Shown here: piece after piece, positions 1 through 64,000 of the stretch
How positions within the stretch are numbered: position 1 is the first letter of the stretch
Layout of the letters: each line of letters begins with the position of its first letter
DNA from: Rhodanobacter sp. C06
Lineage (GTDB): Bacteria; Pseudomonadota; Gammaproteobacteria; Xanthomonadales; Rhodanobacteraceae
Assembly: GCF_002001105.1 (NCBI RefSeq)
Contig: NZ_MUNP01000046.1
Coordinates: 1 to 64,000, forward strand
Length of the DNA stretch: 64,000 nucleotides
Reading direction: 5' to 3'
Translations under genes and position numbers: made by a program
Notes under the pieces: generated by a model
What the model was told of the DNA's origin: nothing
What the model saw: only the letters and a program-made list of their open reading frames with translations
Databases searched by the model: none

Positions 1-71
1 CGCGTCGCCTTGCGGTGCCGTTCGAAACCGGCGTCGTGCTCCATCGACAGGCTCATCTGCTTCGGCGTCAT
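1..71 (-). CDS. IS5-family transposase, N-terminal fragment (runs off the window)
   Basis: Reading leftward from an ATG at 71-69, the 23 visible codons begin MTPKQMSLSMEHDAGFERHR. This resembles the N-terminus of IS5-group DDE transposases of Xanthomonadales, which start with a short 'KQMSLS..DAGFE..RK.TRR' block before the catalytic domain. The rest of the gene lies outside the window, so it cannot be told whether the element is intact. A transposon end would be expected between this start and the tRNA-Leu gene; a CTAA at 128-131 fits the YTAR target duplication of IS5 elements, but no terminal inverted repeat can be confirmed from one end. The family call rests on similarity of a very short peptide. 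Confidence 0.55.
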   Translation of the reverse strand, partial: MTPKQMSLSMEHDAGFERHRKAT

Positions 72-166
72 CGCGTAACATCCGTCCTCAGGTCGAGCTT
101 CGACCACGGGGCAAAATCAGAGTTTCCCTAAGTGCAGACCAAGCGCCCGACCAAATCCCCAGAAAC

Positions 167-196
167 GACGAAGCCCGCATCGCTGCGGGCTTCGTC
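167..196 (-). terminator. Intrinsic terminator of tRNA-Leu
   Basis: A 13-bp perfect inverted repeat (GACGAAGCCCGCA and its complement around a 4-nt loop) starts 7 nt past the tRNA 3' end on the minus strand. It is followed by a short, weak T-containing tail (GTTTCT). Position and stem strength fit the Rho-independent terminator of the tRNA transcript. Confidence 0.75.
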
Positions 197-202
197 TACA
201 AT

Positions 203-287
<85 letters not shown>

Positions 288-325
288 AGGTGTCGCGCGA
301 GCCTTGCGGGCTGCGTGAGCCGCGT

Positions 326-354
326 AGATTAGGGATCACTCCGGGTTCTGTCAA
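326..354 (-). promoter_or_regulatory. Sigma-70 promoter of tRNA-Leu
   Basis: On the minus strand a perfect -35 hexamer TTGACA (354-349) is separated by 17 nt from TAATCT (331-326). The predicted start falls about 30 nt upstream of the mature tRNA 5' end. A consensus -35 with ideal spacing is typical of stable RNA promoters. Confidence 0.8.
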
Positions 355-423
355 CACTTTGTCGACGGCCCCACTCATCAGGCTGCACCGTGCGCAGCGC
401 GGCCATCCACACAAGGCAATTTC

Positions 424-3039
424 GTGACCAAGAAGAACAAGGACGGCCAGCGCGCGGACAGCCGCGCGCCGGCCAGCAAAACCCCATCCGCCCGCAAGCA
501 TGCGGACGCGGCCGCCGGCCAGCGCAAGCGCGCCGGCGCCGGGCGCGACCCGCAGGCCGAGCGCGAGGCGCAGCGCTACGAGCGTCCCATCCCCAGCCGC
601 GAGGCCATCCTCACCCTGCTGGAGGAGCGCGGCGAACTGCTCACCGAAGCGCGCATCGCCGAGGCGCTGGAACTGCACGACGCGAACGATCTCCACGCGC
701 TGCACAAGCGCCTGGGCGCGATGGTGCGCGACGGCCAGTTGCTGCTGGGTCGGCGCGGCGGCTACGCGCCGGTGCAGAAGCTCGACCTGATTCCCGGCGT
801 GGTGCTGGCGAATGCCGAAGGCTACGGCTTCCTGCGCCCGGACGGGGGCGGCGAGGACCTGTACCTCTCGCCGCAGCAGATGCGCAGCGTGCTGCACGGC
901 GATCGCGTGCTGGCGAGCGTGGTGGGCGTGGATCGGCGCGGTCGTCGCCAGGGCGCGATCGCCGAAGTGCTGCAGCGCCGTTCGCCGCGGCTGGTGGGCC
1001 GCGTGGTGGTCGAGAACGGCGTGACCCTGGTGGCGCCGGACGACCGCCGCCTGCACCAGGACGTGATGATTCCGCCGGGCGAAACGCAGGGCGCGCGCGC
1101 CGGCCAGATCGTGGTGGCCGAGATCACCGATCCGCCCACGCCTCACCGCGGCCCGCTGGGCGCGATCCGTGCCGTGCTGGGCGAGCGCCTGCAGCCTTCG
1201 CTGCTGATCGAGATGGCGATCGCCAGCCACGACCTGCCGCGCGAATGGCCGCCCGAAGTGCTGCGCGCGGCGGCCGAGGTGGAGCCCGTGGTCTCCGCGG
1301 CCGAGCGCGAGGGTCGGATCGACCTGCGCAAGTTGCCGCTGGTCACCATCGACGGCGCCGACGCGCGCGATTTCGACGACGCCGTGTACGCCGAACCGAA
1401 GCGCGGCGGCGGCTGGCGGTTGGTCGTCGCGATCGCCGACGTCTCGCATTACGTGCCGGTGGGCAGCGCGCTGGACAAGGAAGCGTTCGAGCGCAGCACC
1501 TCCACCTACTTCCCCGGCTTCGTGGTGCCGATGCTGCCGGAGACGCTGTCCAACGGCATCTGCTCGCTGAACCCGAAGGTGGATCGGCTGTGCATGGTCT
1601 GCGACATGCTGGTCGATGCCGAAGGCGAGGTGACGAAGGCGAAGTTCTATCCGGCGGTGATGCGCTCGCATGCGCGGCTCACCTACGACCAGGTGTGGCA
1701 GGCGGTGGGTTTGCGCGAATCCGGCGCCCTCGACGCGGTGCACGACGTGCTGCCGCAGCTGGAAAACCTGCACGCGCTGTACCAGGCGATGGCGGCACAA
1801 CGCAAGCGCCGTGGTGCGATCGACTTCGAGACGCCGGAGGTGAAGTTCCGCCTCGACCAGCGTGGCGAGGTGGAGTCGGCCGGCGCCACCGCGCGCAACG
1901 ACGCGCACAAGCTGATCGAGGAATGCATGATCGCGGCGAACGTGCAGGCTGCGCTGTTCCTGGAAAAGAAGAAGATCCCGGCGCTGTTCCGCGCCCACGA
2001 GCCGCCGCCGGCGGAGAAGTACGAGGACCTGCAGCAGTTCCTTCGCGAGTTCAAGCTGCGCATGCCGCCGGTGGAGGAGGTGACCCCGGCCGACTTCGCC
2101 GACGTGCTGCGCATGATGCAGGAGCGCCCCGAGCGCGAGCTGATCCAGAGCGTGCTGCTGCGCGCGCAGAGCATGGCGGCCTATCAGCCCGACAACCGCG
2201 GCCACTTCGGTCTGGCGTTGTCGGCTTACGCGCACTTCACCTCGCCGATCCGCCGCTATCCGGACCTGCTGGTGCATCGCGCGATCCGCTACGCGCTCAC
2301 CGGCGGCAAGCCTTCCGGCTACGAGTACACGCCGGCGCAGATGGCCACGATGGCGGTGCACTGCTCGCAGCGCGAGCGCCGTGCCGAGGAAGCCGAGCGC
2401 GACGTGGACGAGCGCTACAAGTGCGCGTGGATGGCCAAGCACGTGGGCGAGGAGTTCGCGGGACTGGTCACCGGCGTCACTTCGTTCGGCCTGTTCGTGG
2501 AACTGGACGAGTCCAAGGTGTCGGGTCTGGTGCACATCAGCCAGCTCAGCAACGACTACTACCACTTCGATCCGCAGCGGCACCTCTTGAAGGGCGAGCG
2601 CACCGGGGCGCAGTTCCGGCTCGGCGACCACGTGCGCGTGCAGGTGCTGCGCGCCAGCCTGGAGGATCGCAAGATCGACTTCCGGCTGGTGGCGCCGCGT
2701 GCCTCCGCGGCGGCGCCGGCGCGCACTGGCAACGCCTACGACTATGCAGCGACGGGCGAGCGCTATTCGCTGCCCGGCAGCAAGGCAAAGGCACCGGGCA
2801 TGGTGGGCAAGGCGGCGCAGGCGATCGGCCGCATGTTCGGCCGGCGCGAGCAGCCGGTGTCGCCCACGGTGCCGTCGCCGCGCGATAATCCGCCGCCTGC
2901 CGCCGCGCATCCGTCCGGGCCGGTGGCGAAGAAGGCCGCGAAGAAGAGCGACGGCAAGCAGCACATGAACACGCCGAAGGCGCCGCGTGCCGCGAAGCAA
3001 CCGGCCGCGCGCCCACCGAAACCCAAAGGCAAGCGATGA
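424..3039 (+). CDS. rnr: Ribonuclease R
   Basis: This 871-residue protein is a processive 3'-5' exoribonuclease that degrades structured RNA and takes part in rRNA quality control and trans-translation. The order is a basic N-terminal leader, a winged-helix HTH (about 60-110), cold-shock-like OB folds, the RNB catalytic domain with DGADARDFDDAVY near residue 310 (the Asp cluster that binds Mg2+), an S1 domain (about 645-730) and a Lys/Ala/Pro-rich tail. The tail is typical of RNase R and absent from RNase II. The start is the GTG at 424, with AAGG at 413-416. The stop overlaps rlmB (ATGA), so the two are translationally coupled, as in many gammaproteobacteria. Confidence 0.96.
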   Translation: MTKKNKDGQRADSRAPASKTPSARKHADAAAGQRKRAGAGRDPQAEREAQRYERPIPSREAILTLLEERGELLTEARIAEALELHDANDLHALHKRLGAMVRDGQLLLGRRGGYAPVQKLDLIPGVVLANAEGYGFLRPDGGGEDLYLSPQQMRSVLHGDRVLASVVGVDRRGRRQGAIAEVLQRRSPRLVGRVVVENGVTLVAPDDRRLHQDVMIPPGETQGARAGQIVVAEITDPPTPHRGPLGAIRAVLGERLQPSLLIEMAIASHDLPREWPPEVLRAAAEVEPVVSAAEREGRIDLRKLPLVTIDGADARDFDDAVYAEPKRGGGWRLVVAIADVSHYVPVGSALDKEAFERSTSTYFPGFVVPMLPETLSNGICSLNPKVDRLCMVCDMLVDAEGEVTKAKFYPAVMRSHARLTYDQVWQAVGLRESGALDAVHDVLPQLENLHALYQAMAAQRKRRGAIDFETPEVKFRLDQRGEVESAGATARNDAHKLIEECMIAANVQAALFLEKKKIPALFRAHEPPPAEKYEDLQQFLREFKLRMPPVEEVTPADFADVLRMMQERPERELIQSVLLRAQSMAAYQPDNRGHFGLALSAYAHFTSPIRRYPDLLVHRAIRYALTGGKPSGYEYTPAQMATMAVHCSQRERRAEEAERDVDERYKCAWMAKHVGEEFAGLVTGVTSFGLFVELDESKVSGLVHISQLSNDYYHFDPQRHLLKGERTGAQFRLGDHVRVQVLRASLEDRKIDFRLVAPRASAAAPARTGNAYDYAATGERYSLPGSKAKAPGMVGKAAQAIGRMFGRREQPVSPTVPSPRDNPPPAAAHPSGPVAKKAAKKSDGKQHMNTPKAPRAAKQPAARPPKPKGKR

Positions 3040-3782
3040 ACGAACACTGGATCGTCGGCATCAACCCGGTCGACGGCGCCCTCAACAACGACGCCGCGCG
3101 CGTGTGCGAGCTGCTGGTCGAGAACGGCCAGCGCAACCCGCGCGTGCATGAGCTGGCCGAGCGCGCCAAGGCATTGAAGATCCCGGTGCACCATCGCCCG
3201 CGCGAGCAACTCGACAAGCTCGCCGGCGAGGCGCGCCACCAGGGCGTGGCCGCGTTGTACGAAGCCCCCGCGATGGCGACGGAAGGCGACCTGCCGGAGT
3301 TGCTGGAGCAGGCTGGCAGCGCGGCGCTGGTGCTGGTGCTGGACGGCGTCACCGACCCGCACAACCTCGGCGCCTGCCTGCGCAGCGCGGCGGCGGCGAA
3401 TGCGACCGCGGTGATCGTGCCCAAGGATCGCGCGGTGGGCCTCACCCCGGTGGTGCGCCGCGCTTCGGCCGGTGGCGCCGACCGCGTGCCGCTGATCGCG
3501 GTGACCAACCTCGCGCGCACGCTGAAAGTGCTCAAGGATGCCGGCGTGTGGGTCACCGGCCTGGCCGGCGACACCGAGCAGTCGATCTACGGCATCGACC
3601 TGAAGGGGCCGGTGGCCGTGGTGATGGGCAGCGAGGGCGAGGGCATGCGCCGGCTCACCCGCGAGACCTGCGATTTCACGGCGAAGATCCCGATGCCGGG
3701 TGCGATGGAAAGCCTCAACGTTTCCGTGGCAACCGGTGTCGTGTTGTTCGAGGCGCTGCGTCAAAGGAGCGGATCGCGATGA
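3036..3782 (+). CDS. rlmB: 23S rRNA (guanosine-2'-O-)-methyltransferase RlmB
   Basis: A 248-residue SpoU-class (SPOUT fold) methyltransferase that 2'-O-methylates G2251 in the P loop of 23S rRNA. An N-terminal substrate-binding domain (residues 1-75) precedes the knotted catalytic domain. The three SpoU motifs are visible: VLDGVTDPHNLGACLRSA with the catalytic Asn/Arg, VVMGSEGEGM, and IPMPGAMESLNVSVATG at the C-terminus. Length and motifs match E. coli RlmB. It overlaps rnr by 4 nt, and its stop overlaps the start of the next membrane protein in the same way, so the three form one unit. Confidence 0.96.
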   Translation: MNEHWIVGINPVDGALNNDAARVCELLVENGQRNPRVHELAERAKALKIPVHHRPREQLDKLAGEARHQGVAALYEAPAMATEGDLPELLEQAGSAALVLVLDGVTDPHNLGACLRSAAAANATAVIVPKDRAVGLTPVVRRASAGGADRVPLIAVTNLARTLKVLKDAGVWVTGLAGDTEQSIYGIDLKGPVAVVMGSEGEGMRRLTRETCDFTAKIPMPGAMESLNVSVATGVVLFEALRQRSGSR

Positions 3783-4045
3783 CCTTCCACTGGTACGACT
3801 GGGCCGGCTACATCGGCGTGCTGCTGGTGCTGCTGGCGTACTTCCTGCTGCAGGCCCACAAGCTGCACGGCAACAGGCTCGTCTACCAGCTCATGAACGT
3901 GCTGGGCGCGGTGGGCGTGATGCTGTCGCTGCTGTTCGGCAGCTTCAACTGGCCTGCCTTCATCATGCAGCTGGCCTGGCTGCTGATCGGCATCTACGGC
4001 ATCGCGCGCGGTGCGCAGCGGCGGCGCGAGGTGCGCGAGGACTGA
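3779..4045 (+). CDS. Small inner-membrane protein, CBU_0592-like
   Basis: An 88-residue protein with three predicted hydrophobic helices (about 10-27, 40-54 and 57-75) and a basic, charged C-terminus (RRREVRED). The pattern 'GYIGVLLVLLAYFLLQ...LVYQLMNVLGA...WPAFIMQLAWLLIGIYGI' is that of the CBU_0592-like small membrane protein family, whose function is not known. It starts inside the rlmB stop (ATGA overlap) and is probably co-translated with it. Its stop lies only 14 nt before the first hairpin of the guanidine-II riboswitch of gdx. A role linked to rRNA methylation or guanidine export is possible from position alone, but nothing in the sequence supports one. Confidence 0.75.
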   Translation: MTFHWYDWAGYIGVLLVLLAYFLLQAHKLHGNRLVYQLMNVLGAVGVMLSLLFGSFNWPAFIMQLAWLLIGIYGIARGAQRRREVRED

Positions 4046-4058
4046 GGGCTCGCGCATG

Positions 4059-4109
4059 GCGCGGCGGGACGACCCGTCGCGCTTCCGGTCCCGCGGGGAC
4101 GACCCTGCG
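4059..4109 (+). promoter_or_regulatory. Guanidine-II (mini-ykkC) riboswitch
   Basis: Two GC-rich hairpins stand in tandem. The first is a 10-bp stem, 4059-4068 with 4073-4082, holding the tetraloop ACGA. The second is a 7-bp stem, 4092-4098 with 4103-4109, again with loop ACGA. Two helices with identical ACGR loops, 7-13 nt apart and directly before the ribosome binding site (AAGGA at 4117-4121), are the defining features of the guanidine-II class. In that class loop-loop contacts on guanidinium binding free the Shine-Dalgarno sequence. Its position in front of a SugE/Gdx-type exporter is the classical context. The spacer here is 9 nt. Confidence 0.93.
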
Positions 4110-4129
4110 TGTCTGCAAGGAGTTTCCTC

Positions 4130-4453
4130 ATGCCCTGGATATTGCTGATGCTGGCCGGACTGTTCGAGATCGGCTGGGCGATCGGATTGAAATACAGCGA
4201 CGGCTTCACCCGGCTGTGGCCCAGCGTGGGCACGCTGGCGGCGATGGCGGTGAGCGTGGTGCTGCTGGCGCTGGCGGCGAAATCGCTGCCGATCGGCACC
4301 GCGTACGCGGTGTGGACCGGCATCGGCGCGGTGGGCGCGGTGATCCTCGGCATCGTGCTGTTCCACGACCCGGCCACGCTGCTGCGGCTGGCCTGCGTGG
4401 CGCTGATCCTGATCGGCATCGTGGGACTGAAGCTGGCCGGCGGGGCGCACTGA
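4130..4453 (+). CDS. gdx: Guanidinium exporter Gdx (SMR family, formerly SugE)
   Basis: A 107-residue four-helix Small Multidrug Resistance protein. The essential Glu lies in helix 1 ([23 protein letters not shown]; Glu13), as in EmrE. The motif '[12 protein letters not shown]...' and '[17 protein letters not shown]' in helix 3 are those of the SugE/Gdx subgroup, which exports guanidinium in exchange for protons as an antiparallel dimer. The ATG at 4130 was chosen because AAGGA lies 8 nt upstream, and because upstream starts would overlap the riboswitch. Control by the guanidine-II riboswitch at 4059-4109 strongly supports Gdx over a biocide-specific SMR pump. Confidence 0.95.
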
Positions 4454-4468
4454 GAGCACCCGACTCGG

Positions 4469-4492
4469 CCCTCCCCTGTAGGCAGGGGAGGG
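4469..4492. terminator. Hairpin between convergent gdx and phoU
   Basis: A 9-bp perfect inverted repeat (CCCTCCCCT/AGGGGAGGG, loop of 6 nt) fills the 49-nt gap between two convergent genes. There is no T-run, so termination is inferred from position. The stem belongs to the same C/G-rich repeat style seen at 5255-5404, 8111-8217 and 11777-11811. Confidence 0.5.
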
Positions 4493-4502
4493 AGCCGACG
4501 TG

Positions 4503-5234
4503 TCAGTTGTCGCGGTCGCCCAGCTTCGGCAGCTCGGGGTTCGCGGTTAGGTCGCGCTTGGCGCGCTGCGCGGTGAGCGGTTCGCCGGTGACCTGGTACC
4601 ACACGTTCTCGGCGATGTTGGTGGCGTGGTCGCCGATGCGCTCGATGTTCTTCGCCATGAACAGCAGGTGCGTGCACGGCGTGATGTTGCGCGGGTCTTC
4701 CATCATGTAGGTGAGCAGCTGGCGGAAGTAGCCGGTGTAGGCGTCGTCCAGCTCCACGTCGTCCTTCCACACCTGGTAGGCGCGCTCGGCGTCGCGGTCG
4801 CGGTAGGCGCGCAGCACTTCGCGCACCTCGGCGGCGGCCAGTTCGGCGAGGTGGGCCAGGCCGCTGGTGGGGTGGATCGGCGCGGCCATCGACAGCGGGA
4901 TCGAGCGCTTGGCCACGTTCGCGGCGTAGTCCCCGATGCGCTCGATGTCGGCGGCGATGCGCAGCGCGGCGAACACGTTGCGCAGGTCGCCGGCCATCGG
5001 CGCGCGCAGCGCCAGCAGGCGCACCACGTCGTGGCTGATTTCCTGTTCGAGCTGGTCGATCGCGTCGTCGTTGCCCACCACGTGCTGGGCGGCGCGCTCG
5101 TCGCGGCGTTCCACCACGTCGATCGCGGCCTCCAGCTGGCTCACCGCCAGCTCGCCCATGCGCACCAGCTCGCCGGTGAGGCGGGTCAGCTCGTCGTCGT
5201 AGCTCTTGATGATGTGTTCTTTGCCGGTGCTCAT
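4503..5234 (-). CDS. phoU: Phosphate transport system regulatory protein PhoU
   Basis: A 243-residue all-helical protein with two PhoU repeats. Each carries the metal-binding E/DXXXD signature region: 'RIAADIERIGDYAANVAKRS' in the first and 'MAKNIERIGDHATNIAENVW' in the second. PhoU links the Pst transporter to the PhoR-PhoB two-component system and keeps the Pho regulon off when phosphate is plentiful. The start at 5234 has GAGG 6 nt upstream on the minus strand; upstream in-frame codons run into a repeat and are not used. It is the last gene of pstSCAB-phoU, separated from pstB by a 178-nt hairpin repeat region. Confidence 0.96.
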   Translation of the reverse strand: MSTGKEHIIKSYDDELTRLTGELVRMGELAVSQLEAAIDVVERRDERAAQHVVGNDDAIDQLEQEISHDVVRLLALRAPMAGDLRNVFAALRIAADIERIGDYAANVAKRSIPLSMAAPIHPTSGLAHLAELAAAEVREVLRAYRDRDAERAYQVWKDDVELDDAYTGYFRQLLTYMMEDPRNITPCTHLLFMAKNIERIGDHATNIAENVWYQVTGEPLTAQRAKRDLTANPELPKLGDRDN

Positions 5235-5254
5235 GGTGTGCCTCGTGTCTTGTT

Positions 5255-5404
5255 CCCTCTCCCGCTTGCGGGAGAGGGTGCCCGAAGGGCGGGAGAGGGA
5301 ACGGGCGGAGCGAAAAGCATGCCCTCTCCCCAACCCCTCTTCCTCGCTCATCAACGCAGGGCCATCCATGGCCCTTCTTCGCGTCCGCGAGCGGGAGAGG
5401 GGCA
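5255..5404. repeat. C/G-rich palindromic repeat region between pstB and phoU
   Basis: It holds an 11-bp perfect inverted repeat with a 2-nt loop (CCCTCTCCCGC, 5255-5265, with 5268-5278). A related GGGCGGGAGAGGG copy, a CCCTCTCCCCAACCCC block and a terminal GCGGGAGAGGGG follow. At 5358-5376 lies the palindromic core AGGGCCATCCATGGCCCTT, related to the dispersed repeat at 24640, 27347 and 45729. No coding potential was accepted here. Such hairpins between cistrons can protect the upstream mRNA or reduce downstream expression. Confidence 0.75.
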
Positions 5405-5412
5405 TCAATGGA

Positions 5413-6237
5413 TCAGCCGAACCGTCCGGTGATGTAATCCTCGGTCTGCTTCTTCGAGGGCTTGGTGAAGATCTTCTCGGTGACGTCGAACTCGATCAGT
5501 TCGCCCAGGTACATGAAGGCGGTGCGGTCGGAGACGCGCGCGGCCTGCTGCATGTTGTGGGTGACCATCACGATGGTGTAGTCGTGCTTGAGCTCTTCCA
5601 CCAGCTGCTCGATGCGGCCGGTGGCGATCGGATCGAGCGCCGAGGTGGGCTCGTCCAGCAGCAGCACCTCGGGCTTGAGCGCGATGCCGCGGGCGATGCA
5701 CAGGCGCTGCTGCTGGCCGCCGGAGAGGCCGAGCGCGCTCTGCTTGAGCTTGTCCTTCACCTCGTCCCACAGCGCGGCGCGACGCAGCGCCTGCTCCACG
5801 CGATCGGCCATGTCGGCCTTGCCGAGCTTTTCGTGGTGGCGGATGCCGTAGGCCACGTTCTCGAAGATCGTCATCGGGAACGGCACCGGCTTCTGGAACA
5901 CCATGCCGACCTTGCTGCGCAGGCGGTTCAGCGAATACTTCGGGTCGAGGATGTTCTCGCCGTCCAGCAGCACTTCGCCGCTGGCCACCAGCTTCGGGTA
6001 GATCGCGTAGATGCGATTGAAGATGCGCAGCAGGGTGGACTTGCCGCAGCCGGAAGGGCCGATGATCGCGGTGACCTGCTTCTCCGGGATGTCCATGGCG
6101 ATGCCTTTCAGCGCATGGGAGCCGGCGTAGTGGAAGTGCAGGTCGCGCACCGTGATCTTGGTGCGCGTCGTGGAGGCTTCCGCGGCAGCCGTGAAGTCCG
6201 CGGTGGTTTTCGCAGCACTCGCGGCGGGGTCAGTCAT
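5413..6237 (-). CDS. pstB: Phosphate ABC transporter ATP-binding protein PstB
   Basis: A 274-residue ABC ATPase that powers high-affinity phosphate import. Walker [10 protein letters not shown] is at residues 60-68, the Q-loop in '[21 protein letters not shown]', the signature [14 protein letters not shown], Walker [15 protein letters not shown] and the H-loop in [12 protein letters not shown]. The '[14 protein letters not shown]' stretch and the C-terminal '[10 protein letters not shown]' are diagnostic for PstB. The first 25 residues are an Ala/Thr-rich extension common in Xanthomonadales. Its start lies inside the end of pstA (8-nt overlap), so it is translationally coupled. Confidence 0.97.
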
Positions 6238-7099
6238 AACGCACCTTGTGACGGAGGAACAGCATTCGGGTCAGCAGGCTGAGCGCGAGCACGAACAGCG
6301 TGATCAGCAATGCGCCAGCCCAGGCGATCGCGTGCAGGTCGGGGCTGGGGTCGTTGGTGTACTGGTAGATCGCCACCGGCAGGCTTTCCATCTTGTCCAG
6401 CGGGTGCACGGTCATGAAATTGTTGCCGAAGGCGGTGAACAGCAGCGGCGCGGTCTCACCGGCGAGGCGCGCGAGCGCCAGCAGCACGCCGGTGACGATG
6501 CCGGAGGTGGCGGCGCGCATCAGCACCTGCACGGTCATCTTCCATTGCGGGATGCCCAGCGACAGCGTGGCTTCGCGCAGCGTTCCGGGTACCAGCTGCA
6601 GCATCTCGTCGGTGGTGCGCACGATCACCGGCAGGCCGATCAGCGCCAGCGCCACTGCGCCGGCGAAACCGGAGAACGACACGTTGCCGTGGGTGAGGTT
6701 GGACATCGGCAGCACCACGATCACGTACACGAACAGGCCCAGCACGATCGATGGCGCCGACAGCAGGATGTCGTTGAGGAAGCGGATCGTGGCGCCGAGC
6801 TTGGTGCGGTTCGCGTATTCGGCGAGGAAGGTGCCGGCGAGCACGCCGATCGGCGCGCAGATCAGCAGCGCCATCAGGTCCATGATCAGGCTGCCCACGA
6901 TGGCGTTGGACAGGCCGCCCTGCTCGGCGTAGGCGGTGATCTTGGTGAACAGGCGCGGGGTGATCGCGCCGAAGCCGTTCTTCAGCGTCACCCACAGGAT
7001 CCAGGCCAGGAACACCAGGCCGAGCAGGGTGGCGCAGGCGCTCAGGGCCAGCGCCAGCACATTGACGATGCGGCGGCGCAGGTAGACGGAGGCGGCCAT
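6230..7099 (-). CDS. pstA: Phosphate ABC transporter permease PstA
   Basis: A 289-residue inner-membrane permease with six predicted helices and the MetI-like domain. The EAA loop that docks on PstB is '[31 protein letters not shown]'-like (in order: REATLSLG, then PQWKMT). The subgroup motif '[27 protein letters not shown]' lies in the middle. With PstC it forms the channel for phosphate delivered by PstS. The ATG at 7099 shares one base with the pstC stop (TGATG), so translation is coupled. The fold, length and operon position leave no real alternative. Confidence 0.96.
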
Positions 7100-8070
7100 C
7101 AATTGCCCTCCCGTCGCGCCAGCCGGCGCAGCATCAGGCGCGCGATCAGCAGCACGATGAAGGTCACCACGAACAGCAGGAAGCCCAGCGCGATCAGCGC
7201 CGAGCGGTGGATGCCCACCGCCTCGTTGAACTCGTTGGCGATGGCGGAGGAGATCGAGGTGCCCGGCATCAACAGCGAGCTGGTGATGCTGTAGGCATTG
7301 CCGAGCACGAAGGTCACCGCCATCGTCTCGCCCAGCGCGCGGCCAAGGCCCAGGAAGATGCCGCCGATCACCGCCGAGCGGGTGTAGGGCAGCACGATGT
7401 CCCACACCACTTCCCACGTCGTCGAACCCAGCGCGTAGGAGGATTCCTTGAGCCGCACCGGCACGGTCTGGAACACCTCGCGCATCACCGAACAGATGAA
7501 GGGCAGGATCATCACCGCCAGCACGATGCCCGCGGTGAGCAGGCCCAGCCCCAGCGGCGGGCCCTCGAACAGCTTGCCGACCAGCGGCAGCCTGCCCAGC
7601 GTGTCGCTGAGCGCGGGTTCGATGCCCGCCATGAACGGCACGAACACGAACAAGCCCCACATGCCGTAGATGATCGACGGGATGCTGGCCAAGAGTTCGA
7701 TCGCCGTGGCGACCGGGCCGCGCAGCCAGGTCGGTGCGATCTCGGTAAGGAACAGTGCGATGCCGAAGCTCACCGGTACCGCGAGGACCAGGGCGATCAG
7801 AGACGTGACCAGGGTGCCGAAGATCGGCGCCAGCGCACCGTAGTCGTCGGTGACCGGGTTCCAGGTGTCGCTGGTCAGGAAATGGAAGCCATCCTTGAAC
7901 AGCACCTCGCGGCCGCCCCACAGCGTGGACAGCGCCGCGCCCAGCAGCGCCGCCAGCACCAGCAGCGCGCAGAACTTCAGCAGCCCGCGGAACCATGCGT
8001 CATGGCGTGCGTCGATGCGGCTGCGCTGGTCGGCGTCGATGGGCGTGCTGGTGGCAATGGACGATGGCAT
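7099..8070 (-). CDS. pstC: Phosphate ABC transporter permease PstC
   Basis: A 323-residue permease with a cytosolic N-terminus and about six helices. The EAA loop contains 'KESSYALGSTTWEVVWDIVLPYTRSAVIGG' (in order: KESSYALG, then TWEVVWDI and LPYTRSA). 'GRALGETMAVTFVLGN' near the end is typical of PstC. The start was set at the ATG at 8070 (MPSSIATS). Upstream codons would come from the palindromic repeat at 8111-8217 and give a proline/arginine-rich leader unlike PstC. It couples to pstA through the TGATG junction. Confidence 0.95.
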   Translation of the reverse strand: MPSSIATSTPIDADQRSRIDARHDAWFRGLLKFCALLVLAALLGAALSTLWGGREVLFKDGFHFLTSDTWNPVTDDYGALAPIFGTLVTSLIALVLAVPVSFGIALFLTEIAPTWLRGPVATAIELLASIPSIIYGMWGLFVFVPFMAGIEPALSDTLGRLPLVGKLFEGPPLGLGLLTAGIVLAVMILPFICSVMREVFQTVPVRLKESSYALGSTTWEVVWDIVLPYTRSAVIGGIFLGLGRALGETMAVTFVLGNAYSITSSLLMPGTSISSAIANEFNEAVGIHRSALIALGFLLFVVTFIVLLIARLMLRRLARREGN

Positions 8071-8110
8071 GGGGCCGGCGAATGCCTTGAGGTTCGATGA
8101 TGCCAAGACT

Positions 8111-8217
8111 CCCTCTCCCCCGACGGCATGCCGTCGGGGGAGAAGGTTGGGGTGAGGGGGAGGCTCTGGCGTCAACCGAACCCTCTCCCCAACCCCCTCC
8201 CCCGGAGGGGGAGGGGC
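8111..8217. repeat. C/G-rich palindromic repeat region between pstS and pstC
   Basis: It contains a perfect 28-bp palindrome (8115-8142, arms CTCCCCCGACGGCA), the block GGTTGGGGTGAGGGGGAGG, then a second hairpin built on CCCCTCCCCC/GGGGGAGGGG. It fills the 160-nt gap after pstS. A strong stem here fits the common arrangement in which a periplasmic binding protein is made in excess over the permease, by stabilising pstS mRNA or by partial termination. Confidence 0.75.
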
Positions 8218-8230
8218 TTCATGGCGATGC

Positions 8231-9265
8231 TTACTGCTTGAACTCGGTTTTCCAGTAGCTCTCGATCTGGCTCACCAGCGAGGCGGGCAGCGGCACGTAG
8301 TCCAGCGAGCGCGCCTGCTCCTGGCCGTGCTCGTAGGCGAACTTGAAGAAGTCGAAGGCGACCTTGCTGTTGGCGGCGTTCTTAGGCTGCTTGTACATGA
8401 TCACCCACGAGGTGGCGGTGATCGGCCAGGCGTCGGCGCCGGGCGCATTGGTCATCAGCAGGTTGAAGTTCTTCGCGTGCGCCCAGTCGGCGGTGGCGGC
8501 GGCGGCCTGGAAGCTGGAGGTCTTCGGCTCCACCACCTTGCCGGCGGCGTTCTTCATCAGCGCGTAGCCGATGTGGTTCTTCAGCGCGTAGGCGTACTCG
8601 ACGTAGCCGATCGAGTTCGGGATCTGGCGGATGTAGGCCGAAACGCCTTCGTTGCCCTTGCCGCCGATGCCGGTCGGCCAGTTCACCGCCGTGCCTTCGC
8701 CCACCTTGGCCTTCCAGTCGGCGCTGACCTTGGACAGGTAGTTGGTGAAGTTGAAGCTGGTGCCCGAACCGTCGGAGCGATGCACCACGGTGATCCTGGA
8801 GTCGGGCAGCTTCACGCCCGGGTTCAGCGCGGCGATCGCCGGGTCGTTCCACTTGGCGATGCTGCCGAGGAAGATGCCGGCCAGGGTGGAGCCGTCCAGC
8901 ACCAGCTTGCCCGGCGCCACGCCCGCCACGTTGAACGCCGGCACGATGCCGCCGATCACGTCGGGGAACTGGCCCAGGCCGAACTTGGTCAGCGTGGCCT
9001 CGTCCAGCGGCATGTCGCTGGCGCCGAAGTCCACCGTGCCGGCCTTGATCTGGGCGATGCCGCCGCCGGAGCCGATCGACTGGTAGTTGACGCGGTTGCC
9101 GGTTTTCTCGGCATAGCTGGCCGACCACTTCGAGATCACGGGATAGACGAAGCTCGAACCTGCGCCGGTGATGTCGGTGGCCTGCACGGATACGGCGCCC
9201 AGCGAGGCGGCGATGAACACGGCGAGCGCGCCGAGGCGGAACATGGAACGGGATGAGGTCAACAC
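8231..9265 (-). CDS. pstS: Phosphate-binding periplasmic protein PstS
   Basis: A 344-residue exported solute-binding protein. A Sec signal peptide (hydrophobic core LGALAVFIAASLGAV, cleavage predicted near VQA-TD) is followed by the PstS start ITGAGSSFVYPVISKW, whose backbone and side chains contact phosphate. HRSDGSGTSFNFTNYLS supplies the second phosphate-binding loop. The GTG at 9265 was chosen because AAGGAG lies 6 nt upstream, while the internal ATG at 9244 has no ribosome binding site. A tandem Pho box lies 70-98 nt upstream, so expression should rise under phosphate limitation through PhoB. Confidence 0.96.
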   Translation of the reverse strand: MLTSSRSMFRLGALAVFIAASLGAVSVQATDITGAGSSFVYPVISKWSASYAEKTGNRVNYQSIGSGGGIAQIKAGTVDFGASDMPLDEATLTKFGLGQFPDVIGGIVPAFNVAGVAPGKLVLDGSTLAGIFLGSIAKWNDPAIAALNPGVKLPDSRITVVHRSDGSGTSFNFTNYLSKVSADWKAKVGEGTAVNWPTGIGGKGNEGVSAYIRQIPNSIGYVEYAYALKNHIGYALMKNAAGKVVEPKTSSFQAAAATADWAHAKNFNLLMTNAPGADAWPITATSWVIMYKQPKNAANSKVAFDFFKFAYEHGQEQARSLDYVPLPASLVSQIESYWKTEFKQ

Positions 9266-9334
9266 GTTGGCTCCTTGGGGTGCACGGGGCGGTGCCCGGT
9301 GCCCGCCATTGCAGCGGTGGCGTGTTGCAATGAA

Positions 9335-9363
9335 ATGAGATGAATGTTGCAGGCGGATGACAG
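9335..9363 (-). promoter_or_regulatory. Tandem Pho box upstream of pstS
   Basis: On the minus strand the 7-mers CTGTCAT (7/7 of the PhoB half-site), CTGCAAC (5/7) and ATCTCAT (5/7) follow one another at exactly 11-nt spacing (9363, 9352, 9341). This is the direct-repeat geometry of PhoB sites. The site lies in the 116-nt gap between rnt and pstS and faces pstS. Confidence 0.75.
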
Positions 9364-9381
9364 GGTTGGCGCAAGAGCGCT

Positions 9382-10041
9382 TCAGCCGACGTCCTGGCCC
9401 ACCCGCTCGCGCTCGAACATTTCCAGCTGGCGCCAGCGGTTGACGATGTCGCAGAACAGCATGGCGGTGGATTCGGCATCGTAGATCGCAGAGTGCGCCT
9501 CGCGGGTGTCGAACGCGCGACCGGAGGCCTGCACCGCCTTGCCCAGCACGGTCTGGCCGTAGGCGAGGCCGCCCAGGGTGGCGGTATCGAAGCAGCTGAA
9601 GGGGTGGAACGGGTTGCGCTTGTTGCCGGTACGGCGCACAGCGGCATTGATGAAACCGAGATCGAACGCGGCGTTGTGGCCCACCAGGATCGCACGCTGG
9701 CAGCCGTGGTCGCGCACGGCGGTGCGCACCGCCTGGAACACGTGCTCCAGCGCGAGGCGCTCGTCCAGGGCGCCGCGCAGCGGGTTGTCCGGGTCGATGC
9801 CGGTGATCTCCAGCGCGCGCGGGTCGAGGTTGGCGCCGGGGAAGGGCCCCACGTGGGCATGCGCGGTGGCCTGCGGGTACAGGAAGCCGTGCGCGTCCAT
9901 GCCCACGGTGATCGCGGCGATCTCCAGCAAGGCATCGCGTTCGGCGTCGAAACCGCCGGTTTCCACGTCCACGATCACCGGCAGGAAGCCGCGGAAGCGC
10001 GTGGCCATGCGGCCCGCCATGCTGTTGTTCGAAACGTCCAT
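9382..10041 (-). CDS. rnt: Ribonuclease T
   Basis: A 219-residue DEDDh 3'-5' exoribonuclease that trims the 3' ends of tRNA, 5S and 23S rRNA. The four acidic residues and the catalytic His lie in [10 protein letters not shown] (DxE, about 22-31), [10 protein letters not shown] and HSAIYDAE. The basic and aromatic patches '[17 protein letters not shown]' needed for RNA binding are present, and length and motifs match E. coli RNase T. It lies directly upstream of pstS on the same strand, but the Pho box in between suggests separate transcription. Confidence 0.95.
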
Positions 10042-10096
10042 CGGCGAAGCATATCAGCCGCCGCCCGGCTTCCGGCAGGCGGCATGATCCTGCGGC

Positions 10097-10125
10097 ATGT
10101 CTTCATTCTGTCATGTGATGTGCAT
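10097..10125 (+). promoter_or_regulatory. Candidate Pho box upstream of the porin
   Basis: The plus strand reads ATGTCTT-4 nt-CTGTCAT-4 nt-TGTGCAT (10097, 10108, 10119), a PhoB-like 11-nt periodic array with one perfect half-site, one at 5/7 and one poor (3/7). It lies 285 nt before the porin start and 56 nt upstream of rnt on the other strand. The 357-nt gap 10042-10398 holds this site and the inverted repeat at 10259-10281; no gene was found in it. Confidence 0.4.
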
Positions 10126-10258
10126 GCAAGCGCAAAGATCGGACAGCATGCTGCGACCCGTTCGAGCCTTGCCGGCCGGCGTCAGCCAGGAGCCTGGGCG
10201 GCAGGAATATTCGAGGCGAAAAGACTGCTGTGCGAGGGCAGGTTTTCGACGATTCGCC

Positions 10259-10281
10259 GCCCCATAGTGGTTCTATGGGGC
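10259..10281. promoter_or_regulatory. 9-bp inverted repeat in the porin leader
   Basis: GCCCCATAG (10259-10267) and CTATGGGGC (10273-10281) form a perfect inverted repeat with a 5-nt spacer, 118 nt before the porin ATG. No T-run follows, so it is not an obvious terminator. It could be an operator or an mRNA leader hairpin. Confidence 0.45.
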
Positions 10282-10398
10282 AAGAAGCGGCGGAAAGATG
10301 CACCGCACGGCGGCCTTTGCAGCCCGAATGATTTCTGCCGCCCAGGCTCCCGAGGGACGGTCGAGGCGGATCCCGCCATCACTACAGTGGAGAAATGC

Positions 10399-11697
10399 AT
10401 GCACTCGAAGACGCTCGCGCTCGCGATCGCCGCCGGTCTGGGCCTGACCAGTTTCGCGGCCAGCGCCGCCCCGGCCCAGAAGACGACGCATCGCAAGGCC
10501 GCCACGGCCACCGTCAGTGCCGACGAGGTGGCCCAGCTCAAGGCCCAGCTCGCCGCCCTGCAGGAGAAGGTGGACGAACTGCAGGCGCAGTCCAGCGCGC
10601 AGACGGAGGCGCAGAGCCAGACCGCCCAGACCGTGCAGCAGGTGCAGGCGAAGCAGGAAACCATCGCCGCCGCGCCCAGCGATGCGCTGAGCAAGCGCGT
10701 GGACGCGCTGGACAAGCTGGTCAACGACACCAAGGTGTCGGGCAAGATGTACTTCGACTTCAGCAACATCGACCAGAAGAACAGCGATACCGGCAAGACC
10801 GCCGCCAACGGCGTCGGGCTGGACGTGAAGCGCTTCTACCTGGGCATCGACCACAAGTTCAACGACATCTGGTCGGCCAACCTGACCACCGACTTCAACT
10901 ACGTCAGCAGCGACGGCGAAACCAACCTGTTCGTGAAGAAGGCCTACGTGCAGGGCAAGTTCGACAAGGCGGCGATCTTCCGCATCGGTTCGGCCGACAT
11001 GCCGTGGATCCCGTTCGTCGAGAACGTCTATGGCTTCCGTTACGTGGAACCGACCGTGACGGATCGCCTGAAGTACGCGAACTCGGCGGACTGGGGCCTG
11101 CATGCGTTCGGCGACGTGGGCGCCAACAACATGTTCAACTACGCGGTGTCGGTGGTGAACGGTGCCGGCTACAAAAACCCCAGCCGCAGCAAGGGCGTGG
11201 ACGTGGAAGCGCGCGTGGGCTTCGTGCCGTTCGACGGCCTCACCGTGGCGCTGGGCGGCTATTCCGGCCACCGCGGCCAGGAGACCCAGACCGCGGGTGC
11301 CGACCACACCGCGCAGCGCGGCGACTTCCTGATCGCCTACGTCAACCAGCAGTTCCGCGTGGGTGGCGAGTACTTCTCCGCGAAGAACTGGAACAACGTG
11401 ATGACGCCGCAGGCCGACAAGGCCGACGGTTGGTCGGTGTGGGGCAGCGTGGCGCTGACCGACGACCTCGCCCTGTTCGCCCGTTACGACGAAGCGAAGC
11501 TGAGCAAGGACCTGGACAACAACGCCAAGGACACCTACTACAACGTCGGCCTGCAGTACCAGGTGACCAAGGGCTTCAAGCTGGCCGGTGTGTGGAAGCA
11601 CGAGAAGGGCGACAAGTCGGTGACCACGCCGCTGCCGCCGCACGTGCAGAACGTGAAGACCAACGAGATCGGCGTGTTCGGCGAAGTGGCCTTTTAA
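10399..11697 (+). CDS. Outer-membrane porin, OprO/OprP-like
   Basis: A 432-residue exported protein. A signal peptide (cleavage near SFAASA-AP) is followed by a coiled-coil segment (about 40-110, 'DEVAQLKAQLAALQEKVDELQAQ'-type heptads) and then a beta-barrel of about 320 residues. The barrel ends in the C-terminal signature GEVAF, whose last residue is Phe as in outer membrane proteins. 'KRFYLGIDHKFNDIWSANLTTDFNY' and 'GVDVEARVGFVPFDGLTVALGGYSG' resemble phosphate/polyphosphate-selective porins O and P. The ATG at 10399 has GGAG 8 nt upstream. Head-to-head placement with rnt-pst and a possible Pho box suggest a role in phosphate entry, but the selectivity lysines cannot be confirmed by eye. 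Confidence 0.75.
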   Translation: MHSKTLALAIAAGLGLTSFAASAAPAQKTTHRKAATATVSADEVAQLKAQLAALQEKVDELQAQSSAQTEAQSQTAQTVQQVQAKQETIAAAPSDALSKRVDALDKLVNDTKVSGKMYFDFSNIDQKNSDTGKTAANGVGLDVKRFYLGIDHKFNDIWSANLTTDFNYVSSDGETNLFVKKAYVQGKFDKAAIFRIGSADMPWIPFVENVYGFRYVEPTVTDRLKYANSADWGLHAFGDVGANNMFNYAVSVVNGAGYKNPSRSKGVDVEARVGFVPFDGLTVALGGYSGHRGQETQTAGADHTAQRGDFLIAYVNQQFRVGGEYFSAKNWNNVMTPQADKADGWSVWGSVALTDDLALFARYDEAKLSKDLDNNAKDTYYNVGLQYQVTKGFKLAGVWKHEKGDKSVTTPLPPHVQNVKTNEIGVFGEVAF

Positions 11698-11776
11698 GTC
11701 CAGAAGTCCAGGACCTTGCGTGGTTCAAGCGCGAGGTGGCGTGCAGGAGGCGAACCCGCGCGGCCCGTTTGCTCCT

Positions 11777-11811
11777 TCTCCCCTCCGGGGAGAAGGCTGG
11801 GACGAGGGGCG
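11777..11811. repeat. C/G-rich palindromic repeat copy after the porin
   Basis: The block CTTCTCCCC-TCC-GGGGAGAAGG followed by CTGGGACGAGGGG has the same layout as the repeat in the pstS-pstC gap (hairpin, then GGTTGGGGTGAGGGG there). It lies in the 221-nt gap between the convergent porin and nth genes. Confidence 0.6.
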
Positions 11812-11869
11812 GGGGCTCGCCGCAACGCGCACGCAGGTTTATCGCAAGGGAGTTCGACCCAAGGACGGA

Positions 11870-11896
11870 AAACGGCGGGCACGATGCCCGCCGTTT
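11870..11896. terminator. Bidirectional terminator between porin and nth
   Basis: An 11-bp perfect stem (AAACGGCGGGC/GCCCGCCGTTT, 5-nt loop) lies between two convergent genes. A short T-rich tail (GCTTTTG) follows on the plus strand and an A-rich flank precedes it, so it can serve both transcripts. Confidence 0.75.
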
Positions 11897-11918
11897 GCTT
11901 TTGCAGTAACGGTGCGCC

Positions 11919-12563
11919 TCAGGCCGCTTGCGTCTTGTCCTTGTAGCGGCACAGGTCGCGGATCACGCATTGCGGGCAATCCGGCTTGCGCGCCTTGCAC
12001 ACGTAGCGGCCGTGCAGGATCAGCCAGTGGTGGGCATCGCGCTTGAACTCCGCGGGTACCGCCTTCTCCAGCTTGTCCTCCACCGCGCGCACGTCCTTGC
12101 CCGGTGCGAGGCCGGTGCGGTTGGCGACGCGGAAGATGTGCGTGTCGACCGCAATGGTGGGTTCGCCGAATGCGGTATTGAGCACCACGTTCGCGGTCTT
12201 GCGGCCCACGCCAGGCAGCGCCTCCAGCGCTTCGCGCGTGCGCGGCACCTCGCCGCCGTGTTGTTCGATCAAGATGCCGCACAGCGCGATCACGTTCTTC
12301 GCCTTCGCGTTGAACAGGCCGATCGTGGAGATGTACTTCTTCAGCCCGTCCTCGCCCAGCGCGAGGATCGCCTGCGGCGTATTCGCCACCGGGTAGAGCT
12401 TGCGCGTGGCCTTGTTCACGCCCACGTCGGTGGCCTGCGCGGACAGCACCACGGCCACCAGCAGCTCGAACGGCGTGCGGTATTCCAGTTCGGTGGTGGG
12501 TTGCGGGTTCAGGTCGCGCAGGCGGGTGAACAGCTCGACCACGTCGGCGCGCTTCATGGGCAT
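11919..12563 (-). CDS. nth: Endonuclease III (bifunctional DNA glycosylase/AP lyase)
   Basis: A 214-residue base-excision repair enzyme that removes oxidised pyrimidines and nicks at AP sites. The helix-hairpin-helix is LPGVGRKTANVVLN with the catalytic Lys, the catalytic Asp is in 'AVDTHIFRVANRTGL', and the C-terminal [4Fe-4S] cluster ligands show the exact spacing C-x6-C-x2-C-x5-C (CKARKPDC, CPQC, CVIRDLC). The start MPMKRADV at 12563 was preferred; the ATG at 12557 is equally possible and neither has a clear ribosome binding site. nth follows the ferredoxin gene on the same strand, an order known from other gammaproteobacteria (rnf-nth), but a 127-nt repeat separates them here. Confidence 0.96.
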   Translation of the reverse strand: MPMKRADVVELFTRLRDLNPQPTTELEYRTPFELLVAVVLSAQATDVGVNKATRKLYPVANTPQAILALGEDGLKKYISTIGLFNAKAKNVIALCGILIEQHGGEVPRTREALEALPGVGRKTANVVLNTAFGEPTIAVDTHIFRVANRTGLAPGKDVRAVEDKLEKAVPAEFKRDAHHWLILHGRYVCKARKPDCPQCVIRDLCRYKDKTQAA

Positions 12564-12586
12564 GGCGAAACGTCCCGCATCACGCT

Positions 12587-12672
12587 CGTCATCCCGGCGA
12601 AAGCCGGGATCCAGTGACTCGCAGCTGTCGAAGCACGGGAGACGCTGGACTCCGGCCTTCGCCGGAGTGACG
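12587..12672. repeat. REPIN-like doublet of inverted hairpins
   Basis: Two hairpins, ATCCCGGC/GCCGGGAT (12591-12610) and TCCGGC/GCCGGA (12651-12666), are arranged as mirror images. The outer bases CGTCA...TGACG and the inner CCAG...CTGG pair across the element. This is the structure of REP doublets, or REPINs: small repeats thought to be moved by RAYT transposases. It occupies the gap between nth and the ferredoxin gene. Confidence 0.8.
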
Positions 12673-12690
12673 GCGTGAGGTGAGGTCGTT

Positions 12691-13311
12691 TCATGGCGTC
12701 TTGCCCTGTTTCGCGCGGGCCCGTGCCAGCGCGGCCAGCACCGGGTTGGTCGAGGCGGCGGCGTCGACCGCCACCTTGCGCGCGGCCAGCTCCGCCTCGC
12801 GCTCGGCCGCCTCGCGTGCCAGCCGCGCTTCGCGTTTCCGGAAATGTTCGCGCGCCGCATCGGCATGCGCCGGGTCGATCTGTCCCGTGGGCATCGGCTC
12901 CAGCACGATGCAGTCCACCGGGCAGGCCGGCACGCACAGTTCGCAGCCGGTGCAGTCGTCGGCCAGCACGGTGTGCATCAGCTTGGCCGCGCCCACGATG
13001 GCGTCCACCGGGCAGGCCTGGATGCACTTGGTGCAGCCGATGCACTCGTCCTCGATCACCCGCGCCAGCGTGCGCGGTTTCTCCGTACCGTTGGCGGGAT
13101 TCAGCGGCAGCACCGGGCGGTCCAGCAGCGCTGCCAGTTTCGCGATGCCGGCCGCGCCGCCGGGCGGGCACTGGTTGATCGCCGCCTCGCCGCGGGCGAT
13201 CGCTTCGGCGTAAGGCCGGCAGCCGTGGTAGCCGCATTGTTCGCACTGCGTCTGTGGCAGCAGGGCGTCGATGCGGTCGGCGAGACTATGCATGGCTTCG
13301 GCTGCGGTCAT
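12691..13311 (-). CDS. RnfB-type electron transport ferredoxin
   Basis: A 206-residue iron-sulfur protein. An N-terminal Fe4S4 domain supplies ligands in CEQCGYHGC and NQCPPGG. Two ferredoxin clusters follow: [16 protein letters not shown] and [17 protein letters not shown] charged helical Ala/Glu/Arg tail makes up the last 60 residues. The order matches RnfB/RsxB, but the N-terminal membrane anchor of RnfB is missing (the protein starts directly [19 protein letters not shown]) and no other rnf gene lies nearby. It may therefore be a soluble ferredoxin working with another partner. The neighbour nth, another Fe-S protein, is the usual genomic partner of rnf genes. Confidence 0.85.
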
Positions 13312-13317
13312 CGGGCG

Positions 13318-13380
13318 GTAGGAGCGGCTTCAGCCGCGATCACGATTGCCAAGAAGCATCGCGGCTGAAGCCGCTCCTAC
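13318..13380. repeat. REP hairpin (GTAGGAGCGGCTTCAGCCGC family)
   Basis: A 23-bp perfect inverted repeat (13318-13340 and 13358-13380) with a 17-nt loop fills the gap between the ferredoxin gene and metG. The arm GTAGGAGCGGCTTCAGCCGC is a very common extragenic palindrome in Pseudomonas and Xanthomonadales. Confidence 0.9.
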
Positions 13381-13390
13381 GAGGTGCGTT

Positions 13391-15508
13391 TCAGCGCACC
13401 GTGGCGCCCGGCTGGGCGCCCTGGTCGGCGTCCAGCAGGAACAGGTCCGCGCCGCCGTCGCCGGCGGAGAGGATCATGCCTTCGGACAGGCCGAAGCGCA
13501 TCTTGCGCGGCGCGAGGTTGGCGATGAACACCACGTTGCGGCCGAGCAGCTTTCCCGGCTCGCCGTAGGCGGCGCGGATGCCGGAGAAGATCTGTCGCTT
13601 GCCCAGCGCGCCGGCGTCCAGTTCGAAGCGCAGCAGCTTGTCCGAGCCGTCCACGAACTCGCAGGCGACGACCTTGCCGATGCGCAGGTCGAGCTTGGCG
13701 AAATCGTCGATGGCGATGGTGGCCGGTACTTCGGTGGCGGCGGGAGCGGCGGGCTTGGCGGTGTCGTTCACGGGCTTCTTCTTTGCGGTTTCAGGGGCGG
13801 GGGCGGGAGCTCCCAGCGATTCCTTCGAGGCGTCGACCATCGCCTCGATGCGCTTGGGGTCGAGGCGCGCGAGCAAGGGTTCGAAGGCATTGATGCTGTG
13901 GCCGTGCAGCGCATCGCACGCGTCGGCAAAGCCGGCGACGGGAGCAGCGAGGAATTGTTCGGCAGCGGCGACGGTGGCTGGGAGGATAGGTTTCAGCAGG
14001 CCTGCGAGGAGGCGGAACGCGGCCAGCGCGAGTGAGCAAACTTGATGTAGTTCGTGTCGACGCGATTCGTCTTTGGCAAGTATCCAAGGAGCTTTGTCAG
14101 CGATGTAGCCGTTCACTAGGTCAGCCATCAGCACAAATTTGCGTGTGACCTCGGCGAACTCGCCATCTTCATAGAGTTCGGATATATCGTCGTAGTGCGA
14201 CTGGAGTACGCGCCAGAGTTCGGACTCTTGCTCGTCAAATCGTTCAACAAGCCGTCCATCGAAGAACTTGTGCACGAAGCCCGCGGTGCGGCTGGCGATG
14301 TTCACCCACTTGCCGACCAGGTGCGAGTTGACGCGCTCCTCGAATGCCTTGAGGTCGAGGTCCACGTCCACCGGCGTGTCGTTGAGCAGGCTGGCGAAGT
14401 AGTAGCGCAGGTACTCGGGGTTGAGCCCGGCGTCGAGGTAGGTGCGCGCCTGGATGAAGGTGCCGCGCGACTTGGACATCTTCGCGCCGTTCACCGTCAG
14501 GTAGCCGTTGACGTGCAACGCGGTGGGCACGCGCATCTGCGCGCCGTGCAGCATCGCCGGCCAGAACAGGCCGTGGAAGTTGATGATGTCCTTGCCGATG
14601 AAGTGGTGCATCTCCGCGCTGCTGCCGGCGGCTAGGAAGTCGTCGAACTTCAGCCCGGTGCGCTCGCACAGCGCCTTGAAACTGGCGAGGTAGCCGACCG
14701 GCGCGTCCAGCCACACGTAGAAGAACTTGCCCGGCGCGTCGGGGATGGGGAAGCCGAAGTAGGGCGCGTCGCGGGAGATGTCCCAGTCCTTCAGTCCGCC
14801 GTCCAGCCATTCGCGCAGCTTGGCGGCCACGCCGCTGTTCGCCACCGGCTTGCCGTCGGTGTATTTGCCGGCGAACCAGTCGCGCAGCAGACCCTCGAAC
14901 TTGGAGAGTTCGAAGAAGTAGTGCTCCGAATCCTTCAGCACTGGCGTGGCGCCAGAGACCACCGAATACGGGTTGATCAGGTCGGTGGGCGCGTAGGTGG
15001 CGCCGCAGTTCTCGCAGTTGTCGCCGTATTGGTCGGGCGTGCCGCACTTCGGGCACACGCCCTTGATGTAGCGGTCCGGCAGGAACATCTGCTTTTCGGG
15101 GTCGTACAGCTGCTGGATGCTGCGCTTGGCGATGTAGGTCTCATTTTCCGCACTGCCAGGCTGGGCGCCGTCGCGCAGGCGTGTGTAGATCAGCGCGGAC
15201 AGCTCGCGGTTCTCGTCCGAATGCGTGGAGTGGTAGTGGTCGAATTCCACGCCGAAGGCGATGAAGTCGGCCGCGTGGCTGACGCGGATGCCGGCGATGA
15301 ACGCCTCCGGCGTCATGCCGGCCTTTTCAGCGGCCAGCATGATTGGCGTGCCATGCGCATCGTCGGCGCAAACGTAGGCCACTTGGTTGCCCATCATGCG
15401 CTGCGCCCGCACCCAGATGTCGGCCTGGATATAACCCAGCAGATGGCCCATGTGCAGCGGACCGTTGGCGTAAGGCAGGGCGTTGGTGACGAGCAGGCGG
15501 CGACTCAT
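13391..15508 (-). CDS. metG: Methionyl-tRNA synthetase
   Basis: A 705-residue class I synthetase that charges tRNA-Met. The HIGH-like motif is in PYANGPLHMGHLLGY near residue 12, and KMSKS occurs as AKMSKSRGTF near residue 343. The zinc knuckle has two Cys pairs (CPKCG and CENCG), as in the E. coli-type enzyme. A linker rich in Ala/Pro (about 565-600) leads to a C-terminal OB-fold dimerisation and tRNA-binding domain starting 'IAIDDFAKLDLRIGKVVACE'. The start at 15508 gives MSRRLLVTNAL. Residues about 409-489 are encoded by a tract (14041-14280) of only about 50% G+C, unlike the rest of the gene. Confidence 0.97.
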   Translation of the reverse strand: MSRRLLVTNALPYANGPLHMGHLLGYIQADIWVRAQRMMGNQVAYVCADDAHGTPIMLAAEKAGMTPEAFIAGIRVSHAADFIAFGVEFDHYHSTHSDENRELSALIYTRLRDGAQPGSAENETYIAKRSIQQLYDPEKQMFLPDRYIKGVCPKCGTPDQYGDNCENCGATYAPTDLINPYSVVSGATPVLKDSEHYFFELSKFEGLLRDWFAGKYTDGKPVANSGVAAKLREWLDGGLKDWDISRDAPYFGFPIPDAPGKFFYVWLDAPVGYLASFKALCERTGLKFDDFLAAGSSAEMHHFIGKDIINFHGLFWPAMLHGAQMRVPTALHVNGYLTVNGAKMSKSRGTFIQARTYLDAGLNPEYLRYYFASLLNDTPVDVDLDLKAFEERVNSHLVGKWVNIASRTAGFVHKFFDGRLVERFDEQESELWRVLQSHYDDISELYEDGEFAEVTRKFVLMADLVNGYIADKAPWILAKDESRRHELHQVCSLALAAFRLLAGLLKPILPATVAAAEQFLAAPVAGFADACDALHGHSINAFEPLLARLDPKRIEAMVDASKESLGAPAPAPETAKKKPVNDTAKPAAPAATEVPATIAIDDFAKLDLRIGKVVACEFVDGSDKLLRFELDAGALGKRQIFSGIRAAYGEPGKLLGRNVVFIANLAPRKMRFGLSEGMILSAGDGGADLFLLDADQGAQPGATVR

Positions 15509-15640
15509 GGTGGACTGGCACTCCGTGGGACTGCGCATTATGGCATCCACGGACCGCCACGCGTGTGCTCGCTGCAACCTTGGAAACCGGCTGTGCAGCG
15601 TGTAGTTTTCGCGGAACCACATGCTGCTCGGAACCTGCCC

Positions 15641-18184
15641 ATGGTCGACACCACGCGCCGCACCTTCCTCCTGTCGGGCATCGGATTGGCGGGTTCCTGC
15701 CTGTTGCCGCGTGCCTTGTGGGCTACGGGCATCGGCAGCGGAGCCGACGGAAGGCCGATGCTTCCCACGCATGGTGGCGAGTCGCCCGTGGCGCCGCGCG
15801 AGCAATGGTTGCTCGACTTCGACTGGCGCTTCGCGTTCGGCAATGGCTGCGATCCGGCCAAGGATTTCGGCTACGGATTCGGCCAGGGCGATTTTTCCAA
15901 GACCGGCGACTTCAAGATCGCCACGTCCGAATTCAACGACGCCGGCTGGCGTGCGCTGGACCTGCCGCACGACTGGGCCGTGGAATTGGCGCCCGTGCAC
16001 GACGACAGCGGCGACGACGACACCCGCCTGACCTCGCACGGCTACAAGCCGCTCGGGCGCCGCTATCCGGCGACCAGCGTGGGCTGGTACCGGCGCACGT
16101 TCGAGCTTCCCGCCAGCGACCGCGGCCGTCGCATCTGGATCGAGTTCGACGGCGCGATGCGCGACGTCGTGCTGTTCGTCAACGGCTGCTTCATCGGCCG
16201 GCACGACGATGGCTACACGCCGTTCCGCTTCGACCTCACCGACTTCCTCAACTACGGAGGCAAGAACGTCATCGCTCTCCGCGTCGATGCCAGCTTCGGC
16301 GACGGCTGGTTCTACGAAGGCGCCGGCATCTACCGCCATGTCTGGCTGACCAAGCTGGACCACGTGCATCTCGGGCGCTGGGAAAGCGTGGTGCGGTCGA
16401 CCGTCGAGGGCAATGCGGCAAAGCTCGACCTGGCCTCCGTCGTCCAGAACGAAAGCGAGCACGCCGTGCATGCCGCGCTGGAATGGCTCATCACCGACGC
16501 CTCCGGTCGCGTGGTCGCGCAGGCGACGACACCTGCACAGGCAATTGCGCCCGGTGCATCGGCAGACTGCAAGGCGACCGCACGCATCGATGCACCTTCG
16601 CTCTGGTCGCCCGACGAACCGCATCTCTACACCGCGCTGGTCAAGGTGGTCGTCGATGGCGCCACGCGCGATGCCGAGCAGTTCCCGTTCGGCATCCGCA
16701 CGGCGTCGTTCGATCCCGACCGCGGCTTCTTCCTCAACGGCAAGCCGCTGAAGATCCAGGGCACCTGCAACCACCAGGACCACGCAGGCGTGGGCGCGGC
16801 CCTGCCGGATCGGCTGCAGGCGTTCCGCGTGGGTGTGCTGCAGGGCATGGGCTGCAACGCGGTGCGCACCTCGCACAACATGCCGACGCCCGAATGGGTC
16901 GAAGCCTGCGACCGCATGGGCATGCTGATGATGTGCGAGACGCGGCACATGAGCTCCAGCGCGAGCGGCATGCAGCAGCTCGACGTCATGGTGAAGCGCT
17001 ACCGCAACTCGCCTTCGATCATCCTCTGGTCGATCGGCAACGAGGAATGGCGGCTGCAAAAGGGTGCACTGGAGCAGCAGGGCGAGCGCATCGGCGCGGC
17101 GATGGTCGCACGCTGCCACGAACTCGACCCCACCCGCGTCGTGTCGGCGGCGGTCAATGGCGACAACGAGCAGGGCGTGTCGGACGCGCTGGACGTCCTC
17201 GGCTTCAACTACAACCTGAAGTACCCGGACAAGTTCCACAAGGAACACCCTGGGCGCGCGGTGTACGGATCGGAAACCTCCAGCGCCATCGCCACGCGTG
17301 GTGAATACGTCACCGACCCGAAGAAGAACACGGTCAACAGCTACGACGGCGTGGTGCCCTGGGGCGAGACGCCGGAGCAATGGTGGAGCTTCTACGCCAC
17401 GCGCGACTGGCTGGCCGGCGGCTTCGCGTGGACGGGCTTCGACTACCGCGGCGAGCCGACGCCGTATGGCTGGCCTTCGGTGAGTTCGCAGTTCGGCATC
17501 GTCGACTTGTGCGGTTTCCCCAAGGACTACTACTACTACTACAAGGCCTGGTGGACGAAGGCGCCCAGCCTGCATGTGTTCCCGCACTGGAACTGGGCGG
17601 GCAAGGAGGGCCAGGAGGTTCCGGTGTGGGTCTACACCAACCTGGACGAGGTCGAGCTGCTGCTCAACGGCAAGAGCCTGGGCATCCGGAAAGTGCCGCG
17701 CTACGGCCACGCGCAGTGGAAGGTCGTCTACGCCCCCGGCGTGCTCGAGGCGCGCGGCCGCAGGAACGGCGAAGTCGTACTGACCGAGCGTCGCGAAACC
17801 ACCGGCATCGCGCGCAAGCTGCGGTTGACGGCCGATCGTTCCGAGATCGCCGCCGACGGCCAGGACGTCGCCGTGCTCACGGTCGACGTGCTCGACGACC
17901 ACGGTCGCCCGGTGCCCACGGCGGACCACAAGCTCGCTTTCCGCGTTTCCGGCGCGGGCCGGCTGATCGGCGTGGGCAATGGCGATCCCAACTGCCACGA
18001 AAGCGACAAGGCACCCCGGCGCTCGCTGTTCAACGGACTGGCGCAGGTCATCGTCCAGGCCACCGACAGCGTCGGCACGATCCACGTCGAGGCGGTAGAA
18101 GAGGGTGCGGCGGGTCGGCCGCTGGCCCCAGCTTCGTTGGCCATCACGACGCGGAAAGGCGCGCCACGGCTGGTTGTCGCATAG
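15641..18184 (+). CDS. Tat-exported glycoside hydrolase family 2 (beta-galactosidase-like)
   Basis: An 847-residue secreted enzyme. A twin-arginine signal (TRRTFLLSGIGLAG) is followed by the GH2 jelly-roll (about 60-230), an Ig-like domain and a TIM barrel. The acid/base is Glu468 in WSIGNEEW and the nucleophile Glu545 in YGSETSSA. A DUF4982-like domain (about 640-710, 'VWVYTNLDEVELLLNGKSLG') and a C-terminal Ig-like domain end the protein. These features fit a periplasmic or secreted exo-beta-glycosidase, probably a beta-galactosidase, though GH2 also includes glucuronidases and mannosidases. It is divergent from metG and stands before the MFS-HAD-DeoR unit, which hints at a sugar-use locus. 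No good ribosome binding site precedes the ATG. Confidence 0.88.
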   Translation: MVDTTRRTFLLSGIGLAGSCLLPRALWATGIGSGADGRPMLPTHGGESPVAPREQWLLDFDWRFAFGNGCDPAKDFGYGFGQGDFSKTGDFKIATSEFNDAGWRALDLPHDWAVELAPVHDDSGDDDTRLTSHGYKPLGRRYPATSVGWYRRTFELPASDRGRRIWIEFDGAMRDVVLFVNGCFIGRHDDGYTPFRFDLTDFLNYGGKNVIALRVDASFGDGWFYEGAGIYRHVWLTKLDHVHLGRWESVVRSTVEGNAAKLDLASVVQNESEHAVHAALEWLITDASGRVVAQATTPAQAIAPGASADCKATARIDAPSLWSPDEPHLYTALVKVVVDGATRDAEQFPFGIRTASFDPDRGFFLNGKPLKIQGTCNHQDHAGVGAALPDRLQAFRVGVLQGMGCNAVRTSHNMPTPEWVEACDRMGMLMMCETRHMSSSASGMQQLDVMVKRYRNSPSIILWSIGNEEWRLQKGALEQQGERIGAAMVARCHELDPTRVVSAAVNGDNEQGVSDALDVLGFNYNLKYPDKFHKEHPGRAVYGSETSSAIATRGEYVTDPKKNTVNSYDGVVPWGETPEQWWSFYATRDWLAGGFAWTGFDYRGEPTPYGWPSVSSQFGIVDLCGFPKDYYYYYKAWWTKAPSLHVFPHWNWAGKEGQEVPVWVYTNLDEVELLLNGKSLGIRKVPRYGHAQWKVVYAPGVLEARGRRNGEVVLTERRETTGIARKLRLTADRSEIAADGQDVAVLTVDVLDDHGRPVPTADHKLAFRVSGAGRLIGVGNGDPNCHESDKAPRRSLFNGLAQVIVQATDSVGTIHVEAVEEGAAGRPLAPASLAITTRKGAPRLVVA

Positions 18185-18299
18185 CTCCGCTCGCCCTGCG
18201 CCCCGGAATCCCTGGACAGCCTTCCCGCGGCGACGCACTGTCGCGGGAGAACCGGTCCTGCCGGTTTCCGTATTCCGACGGCGCATGGGCATGCACTCA

Positions 18300-18343
18300 T
18301 TTGCACGTTTATGCATGTTTGTATACGATGTCGCCTGTTATAT
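18300..18343 (+). promoter_or_regulatory. Candidate promoter/operator region of the MFS-HAD-deoR unit
   Basis: An AT-rich island in otherwise 68% G+C DNA holds three similar blocks, TTTGCACG, TTTATGCATG and TTTGTATACG, which look like imperfect direct repeats. TATACG (18322-18327) and TTATAT (18338-18343) are possible -10 hexamers, the latter about 25 nt before the ATG. The DeoR-family gene at the end of the operon could bind here. The rest of the 18185-18368 gap shows only a weak hairpin (AACCGG/CCGGTT, 18250-18266) after the hydrolase gene. Confidence 0.4.
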
Positions 18344-18368
18344 CGAGCGTGCGTGATTGCCTGTGGAC

Positions 18369-19526
18369 ATGTTTTCCCAACCCGTGCCGGCCGCGCGCGA
18401 CCGGCTTGCCGCCGCCACGCGTTCCACGCGGCTGATCTTCCTGGTGTCGGGCATCGGCATGGCGGCGTGGGCGCCGATGGTCCCTTACGCCAAGGCGCGG
18501 CTGGTGCTGGACGACGCGCAGCTGGGACTGCTGCTGCTGGCGTTCGGCGGCGGTTCCATGGCCTCGATGCCGTTCGTGGGCTGGTTGAGCCATCGCTTCG
18601 GCAACCGCCGGGTGATCGTGGCGTCGGGATGGCTGCTGTGCCTGGCGTTGCCCGTGCTGGCGCTGGCGCCGAACGTCGCCGTGCTGGCCGCGGCACTGCT
18701 GTACTTCGGCGTGATGCTGGGTGCGGTGGACGTGGCCATGAACGCGCACGCGGTCGAAGTGGAGCGGCGCGACGGCCGCGTGCTGATGTCGGGTTTCCAC
18801 GGCTTGTTCAGCCTGGGTGGCCTCGGCGGTGCGGCGGGCATGAGCGCCTTGCTCGCGCTCGGCCTGCCGTTGCCGCTGGCCGCGCTGGCGGTATCCGCCT
18901 TGCTGGCCGCCCTCGTGCTGTACCTGCGTGGCGGCCTGCTGCCGAACGTGGACGGCGCTGCGGCCGGGCACGCGCCGTTCCGCATGCCGCACGGCGTGGT
19001 GCTGCTGCTCGGCCTGCTGTGCTTCGTGAGCTTCATGGCCGAAGGCTCGATGCTGGACTGGAGTGCGGTGTTCCTGCGCGATTTCCGCGGTTTTGCGCCG
19101 AGCACGGCAGGGATCGGCTACGCCTGTTTCTCGGTCGCCATGGCGCTCGGCCGGCTCACCGGCGATCGGCTGATCCAGCGGATCGGGCCGGTGTGGGCCG
19201 TGCGCGTGGGCGCCGGCCTCGCCGCGACGGGCTTCGCGCTGGCGGCCAGCGTACCGTGGTCGGGGGCGTCGCTGGCCGGGTTCGTGCTGATCGGCTTGGG
19301 CGCCTCCAACATCGTGCCGGTGATGTTCAGCACGGCCGGGCGCTTGCCGGGTGCTTCGCCGGCGATCGCCATCGCGGCGGTCACCATGCTCGGCTATGCG
19401 GGCCTGCTCAGCGGACCGGCGCTGATCGGTTTCATCTCCAGGCTGGCCGGCTTGCCGCTGGCGCTGGCCGTGGTGGCGGGGTTGCTGCTGCTGGTGGCCG
19501 CCTCCGCAAGGATCGTGCGGCGATGA
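18369..19526 (+). CDS. MFS transporter (YbjJ-like)
   Basis: A 385-residue protein with about twelve predicted helices and the MFS loop 2-3 motif 'GWLSHRFGNRRVIVASG'. The pattern 'YFGVMLGAVDVAMNAHAVEVE' after helix 4 and 'GSMLDWSAVFLRD' in the middle are typical of the YbjJ-type sugar/organic-acid permease group. The ATG at 18369 is used; a TTG at 18357 or a GTG at 18363 in the same frame cannot be excluded, since no clear ribosome binding site is present. The stop overlaps the HAD gene by 4 nt. The substrate is unknown; the DeoR regulator and HAD phosphatase in the operon suggest a sugar or sugar phosphate product. Confidence 0.82.
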   Translation: MFSQPVPAARDRLAAATRSTRLIFLVSGIGMAAWAPMVPYAKARLVLDDAQLGLLLLAFGGGSMASMPFVGWLSHRFGNRRVIVASGWLLCLALPVLALAPNVAVLAAALLYFGVMLGAVDVAMNAHAVEVERRDGRVLMSGFHGLFSLGGLGGAAGMSALLALGLPLPLAALAVSALLAALVLYLRGGLLPNVDGAAAGHAPFRMPHGVVLLLGLLCFVSFMAEGSMLDWSAVFLRDFRGFAPSTAGIGYACFSVAMALGRLTGDRLIQRIGPVWAVRVGAGLAATGFALAASVPWSGASLAGFVLIGLGASNIVPVMFSTAGRLPGASPAIAIAAVTMLGYAGLLSGPALIGFISRLAGLPLALAVVAGLLLLVAASARIVRR

Positions 19527-20155
19527 ACGGGAAACGCGACATGATCGATACCGTGGTGTTCGACCTGGGCGGCGTGCTGATCGACTGGAACCCGCGCTAC
19601 CTCTATCGCCGGTTGTTCGACGACGAGGCGACGATGGAGCGCTTCCTCGCCGAGGTCTGTACCGGCGCGTGGAACGAGCAGCAGGACGCGGGCCGTTCCT
19701 GGCACGAGGCGGTGGCCAGCCTCACGGCGCAGTTTCCCGAGCACGCCCGCCTGATCGCGGCGTATCGCGACGGCTGGCGGGAGATGCTGGGCGGCGTGAT
19801 CCAGGGCAGCGTGGACCTGCTCGCCGAGCTGAAGGCGCGCGGCGTGCGCCTGTACGCGCTGACCAACTGGTCGCACGAGACTTTCCCGCGCGCGAAGGAG
19901 ATCGAGATGTTCGGTTTCCTGCACTGGTTCGAGGGCATCGTCGTTTCCGGCGAGGAGCGGCTGATCAAGCCGGATTCGCGCATCTACCGGCGATTGTTCG
20001 AGCGTTATGCGATCGACCCCAGGCGCACGGCCTACATCGACGATGCGCGGCGCAACGTCGACGCGGCGGCGGCGCAGGGGATGCATGCGTGGTGGTTCCG
20101 CGGCCCCGAGGGCTTGCGCGAGTGGCTCGCCACGCACGGCCTGGTGTCGGCATGA
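19523..20155 (+). CDS. HAD-family hydrolase (YihX/epoxide-hydrolase-like subgroup)
   Basis: A 210-residue haloacid dehalogenase-superfamily enzyme. Motif I is VVFDLGGVLIDWNPRYLY (Asp nucleophile; the second acid position is Gly, as in the sEH-N/HAD-IA-v3 subgroup), motif II LYALTNWSHET, motif III lysine in GEERLIKPDSRIY and motif IV AYIDDARRNVDAA. 'NPRYLYRRLF' is typical of YihX, an alpha-D-glucose-1-phosphate phosphatase, so a sugar-phosphatase role is likely. It overlaps the transporter and the regulator by ATGA junctions on both sides, so the three are made together. Confidence 0.85.
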   Translation: MNGKRDMIDTVVFDLGGVLIDWNPRYLYRRLFDDEATMERFLAEVCTGAWNEQQDAGRSWHEAVASLTAQFPEHARLIAAYRDGWREMLGGVIQGSVDLLAELKARGVRLYALTNWSHETFPRAKEIEMFGFLHWFEGIVVSGEERLIKPDSRIYRRLFERYAIDPRRTAYIDDARRNVDAAAAQGMHAWWFRGPEGLREWLATHGLVSA

Positions 20156-20964
20156 ACAAGCCACGCGCGGCGGCGCCGATCCCCCCCGGCGAGGCGATGC
20201 CGCAGGAGCGGCAACAGTGGATAGTGCAGCGGCTGCGCAGCCACGGTCGCGTGGTGGCGGCGGAACTGGCGGCGGAGTTCGAGGTGTCCGAGGATTCCAT
20301 CCGCCGTGATCTCCGCGAACTGGCGGGGCAGGGGCTGTGCAAGCGCGTCTATGGCGGCGCCTTGCCGCTGCCGGTGGCGGTGTCGCCGCTGAAACAGCGG
20401 CGCGTCGAGCACACCGCCCGCAAGCAGGCGCTGGCACGCAAGGCGGCGACGCTGGTGCGCCAGGGGCAGGTCCTGCTGATCGATGCCGGCTCCACCAATG
20501 CCGCGATCGCCGCGGCCTTGCCCGAGCGATGCGGCTTGACCGTGGTTACCAACGCGCCGGATGTCGTGCTGGCGTTGCTGGATCGCGAGGGTTTCGAGAT
20601 CCAGCTGATCGGCGGCCGCGTCGATCCGCGCATCGGCGGTGCGGTGGGCGCGCAGGCGGTGAAGGAGTTGCAGCGGATCCGCGCCGACCTGTGTTTCCCT
20701 GGCGCGTGCGCATTGGACCTGGAGGGCGGCCTGTGGGGCTTCGACAGCGAGGAATCGCTGTTCAAGCGCGCGATGGTGGAGGTCAGCGGCGAAACCGCCG
20801 TGGTGGTCACCAGCGACAAGCTGGGGACAGTCGCCACGCACCGGGTGGCCGGGCTGGCGGAAGTGCAGCACCTGGTGGTGGAACACGACGTGGACAAGGC
20901 CACGCGCAATGCCTATGCGGCGCGTGACGTGGCGGTGCACCGGGCCGACGTGGCTGTCGATTAG
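20152..20964 (+). CDS. DeoR/GlpR-family transcriptional regulator
   Basis: A 270-residue repressor-type protein. The N-terminal winged HTH (about 18-72) has 'RQQWIVQRLRSHGRVVAAELAAEF' and 'VSEDSIRRDLRELAGQG', the DeoR signature. The sugar-phosphate sensor domain carries 'LLIDAGSTNAAIAAAL' and 'ATHRVAGLAEVQHLVVE'. Members sense phosphorylated sugars and repress their own catabolic genes. It ends the MFS-HAD-deoR operon (ATGA overlap) and may act on the AT-rich region at 18300-18343. The first 16 residues are a Pro/Ala-rich leader; an internal ATG (MPQERQQW) could be the true start. Confidence 0.88.
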   Translation: MNKPRAAAPIPPGEAMPQERQQWIVQRLRSHGRVVAAELAAEFEVSEDSIRRDLRELAGQGLCKRVYGGALPLPVAVSPLKQRRVEHTARKQALARKAATLVRQGQVLLIDAGSTNAAIAAALPERCGLTVVTNAPDVVLALLDREGFEIQLIGGRVDPRIGGAVGAQAVKELQRIRADLCFPGACALDLEGGLWGFDSEESLFKRAMVEVSGETAVVVTSDKLGTVATHRVAGLAEVQHLVVEHDVDKATRNAYAARDVAVHRADVAVD

Positions 20965-20973
20965 GGCAACGAA

Positions 20974-20998
20974 GAACGCGGGCCGGCGGCCCGCGTTC
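20974..20998. terminator. Terminator between deoR and the DUF2147 gene
   Basis: A 9-bp stem (GAACGCGGG/CCCGCGTTC, 7-nt loop) lies 9 nt after the deoR stop and 29 nt after the end of the convergent DUF2147 gene. The tail is short, so it may work by stem strength in both directions. Confidence 0.6.
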
Positions 20999-21027
20999 CG
21001 TCATCGCTCAAGCTTGGCCGCGGGCGC

Positions 21028-21495
21028 TTACTGCTGGCGTTCCCAGACCTGGCTGCGGCCCAGCAGGGCGAAGCCGATGTAGCCGTGCACGTCGAGCTTT
21101 TGCCCACCATCCTCCAGCGTGAGCTTGACCTTGTAGACCTTGCCGCTCTTGGGGTCGAGGATCTTGCCGCCGTCCCACACGTCGCCATCCTTGCTGACGC
21201 CCCACATGATGGTCATGCCTTCGATCGGCTGGTCCTTGCGCTCGCCATCGCACTTCGTGCATTTCGGATGCTCGCCGTCGCGGGCGATGGCCTCCGGGCT
21301 GCGGTTGAGCAGCTGCATCACCTTGCCTTCCAGCGTGCCGTTCGTCTCGCTGATCTGGACGATGGACTTCACCTTGCCGGTGACGTCGTCCACCTGTTTC
21401 CAGGTGCCGACCGGGGTGCTCGTGTCGGTGGCGGATACGGCGCCGGCGCCCAGCAGCAGGCCGAGGGCGAGGGCAAGACGAACAGCGTGCTTCAT
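21028..21495 (-). CDS. DUF2147 periplasmic protein
   Basis: A 155-residue exported protein with a Sec signal (MKHAVRLALALGLLLGAGAVSA, cleaved before TD). The mature domain runs 'GTWKQVDDVTGKVKSIVQI ... GTLEGKVMQL', has a CTKC pair in the middle and ends 'GYIGFALLGRSQVWER'. This is the DUF2147 pattern: a lipocalin-like beta barrel of unknown function found in the envelope of many proteobacteria. CTKC may bind a metal or form a disulfide. GGGAGTG precedes the ATG at good distance. It is divergent from mrp. Confidence 0.85.
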   Translation of the reverse strand: MKHAVRLALALGLLLGAGAVSATDTSTPVGTWKQVDDVTGKVKSIVQISETNGTLEGKVMQLLNRSPEAIARDGEHPKCTKCDGERKDQPIEGMTIMWGVSKDGDVWDGGKILDPKSGKVYKVKLTLEDGGQKLDVHGYIGFALLGRSQVWERQQ

Positions 21496-21646
21496 GGTGA
21501 CACTCCCGTACGAAACAGTATGGTCGGAGCCTGCCGATGGCCGACGAGGCCGTCAAGCTGCATCGCGCCATGCTGATCCATATCAGCCGGGACGCTGCTT
21601 GCGGCTGGCATAATGCGCTGTCCCCATTGAAGCATTCCGACACGAC

Positions 21647-22741
21647 ATGACGCAGGCGAACGAAGCCCTGGTCCGCCGCCTTCTCGGCGAAACCATCGAT
21701 CCCCATACCGGCGCGCCACTGGCCGAGGCCGTGCGCGCGGTGGGCGTGGACGGCACCAAGGTGTCGGTGGACCTGCAACTGGGATATCCCGCCGCCAGCG
21801 CCACCGAGGCGCTGGCCGCACAGGCGAGGCAGGCGCTGGAGGCCGATCCGGCGATCGCGGCGGCCGCGGTGTCGGTCACCAGCCGCATCCAGTCGCACAA
21901 GGTACAGGGCGCGCTGGGGCCGCTGCCGAACGTGAAGAACATCATCGTGGTGGCCTCGGGCAAGGGCGGCGTAGGCAAGTCCACGGTAGCGGCGAATCTC
22001 GCGCTGGCGCTGCTGGCCGAAGGCGCCAAGGTGGGCGTGCTCGATGCCGACATCTACGGTCCCAGCCAGCCGCGCATGCTCGGCATCAGCGGCAAGCCGG
22101 AATCGCCCGACGGCAAGAGCATCACGCCGATGCGGGCACACGGCCTGCAGGCGATGTCGATCGGATTCCTTGTCGACGAGGAGACGCCGATGATCTGGCG
22201 CGGCCCGATGGTGACGCAGGCGATGATGCAACTGCTCACCGACTCGCGCTGGGAGATGCTCGATTATCTGGTGATCGACCTGCCGCCCGGCACCGGCGAC
22301 ATCCAGCTCACGCTGGCGCAGAAGGTGCCGGTGGCCGGCGCGGTGATCGTCACCACGCCGCAGGACATCGCCCTGCTGGACGCGCGCAAGGCGCTCAAGA
22401 TGTTCGAGAAGGTGGAGGTGCCGGTGCTCGGCGTGGTGGAGAACATGGCCACCCACGTCTGCTCGAACTGCGGCCACGAGGAACATATCTTCGGCGAAGG
22501 CGGCGGCGCGCGCATGGCCGAGCAGTACCACGTGCCCTACCTCGGCTCGCTGCCGCTGGACATCCGCATCCGCGAGCAGGCCGACGGCGGCACGCCCACC
22601 GTGGTGGCGATGCCGGAGTCCGACTTGGCCGCACGCTACCGCGAGATCGCCCGCAACACGGCGGGGCGGCTGTCGCGCCAGCCGCGCAACAAGTCGCTGG
22701 GGCTGGGGAAGATCGTGGTGCAGGGCGCGCCCGCGGCATGA
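21647..22741 (+). CDS. apbC: Iron-sulfur cluster carrier protein ApbC/Mrp
   Basis: A 364-residue P-loop NTPase that carries [4Fe-4S] clusters to target apoproteins. The N-terminal MIP18-like (DUF59) domain covers residues 1-90. The deviant Walker A VVASGKGGVGKSTVAANLA (about 103-121) is typical of the ParA/MinD/Mrp class. The C-terminal cluster-binding pair is CSNCGHEEHIFGEGGG. Length and layout match Salmonella ApbC. The FMN reductase-like gene begins in its stop codon (ATGA), so the two may be co-translated. Confidence 0.94.
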   Translation: MTQANEALVRRLLGETIDPHTGAPLAEAVRAVGVDGTKVSVDLQLGYPAASATEALAAQARQALEADPAIAAAAVSVTSRIQSHKVQGALGPLPNVKNIIVVASGKGGVGKSTVAANLALALLAEGAKVGVLDADIYGPSQPRMLGISGKPESPDGKSITPMRAHGLQAMSIGFLVDEETPMIWRGPMVTQAMMQLLTDSRWEMLDYLVIDLPPGTGDIQLTLAQKVPVAGAVIVTTPQDIALLDARKALKMFEKVEVPVLGVVENMATHVCSNCGHEEHIFGEGGGARMAEQYHVPYLGSLPLDIRIREQADGGTPTVVAMPESDLAARYREIARNTAGRLSRQPRNKSLGLGKIVVQGAPAA

Positions 22742-23274
22742 GTGCGCCACGGCGCGTGCTGTGCCTCTGCGGCAGCCTGCGTCGGGTCTCGTCCAATCGC
22801 GCCGCGCTGGAGGCCGCCCGGCAACTCGCGCCCGCGTCGCTGGAACTGGCGCTGTACGACGGCCTCGCCGCGCTGCCGCTGTTCAACCCCGACGACGAAC
22901 ACGACCCGCTGCCGCCTTCCGCGCTGGCGTTGCGCGAAGCCGTGGGGCAGGCCGATGCGCTGCTGATCGCCTGTCCCGAATACGCCCACGGCGTGCCCGG
23001 CGCGTTCAAGAACCTGCTGGACTGGCTGGTCGGCAGCCTGGAATTTCCCGGCAAGCCGGTGCTGCTGCTGAACGCCTCGGCGCGCGGCTCCTACCACGCG
23101 CAGGACGCGCTGGCCGAGATCCTGCGCACCATGTCTGCCGAGGTGCTGACGACGCTACCCATGCCGGTGGCGCTGCCCGGTGCGGGCTGCACGGTGGAGC
23201 AGCTGCTCGCCAGCGCGGAGCGCTGTGCCGAGCTGCGTGCGGCGCTGGCTTGCCTGGCCGCCGAGCTGGCCTGA
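22738..23274 (+). CDS. NADPH-dependent FMN reductase family protein
   Basis: A 178-residue flavodoxin-fold protein. The phosphate-binding loop is [14 protein letters not shown] and the isoalloxazine-contact loop is [18 protein letters not shown]. Both are hallmarks of the NAD(P)H-dependent FMN or quinone/chromate reductases (SsuE/ChrR/YieF-like). The last 40 residues are Ala/Leu-rich and more variable. The substrate cannot be told. Coupling to apbC (4-nt overlap) could mean that reduced flavin supports Fe-S or oxidative-stress functions, which is only inference. Confidence 0.85.
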
Positions 23275-23368
23275 ACCGGCCGCCGTGCTGGCGCGCAGGC
23301 GCCGCTACCATGTATTTTTGCCGTTTTCGCCCGGCCCGGCCGGGCGCCACGCCGACTGCGGAGCGCAC

Positions 23369-23938
23369 GTGAGCATCAAGTCCGACAAGTGGATCCGCCG
23401 CATGGCCGCGAGCCACGGCATGATCGAGCCGTTCGAGCCGGGCCAGATGAAACTGGGCGCCGATGGCGGCCGCGCGGTGTCCTGGGGCACCTCCAGCTAC
23501 GGCTACGACGTGCGCTGCGCGCGCGAATTCAAGGTGTTCACGAACATCAACTCCACCATCGTCGACCCGAAGGCGTTCGACCCGAACAGTTTCGTGGACG
23601 TGGTGTCGGACGTGTGCATCATCCCGCCGAACTCGTTCGCGCTGGCGCGCACGGTGGAGTACTTCCGCATCCCCCGCGACGTGCTGGTGGTGTGCCTGGG
23701 CAAGAGCACCTACGCGCGCTGCGGCATCATCGTCAACGTCACCCCGCTGGAGCCGGAGTGGGAGGGCCACGTGACGCTGGAGTTCTCCAACACTACGCCG
23801 CTGCCGGCGAAGATCTACGCCAACGAAGGCGTGGCGCAGATGCTGTTCTTCGAATCCGACGAGCCCTGCGAGACCAGCTACAAGGACCGCGGCGGCAAAT
23901 ACCAGGGCCAGCAGGGCGTGACCCTGCCGCGTACCTGA
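23369..23938 (+). CDS. dcd: dCTP deaminase
   Basis: A 189-residue homotrimeric enzyme that deaminates dCTP to dUTP, the first step of dTTP synthesis in most proteobacteria. The N-terminus [13 protein letters not shown], the active-site stretch '[31 protein letters not shown]' (catalytic Glu at its end) and the C-terminal '[12 protein letters not shown]' that closes over the triphosphate match the E. coli enzyme. The GTG at 23369 was chosen because it gives the family's usual length and start. It stands 94 nt after the reductase gene, probably with its own promoter. Confidence 0.97.
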
Positions 23939-24033
23939 ACCGGCGCTCGACAGCCATCCACCACCGCAGCCCGGCGCAAGGCGCCGCGCTAAACTCGCCA
24001 AGCCATCACGACCGCTTTACGCAGGAGAACCCG

Positions 24034-24543
24034 ATGACCCGTTTTTCCACCCTGTTGACCCGCGCCGCCGCGGTGCTGGTGCTCGGCAGCGTCTTCCTGC
24101 TCGGCGGCTGCCACATGTTCGGCGGTGGCACCAAGGGTACGGTGAGCACGGCCCAGATGAAGGGCAAGTTCGACACCACCATCCAGGCCTACAAGGAAGG
24201 CCAGTTCGTGATCGACGGCGCGGTGTTGTCGGCAGTCGATGCCGGCAGCCACTTCGCCTACCTCAAGGACACCGGCAAGCTGCCCAAGACCGTACTGTTG
24301 CTGCCCAGCGACGATTCCAAGATCCGCAAGGTGCACCTGCAGTACCTGGCGCGCATGTCGATCGACTACGGCTTCACCGCGTACTACGACAACGGCGGCC
24401 AGCTCACCGAGATCAATGCGATCAACACCAAGGCGCGCCAGCTGGAAGACCACCACGCGCCGGTGAAGATCGACGACGGCCAGCAGTGCAAGACCGCCGC
24501 CGGTTGCGATTCCGTCGACCAAGCCGCGCAGCAGCAGCGGTAA
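24034..24543 (+). CDS. Putative lipoprotein of unknown function
   Basis: A 169-residue exported protein with a lipoprotein signal peptide: hydrophobic core AAAVLVLGSVFL and lipobox LLGG-C, so Cys27 would be lipidated. Asp is not at +2, which suggests outer membrane localisation. The mature part is hydrophilic, mixed alpha/beta ('VLLLPSDDSKIRKVHLQYLARMS') and ends in a Gln-rich tail with one CKTAAGC pair. I do not recognise a family. GCAGGAG precedes the ATG at 24034, and a strong terminator follows, so it is a single-gene unit. Confidence 0.75.
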   Translation: MTRFSTLLTRAAAVLVLGSVFLLGGCHMFGGGTKGTVSTAQMKGKFDTTIQAYKEGQFVIDGAVLSAVDAGSHFAYLKDTGKLPKTVLLLPSDDSKIRKVHLQYLARMSIDYGFTAYYDNGGQLTEINAINTKARQLEDHHAPVKIDDGQQCKTAAGCDSVDQAAQQQR

Positions 24544-24562
24544 GCCGTACCGCATGACCGGC

Positions 24563-24596
24563 AAAAGCCCGCGGAGCGATCCGCGGGCTTTTTTTT
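24563..24596. terminator. Strong intrinsic terminator after the lipoprotein gene
   Basis: A 10-bp perfect stem AAGCCCGCGG/CCGCGGGCTT with a 6-nt loop is followed by eight T on the plus strand and preceded by A's. It is the clearest Rho-independent terminator of the window. It can also serve the convergent HIT gene. Confidence 0.95.
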
Positions 24597-24623
24597 GAGT
24601 TTGTTTGTGCATTCGTCCGTGAA

Positions 24624-24663
24624 CGCGAAGGTCAAACGGGCGGCCATCCATGGCCGCACTCTT
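24624..24663. repeat. Dispersed palindromic repeat, copy at 24640 (GCGGCCATCCATGGCCGC core)
   Basis: The 18-bp core (24640-24657) is a perfect palindrome around a central CC. It is preceded by CGCGAAGGTCAAACGG and followed by ACTCTT. A diverged 40-bp version lies reversed at 45722-45763, and the core plus ACTCT occurs reversed at 27342-27364. It lies in the gap between the lipoprotein and HIT genes. Confidence 0.8.
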
Positions 24664-24678
24664 CAAAAAAGCTTGCAA

Positions 24679-25104
24679 TCACCCTCGATCGCGTTCGAGC
24701 TTTTGCCGCAACGCATCCAGCCGCGCGGCCAGCGCGTCGGTCGCGTACGGCACGGCGGCGCCGCTGCCCCAGACCGGGCCGGGCCACGCGGCGTCGCCCT
24801 CGGTGCGCGCCACCACGTGCAAGTGCAGCTGGCGCACGATATTGCCCAGTGCGCCGAAGTTGAGCTTGTCGCAAGGCGCGATGGCACGCAGAGCGGCGGC
24901 GGCCTGGTTCGCCTCGCGCCATAGCTGCGCCTGTTCTGATTCGGCGAGGTCGGCGATCTCCGTCACGCCGGCGCGGCGCGGCACCAGGATCAGCCACGGG
25001 TAGCGCGCGTCATCCATCAGCCGCAGCTCGCACAGCGGCAGCATGGCGACAAAGCGGGTGTCGGCGTGCAGCCGCGGGTCGAGCGCGAACGCGGCCTCGC
25101 TCAT
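24679..25104 (-). CDS. HIT-domain protein
   Basis: A 141-residue histidine-triad superfamily protein. The triad region reads VRQLHLHVVART, that is Q-x-H-x-H-x-x: the first His of the HxHxHxx motif is Gln and the other two are kept, as in several proteobacterial HIT proteins. Upstream the usual 'YPWLILVPRRAGVTEIADL' strand-loop is present. Such proteins hydrolyse nucleoside phosphoramidates or related bonds; the specific substrate is unknown. It overlaps the dienelactone hydrolase-like gene by 4 nt and is probably co-translated from it. Confidence 0.88.
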   Translation of the reverse strand: MSEAAFALDPRLHADTRFVAMLPLCELRLMDDARYPWLILVPRRAGVTEIADLAESEQAQLWREANQAAAALRAIAPCDKLNFGALGNIVRQLHLHVVARTEGDAAWPGPVWGSGAAVPYATDALAARLDALRQKLERDRG

Positions 25105-25778
25105 GCGCCGGCCAGTTGCCGGTCGAAGAATTCCAGCGTGCGCTGCCACGCCAGCATCGCGCTGGCCCCGTGGTAATGCTTGTCGCCCGGCACGTCGCGA
25201 TTGAACGCGTGACCCGCGCCGGGGTAGCTGAACACCTCCATCTGCGGCAGCAGCTCGCGATGCTGCGCCACCGCCTCGGGCGGGATCGAGGGATCGTCCT
25301 CGCCGAAGTGGAACATCACCGGCGTCTTCGGCTTCTCGCCGAGGAACGGCACGTTGCGCGCGCCGTAGTAGCTCACCGCGGGCAGGCCCAGCCGCAGCGC
25401 GGAGAGCAGCGCGATGGTGCCACCCCAGCAGTAGCCCACCACGCCGACCTTGCCGGACGAGGCAATCGATTCGGCGGCGCTGGCCACGTCCTCCAGCGGG
25501 CGATCCAGCCCCAGCTCGCCCACCAGCGCCTTGCCGCGCGCCATGCCCACTTCGTCGTAATCCAGTTCCAGCCACGCTTCGAGGTGGTCGAAGAAGGCCG
25601 GCGCGATCGCGGTGTAGCCGGCGGCGGCAAAGCGGTCCGCCACGCTGCGGATGTGCGCGGTGACGCCGAAGATCTCCTGCACCACCACGATGCCGCCCTT
25701 CGGCTTGCCCGCGGGCTGGGCGAGGTAGCCGCCGATGCACTGGGTGCGCGAGGTGGGGATGTTGATGTGCTGGCCCAT
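25101..25778 (-). CDS. Dienelactone hydrolase family protein
   Basis: A 225-residue alpha/beta hydrolase. The nucleophile elbow is GYCWGG (Cys, not Ser), the Asp is in FGEDDPSIP and the His in GAGHAFNRD. This is the Cys-Asp-His triad of carboxymethylenebutenolidase-like enzymes. No ring-cleavage genes are nearby, so true dienelactone hydrolysis is unlikely and a general esterase role more probable. The ATG at 25778 is preferred to the one at 25787, because GGAG lies 9 nt upstream of the former and directly touches the latter. Confidence 0.88.
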   Translation of the reverse strand: MGQHINIPTSRTQCIGGYLAQPAGKPKGGIVVVQEIFGVTAHIRSVADRFAAAGYTAIAPAFFDHLEAWLELDYDEVGMARGKALVGELGLDRPLEDVASAAESIASSGKVGVVGYCWGGTIALLSALRLGLPAVSYYGARNVPFLGEKPKTPVMFHFGEDDPSIPPEAVAQHRELLPQMEVFSYPGAGHAFNRDVPGDKHYHGASAMLAWQRTLEFFDRQLAGA

Positions 25779-25865
25779 GGCGGGCATCTCCGTTGCGGCT
25801 GTGCGCGGATTCTAGCGGGCGCGGGTGCTGGCGGCGGGTGAAGGCGCGATGTCCCGGCTTTTCGC

Positions 25866-25895
25866 TCGCCATTCCGGCCTGCGCCGGAATGGCGA
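25866..25895. repeat. Single REP-like hairpin
   Basis: TCGCCATTCCGGC and its exact complement form a 13-bp stem with a 4-nt loop, between the divergent dienelactone hydrolase and rimO genes. The CCGGC/GCCGG heart is like that of the hairpins at 12587-12672. Confidence 0.7.
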
Positions 25896-25911
25896 ACTTG
25901 AGTTCCGGGCC

Positions 25912-25938
25912 TTGGCCCCGGCCGCATACCCGTATAAT
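25912..25938 (+). promoter_or_regulatory. Promoter of rimO
   Basis: A perfect -10 TATAAT (25933-25938) lies 36 nt before the rimO ATG. TTGGCC (25912-25917) is a possible -35 at a short 15-nt spacing. The -10 is convincing in this G+C-rich context; the -35 is not. Confidence 0.6.
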
Positions 25939-25974
25939 TCACCGTTTCCCTATTGCCCAACGGTTGCCGCCGTC

Positions 25975-27342
25975 ATGTCGCAGGCCACGCAGAAGATCGG
26001 ATTCGTCAGCCTCGGCTGCCCCAAGGCGCTGGTGGATTCCGAGCGCATCCTCACCCAGCTCAAGGTCGAGGGCTACCAGATCGTGCCCAGCTACGGCGAA
26101 GCCGATGCGGTGGTGGTGAATACCTGCGGCTTCATCGACGCGGCGGTGCAGGAGTCGCTGGATTCGATCGGCACCGCGCTCAACGAGAACGGCAAGGTGA
26201 TCGTCACCGGCTGCCTCGGCAAACGCGCCGAACTGATCCGCGAGGCCTACCCCGGCGTGCTGTCGATCAGCGGCCCGCAGGACTACGCCAGCGTGATGCA
26301 CGCAGTGCACGAGGCATTGCCGCCGGTGCGCAACAAGTTCCTCGACATCGGGCCCCTCGGGCATCTTGATGCCCGAGATGACAACTCGGTGGGCGTGAAG
26401 CTGACGCCCAAGCACTACGCGTACCTCAAGATCTCCGAAGGCTGCAATCACCGCTGCAGCTTCTGCATCATCCCCTCGATGCGCGGCAACCTGGTCTCGC
26501 GCCCGGTGGACGAGGTGCTGGTCGAGGCCGAGAAGCTGGTCAAGGGCGGCGTGAAGGAACTGCTGGTGATCTCGCAGGACACCAGCGCCTACGGCGTCGA
26601 CCTGAAATACGCCGAACGCGAATGGCGCGGCAAGGCTTGGCGCACGCGCATGACCGAGCTGTGCGAAGGCCTGTCCGAGCTGGGCGCGTGGACGCGGCTG
26701 CACTATGTCTACCCGTACCCGCACGTGGACGAGGTGATGCCGCTGATGGCGTCGGGCAAGCTGCTGCCGTACCTCGACATCCCGTTCCAGCACGCCAGCC
26801 CGCGCATCCTGAAATTGATGAAGCGCCCCGGCAACATCGACAAGACGCTGGAGCGCATCCAGAACTGGCGCAAGCTGGTACCCGACCTCACCATCCGCAG
26901 CACCTTCATCGTCGGCTTCCCCGGCGAGACCGACGCCGAGTTCGAGGAACTGCTCGACTTCCTGCGCGAAGCCGAACTCGACCGCGTGGGCGCGTTCGCC
27001 TACTCGCCGGTGGACGGCGCCAAGGCCAACGAATTGCCCGGCGCCGTCTCCGAGGAGCTGAAGGAAGACCGCCTCGAACAGTTCATGGCTGTGCAGGCGG
27101 AAATCTCGGCCGCCAAGCTGCAGCGCAAGATCGGTCGCACGCTCAAGGTGCTGGTGGACGAGGCGAACGCCGAGGGTGCCGTGGCGCGCTCCGCCGCCGA
27201 CGCGCCGGAGATCGACGGCACGGTGCTGATCGCCGACGGGCAGGGCCTCAAGCCCGGCCAGTTCGTCGACGTGGTGGTGGAAGGCGCCAGCGAGCACGAC
27301 TTGCATGCGCGCCTGGAGCATTCCACGCTGAAGATGATATGA
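25975..27342 (+). CDS. rimO: Ribosomal protein S12 methylthiotransferase RimO
   Basis: A 455-residue radical SAM methylthiotransferase that modifies Asp88/89 of ribosomal protein S12. The N-terminal UPF0004 domain binds one [4Fe-4S] cluster through Cys in [21 protein letters not shown] and VTGCLGKR. The radical SAM domain has [15 protein letters not shown], and a TRAM domain ends the protein. The linker before '[19 protein letters not shown]' is longer than usual and is encoded by a small perfect hairpin (26356-26377), looking like an in-frame REP-type insertion. The ATG at 25975 yields [17 protein letters not shown]; further upstream codons are not supported. Confidence 0.96.
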
Positions 27343-27346
27343 GAGT

Positions 27347-27364
27347 GCGGCCATGGATGGCCGC
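27347..27364. repeat. Dispersed palindromic repeat, copy directly after rimO
   Basis: The same 18-bp palindrome as at 24640-24657 but in reversed context: GAGAGT precedes GCGGCCATGGATGGCCGC. It starts 5 nt after the rimO stop, where it could act as a transcript-end hairpin. Confidence 0.8.
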
Positions 27365-27424
27365 TTCTGACGTCGGTGTGAAACGTGGAGCGCTTGCCAT
27401 GATGATCCGTGGATCGCCGCGCGC

Positions 27425-28267
27425 ATGGACGTGCGCATGAAGTACATCGCGCCGCCCCGTGACGCGGTCGATCCGCAGGTGTTTTCGCGGATGCCGCTCG
27501 CGGCGTGGCGCGATCATGCCGGCCTGATCGAAGGCCGCGACTGGCCGAGCATTGAAGCACTCAACGCGCACCTGCCTGCCGCCGCGCGCGAATGCTTCGT
27601 GGCGCAAACCCGCGAGTTGCTGGCCGACGGCCTGCACTACGAACGGCGCATCGCCGAGCGCGGCGAGATCGCCACCCGCGAGCGCAATTGGCACGACCTG
27701 TTCAACGCCCTGGTGTGGCTGCGCCATCCCGCGCTCAAGCGTGCGCTGAACGCACGGCAGGCGGCCGAGGTCGCCCGCATGGGGCCGAAGACCCGTTCAC
27801 GGGCGCAATGTGCGCTCACCCATTTCGACGAGGCCGGCGTGATCGTGGTGGCGAGCGATCCGGCGCTGATCGCGCCATGGGATGCACACGACTGGCACCG
27901 CCTGTTTTGGCGCGAGCGCACGGCATGGCAGGACGGTCGCGCCCAACTGGAGGTGTTCGGCCACGCCCTGCTGGAGCATGCGCTGACGCCCGGCAAGCTG
28001 CTGGTGGGCAAGGCGCTGGTATTCCATTCGACGCAAGCGATGGAAGTCGTGCTGGCGCACGCCGCCGCGGCGATCGCGCACGGTGAACTGCTGTGCGACC
28101 CACTGGAGCTGCGCCCGCTGCCGTTGTCGGGCCTGCCCGGCTGGCATCCGCACAGCGACGACGAGGCGTTTCATCGTCATGCGGCCTGTTACCAGCCACG
28201 GCGCACGGGACGCAGCTATCCACCGGCCGTGCGGCTTGGGCACCTCGGTCGCGCGGCGTTGGTGTAA
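27425..28267 (+). CDS. DUF3025 family protein
   Basis: A 280-residue cytosolic protein without signal peptide or membrane segments. Conserved-looking blocks are 'RNWHDLFNALVWLRHPALKRALN', 'RTRARCALTHFDEAGV'-like (here RSRAQCALTHFDEAG), 'HALLEHALTPGKLLVGKALVF' and the end 'LPGWHPHSDDEAFH..ACYQPRRTGR'. These fit DUF3025, a family of unknown function in beta- and gammaproteobacteria. The several conserved His, Asp and Trp residues could form an active site. The ATG at 27425 is used; the ATG at 27437 is also possible. It stands 82 nt after rimO in the same direction. Confidence 0.8.
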   Translation: MDVRMKYIAPPRDAVDPQVFSRMPLAAWRDHAGLIEGRDWPSIEALNAHLPAAARECFVAQTRELLADGLHYERRIAERGEIATRERNWHDLFNALVWLRHPALKRALNARQAAEVARMGPKTRSRAQCALTHFDEAGVIVVASDPALIAPWDAHDWHRLFWRERTAWQDGRAQLEVFGHALLEHALTPGKLLVGKALVFHSTQAMEVVLAHAAAAIAHGELLCDPLELRPLPLSGLPGWHPHSDDEAFHRHAACYQPRRTGRSYPPAVRLGHLGRAALV

Positions 28268-28323
28268 TACGGCACTTGGGCGAGAATGCCCGCTCGCGAC
28301 CGTCGTCGCCGGAGGCCCCGCGC

Positions 28324-28707
28324 GTGATACCTCATTTCAGCGATCATGCCGCCAACGAGCGCACCTACCTTGCCTGGGTGCGCACCGCGATCGCCATCAT
28401 GGCGTTCGGCTTCCTGCTCGAGCGCTTCGACCTGTTCCTGGCCTACGCGATCCATGCCGCGTCCAGGCCGGTGACGGGCCTGCACATGCGCGCCACCGAA
28501 TGGGCCGGACTGATGCTGATCGTCTTCGGCGCGCTGATCATCCTGCTGTCCACCCTGCGCTTCCTGCGTTACCGCCGGAGCATCGCCGACGACCAGGTGA
28601 TTCCGTATGGCGGCACGTTGAGCGAGAAGCTGTTGGCCGCAATCCTGGTGGTGATGGGCCTGTTCCTGGTGGTGTACGTGGGGCAGGAGCTGGTGGCATT
28701 CGCATGA
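28324..28707 (+). CDS. DUF202/YidH-family membrane protein
   Basis: A 127-residue inner-membrane protein with three predicted helices. The start 'DHAANERTYLAWVRTAIAIMAFGFLLERF' is the DUF202 signature (N-E-R-T-x-L-A-W-x-R-T), as in E. coli YidH. The cytosolic loop 'RFLRYRRSIADDQVIPYGGTLSEK' separates helices 2 and 3. The function is not established for the family. The GTG at 28324 was chosen since it places the motif at the usual distance from the N-terminus. Confidence 0.85.
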   Translation: MIPHFSDHAANERTYLAWVRTAIAIMAFGFLLERFDLFLAYAIHAASRPVTGLHMRATEWAGLMLIVFGALIILLSTLRFLRYRRSIADDQVIPYGGTLSEKLLAAILVVMGLFLVVYVGQELVAFA

Positions 28708-28746
28708 CGTCAGACCGCGTATCAGCCCGAATCGGTTGACTCGGAG

Positions 28747-28772
28747 CCGCCTGATCCAGATGCATCAGGCGG
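28747..28772. terminator. Hairpin after the DUF202 gene
   Basis: A 9-bp perfect inverted repeat CCGCCTGAT/ATCAGGCGG with an 8-nt loop lies 39 nt after the stop. No T-run follows; a terminator role is inferred from position. Confidence 0.45.
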
Positions 28773-28812
28773 GAATAGATCGGACCATCCTTAGACCACA
28801 AGGTTGCTCGAC

Positions 28813-29322
28813 ATGGCTACGCTCAAGCAAGTGTTTGCAGCGAAGCGCTTCAAAGCGCACAGCGCTCCTCGGCAGCTGTCGCTCCAAGGTTGTCGCCTCG
28901 CGTCCTTTCAGCGTCGTGCGATCGCCTTTGCGGTAGACCTCGTCATCTTCAACCTCGCCGCGGCCGCGGGAACTGTTCTTTGGCGCATCGCGGCCTCTCA
29001 TCCGGGGGCTGTCCTGGGCGCAAAGGTAAGGGTTGTCGGCCTGGATACGTGGTGGGCGCTGGCAATTGTCGTGGCGTACTTCGGCGTCCTGACCTACTTT
29101 GGCCGTGGCCAGACTCCGGGCAAGCGCCTCCTGGGAATTCGTGTCGTGTCGCTCGTACACGACCGCATCAGTCTCTGGCAAAGCATCGAACGGGCGCTTG
29201 GCTATGCGGCGTCAGCCCTTGAGCTGGGCTTCGGTTTCCTGCAGTACTTCATCCATCCGAACGCGCAGACTGTTCACGACCGGATAGCCGAGACCATCGT
29301 GGTTTTGGAGCGCGGCGCCTGA
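28813..29322 (+). CDS. RDD-family membrane protein
   Basis: A 169-residue protein with three predicted helices. The RDD features are 'RLASFQRRAIAFAVDLVIFN' (Arg and the first Asp) and 'LTYFGRGQTPGKRLLGIRVVS', with 'QTVHDRIAETIVV' near the end. RDD proteins are small membrane proteins; some have been linked to ion or proton exchange, but the role of this one is unknown. The ATG at 28813 has AAGG 10 nt upstream. The gene and its flanks (about 28710-29330) are clearly less G+C-rich than the neighbours, with codons such as CTT, GTT and ATA, which suggests later acquisition. Confidence 0.82.
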   Translation: MATLKQVFAAKRFKAHSAPRQLSLQGCRLASFQRRAIAFAVDLVIFNLAAAAGTVLWRIAASHPGAVLGAKVRVVGLDTWWALAIVVAYFGVLTYFGRGQTPGKRLLGIRVVSLVHDRISLWQSIERALGYAASALELGFGFLQYFIHPNAQTVHDRIAETIVVLERGA

Positions 29323-29433
29323 CGCCAGCGGCAGCTTTCGGGTACGTGCGGGAGAGTGTCAGGCAACACGGGCTGGTGCCGTCGACTGCGGTTGCCGTCG
29401 CGAGCCTGACGGGCTGCGAACGACGAGGTGACG

Positions 29434-30519
29434 ATGATGCCGAAGCTTGCTCAACCGGTTTCGAGAAAGAGCCGTATCGTGGGCGCACTCATGGGCGCTT
29501 TCATCGGTGATGCGCTGGCCCTGGGCCCGCACTGGTATTACGACCTGGGTGCACTCAAGCGCGACTACGGTGACTGGGTCAGCGATTACACGGCGCCGAG
29601 GCCGGGGCGCTACCACGAGGGTTTGCCGGCAGGGGCGTCGTCGCAGGCGGGTTTCGTCCTGGCGCTGACGACGCGCTCGCTGGTGGAGCGCGGTGGTTAC
29701 GACGAGGCGGATTTCTGTGCGCGGATGGATCGCGACCTGTTCGCGGTGATCGACGGCACGCCGATGGCGGGGCCGGGCGGCTACACCAGCCAGTCGGTCC
29801 GCGAGGCGTGGCGCAAGCGCCGCGCCGGCCTGCCGTGGGGACAGGTGGCGGGGCTGGCGGACAACACCGAGGCAGCGGAGCGGGTGCTGGCCATCGCCTT
29901 GCGCTACGCGGGCGAGCCGGCGCAGCTGGCGCGGCACGTCAGCGGCAACGTGGCGCTGACCCAACGCGATCCCACGGTGGGCGCGATGACGCTGGCGTTT
30001 GCCGCGGTGCTGGGGCAGCTGGCCAACGGCGTGCCGCTGGACGGTGACTTGTCCGGTCGGCTGATGGGCATGGTGAAGTCCGGCGCCCTGCCGTTCCATA
30101 CCGTGACCAGTGGCGCGCTGGACGTGCCGCAAGGTTCAGAGGCGCCCTTGCACGCGGGACAGTTCGCCTCGCCCGATGCCTTGCTCACGGTGTCGTCCAT
30201 CGCACGGGCAGCGCACGATCCCGGCGTCGCGATCGAGCCCGCGTCGAGGGTGGGCCTGGTCTACGGCCTGCCGTGCGCGGTGTACCACCAGTTTCCGGCG
30301 GCCTATTACCTCGCGGCGCGTTTCCGGGGTGACGTGGAGCTCGGCGTGCTCAACGCGGTGAACGCGGGTGGCCAGAACCAGGCGCGCGCCATGCTCACCG
30401 GAGCGCTGTGCGGCGCTATCGGTGGGTTGGAGGCGATTCCCCCGCGTTTCATCGCGGGGCTGGAGAAAGGCGCGGAATACCTGGCGCTGGCGAAGGCATT
30501 GGCGGAACAGGTCGGGTAA
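29434..30519 (+). CDS. ADP-ribosylglycohydrolase-like (J1-crystallin type) protein with altered metal motif
   Basis: A 361-residue protein that starts 'IVGALMGAFIGDALALGPHWYYD', the typical opening of ADP-ribosylglycohydrolase-fold proteins of the J1-crystallin subgroup. In active ADP-ribosylglycohydrolases a late GGDTDT-like motif binds Mg2+. Here the equivalent site, residues 312-318, reads GGQNQAR, with Gln/Asn in place of both Asp. The early Asp-Thr cluster is also absent (GASSQAGFVLALTTR). The fold is therefore likely but hydrolase activity is doubtful. GAGG lies 5 nt before the ATG at 29434; the next ATG (29437) is equally placed. Convergent with greB. Confidence 0.75.
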   Translation: MMPKLAQPVSRKSRIVGALMGAFIGDALALGPHWYYDLGALKRDYGDWVSDYTAPRPGRYHEGLPAGASSQAGFVLALTTRSLVERGGYDEADFCARMDRDLFAVIDGTPMAGPGGYTSQSVREAWRKRRAGLPWGQVAGLADNTEAAERVLAIALRYAGEPAQLARHVSGNVALTQRDPTVGAMTLAFAAVLGQLANGVPLDGDLSGRLMGMVKSGALPFHTVTSGALDVPQGSEAPLHAGQFASPDALLTVSSIARAAHDPGVAIEPASRVGLVYGLPCAVYHQFPAAYYLAARFRGDVELGVLNAVNAGGQNQARAMLTGALCGAIGGLEAIPPRFIAGLEKGAEYLALAKALAEQVG

Positions 30520-30526
30520 CGGCGGC

Positions 30527-31030
30527 TCACGCCGCGTAGCGCACGTCCACGATCAGGAACCGCGTGCGCCCGCCGGGCAGCTCCGCCTCGAACTCGTCGT
30601 CGAGGCGCTTCTTCAGCACCGCGCGGGCCAGCGGCGAATCGATGCTGATCCAGCCCAGCTTCGCGTCGGTCTCGTCGGGGCCGACGATGTGGTAGCGGAC
30701 TTCCTCGCCGCTGGCGAGGTTTTCCAGCGTGATGGTGGCGCCGAAGAACACCGCCTCGCGGTCGGCTGGCGCGCCTTCGGCCACCTTGAGCGAGGGGATG
30801 CGTTTGCTGAGGTAGCGTACGCGGCGATCGATCTCGCCGAGCTGCTTCTTGCGGTAGGTGTATTCCGCGTTCTCGGAACGATCGCCTTCGGCGGCTGCTG
30901 CGGCCAGCGCCTTCACTACTTCGGGGCGCAAGGTGTGCCACAGGTGATCCAGCTCCGCCTTGAGTTTCTCGAAGCCGGCGCGAGTGATGATCGCGGTGGA
31001 GCGGGGAGCAGGTGGGCGCCAGCGGCTCAT
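30527..31030 (-). CDS. greB: Transcription elongation factor GreB
   Basis: A 167-residue factor that rescues backtracked RNA polymerase by stimulating transcript cleavage. The N-terminal coiled coil carries the tip acids in '[27 protein letters not shown]' (Asp and Glu of GDRSENAEY), and the C-terminal FKBP-like domain contains '[21 protein letters not shown]'. The start [23 protein letters not shown] is of the GreB type; GreA lacks the Arg/Pro-rich leader. It starts within the stop of the DUF998 gene (ATGA), so it is last in a three-gene unit with two membrane proteins. Confidence 0.95.
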
Positions 31031-31644
31031 GGGCCGGCCTCGTCGCGGCCGGGGCCGCGCAGCAGCCGCCACGCGGCGGCGAGCAGCCAGGCCAGAATCA
31101 GCAGGATCAACAGCTTCTGGCTGAGCCCGCGCGGCAGCGCGCGCCAGAACGCCTGCACCCACAGCAGCACGAAGCACATCGCGGCCCAGGCGAAGGCGGG
31201 ACGGAACCAGCCTCGCCAGTGGGCGTCGCCGCGCAGTCGCCAGCTTTGCAGCAGCATCGCGGTGGCGGTGCACAGGAACGCGGCCTGCGCCGCCACGCCG
31301 TGCACATAGCCGTGCAGCGTGGGTGGCCGGTTCCAGGTGTCGGTGTGGGCGAGCGCGGTGACGGCCAGTGCGATGCCGCCCGCCACGAACAGCAGCAGCG
31401 GTGCCGCGCTGCGCGTCGCGGGTGACAGCGTTCGATACGCGCCCACGCCGAGCAGTATGAGGGCGAGCGCCATCGCGTAGTAGCCCGTGCGCACCATGCC
31501 ACCCCACGGGCCGATCAGGTAGTAGCTGTTCGGCACCCGCGTCCAGTCGAGCTCGGGGCGCAGGCCTTGCGCGGCGATGCCGGTGGCGAGGAAGACGAGC
31601 ATGCCGGCGAGGGCGATCGCGGCGGCGATCCGGGGCGTGTTCAT
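31027..31644 (-). CDS. DUF998 membrane protein
   Basis: A 205-residue protein with about six predicted transmembrane helices. '[21 protein letters not shown]' after helix 1 and '[25 protein letters not shown]' in the middle look like the DUF998 pattern (Asp and His-rich loops between helices). No function is known. Both ends overlap neighbours by 4 nt, so it is translated together with greB and the larger membrane protein; a functional link to transcription is not implied. Confidence 0.65.
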
Positions 31645-32888
31645 GCGGTGCCCGCCAGTTGCCGCTGCAGGGCGGCGATGTCGTCGCGCTGCGGGTGGTC
31701 GGGCCAGGCGGCGGCGAGCTTCTGCAGCAGGACGATCGCTTCGGCACGCCGCTCGGGTTGCGTGGCCAGCAGGCGTGCGACCAGCAGGCCGTAATGCGGC
31801 GCCTGCCGGTCGCGCGGCCAGTGCGCGAGGTAGCCGCGGCCGAGATGGATGGCGAGGCGCGTCATGCCCAGCCGCGCGGCGAGGTCGGCCAGTTCGCCGC
31901 AGGTGCGCGGATCGTCGGGGACGAAGGCGGGATCGATGCCGCAGCACTCCTGCAGCACGCCCAGCGCGCGGCGCGCCTCGTTCTGCGCGATCAGCGCGGC
32001 GATCCAGATCTGGCCGTGCACCAGCAGGTCGTCGCGCAGTCCCTGATGGCGCAGCAGCTCGCGGTAGAGCTGGTGTACCGGCGCCGGCGCGTTGTGCTGG
32101 CGCAGGCGCTCGGCCAGCTGGTGCAGCGCGGCGAGCGGATCGTTCGCGGCGCGCGCGCGCGCCTCGTCGACGAGGCGGCTGTCCTCGTCCTGACCCGAGG
32201 CTTGGGCCAGTCGCGGCGCCTCGGGCACCAGGCCGAGGCGCTCGTGATGCAGGTGGACCAGCGCGCCCATCAGGTGGAAGGCCAGCACGATCAGGTACGT
32301 GCAGGCGAAGGCGAACAGCGGCAGCGCGAGGAAGCGCGGCAGCAGGTGCGAGCCTAGCGAGGCCAGCACGATCAGCAGGCCGAGCAGCAGGTTGATCGCC
32401 ACCGGCACCAGATAGACCGGGCCGAAGGTGTTGACCACACGCACCCAGTTCAACGGGTTGAGCGCCAGCGCCAGGTTGCCGTCGAAGGCCAGCGACATGT
32501 CCACCGCCGGCAGCGCCAGCGCGGCCACCACCAGCACCGGCCACAGCGCGCGCGGAAAGAACACCACCGCCAGCACGCACAGCGCCACCAGCAGCAGGTG
32601 GATTGCGGTGAGCCCCCAGCCACTGGCGCCGTTGCCCTCGCTGCCCACATCCGGCGGGTCGGCGTAGCCGTGGGCGGTATGCAGCAGGCAGTCGGCGGCG
32701 TAGCGCCAGGTGGCGGCCCACACCAGCAGGCTCGCCAGCGCGCCGACGACGGGCAGGAAGCCCGCGTAGTGCGCCAGCGTCAGCGCGGTGCAGGTGGCCA
32801 GCCCGGCGCCGCGCAGCGGATAGCCGAAGCCGGACTGCAGGCGTTCGCCAAACGGCGTGTCGGCAGGAACCACTTCTATACGTGGCAT
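31641..32888 (-). CDS. Membrane protein with C-terminal helical-repeat domain
   Basis: A 415-residue protein. The first 230 residues hold about six hydrophobic helices ('[20 protein letters not shown]', '[20 protein letters not shown]', '[18 protein letters not shown]' and others). The remaining 180 residues are soluble and helical, with TPR-like spacing ('[19 protein letters not shown]'-like segments, '[25 protein letters not shown]'). I do not recognise a family. A cytosolic or periplasmic scaffold role is possible. It begins the greB operon; its ATG at 32888 stands 31 nt after the end of the HerA-like gene. Confidence 0.7.
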
Positions 32889-32919
32889 CGGCGTGTCCTC
32901 GGAGACATTGGACAGGCGC

Positions 32920-34422
32920 TCAGCGTTTGCCGCCGAAGATGCCGCCCAGCACGCCGCGCAGGATCTGCCGGCCCAACTGGTTGCCCATGGTGCGCACCAC
33001 CTGCTTGCCCATGGTCTCGATCATGCCTTGGCGGCGCTTGGTGCCGAACAGCGCGTCGTGCACGGCGCCGCCCCAGGCCGAGTCGCCGTTGTCGTCTTTC
33101 GCTGGCGTTCCGGCGGCGACGGCGTTCGCATCGGCGGCCTTGTCGTCCGCGCGTTTGGCGAGGATCTCGGCGGCGGATTCGCGGTTGACGGCGGTGTCGT
33201 ATTTGCCGCCCACCGGCGAGCGCTGGCGCACGGTGGCGCGTTCGGCGTCGGCGATCGCGCCGATGCGGCAGCATGGCGAGGTCACCAGCACCTGCTCCAC
33301 CGGCGAAGGCACGCCGCCGTCGCGCAGGGTGGAGGCCAGCACCTCGCCCACGCCCAGCTGGCCGATCGCCGCGGTGACGTCGAGTGGCGGATTCGGCACG
33401 AAGGTCTGCGCCGCCGCCTTCACCGCCTTCTGGTCGCGCGGGGTGAACGCGCGCAGCGCGTGCTGCACGCGGTTGCCTAGCTGGCCCAGGATGTTCGCGG
33501 GCACGTCGTCGGGGTTCTGCGAGCAGAAGTACACGCCCACGCCCTTGGAGCGGATCAGCCGCACCACCTGCTCCACGCGCTGCAGCAGCGCGGGCGGCGC
33601 ATCGTCGAACAGCAGGTGCGCCTCGTCGAAGAAAAACACCAGTTTCGGCTGGTCGAGATCGCCCACCTCGGGCAACTGCTCGAACAGCTCCGACAGCAGC
33701 CACAGCAGGAAGGTGGAGTAGAGCCGGGGTTTCAGGATCAGCTGGTCGGCGGCGAGTATGTTGATGACACCGCGGCCGCTCATGTCCTGGCGCATCAGGT
33801 CGGCCAGTTCCAGCGCGGGCTCGCCGAAGAAAGCGTTGGCGCCATCCTGCGCCAGCTGCAGCAGGGCGCGCTGCACGGCGGCGAGGCTGGTCTTGCTGAT
33901 CAGGCCGTAGTGGGCGGAGATGTCCTTGCTGTTCTCGGCGGCGAAGGCGAGCAGGGCGCGCAGGTCGTCCAGGTCCAGCAGCAGCCAGCCGTTGTCGTCG
34001 GCCAGCTTGAACACGATCTCCAGCACGCCTTGCTGGGTGTCGTTCAACTCCAGCACCCGGCCGAGCAGGGCGGGCCCCATCTCGCTCACCGTGGCGCGCA
34101 CCGGGTGACCGAGCTTGCCGTAGAGATCCCAGAAGATCACCGGGTTGGCCTGCGGCTTCCAGTCGGCGAGCTGCAGCTTGGCAAACCGCGCCTTGAGCTT
34201 GTCGCCCGGCTCGCCCGCGGCCATCGCCAGGCCGGCAAGATCCCCCTTGGCGTCGGCGAGGAAGCAGGGCACGCCCAGCTTCGAATAGCCTTCGGCCAGC
34301 ACCATCAGCGACACGGATTTGCCGGTGCCGGTGGCGCCGGCGATCATGCCGTGGCGGTTGCCGTAGCGCGGTTCGAGCACGACGCTGGCGTGGTCATTGC
34401 GGCCGATCAGGATGTCGGTCAT
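32920..34422 (-). CDS. HerA/YjgR-like ATPase (DUF853)
   Basis: A 500-residue P-loop ATPase of the FtsK/HerA superfamily. Walker A is GATGTGKSVSLMVLAEG (about 29-45), Walker B PKLVFFFDEAHLLFDD, followed by an Arg-rich sensor region 'VRLIRSKGVGVYFCSQNPDDVP'. 'CFLADAKGDLAGLA' after Walker A is typical of YjgR. The C-terminal 80 residues are low-complexity with a Gly/Arg end (GGIFGGKR). The in vivo role of YjgR is not known. It is divergent from the lytic transglycosylase gene and shares direction with the greB unit. Confidence 0.9.
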   Translation of the reverse strand: MTDILIGRNDHASVVLEPRYGNRHGMIAGATGTGKSVSLMVLAEGYSKLGVPCFLADAKGDLAGLAMAAGEPGDKLKARFAKLQLADWKPQANPVIFWDLYGKLGHPVRATVSEMGPALLGRVLELNDTQQGVLEIVFKLADDNGWLLLDLDDLRALLAFAAENSKDISAHYGLISKTSLAAVQRALLQLAQDGANAFFGEPALELADLMRQDMSGRGVINILAADQLILKPRLYSTFLLWLLSELFEQLPEVGDLDQPKLVFFFDEAHLLFDDAPPALLQRVEQVVRLIRSKGVGVYFCSQNPDDVPANILGQLGNRVQHALRAFTPRDQKAVKAAAQTFVPNPPLDVTAAIGQLGVGEVLASTLRDGGVPSPVEQVLVTSPCCRIGAIADAERATVRQRSPVGGKYDTAVNRESAAEILAKRADDKAADANAVAAGTPAKDDNGDSAWGGAVHDALFGTKRRQGMIETMGKQVVRTMGNQLGRQILRGVLGGIFGGKR

Positions 34423-34539
34423 GGGAGTCCCTTCGTCGGATTCGGGTGTGATTGTAGCCAGAGCGTTCGTCGCGCCGGTTCATTGAGTCTGCCGACAGCG
34501 CGGGCTATGGTGTCCGCTTTTCGTCGGATGGTTTTGCTC

Positions 34540-36009
34540 ATGCGGTCTGCTCGTGTCGTTCGATCCCTGCGCCTGGCGCCGCTGGCGGCGGTCTTCGGCT
34601 TGCTGGCCGCCTGCGCGGGCACGGGCGGCAGCAAACCGCCAGCGACGGTGGCTGCGCTGTACACCCGGCTCGACCAGGCCACCCAGGGTTACCAGACCGC
34701 GCTGCAGCAGGTCCGCGCCGGCAACGACGCGGCGGGACAGCAGACGTTGGGACAGGCGCTGGACACGTTGAAGAGCGCCTCGGTGCAGTGCGGCAGCACC
34801 GCCGGTTGCGACCCGCAACGCTTCTTTTCCGCCTACGACCGCATGTTGCGCCTCAAGGACGGCAGCTTCATCGGCGACGAGACTCCCGACGACGAACCGC
34901 AGACCGGCATGGCGCTGGACCAGCGCAGCGCCGCGGCCCTGCCCGAGGCGCAGCGCAGCGTGACCCTGCTGCACGGCCAGAAGCTCTCCGAGCTGATCGC
35001 GATGAACGGCGCGGTGAAGGCCGCGCTGCAGATGTGGCTGACCCAGTGGCGGCCGAACCTGATCGATGCCTGGATCAACTACCAGTACCTGCGCAGCGAG
35101 ATGTGGCCGCAGTACAAGCAGGCCGACCTGCCCGAGGCGCTGTTGTTCGGCATCATGGCCAAGGAATCCGGCGGCAAGGTGCATGCGGTGTCGCGCTCCG
35201 GCGCGGCCGGCCCGCTGCAGTTCATGTACGCCACCGGCATGCGTTTCGGCCTCACCAATTACAACGGCTTCGACCTGCGCTTCGATCCGGCCGCGTCGGC
35301 GCGCGCGAACGCCGAGTACATGAACGAGCAGCTCAAGGTGTTCAACGACAACCTGGAGCTGACGCTGGCGGCCTACAACGGCGGCGAGGGACGCATGAAG
35401 CGGCTGGTGGGGCCGGACACCTCGGTGAGTTTCTACGACCCGCGCATCTACGACCAGCTATCGCAGGAGACCCGCGATTACGTTCCTTCGGTGCTGGCGG
35501 CGGCATGGTTGTTCCTGCACCCGGACAGCTACAACCTGCGTTTCCCGAAGATCGACGGCGTGCCCGGCAGCATCACGCTGAAGCGGCCGGCCTCGCTGAG
35601 CGAGCTCACCGTCTGCCTTGGTTCGGCCGGCGGCATGGAGGAAGGCTGGTTCCGCACCTTGCGCAACCTCAATCCGCGGCTGGACCCGCAGCAGGAGCAG
35701 CCCGCGGGCGCGATGCTGCAGGTGCCGAAGCTGCTGGAGCATTCCTATGCCGCGCGCTGCGTGGACGGGCCGTGGCCGATCCTGGCCGCCGACCTGCACA
35801 ATGCCGCCGCGCCGGTGGTGGCCGAGCCGCCGCCGCCACCGCCGAGCCCTGCGAAGATCCGGCGCTACAAGGTGCGCCACGGCGACACCCTGGTCGGCAT
35901 CGTGCGCAAGCTGCGCTGCTCCAGCGTGCAGGAGATCGCCGAGATGAACCACCTGCGCCACCACCACATCTCGGTGGGGCAGGAGTTGAAGGTGCCGGAG
36001 TGCCGCTGA
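34540..36009 (+). CDS. Membrane-bound lytic murein transglycosylase, MltD-like, with one LysM domain
   Basis: A 489-residue lipoprotein (signal peptide with lipobox GLLAAC) that should cleave peptidoglycan glycan strands at the outer membrane. The SLT (family 1) domain has the catalytic Glu209 in 'FGIMAKESGGKVHAVSRSGAAGPLQFM' and the downstream AYNGGEGRM. One C-terminal LysM domain ('YKVRHGDTLVGIVRKLRCSS...VGQELKVPE') binds peptidoglycan; E. coli MltD has two. An acidic insertion 'GDETPDDEPQTGM' precedes the SLT domain. The ATG at 34540 is preferred, with GGATGG about 9 nt upstream acting as ribosome binding site; the ATG at 34528 is possible. Confidence 0.9.
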   Translation: MRSARVVRSLRLAPLAAVFGLLAACAGTGGSKPPATVAALYTRLDQATQGYQTALQQVRAGNDAAGQQTLGQALDTLKSASVQCGSTAGCDPQRFFSAYDRMLRLKDGSFIGDETPDDEPQTGMALDQRSAAALPEAQRSVTLLHGQKLSELIAMNGAVKAALQMWLTQWRPNLIDAWINYQYLRSEMWPQYKQADLPEALLFGIMAKESGGKVHAVSRSGAAGPLQFMYATGMRFGLTNYNGFDLRFDPAASARANAEYMNEQLKVFNDNLELTLAAYNGGEGRMKRLVGPDTSVSFYDPRIYDQLSQETRDYVPSVLAAAWLFLHPDSYNLRFPKIDGVPGSITLKRPASLSELTVCLGSAGGMEEGWFRTLRNLNPRLDPQQEQPAGAMLQVPKLLEHSYAARCVDGPWPILAADLHNAAAPVVAEPPPPPPSPAKIRRYKVRHGDTLVGIVRKLRCSSVQEIAEMNHLRHHHISVGQELKVPECR

Positions 36010-36032
36010 AGCCGTCGCCCGGAGGCTGACGA

Positions 36033-36470
36033 TCAGGCGGTGGCGCTGGCGCGCATCCAGTCCTTGACCGGGTCGGCCGGGCGATGCAGGCGCTTCAACT
36101 CGCCCAGCAGCTGCAGCACCTGGCGGTGCTGGGGCAGCAGGCGATCCTGCGGCGAGTGCTTGGTCTCGTGGTAGGCCACCGCCAGCCACAGTGCGATGCC
36201 GCGCAGCGCCACCTCGGGATTGTCCGAGCGCGCCCGCTCGTAGCCGGCCCCGGTGCCTTGGCCCCAGGGCAGGTAGCGCGCCTCCGGCGGCGTGCCGTAC
36301 AGGTGCGGGAATTCGCTGCGCGAGGCCTGGCCGATCTCGCGCAGGGTCAGCAGGCTCAGCTGGGCCCGGGTGCGCTGGGGCAGGGCGCGCACGCTGCGCT
36401 CGATCTCGCGCAACTGGCGGGTGAGCTGGTGTGCACGGAGGAAGGCGATGGCCGGGCTGAGCAGCTGCAT
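36033..36470 (-). CDS. Conserved hypothetical cytosolic protein
   Basis: A 145-residue basic helical protein without signal or membrane segments. 'RAHQLTRQLREIERSVRALPQRTRAQLSLLTL' forms a likely coiled helix, and 'FPHLYGTPPEARYLPWGQGTGAGYERARSDNPEVALRGI' is a Pro/Gly-rich stretch that looks conserved. The ATG at 36470 has GAGGATT ahead of it and is preferred to upstream in-frame codons. I do not recognise a family. It lies between the convergent transglycosylase gene and psd, on the psd strand. Confidence 0.65.
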   Translation of the reverse strand: MQLLSPAIAFLRAHQLTRQLREIERSVRALPQRTRAQLSLLTLREIGQASRSEFPHLYGTPPEARYLPWGQGTGAGYERARSDNPEVALRGIALWLAVAYHETKHSPQDRLLPQHRQVLQLLGELKRLHRPADPVKDWMRASATA

Positions 36471-36573
36471 GGAATCCTCGTCCCCTGACACCGCGACAGG
36501 TGCGGCAATGGCGGGAGGATAGTGGGCGGCCAATGCACGAGGCGCCCAATGCGTCACAAAATGACGTCTCGCG

Positions 36574-37422
36574 TCAGTTTGTGCGCGCGAGTTGCCCCAA
36601 TCGCTGGCCCACCTGCACCGCCTGCTGCGGTTCGAGCGCATCCAGTTTGGCCGTGCCTTCGGGCAACAGCACGATCACGGTGGAGCCCATGTTGAAGCGT
36701 GCCATCTCGGCGAAGCGCGCCAGCGTGACGTTCTGGCCGGCAAAGGACTTGCGCCGGATCGCGGGCGCGTAGGGCGGGATCACCAGCCCGTCCCACACCG
36801 TGGCCACCGAGGACACCAGGATCGCGCCCACCATCACCACTACGAACGGGCCGTGTTCGCCCTCGAAGTGGCAGACCAGCCGCTCATTGCGCGCGAACAG
36901 CCGCGGGATCGCCGCCACCGCGAACGGCGCCACGCTGAAGATGCGCCCCGGCACGTGCACGGTTTCCTTCAGCGTGCCGGCCAGCGGCATGTGCACGCGG
37001 TGGTAGTCGCGCGGCGACAGGTAGACGGTGACGAAGCGGCCGTTGCGGTAGGGCGCGGCGGCGGTCTCGTTGCCCAGCAGTTCGGCAGCGCTGTAGTCCT
37101 GCCCCTTGGCCTGGAAGATGCGCCCGTCCACGATCCGGCCAGCCTGGCTGATGCGGCCATCGGCGGGGGAGAGCAGGGCGGCCGGGTCGGCATCGGCTGT
37201 GCGTGCGCCGGGCTTCAGCTTGCGGGTGAAGAAGGCATTGAAGTGCTGGTACGCCAGCGGATCGGGCTGCGCGGCCTCGGCCATGTTCACGCCGTAGTTG
37301 CGCACGATGGTGCCGATCAGCCAGTTCTTCCACGGCACGAAAGTCCAGCGCGTGCCCCAGTAGACCAGGCGCGACAGGAGGCGATGCGGAAGGATGTATT
37401 GCAGCAGGATCTTGAAAGTCAT
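36574..37422 (-). CDS. psd: Phosphatidylserine decarboxylase proenzyme
   Basis: A 282-residue membrane-associated enzyme that makes phosphatidylethanolamine. The self-cleavage site that creates the pyruvoyl group is [14 protein letters not shown] (the family's LGST as MGST, cleaved before Ser). '[15 protein letters not shown]' and '[13 protein letters not shown]' (catalytic Asp/His) are the other signatures. The start [16 protein letters not shown] at 37422 matches the family's membrane-binding N-terminus. No Shine-Dalgarno sequence is visible, and a TATACT lies only 7 nt upstream, so the mRNA could be leaderless. Confidence 0.96.
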
Positions 37423-37476
37423 CCGGCGAAGTATACGGGGCTGCCGGAGCGATTCACTCCAACTTCCCGCGCGCGC

Positions 37477-37557
37477 CGTTCGCCCTGAGCGTGGCGAAGC
37501 GGAGTCGAAGGGGCGCTTCCGCAACGAGCCCTTCGACTTCCTCGCTGCTCAAGGCGC
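37477..37557. repeat. REP doublet (CGTTCGCCCTGAGC family)
   Basis: CGTTCGCCCTGAGC-(5)-GAAG-(3)-AGTCGAAGGGGCG at 37477-37515 is followed by the inverted partner GAGCCCTTCGACTTC-..-GCTCAAGGCG at 37527-37557. The sequence is of a type spread widely in gammaproteobacterial genomes. It occupies the 268-nt gap between divergent psd and prmB; the rest of the gap holds the prmB promoter. Confidence 0.75.
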
Positions 37558-37654
37558 GGCCTCCTTGGCGGCTCCCCGCGTCGGTCCTGCGGGCTTACGC
37601 CCAGAGCCTACCCCGGACTCGATCCGGGTGTGAACGGGGTCGGTTCCCGGGGCT

Positions 37655-37660
37655 TATAAT
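37655..37660 (+). promoter_or_regulatory. -10 element of the prmB promoter
   Basis: A perfect TATAAT lies 30 nt before the prmB GTG. TGAACG at 37631-37636 is a weak -35 candidate at 18-nt spacing. Confidence 0.6.
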
Positions 37661-37690
37661 CGCCGGCCAACTTGCCGCCATCGAATCGCC

Positions 37691-38611
37691 GTGACCGCCG
37701 AACTCGCCACCATCATCGACTTCATCCGCTACGGTGCCAGCCGCTTCTCGGCCGCCGGGCTGACCTTCGGCCACAGCCACGACAACCCGATCGACGAGGC
37801 TACCCACCTGGTGCTGGCCAGCCTGCACCTGCCGCCGGACATCCCGCCGGCCTATGGCGCGGGCCGGCTCACCACCGAGGAGCGCGCGAACGTGCTTGCC
37901 CTGATCGAGCGCCGCGTCAGCGAGCGCCTGCCGGTGGCCTACCTAGTGGGTGAAACCTGGTTCGCGGGCCTGAAGTTCAAGAGCGACCGCCGCGCCCTGG
38001 TGCCGCGCTCGCCGATCGCCGAGCTGATCGAGTCGGGCTTCGCGCCGTGGCTGGACGAGCGCCACGTGGAGCGCGCGCTCGACCTGTGCACGGGCTCGGG
38101 CTGCATCGGCATCGCGATGGCCGAGTACAACCCCGACTGGCAGGTCGACATCGTCGACATCAGCGACGAGGCGCTGTCGTTGGCGCGCGAGAACATCGTG
38201 TTCCAGCACGTCGAGTCGCGCGTCGAGGCGGTGAAGTCCGACCTCTTCGAGGGTGTGCGCGGGCGCAGGTACGACCTGATCGTCTCCAATCCGCCCTACG
38301 TCACCGAGGACGAGTACGCCGCGCTGCCCGGCGAGTACGTGCACGAGCCCAAGCTGGGCCTCACCTCGGGCGCGGACGGACTGGACATCTGCCTGCGTAT
38401 CCTCGACGAGGCCGCCGGCCTGCTGACCGACGATGGCTTGCTGATCGTCGAAGTGGGCGAGAGCGAGCACGCGCTGGCGCTGCTGCTGCCTGAATTGCCG
38501 TTCGTTTGGATCGAGTTCAAGGTGGGGCAGATGGGCGTGTTTGCGCTGGAGCGGCGCGACCTGATCGAGCACAAGGCGGCGATCCATGCCGCCGCGGCCG
38601 CGCGGCGCTGA
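37691..38611 (+). CDS. prmB: Ribosomal protein L3 N5-glutamine methyltransferase
   Basis: A 306-residue SAM-dependent methyltransferase. Motif I is ALDLCTGSGCIGIAMAEYNP and the glutamine-binding NPPY motif is in LIVSNPPYVTEDEYA near residue 200. The N-terminal helical domain and 'YLVGETWFAGLKFKSDRRALVPRSPIAELIE' are of the PrmB type (PrmC has 'YILG..EF.G..F.V...VLIPRPETE'). The GTG at 37691 is the start. In many gammaproteobacteria prmB precedes aroC, as here, with only a GNAT gene between. Confidence 0.95.
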   Translation: MTAELATIIDFIRYGASRFSAAGLTFGHSHDNPIDEATHLVLASLHLPPDIPPAYGAGRLTTEERANVLALIERRVSERLPVAYLVGETWFAGLKFKSDRRALVPRSPIAELIESGFAPWLDERHVERALDLCTGSGCIGIAMAEYNPDWQVDIVDISDEALSLARENIVFQHVESRVEAVKSDLFEGVRGRRYDLIVSNPPYVTEDEYAALPGEYVHEPKLGLTSGADGLDICLRILDEAAGLLTDDGLLIVEVGESEHALALLLPELPFVWIEFKVGQMGVFALERRDLIEHKAAIHAAAAARR

Positions 38612-38615
38612 GATC

Positions 38616-39152
38616 ATGGAACTGGCGACGGCGCGCTTGCGGCTGGATGCGCTGCGGGAGGGCGACGCCGAGGCCTTGTTCCGCTATCGCGCCGATCCCG
38701 AGGTTTGCCGTTACCAGGGTTGGCGGCCGGCCGTACTGGCCGATGTCGAGCGTTTCATCAGGGACCAGTCGGTGATGGCCGCGCCATCGCAAGGCCAGTG
38801 GTTGCAGCGCGCCATCCGCCATCGCGACGACGGTGCGTTGATCGGTGACCTCGGCTTCTGCCTTGCCGACGCACAAGCCGAATTCGGCATCACGCTGGCG
38901 CCCGCTGCCCAAGGCAACGGTTACGCCCGCGAGGCGCTGCATGCGCTGTTCGGCTGGCTGTTCGGCGAGCTGGGCATCCATCGCGTGCATGCGTCGGTCG
39001 ATCCACGCAACGCACCGAGCATGGCCTTGCTGCAGGCGATCGGCATGCGCAAGGAGGCCCATTTCCGCGAAAGCCTGCGGTTCCATGGCACATGGGTCGA
39101 CGATGTCGTTTTCGGGCTGCTGGCGAGCGAGTGGTCCGGCATCGCCGGGTAA
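38616..39152 (+). CDS. GNAT-family acetyltransferase (RimJ/RimL-like)
   Basis: A 178-residue acetyltransferase. The acetyl-CoA pyrophosphate loop is APAAQGNGYAREALHAL (Q-x-x-G-x-G/A), and 'HRVHASVDPRNAPSMALLQAIGMRKEAHFRES' is the C-terminal half typical of RimJ/RimL-type enzymes. The N-terminus 'LATARLRLDALREGDAEALFRY' fits the same subgroup. The acceptor is unknown. It starts 4 nt after prmB and is likely co-transcribed with prmB and perhaps aroC. Confidence 0.88.
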   Translation: MELATARLRLDALREGDAEALFRYRADPEVCRYQGWRPAVLADVERFIRDQSVMAAPSQGQWLQRAIRHRDDGALIGDLGFCLADAQAEFGITLAPAAQGNGYAREALHALFGWLFGELGIHRVHASVDPRNAPSMALLQAIGMRKEAHFRESLRFHGTWVDDVVFGLLASEWSGIAG

Positions 39153-39212
39153 GGGCGCAGGGATTGCTGCATTGCGGTAAGCTGTAGCGGTTTTCTTTGG
39201 ACGTCCAAACCC

Positions 39213-40301
39213 GTGTCCAGCAACTCCTTTGGCAAGCTCTTCACCGTCACCACCTTCGGCGAAAGCCACGGGCCGGCCATCGGCTGCGTGATCGATGGCT
39301 GCCCGCCGGGCCTGCCGATCGGCGAGGAAGAATTCCGCCACGACCTCGATCGCCGCGCCACCGGCAAGAGCCGCCACACGTCGCAGCGACGCGAGGCGGA
39401 CGAAGTGGAGATCCTCTCCGGGGTGTACGAGGGCAGGACCACCGGCACGCCGATCGCGCTCTTGATCCGCAACACGGACCAGCGCAGCAAGGACTACGGC
39501 GACATCGCCTCGACCTTCCGTCCTGGCCATGCCGACTACACCTACTGGCAGAAATACGGCATCCGCGACCCGCGGGGCGGCGGGCGCTCCTCGGCGCGCG
39601 AAACCACCATGCGCGTGGCCGCCGCGGTAGTCGCGAAGAAATGGTTGCTCGAACATCACGGCGTGCGCGTGCGCGGCTACCTGGCGCAGCTGGGTGACAT
39701 CGCACCGGCCGGTTTCGATTGGGAGGCGGTCGAGCAGAACCCGTTCTTCTGGCCCTGCACCGAACAGGTGCCGGCGCTGGAAAAGGCCATGGACGCCTTG
39801 CGCAAGTCCGGCGACTCGGTGGGCGCGCGCGTCAGTGTGGTGGCGGAGGGCGTGCCGCCGGGCTGGGGCGAGCCGGTCTATGGCAAGCTGGACGGAGATC
39901 TCGCCAGCGCGCTGATGTCGATCAACGCGGTAAAGGGCGTGGAGATCGGCGACGGCTTCGCCGCCGTGGTTCAGCATGGCAGCGAGCATCGCGACGAAAT
40001 GCGTTTGGACGGCTTTACGTCCAATCATGCCGGTGGCATCCTTGGCGGCATCAGCACGGGGCAGGCGGTGGTCGCCTCGATCGTGCTGAAGCCCACGTCC
40101 AGCATCCTGATCCCTGGCCGCAGCGTGAACCTGGCTGGCGAGGCGGTGGACGTGGTCACCAAGGGTCGCCACGACCCCTGCGTCGGCATCCGCGCCACGC
40201 CGATCGCGGAGGCGATGATGGCGCTGGTGCTGGTGGACCATGCCTTGCGCCATCGCGCGCAGTGCGGCGACGTGGGCGTGATGCAGCCGCGCATCGTCTG
40301 A
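39213..40301 (+). CDS. aroC: Chorismate synthase
   Basis: A 362-residue FMN-dependent enzyme catalysing the last shikimate step, EPSP to chorismate, which feeds the tryptophan genes at 46592-51215. All three signatures are present: [20 protein letters not shown] near the N-terminus, '[17 protein letters not shown]' with [10 protein letters not shown], and '[17 protein letters not shown]' near the C-terminus. The GTG at 39213 gives [20 protein letters not shown], the normal start. It stands 60 nt after the GNAT gene. Confidence 0.98.
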
Positions 40302-40321
40302 AGGCAGCCGGAGGATGGGTC

Positions 40322-40708
40322 ATGGTGACATTGTCGAAGCTTGAGCACGCCCCGTTGCGGGATGCCCTCAGCGACGCGATCCGTTACTGGGAGTCGCGCC
40401 GCATCGCCTTCAATCTGCTGCTGGCCGTCGTCGTCGTCGGATGGATCGTTGCCGCATGGCCGTATTTCCGCGGCGCGCTGACGTTCGAATCGGTGCTGCC
40501 CTTGGTCGTGCTGGCGGTGCTGGCCAATGCCTGTTACTGCGCGGCCTACCTGGCCGACTTGCCGATGCAGTGTTCAGCGTACCGGGCGACCTGGCGCCGC
40601 CGGCGCTGGATGCTGTGGACGTTCGGCACCTTGTTCGCGATGGCCTTGGCCTATTACTGGATGGCCGACGAGATCTATCCCGCCGTCCGCACGATGGCGG
40701 GGGCGTGA
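40322..40708 (+). CDS. Small membrane protein of unknown function
   Basis: A 128-residue protein with three predicted helices ('IAFNLLLAVVVVGWIVAAWPYF', 'VLPLVVLAVLANACYCAAYLAD', 'MLWTFGTLFAMALAYYWMA') and an Arg-rich loop (ATWRRRRWM) that would face the cytosol. I do not recognise a family. GGAGGATG precedes the ATG at 40322. It lies 20 nt after aroC and 3 nt before the dehydrogenase gene, so it is probably in the aroC transcript. Confidence 0.7.
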   Translation: MVTLSKLEHAPLRDALSDAIRYWESRRIAFNLLLAVVVVGWIVAAWPYFRGALTFESVLPLVVLAVLANACYCAAYLADLPMQCSAYRATWRRRRWMLWTFGTLFAMALAYYWMADEIYPAVRTMAGA

Positions 40709-40711
40709 CCG

Positions 40712-41743
40712 ATGCCGACACGGCCGCGCGTATGGGTCTCGCGCCCCACCTTCGACGACGTGATCGCCCGGTTGGAGCCGCATTTCGAGGTGACGGCCGA
40801 GCCGAAGGAGACAAAGTTCGGCCCGACCGAGTTGGCCGCGAAGCTGGCTGATTGCGATGCCGCCATCGTGGGACTGAAGGAGCGCGTCGGCACGGCCGAG
40901 CTGGCCGGCGCGAAGCGGCTGCGCATCGTGGCCAACCTTGGCGTGGGTTACGACAACCTCGATCTCGCCGCGCTTGGCGCCGCCGGCATCGCCGCCAGCA
41001 ACACCGCGGACGTGCTCAACGAGAGTGTGGCCGACTACGCCTGGGCACTGCTGCTGGGCGCGTCGCGGCGCATGGGCGCCGCCGAGCGCTGGCTGCGCGC
41101 TGGCGAGTGGCGCGCCACCGAATTCAAGGGCTGGCTGGGCACCGACGTGCGCGGCCGCACGCTGGGCATCCTCGGCATGGGCCGCATCGGCCAGGCGATC
41201 GCGCGGCGTGCGCAGGGCTTCGGCATGCCGGTGCTCTACCACAACCGCTCGCGCCTGCCCGAGGCCGTCGAACGCGATTGCCGCGCCCGCCTTGTGGACA
41301 AGGGCACCCTGCTGCGCGAGTCAGACTGCCTCATGCTGGTGCTGCCGCTGACGCCGGCCACCCGCCATGCCATCGGCGCCGCCGAGCTGGCGCATATGAA
41401 GCCCACCGCGGTGCTGGTGAACGTGGCGCGCGGCGGTATCGTGGACGACGCAGCGCTGGCCGCTGCGCTGCGCGAAGGCCGCCTCGCCGCAGCCGGGCTG
41501 GACGTGTTCGAGGGCGAGCCGCGGGTGCATCCGGATCTGCTGGCGCTCGACAACGTGCTGCTCAGCCCGCATATCGCCAGCGCCACGACCGATACCCGCC
41601 GCGCGATGACCGCGGTGGCGGTGGACAATGTGCTGGCGTGTTTCGGCCACGGCCCGCACGCAGGGCCCCCGCCGAACCTGTTGAACCCCGAAGCGCTGGC
41701 CGCGGCCGGCGTGATCTTCCCCATCCACCCAAAACTTACCTGA
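40712..41743 (+). CDS. D-isomer 2-hydroxyacid dehydrogenase (glyoxylate/hydroxypyruvate reductase-like)
   Basis: A 343-residue NAD(P)-dependent dehydrogenase. The dinucleotide-binding motif is LGILGMGRIGQAIARRA. The catalytic Arg is in NVARGGIVDD, the Glu in DVFEGEPRVHP and the His in LSPHIASAT. 'PTFDDVIARLEPHFEV' and 'LGVGYDNLDLAALGAAGIAASNTADVLNESVAD' fit the glyoxylate/hydroxypyruvate (D-glycerate) reductase branch. The exact substrate cannot be read from the sequence. It is 15 nt upstream of asd in the same direction. Confidence 0.9.
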   Translation: MPTRPRVWVSRPTFDDVIARLEPHFEVTAEPKETKFGPTELAAKLADCDAAIVGLKERVGTAELAGAKRLRIVANLGVGYDNLDLAALGAAGIAASNTADVLNESVADYAWALLLGASRRMGAAERWLRAGEWRATEFKGWLGTDVRGRTLGILGMGRIGQAIARRAQGFGMPVLYHNRSRLPEAVERDCRARLVDKGTLLRESDCLMLVLPLTPATRHAIGAAELAHMKPTAVLVNVARGGIVDDAALAAALREGRLAAAGLDVFEGEPRVHPDLLALDNVLLSPHIASATTDTRRAMTAVAVDNVLACFGHGPHAGPPPNLLNPEALAAAGVIFPIHPKLT

Positions 41744-41758
41744 GTAGAGCCGCACCCG

Positions 41759-42787
41759 ATGAGCAAGAAGAGCAGTTACAAGGTTGCGATGGTCGGCGCC
41801 ACCGGCGCCGTGGGCGAGACCCTGCTCGCCATCCTCGCCGAGCGCAATTTCCCGGTCAGCGAGCTGGTGCCGCTGGCCAGCGAGCGCACCGCCGGCAGCC
41901 AGGTTTCGTTCGGCGGCAAACAGGTGACGGTGAAGTTGCTGGACACCTACGATTTTGCCGGGGTGGACATCGCTTTCTTCTCGGCCGGCGGTTCGGTGAG
42001 CAGGGTGCATGCGCCGCGTGCGGCCGCCGCCGGTGCGGTGGTGATCGACAACACCTCCGAGTTCCGCTACCAGGACGACATCCCGCTGGTGGTCAGCGAG
42101 GTGAACCCGCACGCCATCGCCCAATACACCACCCGCGGCATCATCGCCAACCCCAACTGCTCGACCATGGGCATGCTGGTGGTGCTGGCGCCGATCCATC
42201 GTGCGGTGGGCATCGAGCGCATCAACGTGGCTACCTACCAGTCGGTCTCCGGCGCGGGTCGTTCGGGCATGGAGGAGCTGGGCAAGCAGACCGCGGCCCT
42301 GCTCAACTTCCAGGACGTGGAGTCGAAGAAGTTCCCCAAGCAGATCGCGTTCAACGTGATCCCGCACATCGACGACTTCCAGCCCAACGGCTACACCAAG
42401 GAAGAGATGAAGATGGTGTGGGAGACGCGCAAGATCCTGGAGGACGAGTCCATCGCCGTGAACCCCACCGCGGTACGCGTGCCGGTGTTCTACGGCCATT
42501 CCGAGGCGGTGCACATCGAGACCCGCGACAAGATCACCGCGGAGCAGGCCCGCGAACTGCTGGAGCAGGCCGAGGGCGTGGTGGTGATGGACGAGCGCAA
42601 AGCCGGCGGCTATCCCACCCCGGTGGGCGACGTGGCCGGCAAGGACCCCGTGTTCGTGGGTCGCATCCGCGAGGACATCTCGCACGAACATGGCCTCGAC
42701 CTGTGGGTGGTGTCGGACAACATCCGCAAGGGCGCGGCGCTGAACGCGGTGCAGATCGCCGAACTGCTGATCGAGGACTACCTGTGA
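41759..42787 (+). CDS. asd: Aspartate-semialdehyde dehydrogenase
   Basis: A 342-residue enzyme that reduces aspartyl phosphate on the way to lysine, threonine, methionine and diaminopimelate. The nucleotide loop is VGATGAVGETLLAIL, the catalytic Cys is in NPNCSTMGMLVVL and the active-site His in 'VPVFYGHSEAVHIET'. The sequence is of the short-loop bacterial type (as in Legionella or Vibrio Asd2) rather than the E. coli type. Position upstream of fimV-truA-trpF is conserved with Pseudomonas. A GTGA overlap couples it to the next small gene. Confidence 0.96.
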   Translation: MSKKSSYKVAMVGATGAVGETLLAILAERNFPVSELVPLASERTAGSQVSFGGKQVTVKLLDTYDFAGVDIAFFSAGGSVSRVHAPRAAAAGAVVIDNTSEFRYQDDIPLVVSEVNPHAIAQYTTRGIIANPNCSTMGMLVVLAPIHRAVGIERINVATYQSVSGAGRSGMEELGKQTAALLNFQDVESKKFPKQIAFNVIPHIDDFQPNGYTKEEMKMVWETRKILEDESIAVNPTAVRVPVFYGHSEAVHIETRDKITAEQARELLEQAEGVVVMDERKAGGYPTPVGDVAGKDPVFVGRIREDISHEHGLDLWVVSDNIRKGAALNAVQIAELLIEDYL

Positions 42788-43080
42788 GGCGCGGCCTGTA
42801 CTGGCTGGCGCTGGCCGGGGCGCTGGCGGTCACGCCGCTTTGGGCGCGCGCGCAGCAGTCCGCCGACACCCTCGCCTCCAAGGCCGTACGCAAGCAGACG
42901 GCTGCGGTGGCCCGGCAGCGTGCCGAGGTGCAGCGCCTGCAGCGCGACGTCGCCGCACAGGAGTCCGGCAGTCGCGTGGCCGCCGGGCGGCTCAAGCAGC
43001 AGGACGCGGAAATCGCCGAACTGCAGCGACAGCTGCAGACGGCGCAGCAGTCCGGGGCGGCCGCCGGCAAGGGGCGCTGA
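42784..43080 (+). CDS. Small exported coiled-coil protein
   Basis: A 98-residue protein. A signal peptide (RRGLYWLALAGALAVTPLWARA, cleavage before QQSAD) is followed by a continuous coiled coil with heptads such as 'VARQRAEVQRLQRDVAAQ' and 'QDAEIAELQRQLQTAQ', and a short Gly/Ala-Lys tail. I do not recognise a named family. GTGA overlap with asd makes co-translation likely. It is followed by fimV, whose product has a periplasmic coiled coil of similar style, so the two may interact; that is inference only. Confidence 0.7.
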   Translation: MRRGLYWLALAGALAVTPLWARAQQSADTLASKAVRKQTAAVARQRAEVQRLQRDVAAQESGSRVAAGRLKQQDAEIAELQRQLQTAQQSGAAAGKGR

Positions 43081-43264
43081 GGGTCGCCGAGCGTCCGCCG
43101 GGCCCGCGGCAGGTTCTGGAATGCGCGACAGCAATACGTCGCAAGTCTGCGATCCGGCTATTGTTGATCCGTCCGCATCTAACTAAAGTGGCGCCTCGGT
43201 CGGGCGAAGCGCCGCCATCGTGGCGGCCTCACCAGAGGCCACGGCTTGTTCGGGGGAACGCGTG

Positions 43265-45562
43265 ATGAATCGTTCGTTGAAACTGCCGCTGCTGGTGGCA
43301 TTGGCCCTTGGCAGCGGCCATGCGCTGGCACTGGACCTGGGCCAGATCCAGGTCAAGTCGGCGCTGGGCCAGCCCCTGCTGGCGGAGATCCCGGTGCAGA
43401 AGGCCACGCCGGCCGAGTTGCAGCAGCTCAACGTGCAGCTGGCGTCGGGCGAGGAATTCGCACGCGCCGGGGTCGCCGGGGGGCGACCCACGATTCCGCT
43501 GCGTTTCGACGTGGTCGATGGCGGCAACGGCCACAAGGTCATCCGCATCACCAGCGATGCGGCAGTCAACGACCCCTTCCTCGACCTGCTGATCGAGATC
43601 CATGGTGGCAGCGGCAAGAGCGTGCGCGAGTACACCATCCTGCTCGATCCGCCGGGCAACAGTTCCGCGCCGACGCGGGTCGCATCGCGTCCGTCCGCAC
43701 GCGCGGGCCGCTCGGCGGCTGCCGCGCCGGCTGCGCGCGAGGCCACCCACGCGGGTTCGGGCGAGCAGGTGGCCAACGGCCGCTTCGGGCCGGTCGAGCG
43801 TGGCCAGACCCTGTCCGTGGTGGCCCACCAGACGGCGCCGGCCGGCGTCGACCTCAACCAGATGCTGCTCGCTCTGAAGCAGGCCAACCCCGACGCGTTC
43901 TACCGCGACAACATCAATGCGCTGAAGGCCGGCGCAGTGCTGCGCATTCCCGACAAGGCCGCCGCCGAAGCGGTCGCGGTGGCCGCCGCCGCCGCGGAAG
44001 TGCGTCGCCAGAACGGCGACTGGCGCAGCGGCACGGTGAGCAGCTCGCCGGTGAGCGTGGCCGACGCCGGCACGCGTGCCACCACGTCCAGTTCGCCCTC
44101 GGGGGCCGCGGCCAGCGCCGGCGACCACTTGGCCCTGGTGCCCGCGAAGCAGGGCGGCAAGGCTGCCCCGACGGCGTCCGGATCGGACAAGAGCAATGCC
44201 TTGCGCCAGGACCTGCTGCGCAACCAGGAAGCCATGGCCAACCTGCAACAGCAGGGCGAGGACCTGAAGTCGCGACTGAAGGACCTCAACGACATCAACA
44301 GCAAGAACGAACGTCTGCTGGCGCTCAAGGACAACGAGATCGCCGAGCTGCAGCAGAAGTTGGCCGCGGCACGCAAGGCCGCCGGCCAGCCGGCGGAGCC
44401 GGCGCATGCGGCCACGGCGGGCGTTTCGATGGCGGCCGCCGCGGCCGGTGCGAACGCATCGAAACCGGCGGAACAGCCGGCCAGCGCCGCCTCGGCCCCG
44501 GCTGCCGGCAGCGAGGCTGCGGCTGCCACCGCGGCCTCGACCGCCAAGGCGGAAGCGCCGGCCGCCGCGTCGACCGCTCCTGCCGCGAGCAAGCCGGCCG
44601 CCACGCCGGCCAGCACCACGCCGATCAAGCCGACGGTCATCAAGCCGGCGGCACCGGTCGCCGGCGAGGAACCCTGGTATACCCAGCTGTGGGCGCAGGC
44701 GCTGGGTGCCGCCGTCATCGTGCTGCTGTTGTTGGGCGCGCTGCTGGGCCGCCGCCGCAAGGCGAAGCCCGCGGCCGCCTCGTCGAAGCTGGCGCCGTCG
44801 CTGGCCGATCGCTTCGGCGATGCGGCGCCTGCCGACGGTGGCGACGATGTCGACCAGAACATGCTGCTCGACCAGCTGGCCGAGCATCCCGACGACATCG
44901 GCCTGCACCTGGAACTGGTGAGCCTGTATTACGGCCGCCGCGACGTCGAGCGCTTCGAGGCGGCCGCCGAGGCCATGCATGCCCACGTCACCGACCCGCA
45001 GCAGGAAGAGTGGCAGGACGTGGTGCACATGGGCGAGGACCTTGTGCCCGGCCATCCGCTGTTCGCCGGCCACGACAGCCTGTCGTCGGACGAGGTCGAG
45101 GCGCACCATGGCTTCGACATCGACCGGTACGCCGCCGAACCCGTCGCCGCACCGGTGTCCGCGCCCGCATCAGCCGGCCCGCCGCCGCTGCCCGCGAATC
45201 CGGTGAAGGTGAGCGAGTACAACTTCAACTTCGACCTGACGCCGGCGCACGAATCGGCGTCGAAGCGGACCGACGGTGCCGAGCCGACCGCGACGCATCA
45301 CGCCGCCGACGAGGATGCGACGGTATTGCGCGAGACGGCGTCGAACTGGCACTTCGATGAGCCGGAAGTGCAGGCGGCCGGTCACGACATCGAACCGCGC
45401 GAGTTCAGCGACGACCCGGCGGACACCAAGCTCGATCTGGCGCGCGCCTACCTCGACATGGGCGATCCGGACGGTGCCCGCGCCATGCTCGAAGAGGTGC
45501 TGCACGAGGGCAGCCAGACGCAGCGCGACGTGGCCAAGCGCATGCTCGACGATCTGCATTGA
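43265..45562 (+). CDS. fimV: FimV/HubP-like polar scaffold protein
   Basis: A 765-residue single-pass membrane protein. The signal peptide is followed by the FimV N-terminal domain 'LDLGQIQVKSALGQPLLAEIPVQ' and a LysM domain (about 170-240, 'GQTLSVVAHQTAPAGVDLNQMLLAL' ... 'AGAVLRIPD'). A periplasmic coiled coil (about 315-380), an Ala/Pro/Lys-rich linker, one transmembrane helix (about 483-500) and an acidic cytosolic domain come next. The protein ends with the FimV TPR-like module 'DTKLDLARAYLDMGDPDGARAMLEEVL'. FimV/HubP proteins mark the cell pole and control type IV pilus and flagellar placement. The ATG at 43265 has GGGGGAA upstream. Confidence 0.92.
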   Translation: MNRSLKLPLLVALALGSGHALALDLGQIQVKSALGQPLLAEIPVQKATPAELQQLNVQLASGEEFARAGVAGGRPTIPLRFDVVDGGNGHKVIRITSDAAVNDPFLDLLIEIHGGSGKSVREYTILLDPPGNSSAPTRVASRPSARAGRSAAAAPAAREATHAGSGEQVANGRFGPVERGQTLSVVAHQTAPAGVDLNQMLLALKQANPDAFYRDNINALKAGAVLRIPDKAAAEAVAVAAAAAEVRRQNGDWRSGTVSSSPVSVADAGTRATTSSSPSGAAASAGDHLALVPAKQGGKAAPTASGSDKSNALRQDLLRNQEAMANLQQQGEDLKSRLKDLNDINSKNERLLALKDNEIAELQQKLAAARKAAGQPAEPAHAATAGVSMAAAAAGANASKPAEQPASAASAPAAGSEAAAATAASTAKAEAPAAASTAPAASKPAATPASTTPIKPTVIKPAAPVAGEEPWYTQLWAQALGAAVIVLLLLGALLGRRRKAKPAAASSKLAPSLADRFGDAAPADGGDDVDQNMLLDQLAEHPDDIGLHLELVSLYYGRRDVERFEAAAEAMHAHVTDPQQEEWQDVVHMGEDLVPGHPLFAGHDSLSSDEVEAHHGFDIDRYAAEPVAAPVSAPASAGPPPLPANPVKVSEYNFNFDLTPAHESASKRTDGAEPTATHHAADEDATVLRETASNWHFDEPEVQAAGHDIEPREFSDDPADTKLDLARAYLDMGDPDGARAMLEEVLHEGSQTQRDVAKRMLDDLH

Positions 45563-45588
45563 TCGGCGTGCCATACGCTTGAATCCCG

Positions 45589-45613
45589 AACGGGCCGGCC
45601 ATGCCGGCCCGTT
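45589..45613 (+). terminator. Intrinsic terminator of fimV
   Basis: An 11-bp perfect stem AACGGGCCGGC/GCCGGCCCGTT with a 3-nt loop is followed by TGATTTTG, 27 nt after the fimV stop. Confidence 0.8.
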
Positions 45614-45671
45614 TGATTTTGCGACAACCGTCCTTGGCGGTTTCCCTTCGGGCCATCGCTGGCGCGATGTC

Positions 45672-45694
45672 AAAAATCGCTCCGGGCGATTTTT
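45672..45694 (+). terminator. Second terminator-like hairpin upstream of truA
   Basis: AAAAATCGC and GCGATTTTT form a 9-bp stem with a 5-nt loop, ending in a run of six T. It lies in the 262-nt gap between fimV and truA, which otherwise holds the fimV terminator and repeats. Read-through from fimV into truA-trpF should be low, so truA likely has its own promoter further down. Confidence 0.6.
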
Positions 45695-45781
45695 TCGCGA
45701 CCAAGGACGATCGCAAGGTTCGAGGAGTGTGGCCATGGACGGCCGCCCATTTGATTTTCGCGATCAGGGACGATCGCAAGG
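45692..45781. repeat. 27-bp direct repeat pair flanking a dispersed palindrome copy
   Basis: A 27-nt sequence that starts TTTTCGCGA and ends GGACGATCGCAAGG occurs at 45692-45718 and again at 45755-45781, with two mismatches and a 63-nt period. Between the two lies a copy (45729-45746) of the GCGGCCATCCATGGCCGC-type palindrome with two changes, in the same extended context as at 24624-24663 but reversed. Confidence 0.8.
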
Positions 45782-45824
45782 AAGATGCCTGCTACGCTGC
45801 GCACTTTCCGCATTCTCCTGATCC

Positions 45825-46595
45825 ATGCGCATTGCCCTGGGCATCGAATACGACGGCACCGACTTCCTCGGCTGGCAGCGCCTGAGCCATGGGAACACGG
45901 TGCAGGGCGCGCTGGAAGCTGCCCTGTCGAAGGTGGCTGCGCAGCCGGTCGAGGTGACCTGCGCGGGACGCACCGATGCCGGCGTGCACGGCCGCTGCCA
46001 GGTGGTGCATTTCGATGTGCCGGTGGAGCGCGAGATGCGCGGTTGGCTGCAGGGCGCTACCTCCAACCTGCCGCGCAGCGTGGCGGTGCTGTGGGCGCAG
46101 CCGGTGGCCGACGAATTCCACGCGCGCTTTTCCGCGCGCAGCCGGCGCTATCGTTACACCATCCTCAACCGGCCGATGCGCGCGGCGCTGGATGCACGTT
46201 ACGTCACCTGGGAGCGCCAGCCGCTGGACGCCGCGCGCATGCATGCCGCTGCGCAGGCACTCGTGGGCGAGAACGACTTTTCCGCGTTCCGCGCGGTGTC
46301 CTGCCAGGCCGCGCATCCGCGCCGCTGCGTGCTGGCGGTGGGCGTGCGTCGAGAGGGCGAGCAGGTGATCGTGGAGATCGAGGCGAACGCCTTCCTGCAC
46401 CACATGGTGCGCAACATCGTGGGTTCGCTGCTGCCGGTGGGGCGTGGCGAGCAACCGATGGCATGGATGGCCGAACTGTTGGCGGGACGCAATCGCGAAG
46501 TGGCCGGGCCCACCGCGCCATCGACCGGGCTCACTTTCATCGGCCCGCGCTACGAGGTGCACTGGGGCCTGCCCGCCGAGGTGAGCCAGTCATGA
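45825..46595 (+). CDS. truA: tRNA pseudouridine(38-40) synthase TruA
   Basis: A 256-residue enzyme that converts U38-U40 of many tRNAs to pseudouridine. The catalytic Asp lies in [19 protein letters not shown], and the fold start '[18 protein letters not shown]' and the distal '[21 protein letters not shown]' are diagnostic. The ATG at 45825 gives the standard length. An ATGA overlap with trpF shows translational coupling, as in Pseudomonas and Xanthomonas. Confidence 0.97.
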
Positions 46596-47215
46596 CCCGC
46601 ATCAAGTGCTGCGGCATGACCCGCGTCGAGGATGCGCTGCTGGCCGCGCGCCTCGGCGCCGACGCGATCGGCCTGGTGTTCACCGCGCGCAGCAGACGGC
46701 GGGTGTCGCTGGAACAGGCGCAGGCGATCCGTTACGCGCTGCCGCCGTTCGTGGACGCGGTGGCGCTGTTCATGGACGACGAGGCGGACTTCGTCGCTGA
46801 GATGGTCGCGGCCGTGCAGCCGGACCTGCTGCAGTTCCATGGCGGCGAAACCGACGACTGGTGCGCGCAGTTCGGCCAGCGCTACCTCAAGGCCATCGCG
46901 ATGGGCGAGGGCGCAAGGGCACTGCCGCGGTTGCACGATTACCCGCGCGCCGCCGGATTGCTGCTGGACGGCCACGCTGCGGGCGAGGCCGGCGGCAGCG
47001 GCAAGGCCTTCGACTGGTCACTGCTGTCGCGCGACCTCGCGCAGCCGGTGATCCTCGCCGGCGGCCTGCACGCGGGCAACGTGGGCGCGGCGATCCGTGC
47101 GGCCCGGCCGTGGGCGGTGGACGTGGCCAGCGGCGTGGAATCGGCGCCCGGCATCAAGGATGCGGCGAAGCTCGAGGCATTCGTCCGCGCCGTGCGTGCG
47201 GAGGCCCCGCCGTGA
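46592..47215 (+). CDS. trpF: Phosphoribosylanthranilate isomerase
   Basis: A 207-residue (beta/alpha)8-barrel enzyme, third step of tryptophan synthesis. The catalytic Cys is in [12 protein letters not shown] (usual form K-I-C-G-I-T) and the catalytic Asp in the strand [20 protein letters not shown]. The phosphate-binding ends '[16 protein letters not shown]' and '[16 protein letters not shown]' are intact. It is coupled to truA upstream and to the cupin-8 gene downstream by 4-nt overlaps on both sides. Confidence 0.97.
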
Positions 47216-48216
47216 CCGCTGCCATCGACGAATACCCGGCGGACAGCGGCAGCTTCGGTGCGGCGGACCTCGTCGATCGCGAGCGCCCGCTGGTGATCCG
47301 TGGCCTGGCGCGCGACTGGCCCGTCGTGCAGTTGGCGCGGCAGTCGGACACGGCATTCGCGCAGCGGCTGGCCGAACTGGACAACGGCACGCCGGTGGAC
47401 ACCTTGCTGATTCCGCCGCAGTACGACGGCATCGTGGGTTACACGCCTGACCTCGGTGCGTTCAACTACGCGCACCACCGCGTCACGCTGACCCAGGGAC
47501 TGCAGCGGCTGGCACAGTACAGCCGGCAGGAACACGCGCCGGGGCTGGCGATCCAGAGTGCGCTCATCGACGCCTGCCTGCCGGGCTTCCGCGAGGAGCA
47601 CGCGTTGCCGTTCATCGATGCCAGCGTGCAGCCGCGGCTGTGGATCGGCAACCGGGTCACCACGCCGGCGCACTTCGACGCCTATTCCAACATCGCCTGC
47701 GTGGTGTGCGGCGCGCGGCGTTTCACGCTGTTGCCGCCCGAGCAGTTGCCGAACCTGTACATCGGCCCGCTGGATTTCGCGCCCACCGGCGCGGCGATCG
47801 GCATGGCCCGGCTGGATAGACCGGACGACCCGCGCTATCCGCGCCTGCCGCTGGCGCTGGCCGCGGCGCAGGTAGCGGAGCTGCATCCCGGCGACGCGAT
47901 CTACATCCCGCCGATGTGGTGGCATCACGTCGAATCGCTGGAACGGCTCAACGCGCTGGTGAACTACTGGTGGCAGCCCACCACGGCGGCGGGCCGTTCC
48001 TCGGATCTCGCGCTGGGCGCGCTGTTCCACTGCATCCTCGGTTTCGGCGCGCTCACGCCCGGCGAAAAGGCGGGCTGGAAGAACCTGCTCGACCATTACG
48101 TGTTCGGCGACGGCGATGCCGCCGCGCACATTCCGGCAGAACGCCGCGGCATGCTCGGTTCCATGACGCCCGAGCAGGTGGAGCAGCTGCGCCAGCGCAT
48201 CCGGCGCTATCTCTGA
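47212..48216 (+). CDS. Cupin-8 (JmjC-like) Fe(II)/2-oxoglutarate oxygenase family protein
   Basis: A 334-residue cytosolic protein of the cupin-like/JmjC group. The first metal ligands are in TPAHFDAYSNIACVV (HxD), and the distal His is in IYIPPMWWHHVESLE. 'RPLVIRGLARDWPVV' at the N-terminus and 'PRLWIGN' before the HxD are usual for the family, whose members hydroxylate proteins or small molecules. It starts in the trpF stop (GTGA overlap) and sits between trpF and trpBA, so it is made together with a tryptophan enzyme; the substrate is unknown. Its 3' end overlaps the convergent LysR gene by 10 nt. Confidence 0.85.
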   Translation: MTAAIDEYPADSGSFGAADLVDRERPLVIRGLARDWPVVQLARQSDTAFAQRLAELDNGTPVDTLLIPPQYDGIVGYTPDLGAFNYAHHRVTLTQGLQRLAQYSRQEHAPGLAIQSALIDACLPGFREEHALPFIDASVQPRLWIGNRVTTPAHFDAYSNIACVVCGARRFTLLPPEQLPNLYIGPLDFAPTGAAIGMARLDRPDDPRYPRLPLALAAAQVAELHPGDAIYIPPMWWHHVESLERLNALVNYWWQPTTAAGRSSDLALGALFHCILGFGALTPGEKAGWKNLLDHYVFGDGDAAAHIPAERRGMLGSMTPEQVEQLRQRIRRYL

Positions 48217-49103
48217 TCCGAGAGTTCCGTGCGCAGCCAGGCGGCCAGCGCCGTGATGCGGCTGTCGTCGGCGTGCCGCGAACTTGCCAGCACCCAGCGC
48301 GCCGAAGTCTCGCGGAAACCCCAAGGCGCGAGCAGGCGGCCGCTGGCGAGGTCGTCGGCCACCAGCGGCTGCGGCGCGATCGCCACGCCCAGCCCGGCGG
48401 CGGCGGCTTCGAGCAGGAAATAGAGGTGGGGCAGGGCCTGGGTCTGCTGCAGCGACTCGGGCGGCAACTCCATCGCGCGCGCCCACTCCGGCCAGGCTTG
48501 CGGGCGCGAGGCGGTGTGCAGCAGCGGCTCGTCGCACAGCGCGCTGGCGGGCAGTTCGCGCAGGCGCTCGGCGCCGGGATAGCGCGGGCTGAGCACCGGG
48601 CCGATGCGCTCCGGCGCCAGTTCGTGCACCTGCCAGCCCACGGGCCAAGGCGGCGCGGCCAGCAACAGCGCGGCATCGACGTCGGCCAGATGCCCGGCGA
48701 CCGGTTCCTCCTGCACGGCGAGGTGCAGAGTCAGCGCGGGCAATTCGTGGCGCAGGCGTTCCAGCCGCGGAATCATCCAGCGTGCCAGCACGCTGCCGGA
48801 GCAGCCCAGCACGAAGGCCGCAGTAGCGCGGGCATGGCGCAGCTGCAGCCACGCTTCGCGCAGCTGTCCGAACGCGATGCTGCATTGTTCGCGCAATTGT
48901 TGCCCGATCACGGTGAGCGCCACGCCGCGTCCCTGGCGCACGAACAGCGGCTGGCCCAGCGCCTCTTCCAGCGCGCGCACCTGGCGGCTTACCGCGCCGT
49001 GTGTCACGTGCAGCTCCTGCGCGGCGAGGCTCATGCTGCCCAGCCGCGCAGCGGCCTCGAAGGCACGCAAGGCATTCAGCGAGGGCAGGTCACGATCCGA
49101 CAT
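48207..49103 (-). CDS. LysR-family regulator divergent from trpBA (GcvA/TrpI-like)
   Basis: A 298-residue LysR-type regulator. The N-terminal HTH is 'LNALRAFEAAARLGSMSLAAQELHVTHGAVSRQVRALEE', which is the GcvA/TrpI/AmpR subgroup pattern. The effector domain spans about 92-298 with 'GLGVAIAPQPLVADDLASGRLLAPWG' near its end. Divergence from trpBA with a LysR-type site in between is the arrangement of trpI-trpBA in Pseudomonas, where TrpI activates trpBA with indoleglycerol phosphate. That role is likely here but unproven. Confidence 0.86.
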   Translation of the reverse strand: MSDRDLPSLNALRAFEAAARLGSMSLAAQELHVTHGAVSRQVRALEEALGQPLFVRQGRGVALTVIGQQLREQCSIAFGQLREAWLQLRHARATAAFVLGCSGSVLARWMIPRLERLRHELPALTLHLAVQEEPVAGHLADVDAALLLAAPPWPVGWQVHELAPERIGPVLSPRYPGAERLRELPASALCDEPLLHTASRPQAWPEWARAMELPPESLQQTQALPHLYFLLEAAAAGLGVAIAPQPLVADDLASGRLLAPWGFRETSARWVLASSRHADDSRITALAAWLRTELSDQR

Positions 49104-49107
49104 GCTG

Positions 49108-49120
49108 TGAGTTTAGCTCA
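49108..49120. promoter_or_regulatory. Candidate LysR-type operator (T-N11-A) between lysR and trpB
   Basis: TGAG-TTTAG-CTCA is a perfect 4-bp dyad with T and A at the ends 11 nt apart. It starts 4 nt beyond the lysR start codon, in the 103-nt divergent gap. The position fits the autoregulatory recognition site of a LysR-type regulator. Confidence 0.5.
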
Positions 49121-49206
49121 AGTCTCGTGGCGATCTTTTCGCTTTTCCGCACGCAGGGTCGGCACTAAGGTGTGAGCCTGTCGCCGCTTTTTTCGCTGGA
49201 ATCGTC

Positions 49207-50418
49207 ATGCAAGAAATCCGGGATTTCCACGCCTTTCCCGACGCCCAAGGCCGCTTCGGCCAGTTCGGTGGCAGCTACGTGGCCGAGACCCTGATGGCGC
49301 CACTGGCCGAACTCACCGAGGCCTACCTGCGCCTGCGCGACGATCCGGCCTTCATCGCCGAGCTCGACCGCGACCTCACGAACTATGTAGGCCGGCCCAG
49401 CCCGGTCTACTTCGCCGAACGGCTGACCCGGCACGTGGGCGGCGCGCGCATCCTGCTCAAGCGCGAGGACCTGAACCACACCGGTGCGCACAAGATCAAC
49501 AACACCGTGGGCCAGGCGCTGGTGGCGCGGCACATGGGCAAGACCCGCATCATCGCCGAGACCGGCGCGGGCCAGCATGGCGTGGCCAGCGCCACCGTCG
49601 CGGCGCGGCTGGGCCTGCAATGCGTGGTCTACATGGGCGCGGTGGACATCGAGCGGCAGAAGATCAACGTCTACCGCATGAAGCTGCTCGGTGCCGAGGT
49701 GGTGCCGGTGACTTCCGGCTCGAAGACGCTGAAGGACGCGCTGAACGAGGCGATGCGCGACTGGGTCACCAACGTGGCCGACACCTTCTACATCATCGGC
49801 ACCGTGGCCGGCCCGCACCCTTATCCGCTGATGGTGCGCGACTTCAACGCCATCGTGGGTCGCGAGGCGCGCGCGCAACTGCTCGATCAATACGGCCGCC
49901 TGCCCGACGTGCTCACCGCTTGCGTGGGCGGCGGCTCCAACGCGATGGGCCTGTTCCATGCCTTCCTCAACGACCGTGGCGTGCGCATCGTGGGCGCCGA
50001 GGCGGCGGGTGAGGGCATCGCCACCGGTCATCACGCGGCCTCGCTGGCCGCGGGGCGCCCCGGCGTGCTGCACGGCAACCGCACCTACGTGCTGTGCGAC
50101 GACGACGGCCAGATCACCGAGACGCACTCGATTTCGGCGGGCCTCGACTACCCCGGCGTCGGCCCCGAGCACGCCTTCCTCAAGGACGCCGGCCGTGCCG
50201 AATATGTGGGCGTCACCGACGACGAGGCGCTGGCAGCCTTCCACCTGCTGTGTCGCACCGAGGGCATCCTGCCCGCGCTGGAATCCAGCCACGCGGTGGC
50301 GCAGGCGATCAAGCTGGCGCGCGAATACCCGAAGGACGGCATCGTGTTGTGCAACCTCTCCGGCCGTGGCGACAAGGATGTGCACACGATTGCTGCGCGC
50401 GAAGGAGTGACGGTATGA
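49207..50418 (+). CDS. trpB: Tryptophan synthase beta chain
   Basis: A 403-residue PLP enzyme that condenses indole with serine. The PLP lysine is in [13 protein letters not shown], the phosphate-binding loop is [12 protein letters not shown], and '[19 protein letters not shown]' and '[17 protein letters not shown]' are the other signatures of the TrpB1 type. The start [19 protein letters not shown] at 49207 is normal. It overlaps trpA by 4 nt (ATGA), consistent with equimolar synthesis of the alpha2-beta2 complex. Confidence 0.98.
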
Positions 50419-51215
50419 ACCGCATCGACCGCCGCTTCGCCGCGTTGAAGTCCGCCGGCCGCACCGGCCTGATTCCGTTCGTCACCGCGGGCGATCCCGC
50501 GCCCGAGCACGCCGTGGCGCTGATGCACGCGCTGGTCGAGTCCGGTGCCGACCTGATCGAACTGGGCGTGCCGTTCTCCGATCCGATGGCCGACGGTCCG
50601 GTGATCCAGCATGCCAGCGAGCGGGCGATCGCGAAAGGCGTGGGCCTGGCCGACGTGTTGGGCTGGGTGGCCGAGTTCCGCCGCCGCGATGTGGACACGC
50701 CGGTGGTGTTGATGGGCTATCTGAATCCGATCGAGATCCATGGCTACGTGCGTTTCGGCGAAGAGGCCGTGCAGGCCGGCGTGGACGGCGTGCTGCTGGT
50801 GGACTGCCCGCTGGAGGAATCGGCGGTGCTGGCGCCGCTGCGCGACGCGGGGCTGCGGCAGATCCTGCTCGCCGCGCCGACCACGGCACCGGAACGCCTG
50901 GCGAATCTGTGCAAGGCGGCCGAGGGCTTCCTCTACTACGTCTCCTTCGCCGGCATCACCGGCGCTGCACGCTTGAGCACGACGGACATCGCCGCACGCG
51001 TGGCCGATATCCGCAGCCATGCGAACGCGCCGGTGGCGGTGGGCTTCGGCGTGCGCGATGCCGGTAGCGCGAAGGCCATCGCCGGCTTCGCCGATGCGGT
51101 GGTGATCGGCAGCGCGCTGGTGGAGCGGCTGGAGGGTGTGGCGTCGGCGACCGAGGTCGCGGATCGCGTGCTGGGCTTCCTGGCGCCGATCCGCAGCGCG
51201 CTGGATGCCGGCTGA
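50415..51215 (+). CDS. trpA: Tryptophan synthase alpha chain
   Basis: A 266-residue TIM-barrel subunit that cleaves indoleglycerol phosphate. The catalytic Glu is in [19 protein letters not shown] and the catalytic Asp in '[15 protein letters not shown]'. The phosphate-binding ends '[15 protein letters not shown]' and '[12 protein letters not shown]' are complete. It is coupled to trpB and ends 85 nt before accD, which probably has its own promoter (TAGAAT at 51271-51276). Confidence 0.97.
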
Positions 51216-51300
51216 TCGGACGGTGCGCGACACCACACGCCGGCGTCCGGAGCGCCCCTTCGTTCTCGGCTAGAATGCGCGCTTCACCAGAGGCGCCGCT

Positions 51301-52170
51301 ATGAACTGGTTGCAGAAAATCATGACCCCGCGCACGCACACGCAGGGTGCTTCCGCCGGCAAGGGCAAGGTGCCCGAGGGCGTGTGGGAGAAGTGCGCGG
51401 GCTGTGGTTCGGTGCTGTACAAGCCGGAGCTGGAGCGCAACCTGATGGTCTGCGCGAAGTGCGGCCACCATCACGCCATCCGCGCCCGCACCCGGTTGCT
51501 CGCGTTGCTCGACGAGGGTTCCACGCAGGAACTGTGGCCCAGCATGGAGGCCACCGACCCGCTGAAGTTCCGCGACTCCAAGAAGTACCGTGACCGCATC
51601 GTGGCCTCGCAGAAGTCCAGCGGCGAGAAGGATTCGCTGGTCGCGATGAGCGGCAAGCTGAAAGGCCGCCCGCTGGTCGCCACCGCGTTCGAGTTCGGTT
51701 TCGTCGGCGGTTCGATGGGCTCGGTGGGCGGCGAGAAGTTCGCCCGCGCCGGCGAGCGCGCGCTGGCCGAGAAGAGCGCACTGGTGTGCTTCGCCGCCAG
51801 CGGCGGCATGCGCATGCAGGAAGGCCTGTACTCGCTGATGCAGATGGCCAAGACCTCGGCGGTGCTGGCGAGGCTGCGCGATGCCGGCGTGCCCTACATC
51901 AGCGTGCTGACCAACCCGTCCACCGGCGGCGTTTCCGCCAGCATGGGCATGCTGGGCGACATCAACATCGGCGAGCCCAAGGCACTGATCGGCTTTGCCG
52001 GCCCGCGCGTGATCGAGCAGACCGTGCGCGAGACCTTGCCCGAAGGCTTCCAGCGCTCCGAGTTCCTGGTCGAGCACGGTGCCATCGACATGATCGTCGA
52101 CCGCCGCGAGATGCGCGACAAGCTGGCCGACCTGCTCAACCTGATGCAGAAGGCGCCGCGCGCGGCATGA
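51301..52170 (+). CDS. accD: Acetyl-CoA carboxylase carboxyltransferase subunit beta
   Basis: A 289-residue subunit of the carboxyltransferase that forms malonyl-CoA. The N-terminal zinc ribbon has two Cys pairs, [12 protein letters not shown] and [10 protein letters not shown]. The crotonase-fold part carries '[23 protein letters not shown]' and '[19 protein letters not shown]', the oxyanion-hole region. Unlike in Pseudomonas, folC does not follow; a terminator-like stem and the DnaA-box-like cassette come next, then genes on the other strand. Confidence 0.97.
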
Positions 52171-52191
52171 GGTTTGCCGGATGCTGGTTGC

Positions 52192-52217
52192 ACGATGCCG
52201 CCGCGAGGCGGCATCGT
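52192..52217 (+). terminator. Terminator-like hairpin after accD
   Basis: An 11-bp perfect stem ACGATGCCGCC/GGCGGCATCGT with a GCGA tetraloop, 22 nt after the stop codon, followed by CGTTT. The GNRA-type loop and stem strength fit a transcript end even though the T-run is short. Confidence 0.7.
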
Positions 52218-52233
52218 CGTTTCCGCATCCGTG

Positions 52234-52394
52234 TTTTCCACAGCCGGTGTGGATGCCTGCCGGACAAAGCTGTGGACAAGCCGCATTCACCGCTTTGGCG
52301 ACAGGCACTTGGCACGCATTGGTGAATTTCTGCGCAGTGCGTTGCGCGTTTTCCACAGCGATTGTGGAAGCGCCTGGGCACAGCCTGTGGACAG
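52234..52394. repeat. Duplicated cassette of DnaA-box-like 9-mers with exact 115-bp period
   Basis: Six 9-mers related to the DnaA box TTWTNCACA occur in 161 bp of non-coding DNA. Unit 1 has TTTTCCACA (52234, full match), TGTGGATGC (52248) and TGTGGACAA (52271). Unit 2 has TTTTCCACA (52349), TGTGGAAGC (52363) and TGTGGACAG (52386). All three positions repeat after exactly 115 bp. The first about 47 bp of the units are similar, and the rest has diverged. In each unit the first two sites face each other around a 5-nt spacer. The whole gap accD-PAP2 (52171-52448, 278 nt) holds only this and the accD hairpin. DnaA binding is inferred from sequence alone. Confidence 0.7.
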
Positions 52395-52448
52395 GTGTCG
52401 CAAGTGCCTGATCGCGCAACACCACGCGACGCGTTGCGCAGGAGTTGC

Positions 52449-53006
52449 TCAGGCGAACGCGGACACGGCGTGCACCAGCCACAGCGACAGCGCGCCCAGC
52501 GCGCCACCGATGCCGACCGCGGCCAGCACATCGCTGGGATAGTGCAGACCGAGGATCACCCGCGACGCGGCGACCAGCGCGGTGAACGCCAGCAGCGGCG
52601 GCGCGAGCAGCGGATACCAGGCCAGTGCCACCACGGTGAAGCCCACCGCCTGCAAGGTGTGGCCGGAGGGAAAGCTGAACTCGTCCAGCGGGGGCACGTG
52701 CGCGATCACGCCGGGGCAGGTGTGGAACGGGCGCGGCCGACGCGTGTGCTGTTTCAGCAGGCGGTAGAGCAGCAGGGCGGCCAGCCCGGTGGCGGCCATG
52801 TGCGCAGCGGCGAGCAGCCCGCGCCAGCCATCCAGCGCGACCAGCGCCAGCATCAGCGCATACCAGAACAGGCCGTTGCCGAGCCGGCTGATCGCACCGA
52901 AGAACACGCCCACCGCGCGCCGCTCGCCCCAGCGGTTCGCCGCCACGCACACGCGGCGATCGAAGGCGAGGCTTCTAAGCATGGATGCCGACGGTAGCGT
53001 GCCCAT
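52449..53006 (-). CDS. PAP2-family membrane phosphatase
   Basis: A 185-residue protein with about five predicted helices and the full acid phosphatase signature: KQHTRRPRPF (K-x6-RP), SFPSGHT (PSGH) and SRVILGLHYPSDVL (SR-x5-H-x3-D). Such enzymes dephosphorylate undecaprenyl pyrophosphate, phosphatidylglycerol phosphate or related lipids. The ATG at 53006 has an excellent GAGGAG 8 nt upstream. It overlaps the end of the glycosyltransferase gene by 32 nt and is therefore coupled to it. A role in lipid or glycolipid synthesis with that enzyme is likely. Confidence 0.9.
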   Translation of the reverse strand: MGTLPSASMLRSLAFDRRVCVAANRWGERRAVGVFFGAISRLGNGLFWYALMLALVALDGWRGLLAAAHMAATGLAALLLYRLLKQHTRRPRPFHTCPGVIAHVPPLDEFSFPSGHTLQAVGFTVVALAWYPLLAPPLLAFTALVAASRVILGLHYPSDVLAAVGIGGALGALSLWLVHAVSAFA

Positions 53007-54135
53007 GGTCGCGCTCCTCGGCCAGTTCGCGCAGCAGGGTTTCGAATTCGCGTATCACCATTTCCGGCGACAGCCGCGCCATGCTCTCGTGCGCGGCCCG
53101 GCCCATGTGGCGGATCAGGCCGGGGTTGCCCGCCAGCCTGATCGTCGCCTCGACGAAGGCGGCCGCTTCGCCGGTGGCGATGCAGTAGCCGTTGTAGTTG
53201 CTACGCAGGTGGTCGCGCGCCGCGCCTTCGCGGTAGGCCACCACCGGCAGGCCGCAGGCCAGCGCCTCCAGGATCACGTTGCCGAAGGTCTCGCTGAGGC
53301 TGGGGAAGGGGAAGAGGTCCGCGCTGGCGATGTACCGCGCCAGTGCCTCGCCGCGCTGCACGCCGGCGAAGATGAAGTCCGGATGCGCGGCCTGCAGCGC
53401 GGCGCGCGCCGGGCCGTCGCCGACCCACACGTAGCGCATGCTTGGCAAGTTTTGCTGTGCGGCGCGGAAGGCCTCTACCGCCAGTTCGAGGTTCTTCTCC
53501 GGCGCGACGCGGCCCACGTACAGCATCACCGGCGTGCCGGCGACTACGCGCCATTGCGCGCGCAGCGCCGGATCGCGCCGGCCGGGATGGAACAGGCGCG
53601 TGTCCACTGCGCGGCGCAGCAGGCGTGCATTGTCCACGCCCAGCTCGGCCAGTTCCTGCGCCAACGCATCGGTGGGCACCAGGGTGGCGGCGGCGCGGCG
53701 ATGGAAGCGGCGCAGGTGAGCGCGCACCAGCGGCGTGAGCCAGCGCAAGCCGTAGTGGCCGGCGTAGCTGTCGAAGCGCGTGTGGAAGCCGGTCGCTGCC
53801 GGGATGCCGAGCGCGCCGGCCACGCGCAACGCCGACCAGCCCAGCGGGCCTTCGGTGGCGACGTAGATCGCGTCCGGACGCTCCAGCGTCCAGCGGTCAT
53901 GCAGGGCCTTGCCGGCCGGCAGCCCGAAACGCAGGCCGGGGTAGCGCGGCAGCGCCACGCCGCGCGTGAGCAAGGTGTCGAAGCCCGGCTCGGCAGCGCT
54001 TTGCCGCATCTGGCGCGGCCGTACCACGTCGATGGAATGGCCCCGTGCGGCGAGCCCGGCGGCGAGTCCGTGCACGGTGAGCGCCACGCCGTTGATCTCC
54101 GGTGGCCAGGTTTCGCTGACGATCCCGATGCGCAT
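52975..54135 (-). CDS. GT4-type glycosyltransferase (MgtA/PimB-like)
   Basis: A 386-residue GT-B glycosyltransferase. The N-terminal acceptor half starts 'MRIGIVSETWPPEINGVALTVHGLAAGL'. The donor half has 'MLYVGRVAPEKNLELAVEAF' and the E-x7-E motif SETFGNVILEALACGLPVVA. The sequence type is that of alpha-mannosyl/glucosyltransferases acting on diacylglycerol or GlcA-diacylglycerol, often found beside a PAP2 phosphatase, as here. Production of a glycolipid, perhaps as a phosphate-saving membrane lipid, is a fair inference but not shown. Confidence 0.88.
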   Translation of the reverse strand: MRIGIVSETWPPEINGVALTVHGLAAGLAARGHSIDVVRPRQMRQSAAEPGFDTLLTRGVALPRYPGLRFGLPAGKALHDRWTLERPDAIYVATEGPLGWSALRVAGALGIPAATGFHTRFDSYAGHYGLRWLTPLVRAHLRRFHRRAAATLVPTDALAQELAELGVDNARLLRRAVDTRLFHPGRRDPALRAQWRVVAGTPVMLYVGRVAPEKNLELAVEAFRAAQQNLPSMRYVWVGDGPARAALQAAHPDFIFAGVQRGEALARYIASADLFPFPSLSETFGNVILEALACGLPVVAYREGAARDHLRSNYNGYCIATGEAAAFVEATIRLAGNPGLIRHMGRAAHESMARLSPEMVIREFETLLRELAEERDHGHATVGIHA

Positions 54136-54226
54136 GACGGCGGCCCTCGCGTGGATTGCCTGCAGTGTCGTGGCACCGGTTTGCGCGGGCGTGGCGGCCG
54201 CATGACGCGCCGATGACGCGGCCGGC

Positions 54227-55015
54227 TCAGCGGCCGAAGTACACCGATACGCCGAGCCCGGCCTGCCATTCGTCGGCATGGCCGGACAGGCGATGACGCG
54301 CGCTGGCGTCCAGTTGCACGCGCGGTGTGGCCTGCCAGGCCACGCCGGCACCGGCCAGGCCGCCGTGGCCCGTCGTGGCGTCGTGCAGCAGCGCCGCTTC
54401 GGCGTAGACGTTCAGCGTGGACGTGAGCGCGTAGCCTTCGTTCAACGCCAGCAATGAGCTGTCGCGGCCGCCGGCCCGCACATCCTGCAGGTACAGCGCC
54501 GCGGTGTTGCGCGCGTTCCATTGCCAGTTGAAGTCGGCGCCGAGCAGGTATTGCCGCTGCGGATTGCGGAACGCGCGCGCACCGTCGGTGAACTCCACGC
54601 TGCCCAGCAGGCCCCAGCTGAAGGCGCCGGTAGCGGGCAGGGCGAATTTCACGCCCAGCGTGCTGTCGCCGCGGCCGTCGCTGTGAAGGTCCGTGCCCCC
54701 GCCACTCTGGCGCAGGCGATTCCACGAACTGCCCAGTTGCAGTTCCAGCGGGCCGCCCAGGCCCACGCGCAACAGGCCGTCGGTGGTGTATTGCGCGCTG
54801 GCGACGCCTGCGTCGCGGCCGCGGCTCCAGTCGGGCAGGCCCTGTTCCCAGGTGACGTCGCCGGTCCCGAGCACGGCCGGCGTGAAGCCGAGGCCGGGAC
54901 GATCGTAACCGGGGTTGTCGTCGGCCCGCGCCGCGTGAGGCAAGAGCAACGCGAACAGCGCAGCGAGTGCGGCAGGGATGTATCGGTGGCGATGGCCGTT
55001 TCGTCGGGATCTCAT
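54227..55015 (-). CDS. Outer-membrane beta-barrel protein (phenol-degradation MetA-pathway-like transporter family)
   Basis: A 262-residue exported protein. A basic signal peptide (MRSRRNGHRHR, core YIPAALAALFALLLP, cleavage near AARA-DD) precedes a beta-barrel rich in alternating Gly/aromatic strands: 'VGLGGPLELQLGSSWNRLRQ', 'TLGVKFALPATGAFSWGLLGSVEF', 'LLGADFNWQW'. It ends with 'ASARHRLSGHADEWQAGLGVSVYFG'. The pattern fits the 'MetA-pathway of phenol degradation' putative transporter family. No catabolic genes are nearby, so the name says nothing about its substrate here. It is divergent from a small exported protein. Confidence 0.7.
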   Translation of the reverse strand: MRSRRNGHRHRYIPAALAALFALLLPHAARADDNPGYDRPGLGFTPAVLGTGDVTWEQGLPDWSRGRDAGVASAQYTTDGLLRVGLGGPLELQLGSSWNRLRQSGGGTDLHSDGRGDSTLGVKFALPATGAFSWGLLGSVEFTDGARAFRNPQRQYLLGADFNWQWNARNTAALYLQDVRAGGRDSSLLALNEGYALTSTLNVYAEAALLHDATTGHGGLAGAGVAWQATPRVQLDASARHRLSGHADEWQAGLGVSVYFGR

Positions 55016-55111
55016 GCCGGGGTTCCGTGGTCGGGGCGATGTCGCCATGGCGGTCACCACGGGCGAGCGTACTATGTGGCCGAGCCCATCCGATCCCCAC
55101 GGAGGTGCGCC

Positions 55112-55426
55112 ATGCAGCGCATGCTGTTCGTCCTCATCCTGGGCATGCCCGGTGCTGCCTGGGCCGGTCTGCCGATGCAGCAGGATGCGCCGGCGCCGCC
55201 CACTGCAGCGAGCCACCATCCGCGCCTGTTCGAGGTGAAGTTTGTCTTGCGGCCGGCGCCGAAGCAGGGCGAGGGCTTGCCGCGCATCCGGTTCGACAAC
55301 CAGGCGGCCGGGATCGTGCCGGTGTCTCGGTACCGGCAGGTCTATCGTCGACTCGGCTTGCCCGGCCCCGGCCCGAACGTGGAAATCTGCGAGAGCTGGG
55401 CCTGCGAGACCTTCGTCCAGCGCTAA
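55112..55426 (+). CDS. Small exported protein of unknown function
   Basis: A 104-residue protein with a signal peptide (MQRMLFVLILGMPGAAWA, cleaved before GLPMQQ), then a Pro/Ala stretch and a basic mature part ending 'ICESWACETFVQR' with two Cys that could form a disulfide. I do not recognise a family. GGAGGTGCGCC gives a strong ribosome binding site for the ATG at 55112. Its stop lies 55 nt before gltX. Confidence 0.65.
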   Translation: MQRMLFVLILGMPGAAWAGLPMQQDAPAPPTAASHHPRLFEVKFVLRPAPKQGEGLPRIRFDNQAAGIVPVSRYRQVYRRLGLPGPGPNVEICESWACETFVQR

Positions 55427-55481
55427 ACGCCGCGCGGCCATCGGGTAGAATCACGTGTTTCCAGTCGTTGCCCATGCCCCG

Positions 55482-56882
55482 ATGACCGTCCGCACCCGTT
55501 TCGCCCCCAGCCCCACCGGTTTCCTGCACATCGGCGGCGCGCGCACCGCGCTGTACTGCTGGCTGGAGGCGCGCCGGCGCGGCGGCGAATTTCTGCTGCG
55601 CATCGAGGACACCGACCGCGAGCGCTCCACCGACGAAGCGGTGCAGGCGATCCTCGACGCGATGGCCTGGCTGGAGCTTTCGGCCGACGCGGCGCCGGTG
55701 TACCAGACGCATCGCCTGGCCCGCTACAAGGAAGTGGCCGAGCGCCTGCTCGCCGAGGGCAAGGCCTATTACGCCTACGAGAGCAAGGAGGAGATCGAGG
55801 CGATGCGTGAAGCCGCGATGGCGAAGGGCGAGAAGCCCCGCTACAACGGTTACTACCGCGACCGCAACGAACCCTGTCGCGACGACCCGAACCGGGTGAT
55901 CCGCTTCAGGAACCCGCTGGAAGGCTCGGTGGTGTTCGAGGACAAGGTCAAGGGCCGGGTGGAGTGGGCCAACGCCGAGCTGGACGACCTGGTGATCTTC
56001 CGCTCCGACGGCTGGCCCACCTACAACTTCGCCGTGGTGGTGGACGACATCGACATGGGCATCACCGAGGTGATCCGCGGCGACGACCACGTCAACAACA
56101 CGCCGCGCCAGATCAACATCTACAAGGCTCTCGACAAGCCCGTGCCGGAGTTCGCGCACCTGCCGATGATCCTCGACAAGGAGGGCAGGAAGCTCTCCAA
56201 GCGCACCAATTCGGTCAGCGTGATGGAGTACCGCGAGGAAGGCTACCTGCCGCACGCGATCCTCAATTACCTCGTGCGCCTCGGCTGGTCGCATGGCGAC
56301 CAGGAGATCTTCTCGCGCGAAGAGATGATCCGGTTGTTCGACATCGCCGATGTCAACAAGGCCGCCTCGCGCTTCGACACCGAGAAGCTCAACTGGCTGA
56401 ACCAGCATTACCTCAAGACCGACGAGCCGGTTTCGCTGGCCCCCGAGTTTGAATGGCATCTCGCTCGCGCCGGCATCGACGTGGCGCACGGCCCTGCACC
56501 CGCCGACGTCATCGTGGCGTTGCGCGACCGCGTGCACACGCTCAAGGAAATGGCCGAGCGCGCGAAGCTCTGGTACGGGCCGATCGCCGAGTGGGACGAC
56601 AAGGCTGTCGCCAAGCACCTGAAGAACGACAGCGCCGTCGCCGTGCTGGAGGCGGCCAGGGGCTTGCTCGCCGCCGTCGAATGGAAGCCGGAGGCTATCC
56701 ATGGATTGATCGAGCAGGTGGCCGCGAAGCTGGAACTGGGCATGGGCAAGATCGCCCAGCCGCTGCGCGTGGCGATGACCGGCACCCAGGTGTCGCCGTC
56801 GATCGACCATACCGTCTATCTGTGCGGTCGTGCCGAGGCGCTGAAACGCATCGACCACGCACTGACCCTGGCGCGCGGCTGA
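55482..56882 (+). CDS. gltX: Glutamyl-tRNA synthetase
   Basis: A 466-residue class I synthetase that charges tRNA-Glu. The HIGH motif is in '[20 protein letters not shown]' (HIGG), and KMSKS occurs as [16 protein letters not shown]. The all-helical anticodon-binding domain follows from about residue 320. '[20 protein letters not shown]' and '[19 protein letters not shown]' match discriminating bacterial GltX. The ATG at 55482 gives [13 protein letters not shown]. It is divergent in function from its small neighbours and probably has its own promoter within 55427-55481. Confidence 0.97.
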
Positions 56883-56904
56883 GGCCGGCGAGCGGGACGG
56901 CGCC

Positions 56905-57183
56905 GTGCATGAGCTGCTGACCCGCGCCATGCAGGGCGTCGATCCGGACGCGCCGGGCGCGTTCTGGCACGTCTTTCTCAACCTGTGGGCGATGGTGCCC
57001 TGGGCCGCGCTGTTCTGGTGGAACCTGCTGTTCGTGGCGGTGGGCGCGCTGCTGGGCTGGTGGCGCGGGCGCCTGTGGGAAGGCGTCGCCTGGGCCTGGG
57101 TGCTGGGGCCGATCGGCTGGATCGTGCTGTGGCTGCGCACGCGCGTCCGCGCACGCTCCGTGCCGCCGCCACTGCCGCGTTGA
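56905..57183 (+). CDS. Small Trp-rich membrane protein
   Basis: A 92-residue protein with ten or so Trp residues and two predicted helices ('WAMVPWAALFWWNLLFVAVGALLG' and 'VAWAWVLGPIGWIVLWL') and a basic, Pro-rich C-terminus. It starts with GTG at 56905, 22 nt after gltX. I do not recognise a family. Similar short membrane proteins follow gltX in relatives, to my impression, but I cannot confirm this. Confidence 0.65.
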   Translation: MHELLTRAMQGVDPDAPGAFWHVFLNLWAMVPWAALFWWNLLFVAVGALLGWWRGRLWEGVAWAWVLGPIGWIVLWLRTRVRARSVPPPLPR

Positions 57184-57247
57184 TTCGCCGGGTGGTGCCC
57201 ATATCTTCCCGTTGGCGGGCATGTATGATCCCCGCGAGGAGAGTCCC

Positions 57248-57733
57248 TTGGCACACGACGCCATCCACAAGCCGCACGCCCATCATTCGCATCACCACGA
57301 CGCGAAGGGTTTCGTGCGCGAGGTGGCGCATGTCAGCGAGGAGCGCGGGCTGCGCCTGACCCCGCTGCGCATGGAGGTGCTGGAGCTGGTGGCCGCCGCA
57401 GCCAAGCCGGTGAAGGCCTACGACCTGCTCGACCAGTTGCGCGAGAAGCACGGCAACGCGGCGCCGCCCACGGTGTACCGCGCGCTGGATTTCCTGCTGG
57501 AGCAGGGCTTCATCCACAAGCTGGAATCGATCAACGCCTTCGTCTCCTGCCATCACCCGGCCGAGGCGCACCAGGTGCCGTTCCTGATCTGCGACGTCTG
57601 CTCCGGCGCCGAGGAAGTCTGCGACGAACGCGTCGCGGAACTGATCGAGGCGCAGGCCAAGGCGCTGGGCTTCCGCGCCCAGGCGCAGACGCTGGAAGTG
57701 CACGGCGTCTGCAAGCGTTGCCGCAAGTCCTGA
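57248..57733 (+). CDS. zur: Zinc uptake regulator Zur (Fur family)
   Basis: A 161-residue Fur-family repressor. A His-rich N-terminus (KPHAHHSHHHD) precedes the winged HTH 'GLRLTPLRMEVLELVAAAAKP' and 'APPTVYRALDFLLEQGFIHKLESINAF'. The structural zinc site is formed by CDVCSGAEEVC and CKRC. The TTG at 57248 is preferred: GAGGAG lies 6 nt upstream, while the ATG at 57221 overlaps a TATGAT that could be the promoter -10. The downstream MerC-domain gene carries a strong Zur-like box and a CDF exporter follows, which supports zinc over iron. Confidence 0.9.
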   Translation: MAHDAIHKPHAHHSHHHDAKGFVREVAHVSEERGLRLTPLRMEVLELVAAAAKPVKAYDLLDQLREKHGNAAPPTVYRALDFLLEQGFIHKLESINAFVSCHHPAEAHQVPFLICDVCSGAEEVCDERVAELIEAQAKALGFRAQAQTLEVHGVCKRCRKS

Positions 57734-57776
57734 TCCCGTGTTGTCGCCGGCCGGCGCGACCGCTTGTGCGTCTTGA

Positions 57777-57793
57777 TTGTTATAAAGTAACAT
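57777..57793. promoter_or_regulatory. Zur-like box in front of the MerC-domain gene
   Basis: TTGTTATAAAGTAACAT matches 14 of 17 positions of the gammaproteobacterial Zur palindrome ATGTTATAATATAACAT. It ends 7 nt before the ATG of the MerC-domain gene, so binding there would block transcription or translation start. Confidence 0.75.
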
Positions 57794-57800
57794 TGATCGC

Positions 57801-58310
57801 ATGGACAGGATCGCAAGCTCCGCCGAAGCCGACAGCGTGCTGCTGGACCCCATGGCGATGGGGTCCGTCGCCGTGGGCGACGCGACGAAATCCGCGCGCT
57901 GGTGGCATCTGGCCGACCGCGTGGGCGCCACCGCCTCGTTCCTGTGCGCGATCCACTGCGCGCTGTTGCCGTTCGTGCTGACCGTGTTGCCGCTGCTGGG
58001 CCTGGGTTTCCTGGCGGGGCATCGCTTCGAGCGTGGTTTCGTGATGTTCGCCGGCACGCTGGCGCTGTTCGCCCTGCTTGGCGGCTATCGCCGGCATCGC
58101 CGGCCATTGCCGTTGCTGCTGGCCGTGCCGGGCCTGGCGTTGCTGCTGCTCGGCGTCACCTGGGCGACGGACTACTCGGTCGTCGTGCACAGCGTGATGG
58201 TCACCTGCGGCGGCCTGCTGCTGGCCTCGGCGCATTTCGTGAACCTGGCCATCGATCGCCGGCATGGCCGTGCCGGCGCACATGTGCACGGCGCGCAGTG
58301 CGCGCACTGA
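57801..58310 (+). CDS. MerC-domain membrane protein
   Basis: A 169-residue protein with four predicted helices. The metal-binding motif of MerC proteins is seen in helix 1, ATASFLCAIHCALLPFVLT (C-x-x-H-C), and the C-terminus is His-rich (HGRAGAHVHGAQCAH). MerC members of mercury operons import Hg(II); chromosomal ones beside zur are thought to handle zinc. Here the Zur-like box directly upstream suggests production at low zinc, hence zinc uptake. It lies between zur and a CDF exporter. Confidence 0.85.
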   Translation: MDRIASSAEADSVLLDPMAMGSVAVGDATKSARWWHLADRVGATASFLCAIHCALLPFVLTVLPLLGLGFLAGHRFERGFVMFAGTLALFALLGGYRRHRRPLPLLLAVPGLALLLLGVTWATDYSVVVHSVMVTCGGLLLASAHFVNLAIDRRHGRAGAHVHGAQCAH

Positions 58311-58365
58311 AGCCCGCGCCTCGCGGTGATTGTGTAACGCCGTCCACGCTTCCTAGCATGCGCGC

Positions 58366-59325
58366 ATGAGCGCCACGCCTTCCTGCCAGCACGACCATCC
58401 GCATTCGGCGGCGACGCCTGATCACGAGCACGCATCGCATGCCGGCATGCGCGGCCGCAAGCTGCTGCTGGCCTTCGTGCTGACCACGCTGACCATGCTG
58501 GCCGAGGTAGCCGGCGGCTTGTGGTCCGGCTCGCTGGCCCTGCTCACCGACGGCGGCCACATGATGGTGGACGCGCTGGCCCTGCTGATGGCCTTCATGG
58601 GAGCGCGCATGGCGTTGCGGCCGGCCGACGCGCGGCGCAGCTACGGTTACGGGCGGATGGAGGTGCTGGTCGGCTTCGTCAACGCGCTCAGCCAGTTCGT
58701 GCTGGTGGCCTGGGTGGTGTGGGAGGCGGTCCAGCGCCTGCTGCATCCGGCCGCGATCCTGTCGGGCCTGATGCTGGTCGTGGCCATCGTCGGCTTGCTG
58801 GTGAACCTCCTGGTGCTGCGCAGCCTGCACGGGCATGCGCACGACGACGTGAATCTGGCCGGTGCCAGCCTGCACGTGCTGGGCGACCTGCTGGGCTCGG
58901 TGGCGGCGGTGCTGGCCGCGCTGGCGATCCGCTGGTTCGGCTGGCTGTGGGCCGATCCGCTGCTGTCGCTGCTGGTCGCGGTGCTGATCCTGGGCAGTGC
59001 GTGGCGCCTGCTGCGCCGTTCCGCCCACATCCTGCTGGAGGGCGTGCCGGACGGCATGGACAGCGCCGAGGTGGAAGCTGCGTTGCGCGGTGCCGATGCC
59101 TCGATCCGCGGCATCCACCACCTGCACGTATGGCAGCTGGCCTCCGGTTCGCGCATGGCCACCCTGCATGCCGAGCTGCACGACCCGGCCGCCGCCGCGC
59201 AGGCGCTGCGCGCGATCCACCGGCTGCTGGGCGAGCGTTTCGGCATCCAGCACGTCACCGTGCAGATCGATCCGGAAGCCTGCCTCGACCAGCCGCAGGG
59301 CTGCGCCGGCCACGGCCGCGGCTGA
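58366..59325 (+). CDS. CDF-family zinc/divalent cation exporter (ZitB/CzcD-like)
   Basis: A 319-residue cation diffusion facilitator. A His-rich N-terminus (HDHPHSAATPDHEHASH) is followed by six helices with the metal site HxxxD in helix 2 (LTDGGHMMVDALALL) and again in helix 5 (HVLGDLLGS), and a C-terminal ferredoxin-like domain. The ligands fit Zn(II) specificity (His-Asp pairs, ZitB/CzcD type). It follows zur and the MerC protein, so import and export genes stand side by side. Confidence 0.93.
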   Translation: MSATPSCQHDHPHSAATPDHEHASHAGMRGRKLLLAFVLTTLTMLAEVAGGLWSGSLALLTDGGHMMVDALALLMAFMGARMALRPADARRSYGYGRMEVLVGFVNALSQFVLVAWVVWEAVQRLLHPAAILSGLMLVVAIVGLLVNLLVLRSLHGHAHDDVNLAGASLHVLGDLLGSVAAVLAALAIRWFGWLWADPLLSLLVAVLILGSAWRLLRRSAHILLEGVPDGMDSAEVEAALRGADASIRGIHHLHVWQLASGSRMATLHAELHDPAAAAQALRAIHRLLGERFGIQHVTVQIDPEACLDQPQGCAGHGRG

Positions 59326-59400
59326 GTTCGCCGCTCCCGGCTATGGCGCCGGCGGCGGCGCTGCTATCATGATCCGCCATCACGCATTGAGGAGATTCCC

Positions 59401-59562
59401 ATGGGCAAGGGCGATCGCAAGACCCGTCGCGGCAAGACCTACCGCGGCAGCTACGGCAACACCCGCGTGCACGGCGCGCAGCCTGCCGTGGTCGGCGCCA
59501 AGCCGACCGTGACCAAGCCGGCCGCTGCGAAGAAGGCCGCGCCGAAGAAGAAGTCGGCCTGA
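59401..59562 (+). CDS. 30S ribosomal protein Thx
   Basis: A 53-residue, extremely basic protein that starts MGKGDRKTRRGKTYRGSYGN and ends in an Ala/Lys/Pro-rich tail (PKKKSA). The first 25 residues match Thx, a small peptide bound in a cavity at the head of the 30S subunit in Thermus, with homologues in several proteobacteria. The Lys/Ala tail is a bacterial extension. GAGGAGATTCCC before the ATG is a very good ribosome binding site, and a strong terminator follows 27 nt after the stop, so it is a highly expressed single-gene unit. Confidence 0.9.
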   Translation: MGKGDRKTRRGKTYRGSYGNTRVHGAQPAVVGAKPTVTKPAAAKKAAPKKKSA

Positions 59563-59589
59563 GCCGCTTCCACCACGTGTCACGAAGAA

Positions 59590-59611
59590 CCCCGCCAAGG
59601 CGGGGTTTTTT
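59590..59611 (+). terminator. Intrinsic terminator of thx
   Basis: A 7-bp GC stem CCCCGCC/GGCGGGG with a 2-nt apparent gap (extended loop AA) is followed by six T. It lies 27 nt after the stop codon. The region from here to 59782 shows no gene or strong signal. Confidence 0.9.
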
Positions 59612-59782
59612 GTGCCCGTCGTTCCCGGAATTCCTGGACGGACCCTTGCCGGTCGCCCCGGGCCATCCCCGATGCAAGGCGGGACGCCGATGCCGGCGAT
59701 TTTGCGCGAGCTCGTCGGGTTGGGCGCATCGATCGACGCGCATCCCGTGACGACGCGCTGAACGCGCCATGGCGCCTGCCGC

Positions 59783-59811
59783 TTGCGCCGGGCGCCGACG
59801 CTCCCTACAAT
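59783..59811 (+). promoter_or_regulatory. Promoter of the his operon
   Basis: TTGCGC (59783-59788) and TACAAT (59806-59811) are 17 nt apart. The start would be near 59818, immediately before the 20-bp operator at 59822-59841. Confidence 0.7.
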
Positions 59812-59821
59812 GCCGCTCCAC

Positions 59822-59841
59822 TGTACTAACGCGTTAATACA
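59822..59841. promoter_or_regulatory. TrpR-like operator of the his operon
   Basis: TGTACTAACGCGTTAATACA is a 20-bp palindrome with one mismatched pair (9 of 10 pairs match). It resembles the E. coli trp operator core (GTACTAG-TTAA-CTAGTAC). It lies just after the predicted transcription start and 2 nt before the ATG of the TrpR-family gene, an ideal position for autorepression. Confidence 0.8.
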
Positions 59842-59843
59842 TT

Positions 59844-60179
59844 ATGAAACGTCGATCGCTGGATCCGGAGACGCCCGTCGAGTCGGCCGAGCTGAGCCTG
59901 TGCGAGGCCTTGCTGTCGCTGAAGGGGGCGGAGGAGATGGATGCCTTCCTGCGCGACTTGTGCACGCCGGCCGAGCTGGAGGTGCTGGTGGATCGCTGGC
60001 GCGTGGTGCCCTATCTGCTCGACGGCGTGGCCTATCGGGAGATCCACGAGCGCACCGCGGTGAGTATCACCACGATCGGCCGGGTGGCGCGCTTCCTCAC
60101 CCAGGGCAACGGCGGTTATCTGGCGGCCGCGGCGCGCGCCTCGCGCCGCCGCGCCAACGCGAAGAAGGTGCGCGCATGA
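59844..60179 (+). CDS. TrpR/YerC-family repressor, probable histidine-operon regulator
   Basis: A 111-residue helical DNA-binding protein. 'LCEALLSLKGAEEMDAFLRDLCTPAELEVLVDRWRVVPYLLDG' is the TrpR/YerC family core, and the HTH is 'YREIHERTAVSITTIGRVARFL'. A basic tail ([11 protein letters not shown]) follows. It is the first gene of the his operon and overlaps hisG by 4 nt. The palindrome directly before its start is probably its own operator. Response to histidine, rather than tryptophan, is inferred from the operon; the effector is not shown. Confidence 0.88.
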   Translation: MKRRSLDPETPVESAELSLCEALLSLKGAEEMDAFLRDLCTPAELEVLVDRWRVVPYLLDGVAYREIHERTAVSITTIGRVARFLTQGNGGYLAAAARASRRRANAKKVRA

Positions 60180-61069
60180 AGCCGCGCGACCGCCTGCGCA
60201 TCGCGATGCAGAAGTCCGGCCGACTCACCGAGCCGGCGCTGGAACTGCTCAAGCGTTGCGGCCTCACGTTCCGGCAGAGCCGCGACAAGTTGTTCTGCTT
60301 CGGCGAAGGCGAGCCGGTGGACCTGCTGCTGGTACGCGACGACGACATTCCCGGCCTGATCGCGCAAGGCGTGTGCGAGCTGGGCATCGTGGGCCGCAAT
60401 GTGCTCGACGAATTCCGCCTCACGGCGGGACCGGAGAGCGAGCCGCTGGCCGAGTTGCGGCCGCTGGGCTTCGGGCGCTGCCGGTTGTCCATCGCCGTAC
60501 CGCAGGAATTCGATTACCGCGAGCCGGTGCAACTGGCCGGGCGGCGCATCGCCACCTCGTATCCGGGCCTGCTCGGCGCCTGGCTGCGCGAGCGTGGGGT
60601 CACATCCGGCGTGGTGACCCTGGCCGGCTCGGTGGAGATCGCGCCGAAGCTGGGCACCGCGGACGCGATCTGCGACCTGGTGCAGAGCGGCGGCACCCTG
60701 GTGGCGAACCAGTTGCGCGAGGTCGACGTGCTGCTGGAGAGCGAGGCGGTGCTGGCCGGTCCGCAGAATCTGCCGGCGGACGAGCGTGGCGACTTGGTCG
60801 CGCTGTTGCTGAAGCGGCTGGACGGCGTGATCCAGGTGCGCGAATCGCGCCTGCTGCTGCTGCAGACCCCGCGCCATGCCCTGGACGCGGTGACCCGATT
60901 GCTGCCCGGCGGCCCGCAGCCGACCCTGCTGCCGGTGGCCGGCCAGCCCGACCAGCTGATGCTGCAGGCGCTGTGCGCGGGTGAGGTGAGCTGGCGGCAG
61001 CTGGAAGAGATCAAGAAGGCCGGCGCGCGCGAGATGTTCGTGTTGCCGGTGGAGAAAATGCTCGCATGA
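60176..61069 (+). CDS. hisG: ATP phosphoribosyltransferase (long form)
   Basis: A 297-residue hexameric enzyme for the first step of histidine synthesis. The N-terminal catalytic domain starts '[24 protein letters not shown]', with '[12 protein letters not shown]' and the PRPP loop in '[22 protein letters not shown]'. The C-terminal regulatory ACT-like domain (about 225-297) binds histidine, so this is the long, HisZ-independent form. It overlaps the regulator gene upstream and precedes hisD by 13 nt. Confidence 0.97.
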
Positions 61070-61082
61070 AGAGCTGGCTGTC

Positions 61083-62390
61083 ATGAAACGGATCGAGTGG
61101 GACCTGCTGGACGAGCAGGGGCACCGCGAGGCGCTCGCGCGCCCGGCGCAGTCCCGCGCGGCGGAGCTGCGCGATGGCGTGGGCCGCATCATCGCGGAGG
61201 TGCGCGCGCGCGGCGACGTGGCCTTGCGCGAGCTGAGCGCGAAATACGATCGCTGCACGCTGACGGAACTCGAAGTCACCGAGGCCGAGTTCGCGGAAGC
61301 CGAGGCGATGCTCGATCCCGCCTTGAAGGCGGCGATCCACGAGGCTGCTGCACGCATCGAGGCTTTCCATCGTGCGGCCGCGCCGCAGCCGATGGGCGTG
61401 GACACCGCACCCGGCGTGCGGGTGGAGCGCATGCTGCGCCCGATCAGCCGCGTGGGTCTGTATGTGCCGGCGGGTAGCGCGCCACTACCGTCGACCGCGT
61501 TGATGCTGGGCGTGCCGGCGCGCATCGCCGGGTGCCGCGAGGTGGCGTTGTGCTCGCCCGCGCGCGCCGACGGCCGCTGCGATGCCGCGGTGCTGTACGC
61601 CGCCCGCCTTACCGGCGTGCACAAGGTATTCAAGCTCGGTGGCGCGCAGGCGATCGCGGCGATGGCCTACGGCACGGCTTCCGTGCCCAAGTGCGACAAG
61701 CTGTTCGGCCCCGGCAACGCCTGGGTCACCGAGGCCAAGCTGCAGGTCTCGTCCGAGCCGAATGGCGCGGCGATCGACATGCCGGCCGGCCCGTCCGAGG
61801 TGCTGGTGATCGCCGACGCGGCGGCGAATCCCGCCTTCGTCGCTGCCGACCTGCTGTCGCAGGCCGAGCACGGGCCGGATTCGCAGGTGATCCTGCTCAG
61901 CGATTCGGCGGCCTTGCTGGATCGCGTCGCATCCGAGGTCGCGCGGCAATGCGCCGAACTGCCGCGCGCGGAGATCGCGCAGCAGGCGCTGGGGCAGAGC
62001 CGGCTGATCGCGGTGGCGTCGCTGGCGCAGGCGGTCGAGGTAAGCAACCGCTACGCGCCCGAGCACCTGATCCTGCAGGTGACCGCGCCGCGGGTGTTGC
62101 TCGACGGCATCGAGAGCGCCGGTTCGGTGTTCCTGGGCGCGTGGACGCCCGAGTCGGTGGGCGACTATTGCAGCGGAAGCAACCATGTGCTGCCTACTTA
62201 TGGTTACGCACGCAGCTACAGCGGTGTATCGGTAGCGAGCTACCAGAAACAGATCACGGTGCAGGAGCTCAGCGCCGACGGCCTGCGCGCCATCGGCCCG
62301 TGCACCGCCACGCTGGCGGCGGCCGAACAACTGGAGGCACATCGCCGCGCGGTGACGCTGCGATTGGCCGAACTGGAGTCCATGACATGA
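61083..62390 (+). CDS. hisD: Histidinol dehydrogenase
   Basis: A 435-residue zinc enzyme performing the last two oxidations to histidine. The family core '[40 protein letters not shown]' is present, along with zinc ligands in '[12 protein letters not shown]' (Gln, His) and the catalytic Glu-His in '[11 protein letters not shown]'. The substrate loop is '[20 protein letters not shown]'. The length is standard. It overlaps hisC by 4 nt. Confidence 0.98.
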
Positions 62391-63520
62391 ACGTGCTCGA
62401 TCTCGCGCGGCCGGAAATCCGCGCCCTGCAGCCGTATTCCTCGGCGCGCATGGAGGCCAGCGGCGGCCAGCTGCTGCTCAACGCGAACGAATCCGCATGG
62501 GCGCCCACCGGCGACAGCGGCACGGGCTGCAACCGCTATCCGGAACCGCAGCCGGCCGCGCTGGTGGACGCCTTGGCGCGGCTGTATGGCGTGTGCCGCG
62601 AGCAGTTGCTGGTGGGCCGCGGCAGCGACGAGGCGATCGACCTGCTGGTACGCGCATTCTGCCGTGCCGGCCGCGATGCCATCCTGGTCCAGCCGCCCAC
62701 CTTCGGCATGTACGCGGTATGTGCGCGCATCCAGGACGCGGACGTGGTCGAGGCGCCGCTGCGCCCGGACTTCACGTTGGACGTGGACGCCACGCTGGCC
62801 ACACTCACGCCGGCGGTGAAACTGGTATTCGTCTGCACGCCGAACAATCCAGCGGGCAGCGTGGTGCCGCGCGCCGACATGGAGCGGCTGGCGCGGGCGC
62901 TGGCCGGCCGCGCCTTGCTGGTGGTGGACGAGGCCTACGTGGAGTTCGCCGACGAGGGCAGCGTGGCCGACCTGCTGGATCGCCACGACAACCTCGCCGT
63001 GCTGCGCACGCTGTCCAAGGCCTGGGCGCTGGCCGGTGCGCGCGTCGGCTGCCTGCTGGCGCATCCGGACGTGGTGGCCCTGCTGCGCCGGATCATGCCG
63101 CCGTATCCGTTGCCGTTGCCCAGCGTGGAGGCGGCCTTGCTGGCGATCTCTGGCTGGGGGCAGGCGAACGCGCGCGCACACATCGACATCGTGCGCGCCG
63201 AGCGTGCGCGCTTGCGCACGGCGCTGGCGCGCCTGCCGGGCGTGCGCGCGGTGCTGCCATCGCAGGCGAATTTCCTCACCGTGCGTTTCGACGATGCCGG
63301 CGCGATGTACCAGCGCCTGTTCGACGCCGGCATCGTGGTGCGCGATGTACGGCGTTACCCGGGGCTGGACGATGCGCTGCGCATCACCGTCGGCACGCCG
63401 GCGGAGAACGAGCAAGTGCTGGCCGCCCTGGCTCGCGGCAAGGGCCTGTCCGGCGGGGCGGCACTTCTGAAGAGTTCCGCCAAGGATGGCCGGGGGGTTG
63501 CCGAGGGATCGGCCGCATGA
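62387..63520 (+). CDS. hisC: Histidinol-phosphate aminotransferase
   Basis: A 377-residue class I/II PLP aminotransferase. The PLP lysine is in [15 protein letters not shown], with '[12 protein letters not shown]' and '[19 protein letters not shown]' at the N-terminus as in HisC. '[20 protein letters not shown]' contacts PLP. The last 25 residues ('[19 protein letters not shown]') form a tail not needed for the fold. It is coupled to hisD and hisB by 4-nt overlaps. Confidence 0.96.
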
Positions 63521-64000
63521 GTCGCCGCATCCTCTTCGTCGACCGCGACGGTTGCCTGATCGAGGAGCCGGCGGACGAACAGATCGACAGCTATGAGAAG
63601 CTGGCCCTGCTGCCGGGCGTGGTCGCTGCGCTGCAGCGCTTCGTCGCCGCCGGTTACGAGCTGGTGATGGTGACGAACCAGGACGGCCTCGGCACCGACC
63701 GCTTTCCGGAATCGCACTTCAGCGGGCCGCATGAGCTGCTGATGCGCATCCTGTCCTCGCAGGGCATCCGTTTCCGCGAGGTGCTGATCGACCGCAGTTT
63801 CCCTCACGAACGCAGGGACACGCGCAAGCCGGGTATCGGGCTGATGCGTGGCTGGCTTGCCGATGACAGCTGGAGCCGCGCTGCGTCGGCGATGGTCGGC
63901 GACCGCGAGACCGACCTGCAGTTCGCCGCGAACATCGGCGTGCGCGGGTTGCGCGTCGGCCCGCAAGGGATGGGCTGGGTCGAACTGGCGCACCAGTTGC
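63517..64000 (+). CDS. hisB: Bifunctional histidinol-phosphatase/imidazoleglycerol-phosphate dehydratase, 5' part
   Basis: The 161 visible residues are the N-terminal HAD-type histidinol phosphatase half. The nucleophile motif is ILFVDRDGCLIEEP (DxD), motif II VMVTNQDGLGTD, the Lys in DTRKPGIGL and the final acid pair in AMVGDRETDLQFAANIG. Such a half is normally fused to the imidazoleglycerol-phosphate dehydratase domain in this group; that part lies beyond the window. It starts in the hisC stop (ATGA). Confidence 0.93.
   Translation, partial: MSRRILFVDRDGCLIEEPADEQIDSYEKLALLPGVVAALQRFVAAGYELVMVTNQDGLGTDRFPESHFSGPHELLMRILSSQGIRFREVLIDRSFPHERRDTRKPGIGLMRGWLADDSWSRAASAMVGDRETDLQFAANIGVRGLRVGPQGMGWVELAHQL

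Follow-up and report, generated by a model that had tools for sequence, protein, structure and literature searches.

The question raised by this locus is what six DnaA-box-like sites are doing in non-coding DNA downstream of accD in Rhodanobacter sp. C06, and whether they form a locus of the kind known in Escherichia coli as DARS or datA. The stretch analyzed here (the window) comprises 64,000 nucleotides, and re-reading it confirmed the six 9-mers, their coordinates and the exact 115-bp period given in a preliminary description. The six sites are two copies of a single unit in the intergenic gap between accD and a PAP2 phosphatase gene (Table 1). Each unit consists of box I on the forward strand, box II on the reverse strand at +14, and box III, also on the reverse strand, at +23 from box II, a pattern that can be written TCCACA-N5-TGTGGA-N17-TGTGGA and that starts its boxes at 52234, 52248 and 52271 and again 115 bp further on. 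Unit 2 has no good box match at +11 from box II, where unit 1 has the putative weak box IIIa. With a GC-rich inverted repeat between the accD stop codon and box I of unit 1, the array may lie beyond the accD terminator; a similar hairpin is visible in most of 13 aligned relatives.

Two of the six sites are full matches to TTWTNCACA, as had been described, and they are the only two in the window. These matches prove nothing alone, because 8 of 100 shuffled sequences also reach at least two (0.50 expected). Single TGTGGA words occur in the window at the level of chance (20 vs. 20.7 expected). The head-to-head pair TCCACA-N5-TGTGGA (≤1 mismatch) occurs twice, both times in the array, against an expectation of 0.11 and none in 100 shuffles. 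A scan of the window against Rfam at gathering thresholds gave no match in the array.

Table 1. Coordinates of the array, its neighbors and related sites (window positions unless another stretch is named).
Feature	Stretch	Position	Strand	Remarks
accD, left neighbor	window	51301..52170	+	transcribed towards array; Pfam Carboxyl_trans and Zn_ribbon_ACC
GC-rich inverted repeat	window	52178..52231	+	after accD stop, possible accD terminator, array begins just past it; repeat search
Unit 1 core, boxes I-II-III	window	52234..52276	+	pattern search, genus alignment
Box I, unit 1	window	52234..52242	+	TTTTCCACA, full TTWTNCACA match; invariant in 13 aligned genomes
Box II, unit 1	window	52248..52256	-	TGTGGATGC, read as GCATCCACA; head-to-head with box I, 5-bp gap
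Possible weak box IIIa, unit 1	window	52259..52267	-	TTGTCCGGC; +11 from II; putative, offset enriched over 222 units
Box III, unit 1	window	52271..52279	-	TGTGGACAA, read as TTGTCCACA; +23 from II
IHF-like stretch, unit 1	window	52285..52312		ATTCACCGCTTTG (2 mismatches) and genus-conserved GACAGGCACTTGG block; weak in source genome
Unit 2 core, boxes I-II-III	window	52349..52391	+	pattern search, genus alignment
Box I, unit 2	window	52349..52357	+	TTTTCCACA, full TTWTNCACA match
Box II, unit 2	window	52363..52371	-	TGTGGAAGC, read as GCTTCCACA
Box III, unit 2	window	52386..52394	-	TGTGGACAG, read as CTGTCCACA
IHF-like site, unit 2	window	52401..52413	-	GATCAGGCACTTG; 2 mismatches
PAP2 phosphatase gene, right neighbor	window	52449..53006	-	convergent; Pfam PAP2
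Third exact unit, source genome	L116 (G000 C27)	3107-3146		upstream end of miaA, adjoining peptidase S46 gene
DARS-spaced core before priA, source genome	L105 (G000 C11)	9550-9730, core 9579		TTATCCACA-N5-TGTGGACAAGTCTGTGGATG; offsets +14, +12
Extra one-mismatch unit near DARS-spaced core	L107	~2823
Extra one-mismatch unit near DARS-spaced core	L108	~14152
Extra one-mismatch unit near DARS-spaced core	L121	~10066

Loss of the sites or their spacing from close relatives had been named as the finding that would refute the proposal, and it was not what the genus showed. Among 15 genomes of the genus, two units are present downstream of accD in 13, one unit in one and none in one, the last being a genome that is 85% complete. 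The +23 offset between boxes II and III is kept in all 13 two-unit genomes, and the period between units is 115 bp in 11 of them and 116 bp in two. When the 13 were aligned, 35 of the 36 core bases were invariant, compared with mean column identities of 0.87 and 0.83 for the within-unit spacers, 0.79–0.87 for the 3′ flanks and 0.82 for the 5′ flank. The genomes were picked for having both units and placement allowed at most one mismatch per unit, a procedure that itself favors invariance. The two copies in the window are identical at just 57 of 115 bases, in agreement with the earlier statements that divergence is greater between the sites than within them and that this suggests selection rather than a recent duplication. 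Across genera, unit 1 is 0.68 identical to unit 1 of another genome (78 pairs), whereas units 1 and 2 of the same genome are 0.53 identical (19 genomes). As unit 1 is thus closer to a foreign unit 1 than to its own unit 2, the duplication looks, from these alignments, to predate the split of these genera.

Further support for the boxes being DnaA boxes came from bases that played no part in the search. We collected 222 distinct units on 18 core bases, leaving the remaining bases unselected, and found the second T of box I kept in 221, its equivalent in box III in 221 and the first T of box I in 209. These are the bases that TTWTNCACA predicts outside the searched core, and boxes I and III therefore fit DnaA boxes. 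Box I carries TT(T/G)T ahead of CCACA and box II has no mirror image of it, conserving the TGTGGA half, which was selected for, and little beyond; this asymmetry argues against a dimeric regulator. Counted from box II, there is also conservation of A at +19 (221 units), G at +14 (187), A at +18 (177) and G at +15 (157), and positions +11 to +19 match a box at a mean of 5.57 of 9 bases vs. 3.19 in local shuffles, with 26% of units reaching 7 of 9, which suggests a weak fourth box there. Positions from about +72 to +80 relative to box II were only mildly enriched in box matches, and no weak box is claimed there. Taken as sequence evidence, we consider it highly probable that the array is a selected DnaA-binding element.

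Sites resembling that of IHF tend to lie beyond box III. Within the 32 bp after box III, 28 of 235 units have an IHF-like site with at most one mismatch (1.5 expected) and 71 have one with at most two (15 expected). Two control windows at the latter threshold gave 16 and 2 matches, each vs. 17 expected. The shuffles preserve nothing beyond base content, and the second of these windows is a poor control because it overlies fixed boxes. The matches in the source genome have two mismatches and examples from Stenotrophomonas, Pseudoxanthomonas and Thermomonas have four or five. The source genome encodes IHF alpha (above the profile cut-off).

To place the array among known systems, we compared it with the E. 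coli loci. The core that we take to be DARS1 was located from its known site in the bioD/uvrB gap and from having the same box pattern as DARS2, and has boxes at 3108(+), 3122(-) and 3134(-) of stretch L063, giving offsets of +14 and +12. The DARS2 core upstream of mutH, placed using primer sequences printed in PMC4585315, has the same offsets (L064; 3136(+), 3150(-) and 3162(-)). A passage of PMC5742627 likewise gives the two loci equal box spacing, with box I opposite to boxes II and III, and regards the box I and II pair as the ADP-releasing part; in a portion of PMC8682772, ADP-DnaA molecules on these two boxes are brought together head to head and release their ADP. The array units also have three boxes with box I opposite to the other two, and their box I/II offset of +14 and orientation are those of DARS1 and DARS2. 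However, box III of the array is at +23 from box II and not at +12, which is 11 bp further out, and a strict definition of DARS fails for this reason. The array is intergenic and has candidate IHF-like sites nearby (two mismatches in the source genome), as DARS2 has IHF sites; it differs from the E. coli loci in being tandemly repeated, in its possible weak box at +11 and in its place in the genome. By sequence, then, the units share the part of DARS to which action on the nucleotide is ascribed and depart from DARS in the spacing of box III. The suggestion of a DARS- or datA-type locus can accordingly be retained in part: DARS-type control is the best fit, because boxes I and II are spaced and oriented as in DARS1 and DARS2 and dnaA is on another contig, and it is box III that departs from the strict form.

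A core with the E. coli spacing is present elsewhere in the source genome, before priA (Table 1), and in 10 of 11 stretches read from the family (absent from L122). Nine of these 10 cores have an IHF site (≤1 mismatch) 87–89 bp past the core, the tenth having a two-mismatch site on the other strand, and six have a Fis-like site (≤2 mismatches) at 53 bp, with only a four-mismatch one in the source genome, all of these being raw matches counted without a shuffle control. Across the class, 289 of the 369 genomes scanned contain the pattern (≤2 mismatches), and one control match is among those tabulated. In GTDB, the class Gammaproteobacteria includes the former betaproteobacteria. Among 30 such loci fetched, a priA homolog was in the flank of 12 and none matched the query proteins of the dnaA region, and 18 of the 28 with enough flank had an IHF site (≤1 mismatch) at 86–89 bp, again without a shuffle control. 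Matches to TCCACA-N5-TGTGGATAAGTCTGTGGATG were considered as candidates for oriC and rejected on the basis of dnaA positions and the priA neighbor. We do not claim the DARS-spaced core as new, because parts of PMC4245941 and PMC5742627 report conservation of DARS2, the former of its core with IHF and Fis sites in species related to E. coli and the latter in E. coli-proximal beta- or gammaproteobacteria.

The priA core and the array share their box I/II geometry and a candidate IHF site past the core. They differ in that the priA core places the strong box III at +12 and the weak one at +23, the array having the reverse, and in that the priA core is single copy, class-wide and has its IHF site ~87 bp on, whereas the array is tandem and nearly confined to one order. 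The weak box at +23 was noticed first and tested afterwards, and scores 5.03 of 9 vs. 3.27 in the 30 DARS-spaced cores and 4.4 vs. 2.9 in the 10 family cores (0 of 500 shuffles in both). Since DARS-spaced cores have a weak box at +23, a single scaffold with boxes I, II, +11/12 and +23 may underlie both forms, the strong and weak places differing by a swap.

The spread of the unit was examined at several levels. In the source genome (4.14 Mb) there are three exact copies, two in the array and one beside miaA, with none for a reversed-pattern control; at ≤3 mismatches there are seven matches vs. two for the control. Two relatives (G002 and G010) have a third exact unit 78–79 kb away from the accD array. 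Within the family, exact units were found in 82 of 147 genomes, which represent 18 of the 26 genera, vs. none for the control; carrier genomes have 1 to 14 of them, and the other 65 genomes and eight genera have none. Allowing ≤2 mismatches, 68 of 119 relatives have a match, a count that also takes in the DARS-spaced priA core, and the control gave four matches in three genomes. Of 369 genomes drawn from the whole class, 19 match at ≤1 mismatch (control 1), five exactly, these being from the same family and another family of the order, and 14 with one-mismatch matches only. Two exact units separated by 68–98 bp were then sought in one genome from each of 84,980 species, a scan that possibly left out records very near the source genome, and 91 stretches were returned. 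Eighty-nine of these bear Lysobacterales names (Rhodanobacter, Dyella, Frateuria, Fulvimonas, Luteibacter, Stenotrophomonas, Pseudoxanthomonas, Xanthomonas and Thermomonas, one bin named for the order alone, and [Pseudomonas] boreopolis, which is Xanthomonas boreopolis according to the taxonomy). The remaining two are from bins named Eremiobacteraeota and Proteobacteria. In the Candidatus Eremiobacteraeota bin (L143), accD-like and PAP2-like genes flank the array as in Rhodanobacter and Dyella, and this stretch is probably a mis-binned contig.

Some smaller observations arose from these scans. Three genomes (G012, G031 and G036) have an extra one-mismatch unit 5–7 kb from their DARS-spaced core (Table 1); no comparable unit is among the matches listed for the source genome at ≤3 mismatches. 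Three genomes (G018, G020 and G048) have a single PF00308 match, the other 23 genomes searched having a second, which we take to be an Hda-like protein; G020 and G048 carry several units and G018 has no exact unit.

The host locus of the array varies between genera. In 80 of the 91 tandem loci, for which flanking genes were clustered, an accD-like gene is to the left in 31 and a PAP2-like gene to the right in 26; judged by protein starts, the array adjoins miaA or peptidase S46 genes in Luteibacter, and Pseudoxanthomonas, Stenotrophomonas and Thermomonas have different genes beside it. At least one unit (≤3 mismatches) was found downstream of accD in 30 of 40 genomes (2.4–4 kb examined per genome) and none in 10; because of these 10 and the varying host locus, the element seems not to be needed at one place. 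Both neighbors lie no more than 350 bp away in 53 of the 80 tandem loci, and in 38 of the 53 they converge on the array, an arrangement that speaks against a promoter site. These tallies rest on GC3-scored gene calls with some wrong starts or false genes, most names were assigned by protein start, and the genomes are related.

The preliminary description had further reasoned that 115 bp is near 11 helical turns, so that both sets of sites would face the same side of the DNA. The 115-bp period is exact here but not general, being a trait of the genus, with other periods also in use among relatives. Combining the 91 tandem loci, which were selected for spacings of 108–138 bp, with the 40 accD stretches and removing duplicates gave 159 distinct pairs of adjacent units within 320 bp, all in the same orientation. 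Their spacings fall at 113–118 bp (59), 124–130 bp (66) and 136–139 bp (8), with none at 119–123 or 131–135 bp and the rest longer, so 133 of 159 are in three groups ~11 bp apart. This clustering is in keeping with a preferred face. However, the best period tried was 11.3 bp (resultant 0.60) rather than 10.5 bp (0.45) and the values from related genomes are not independent, and we therefore dropped the strict same-face reading, for which the spacings are at most suggestive. Among the exact-unit matches there is one neighboring unit on the opposite strand, 279 bp off (G491).

That this is not the usual origin, as previously stated, was borne out by the location of dnaA on a separate contig (C34) of the source genome. 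In all seven relatives that could be placed (one main contig each), the accD array lies at 0.57–0.93 of the distance between dnaA and the point opposite it on the chromosome; the DARS-spaced priA core lies at 0.07–0.48 in eight relatives.

We conclude that the array is probably a lineage-specific tandem DnaA-control element built on the DARS scaffold and acting on the nucleotide state of DnaA; for the last part, action on the nucleotide in the manner of DARS, we would put the chances at about even. In this proposal, DnaA would bind the boxes of each unit, and ADP-DnaA molecules on the head-to-head boxes I and II would meet and drop their ADP, in the way described for DARS of E. coli. A DnaA oligomer would be built with the help of box III, which is in line with box II, and perhaps of the weak box between these two, and IHF would bend the DNA at the IHF-like site beyond. 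As the array would be replicated in the later half of the round, its dose would rise late and supply ATP-DnaA for the next initiation. Against this proposal, box III is off the DARS distance, the IHF-like matches are weak in the source genome and in the examples from three other genera, 65 of 147 family genomes lack the exact unit, and the element is not tied to one place. The need for a further DARS-like element is also not obvious, because the source genome already has a DARS-type core.

Other readings were weighed, titration and datA-like action being the main rivals. If the boxes simply held DnaA and left its nucleotide unaffected, the array would be a titration site, and strong tandem boxes in 1 to 14 exact units per carrier genome would suit that role, chromosomal titration sites likewise having several strong boxes in little DNA; a section title of PMC12371093 attributes a large fraction of E. 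coli titration power to DARS1, DARS2 and datA. However, fixed head-to-head spacing, a fixed +23 offset and an IHF-like site would all be superfluous in a pure sink, and in the array the offsets are kept while the spacers drift. A passage of the same paper describes boxes as enriched near oriC and calls this advantageous for titration, whereas the arrays are in the later part of the replichore. We consider titration by itself unlikely. Hydrolysis of DnaA-ATP assisted by IHF, as at datA, is quite unlikely in our estimate, despite the likeness of an intergenic DnaA-box cluster with an IHF-like site to datA, which consists of DnaA boxes and one IHF site according to a passage of PMC5742627. In the E. 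coli datA stretch L216, scanned by pattern (≤2 mismatches) and not box by box against the published numbering, no pair at offset 14 was found and the closest head-to-head pair is at offset 12, whereas that of the array is at 14. In addition, datA is near oriC in E. coli and the arrays are not.

Since DnaA binding is deduced here from sequence and the box I/II pair makes a good inverted repeat, a different protein, such as a dimeric regulator recognizing TCCACA-N5-TGTGGA, might be the true ligand. It would be an improbable one given that the TT(T/G)T of box I has no mirror in box II, that box III is solitary, that unselected bases follow TTWTNCACA, that the mostly convergent neighbors leave no promoter to regulate, and that the same pair opens the core found class-wide. 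Tandem copies, a locus that varies between genera and the copy beside miaA could also suggest a selfish or neutral dispersed repeat carrying these words by chance, which we regard as very improbable because units 1 and 2 have been distinct since before the genera split and conservation is centered on the bases of the sites.

Returning to DARS-type control, a wider interpretation is possible but doubtful, namely that DnaA reactivation in the Lysobacterales involves a second class of element, present in repeats, which would have arisen from the class-wide DARS core by a swap of strong and weak boxes one helical turn apart. With up to 14 units, and the accD array in the later-copied half, DnaA recharging might then be set by copy number and late dose, where E. 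coli relies on one or two sites. The DARS and datA studies cited here (PMC4245941, PMC5742627 and PMC8682772), in the parts drawn upon, concern E. coli and the conservation of DARS2 in its relatives, and in the titles and abstract openings of the open-licence literature we found no description of DARS- or datA-type sites in this order. The presence of the core pattern in 289 of 369 class genomes, and of a tandem, re-spaced variant almost entirely within a single order, would bear on the age of this control and how it has changed. Ranging from 1 to 14 units, the arrays also form a natural series for measuring how copy number affects the timing of initiation.

Elsewhere in the window, the Rfam scan identified a Guanidine-II (mini-ykkC) riboswitch at 4061-4107 (+), with a score of 44 bits vs. 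a threshold of 32 bits.
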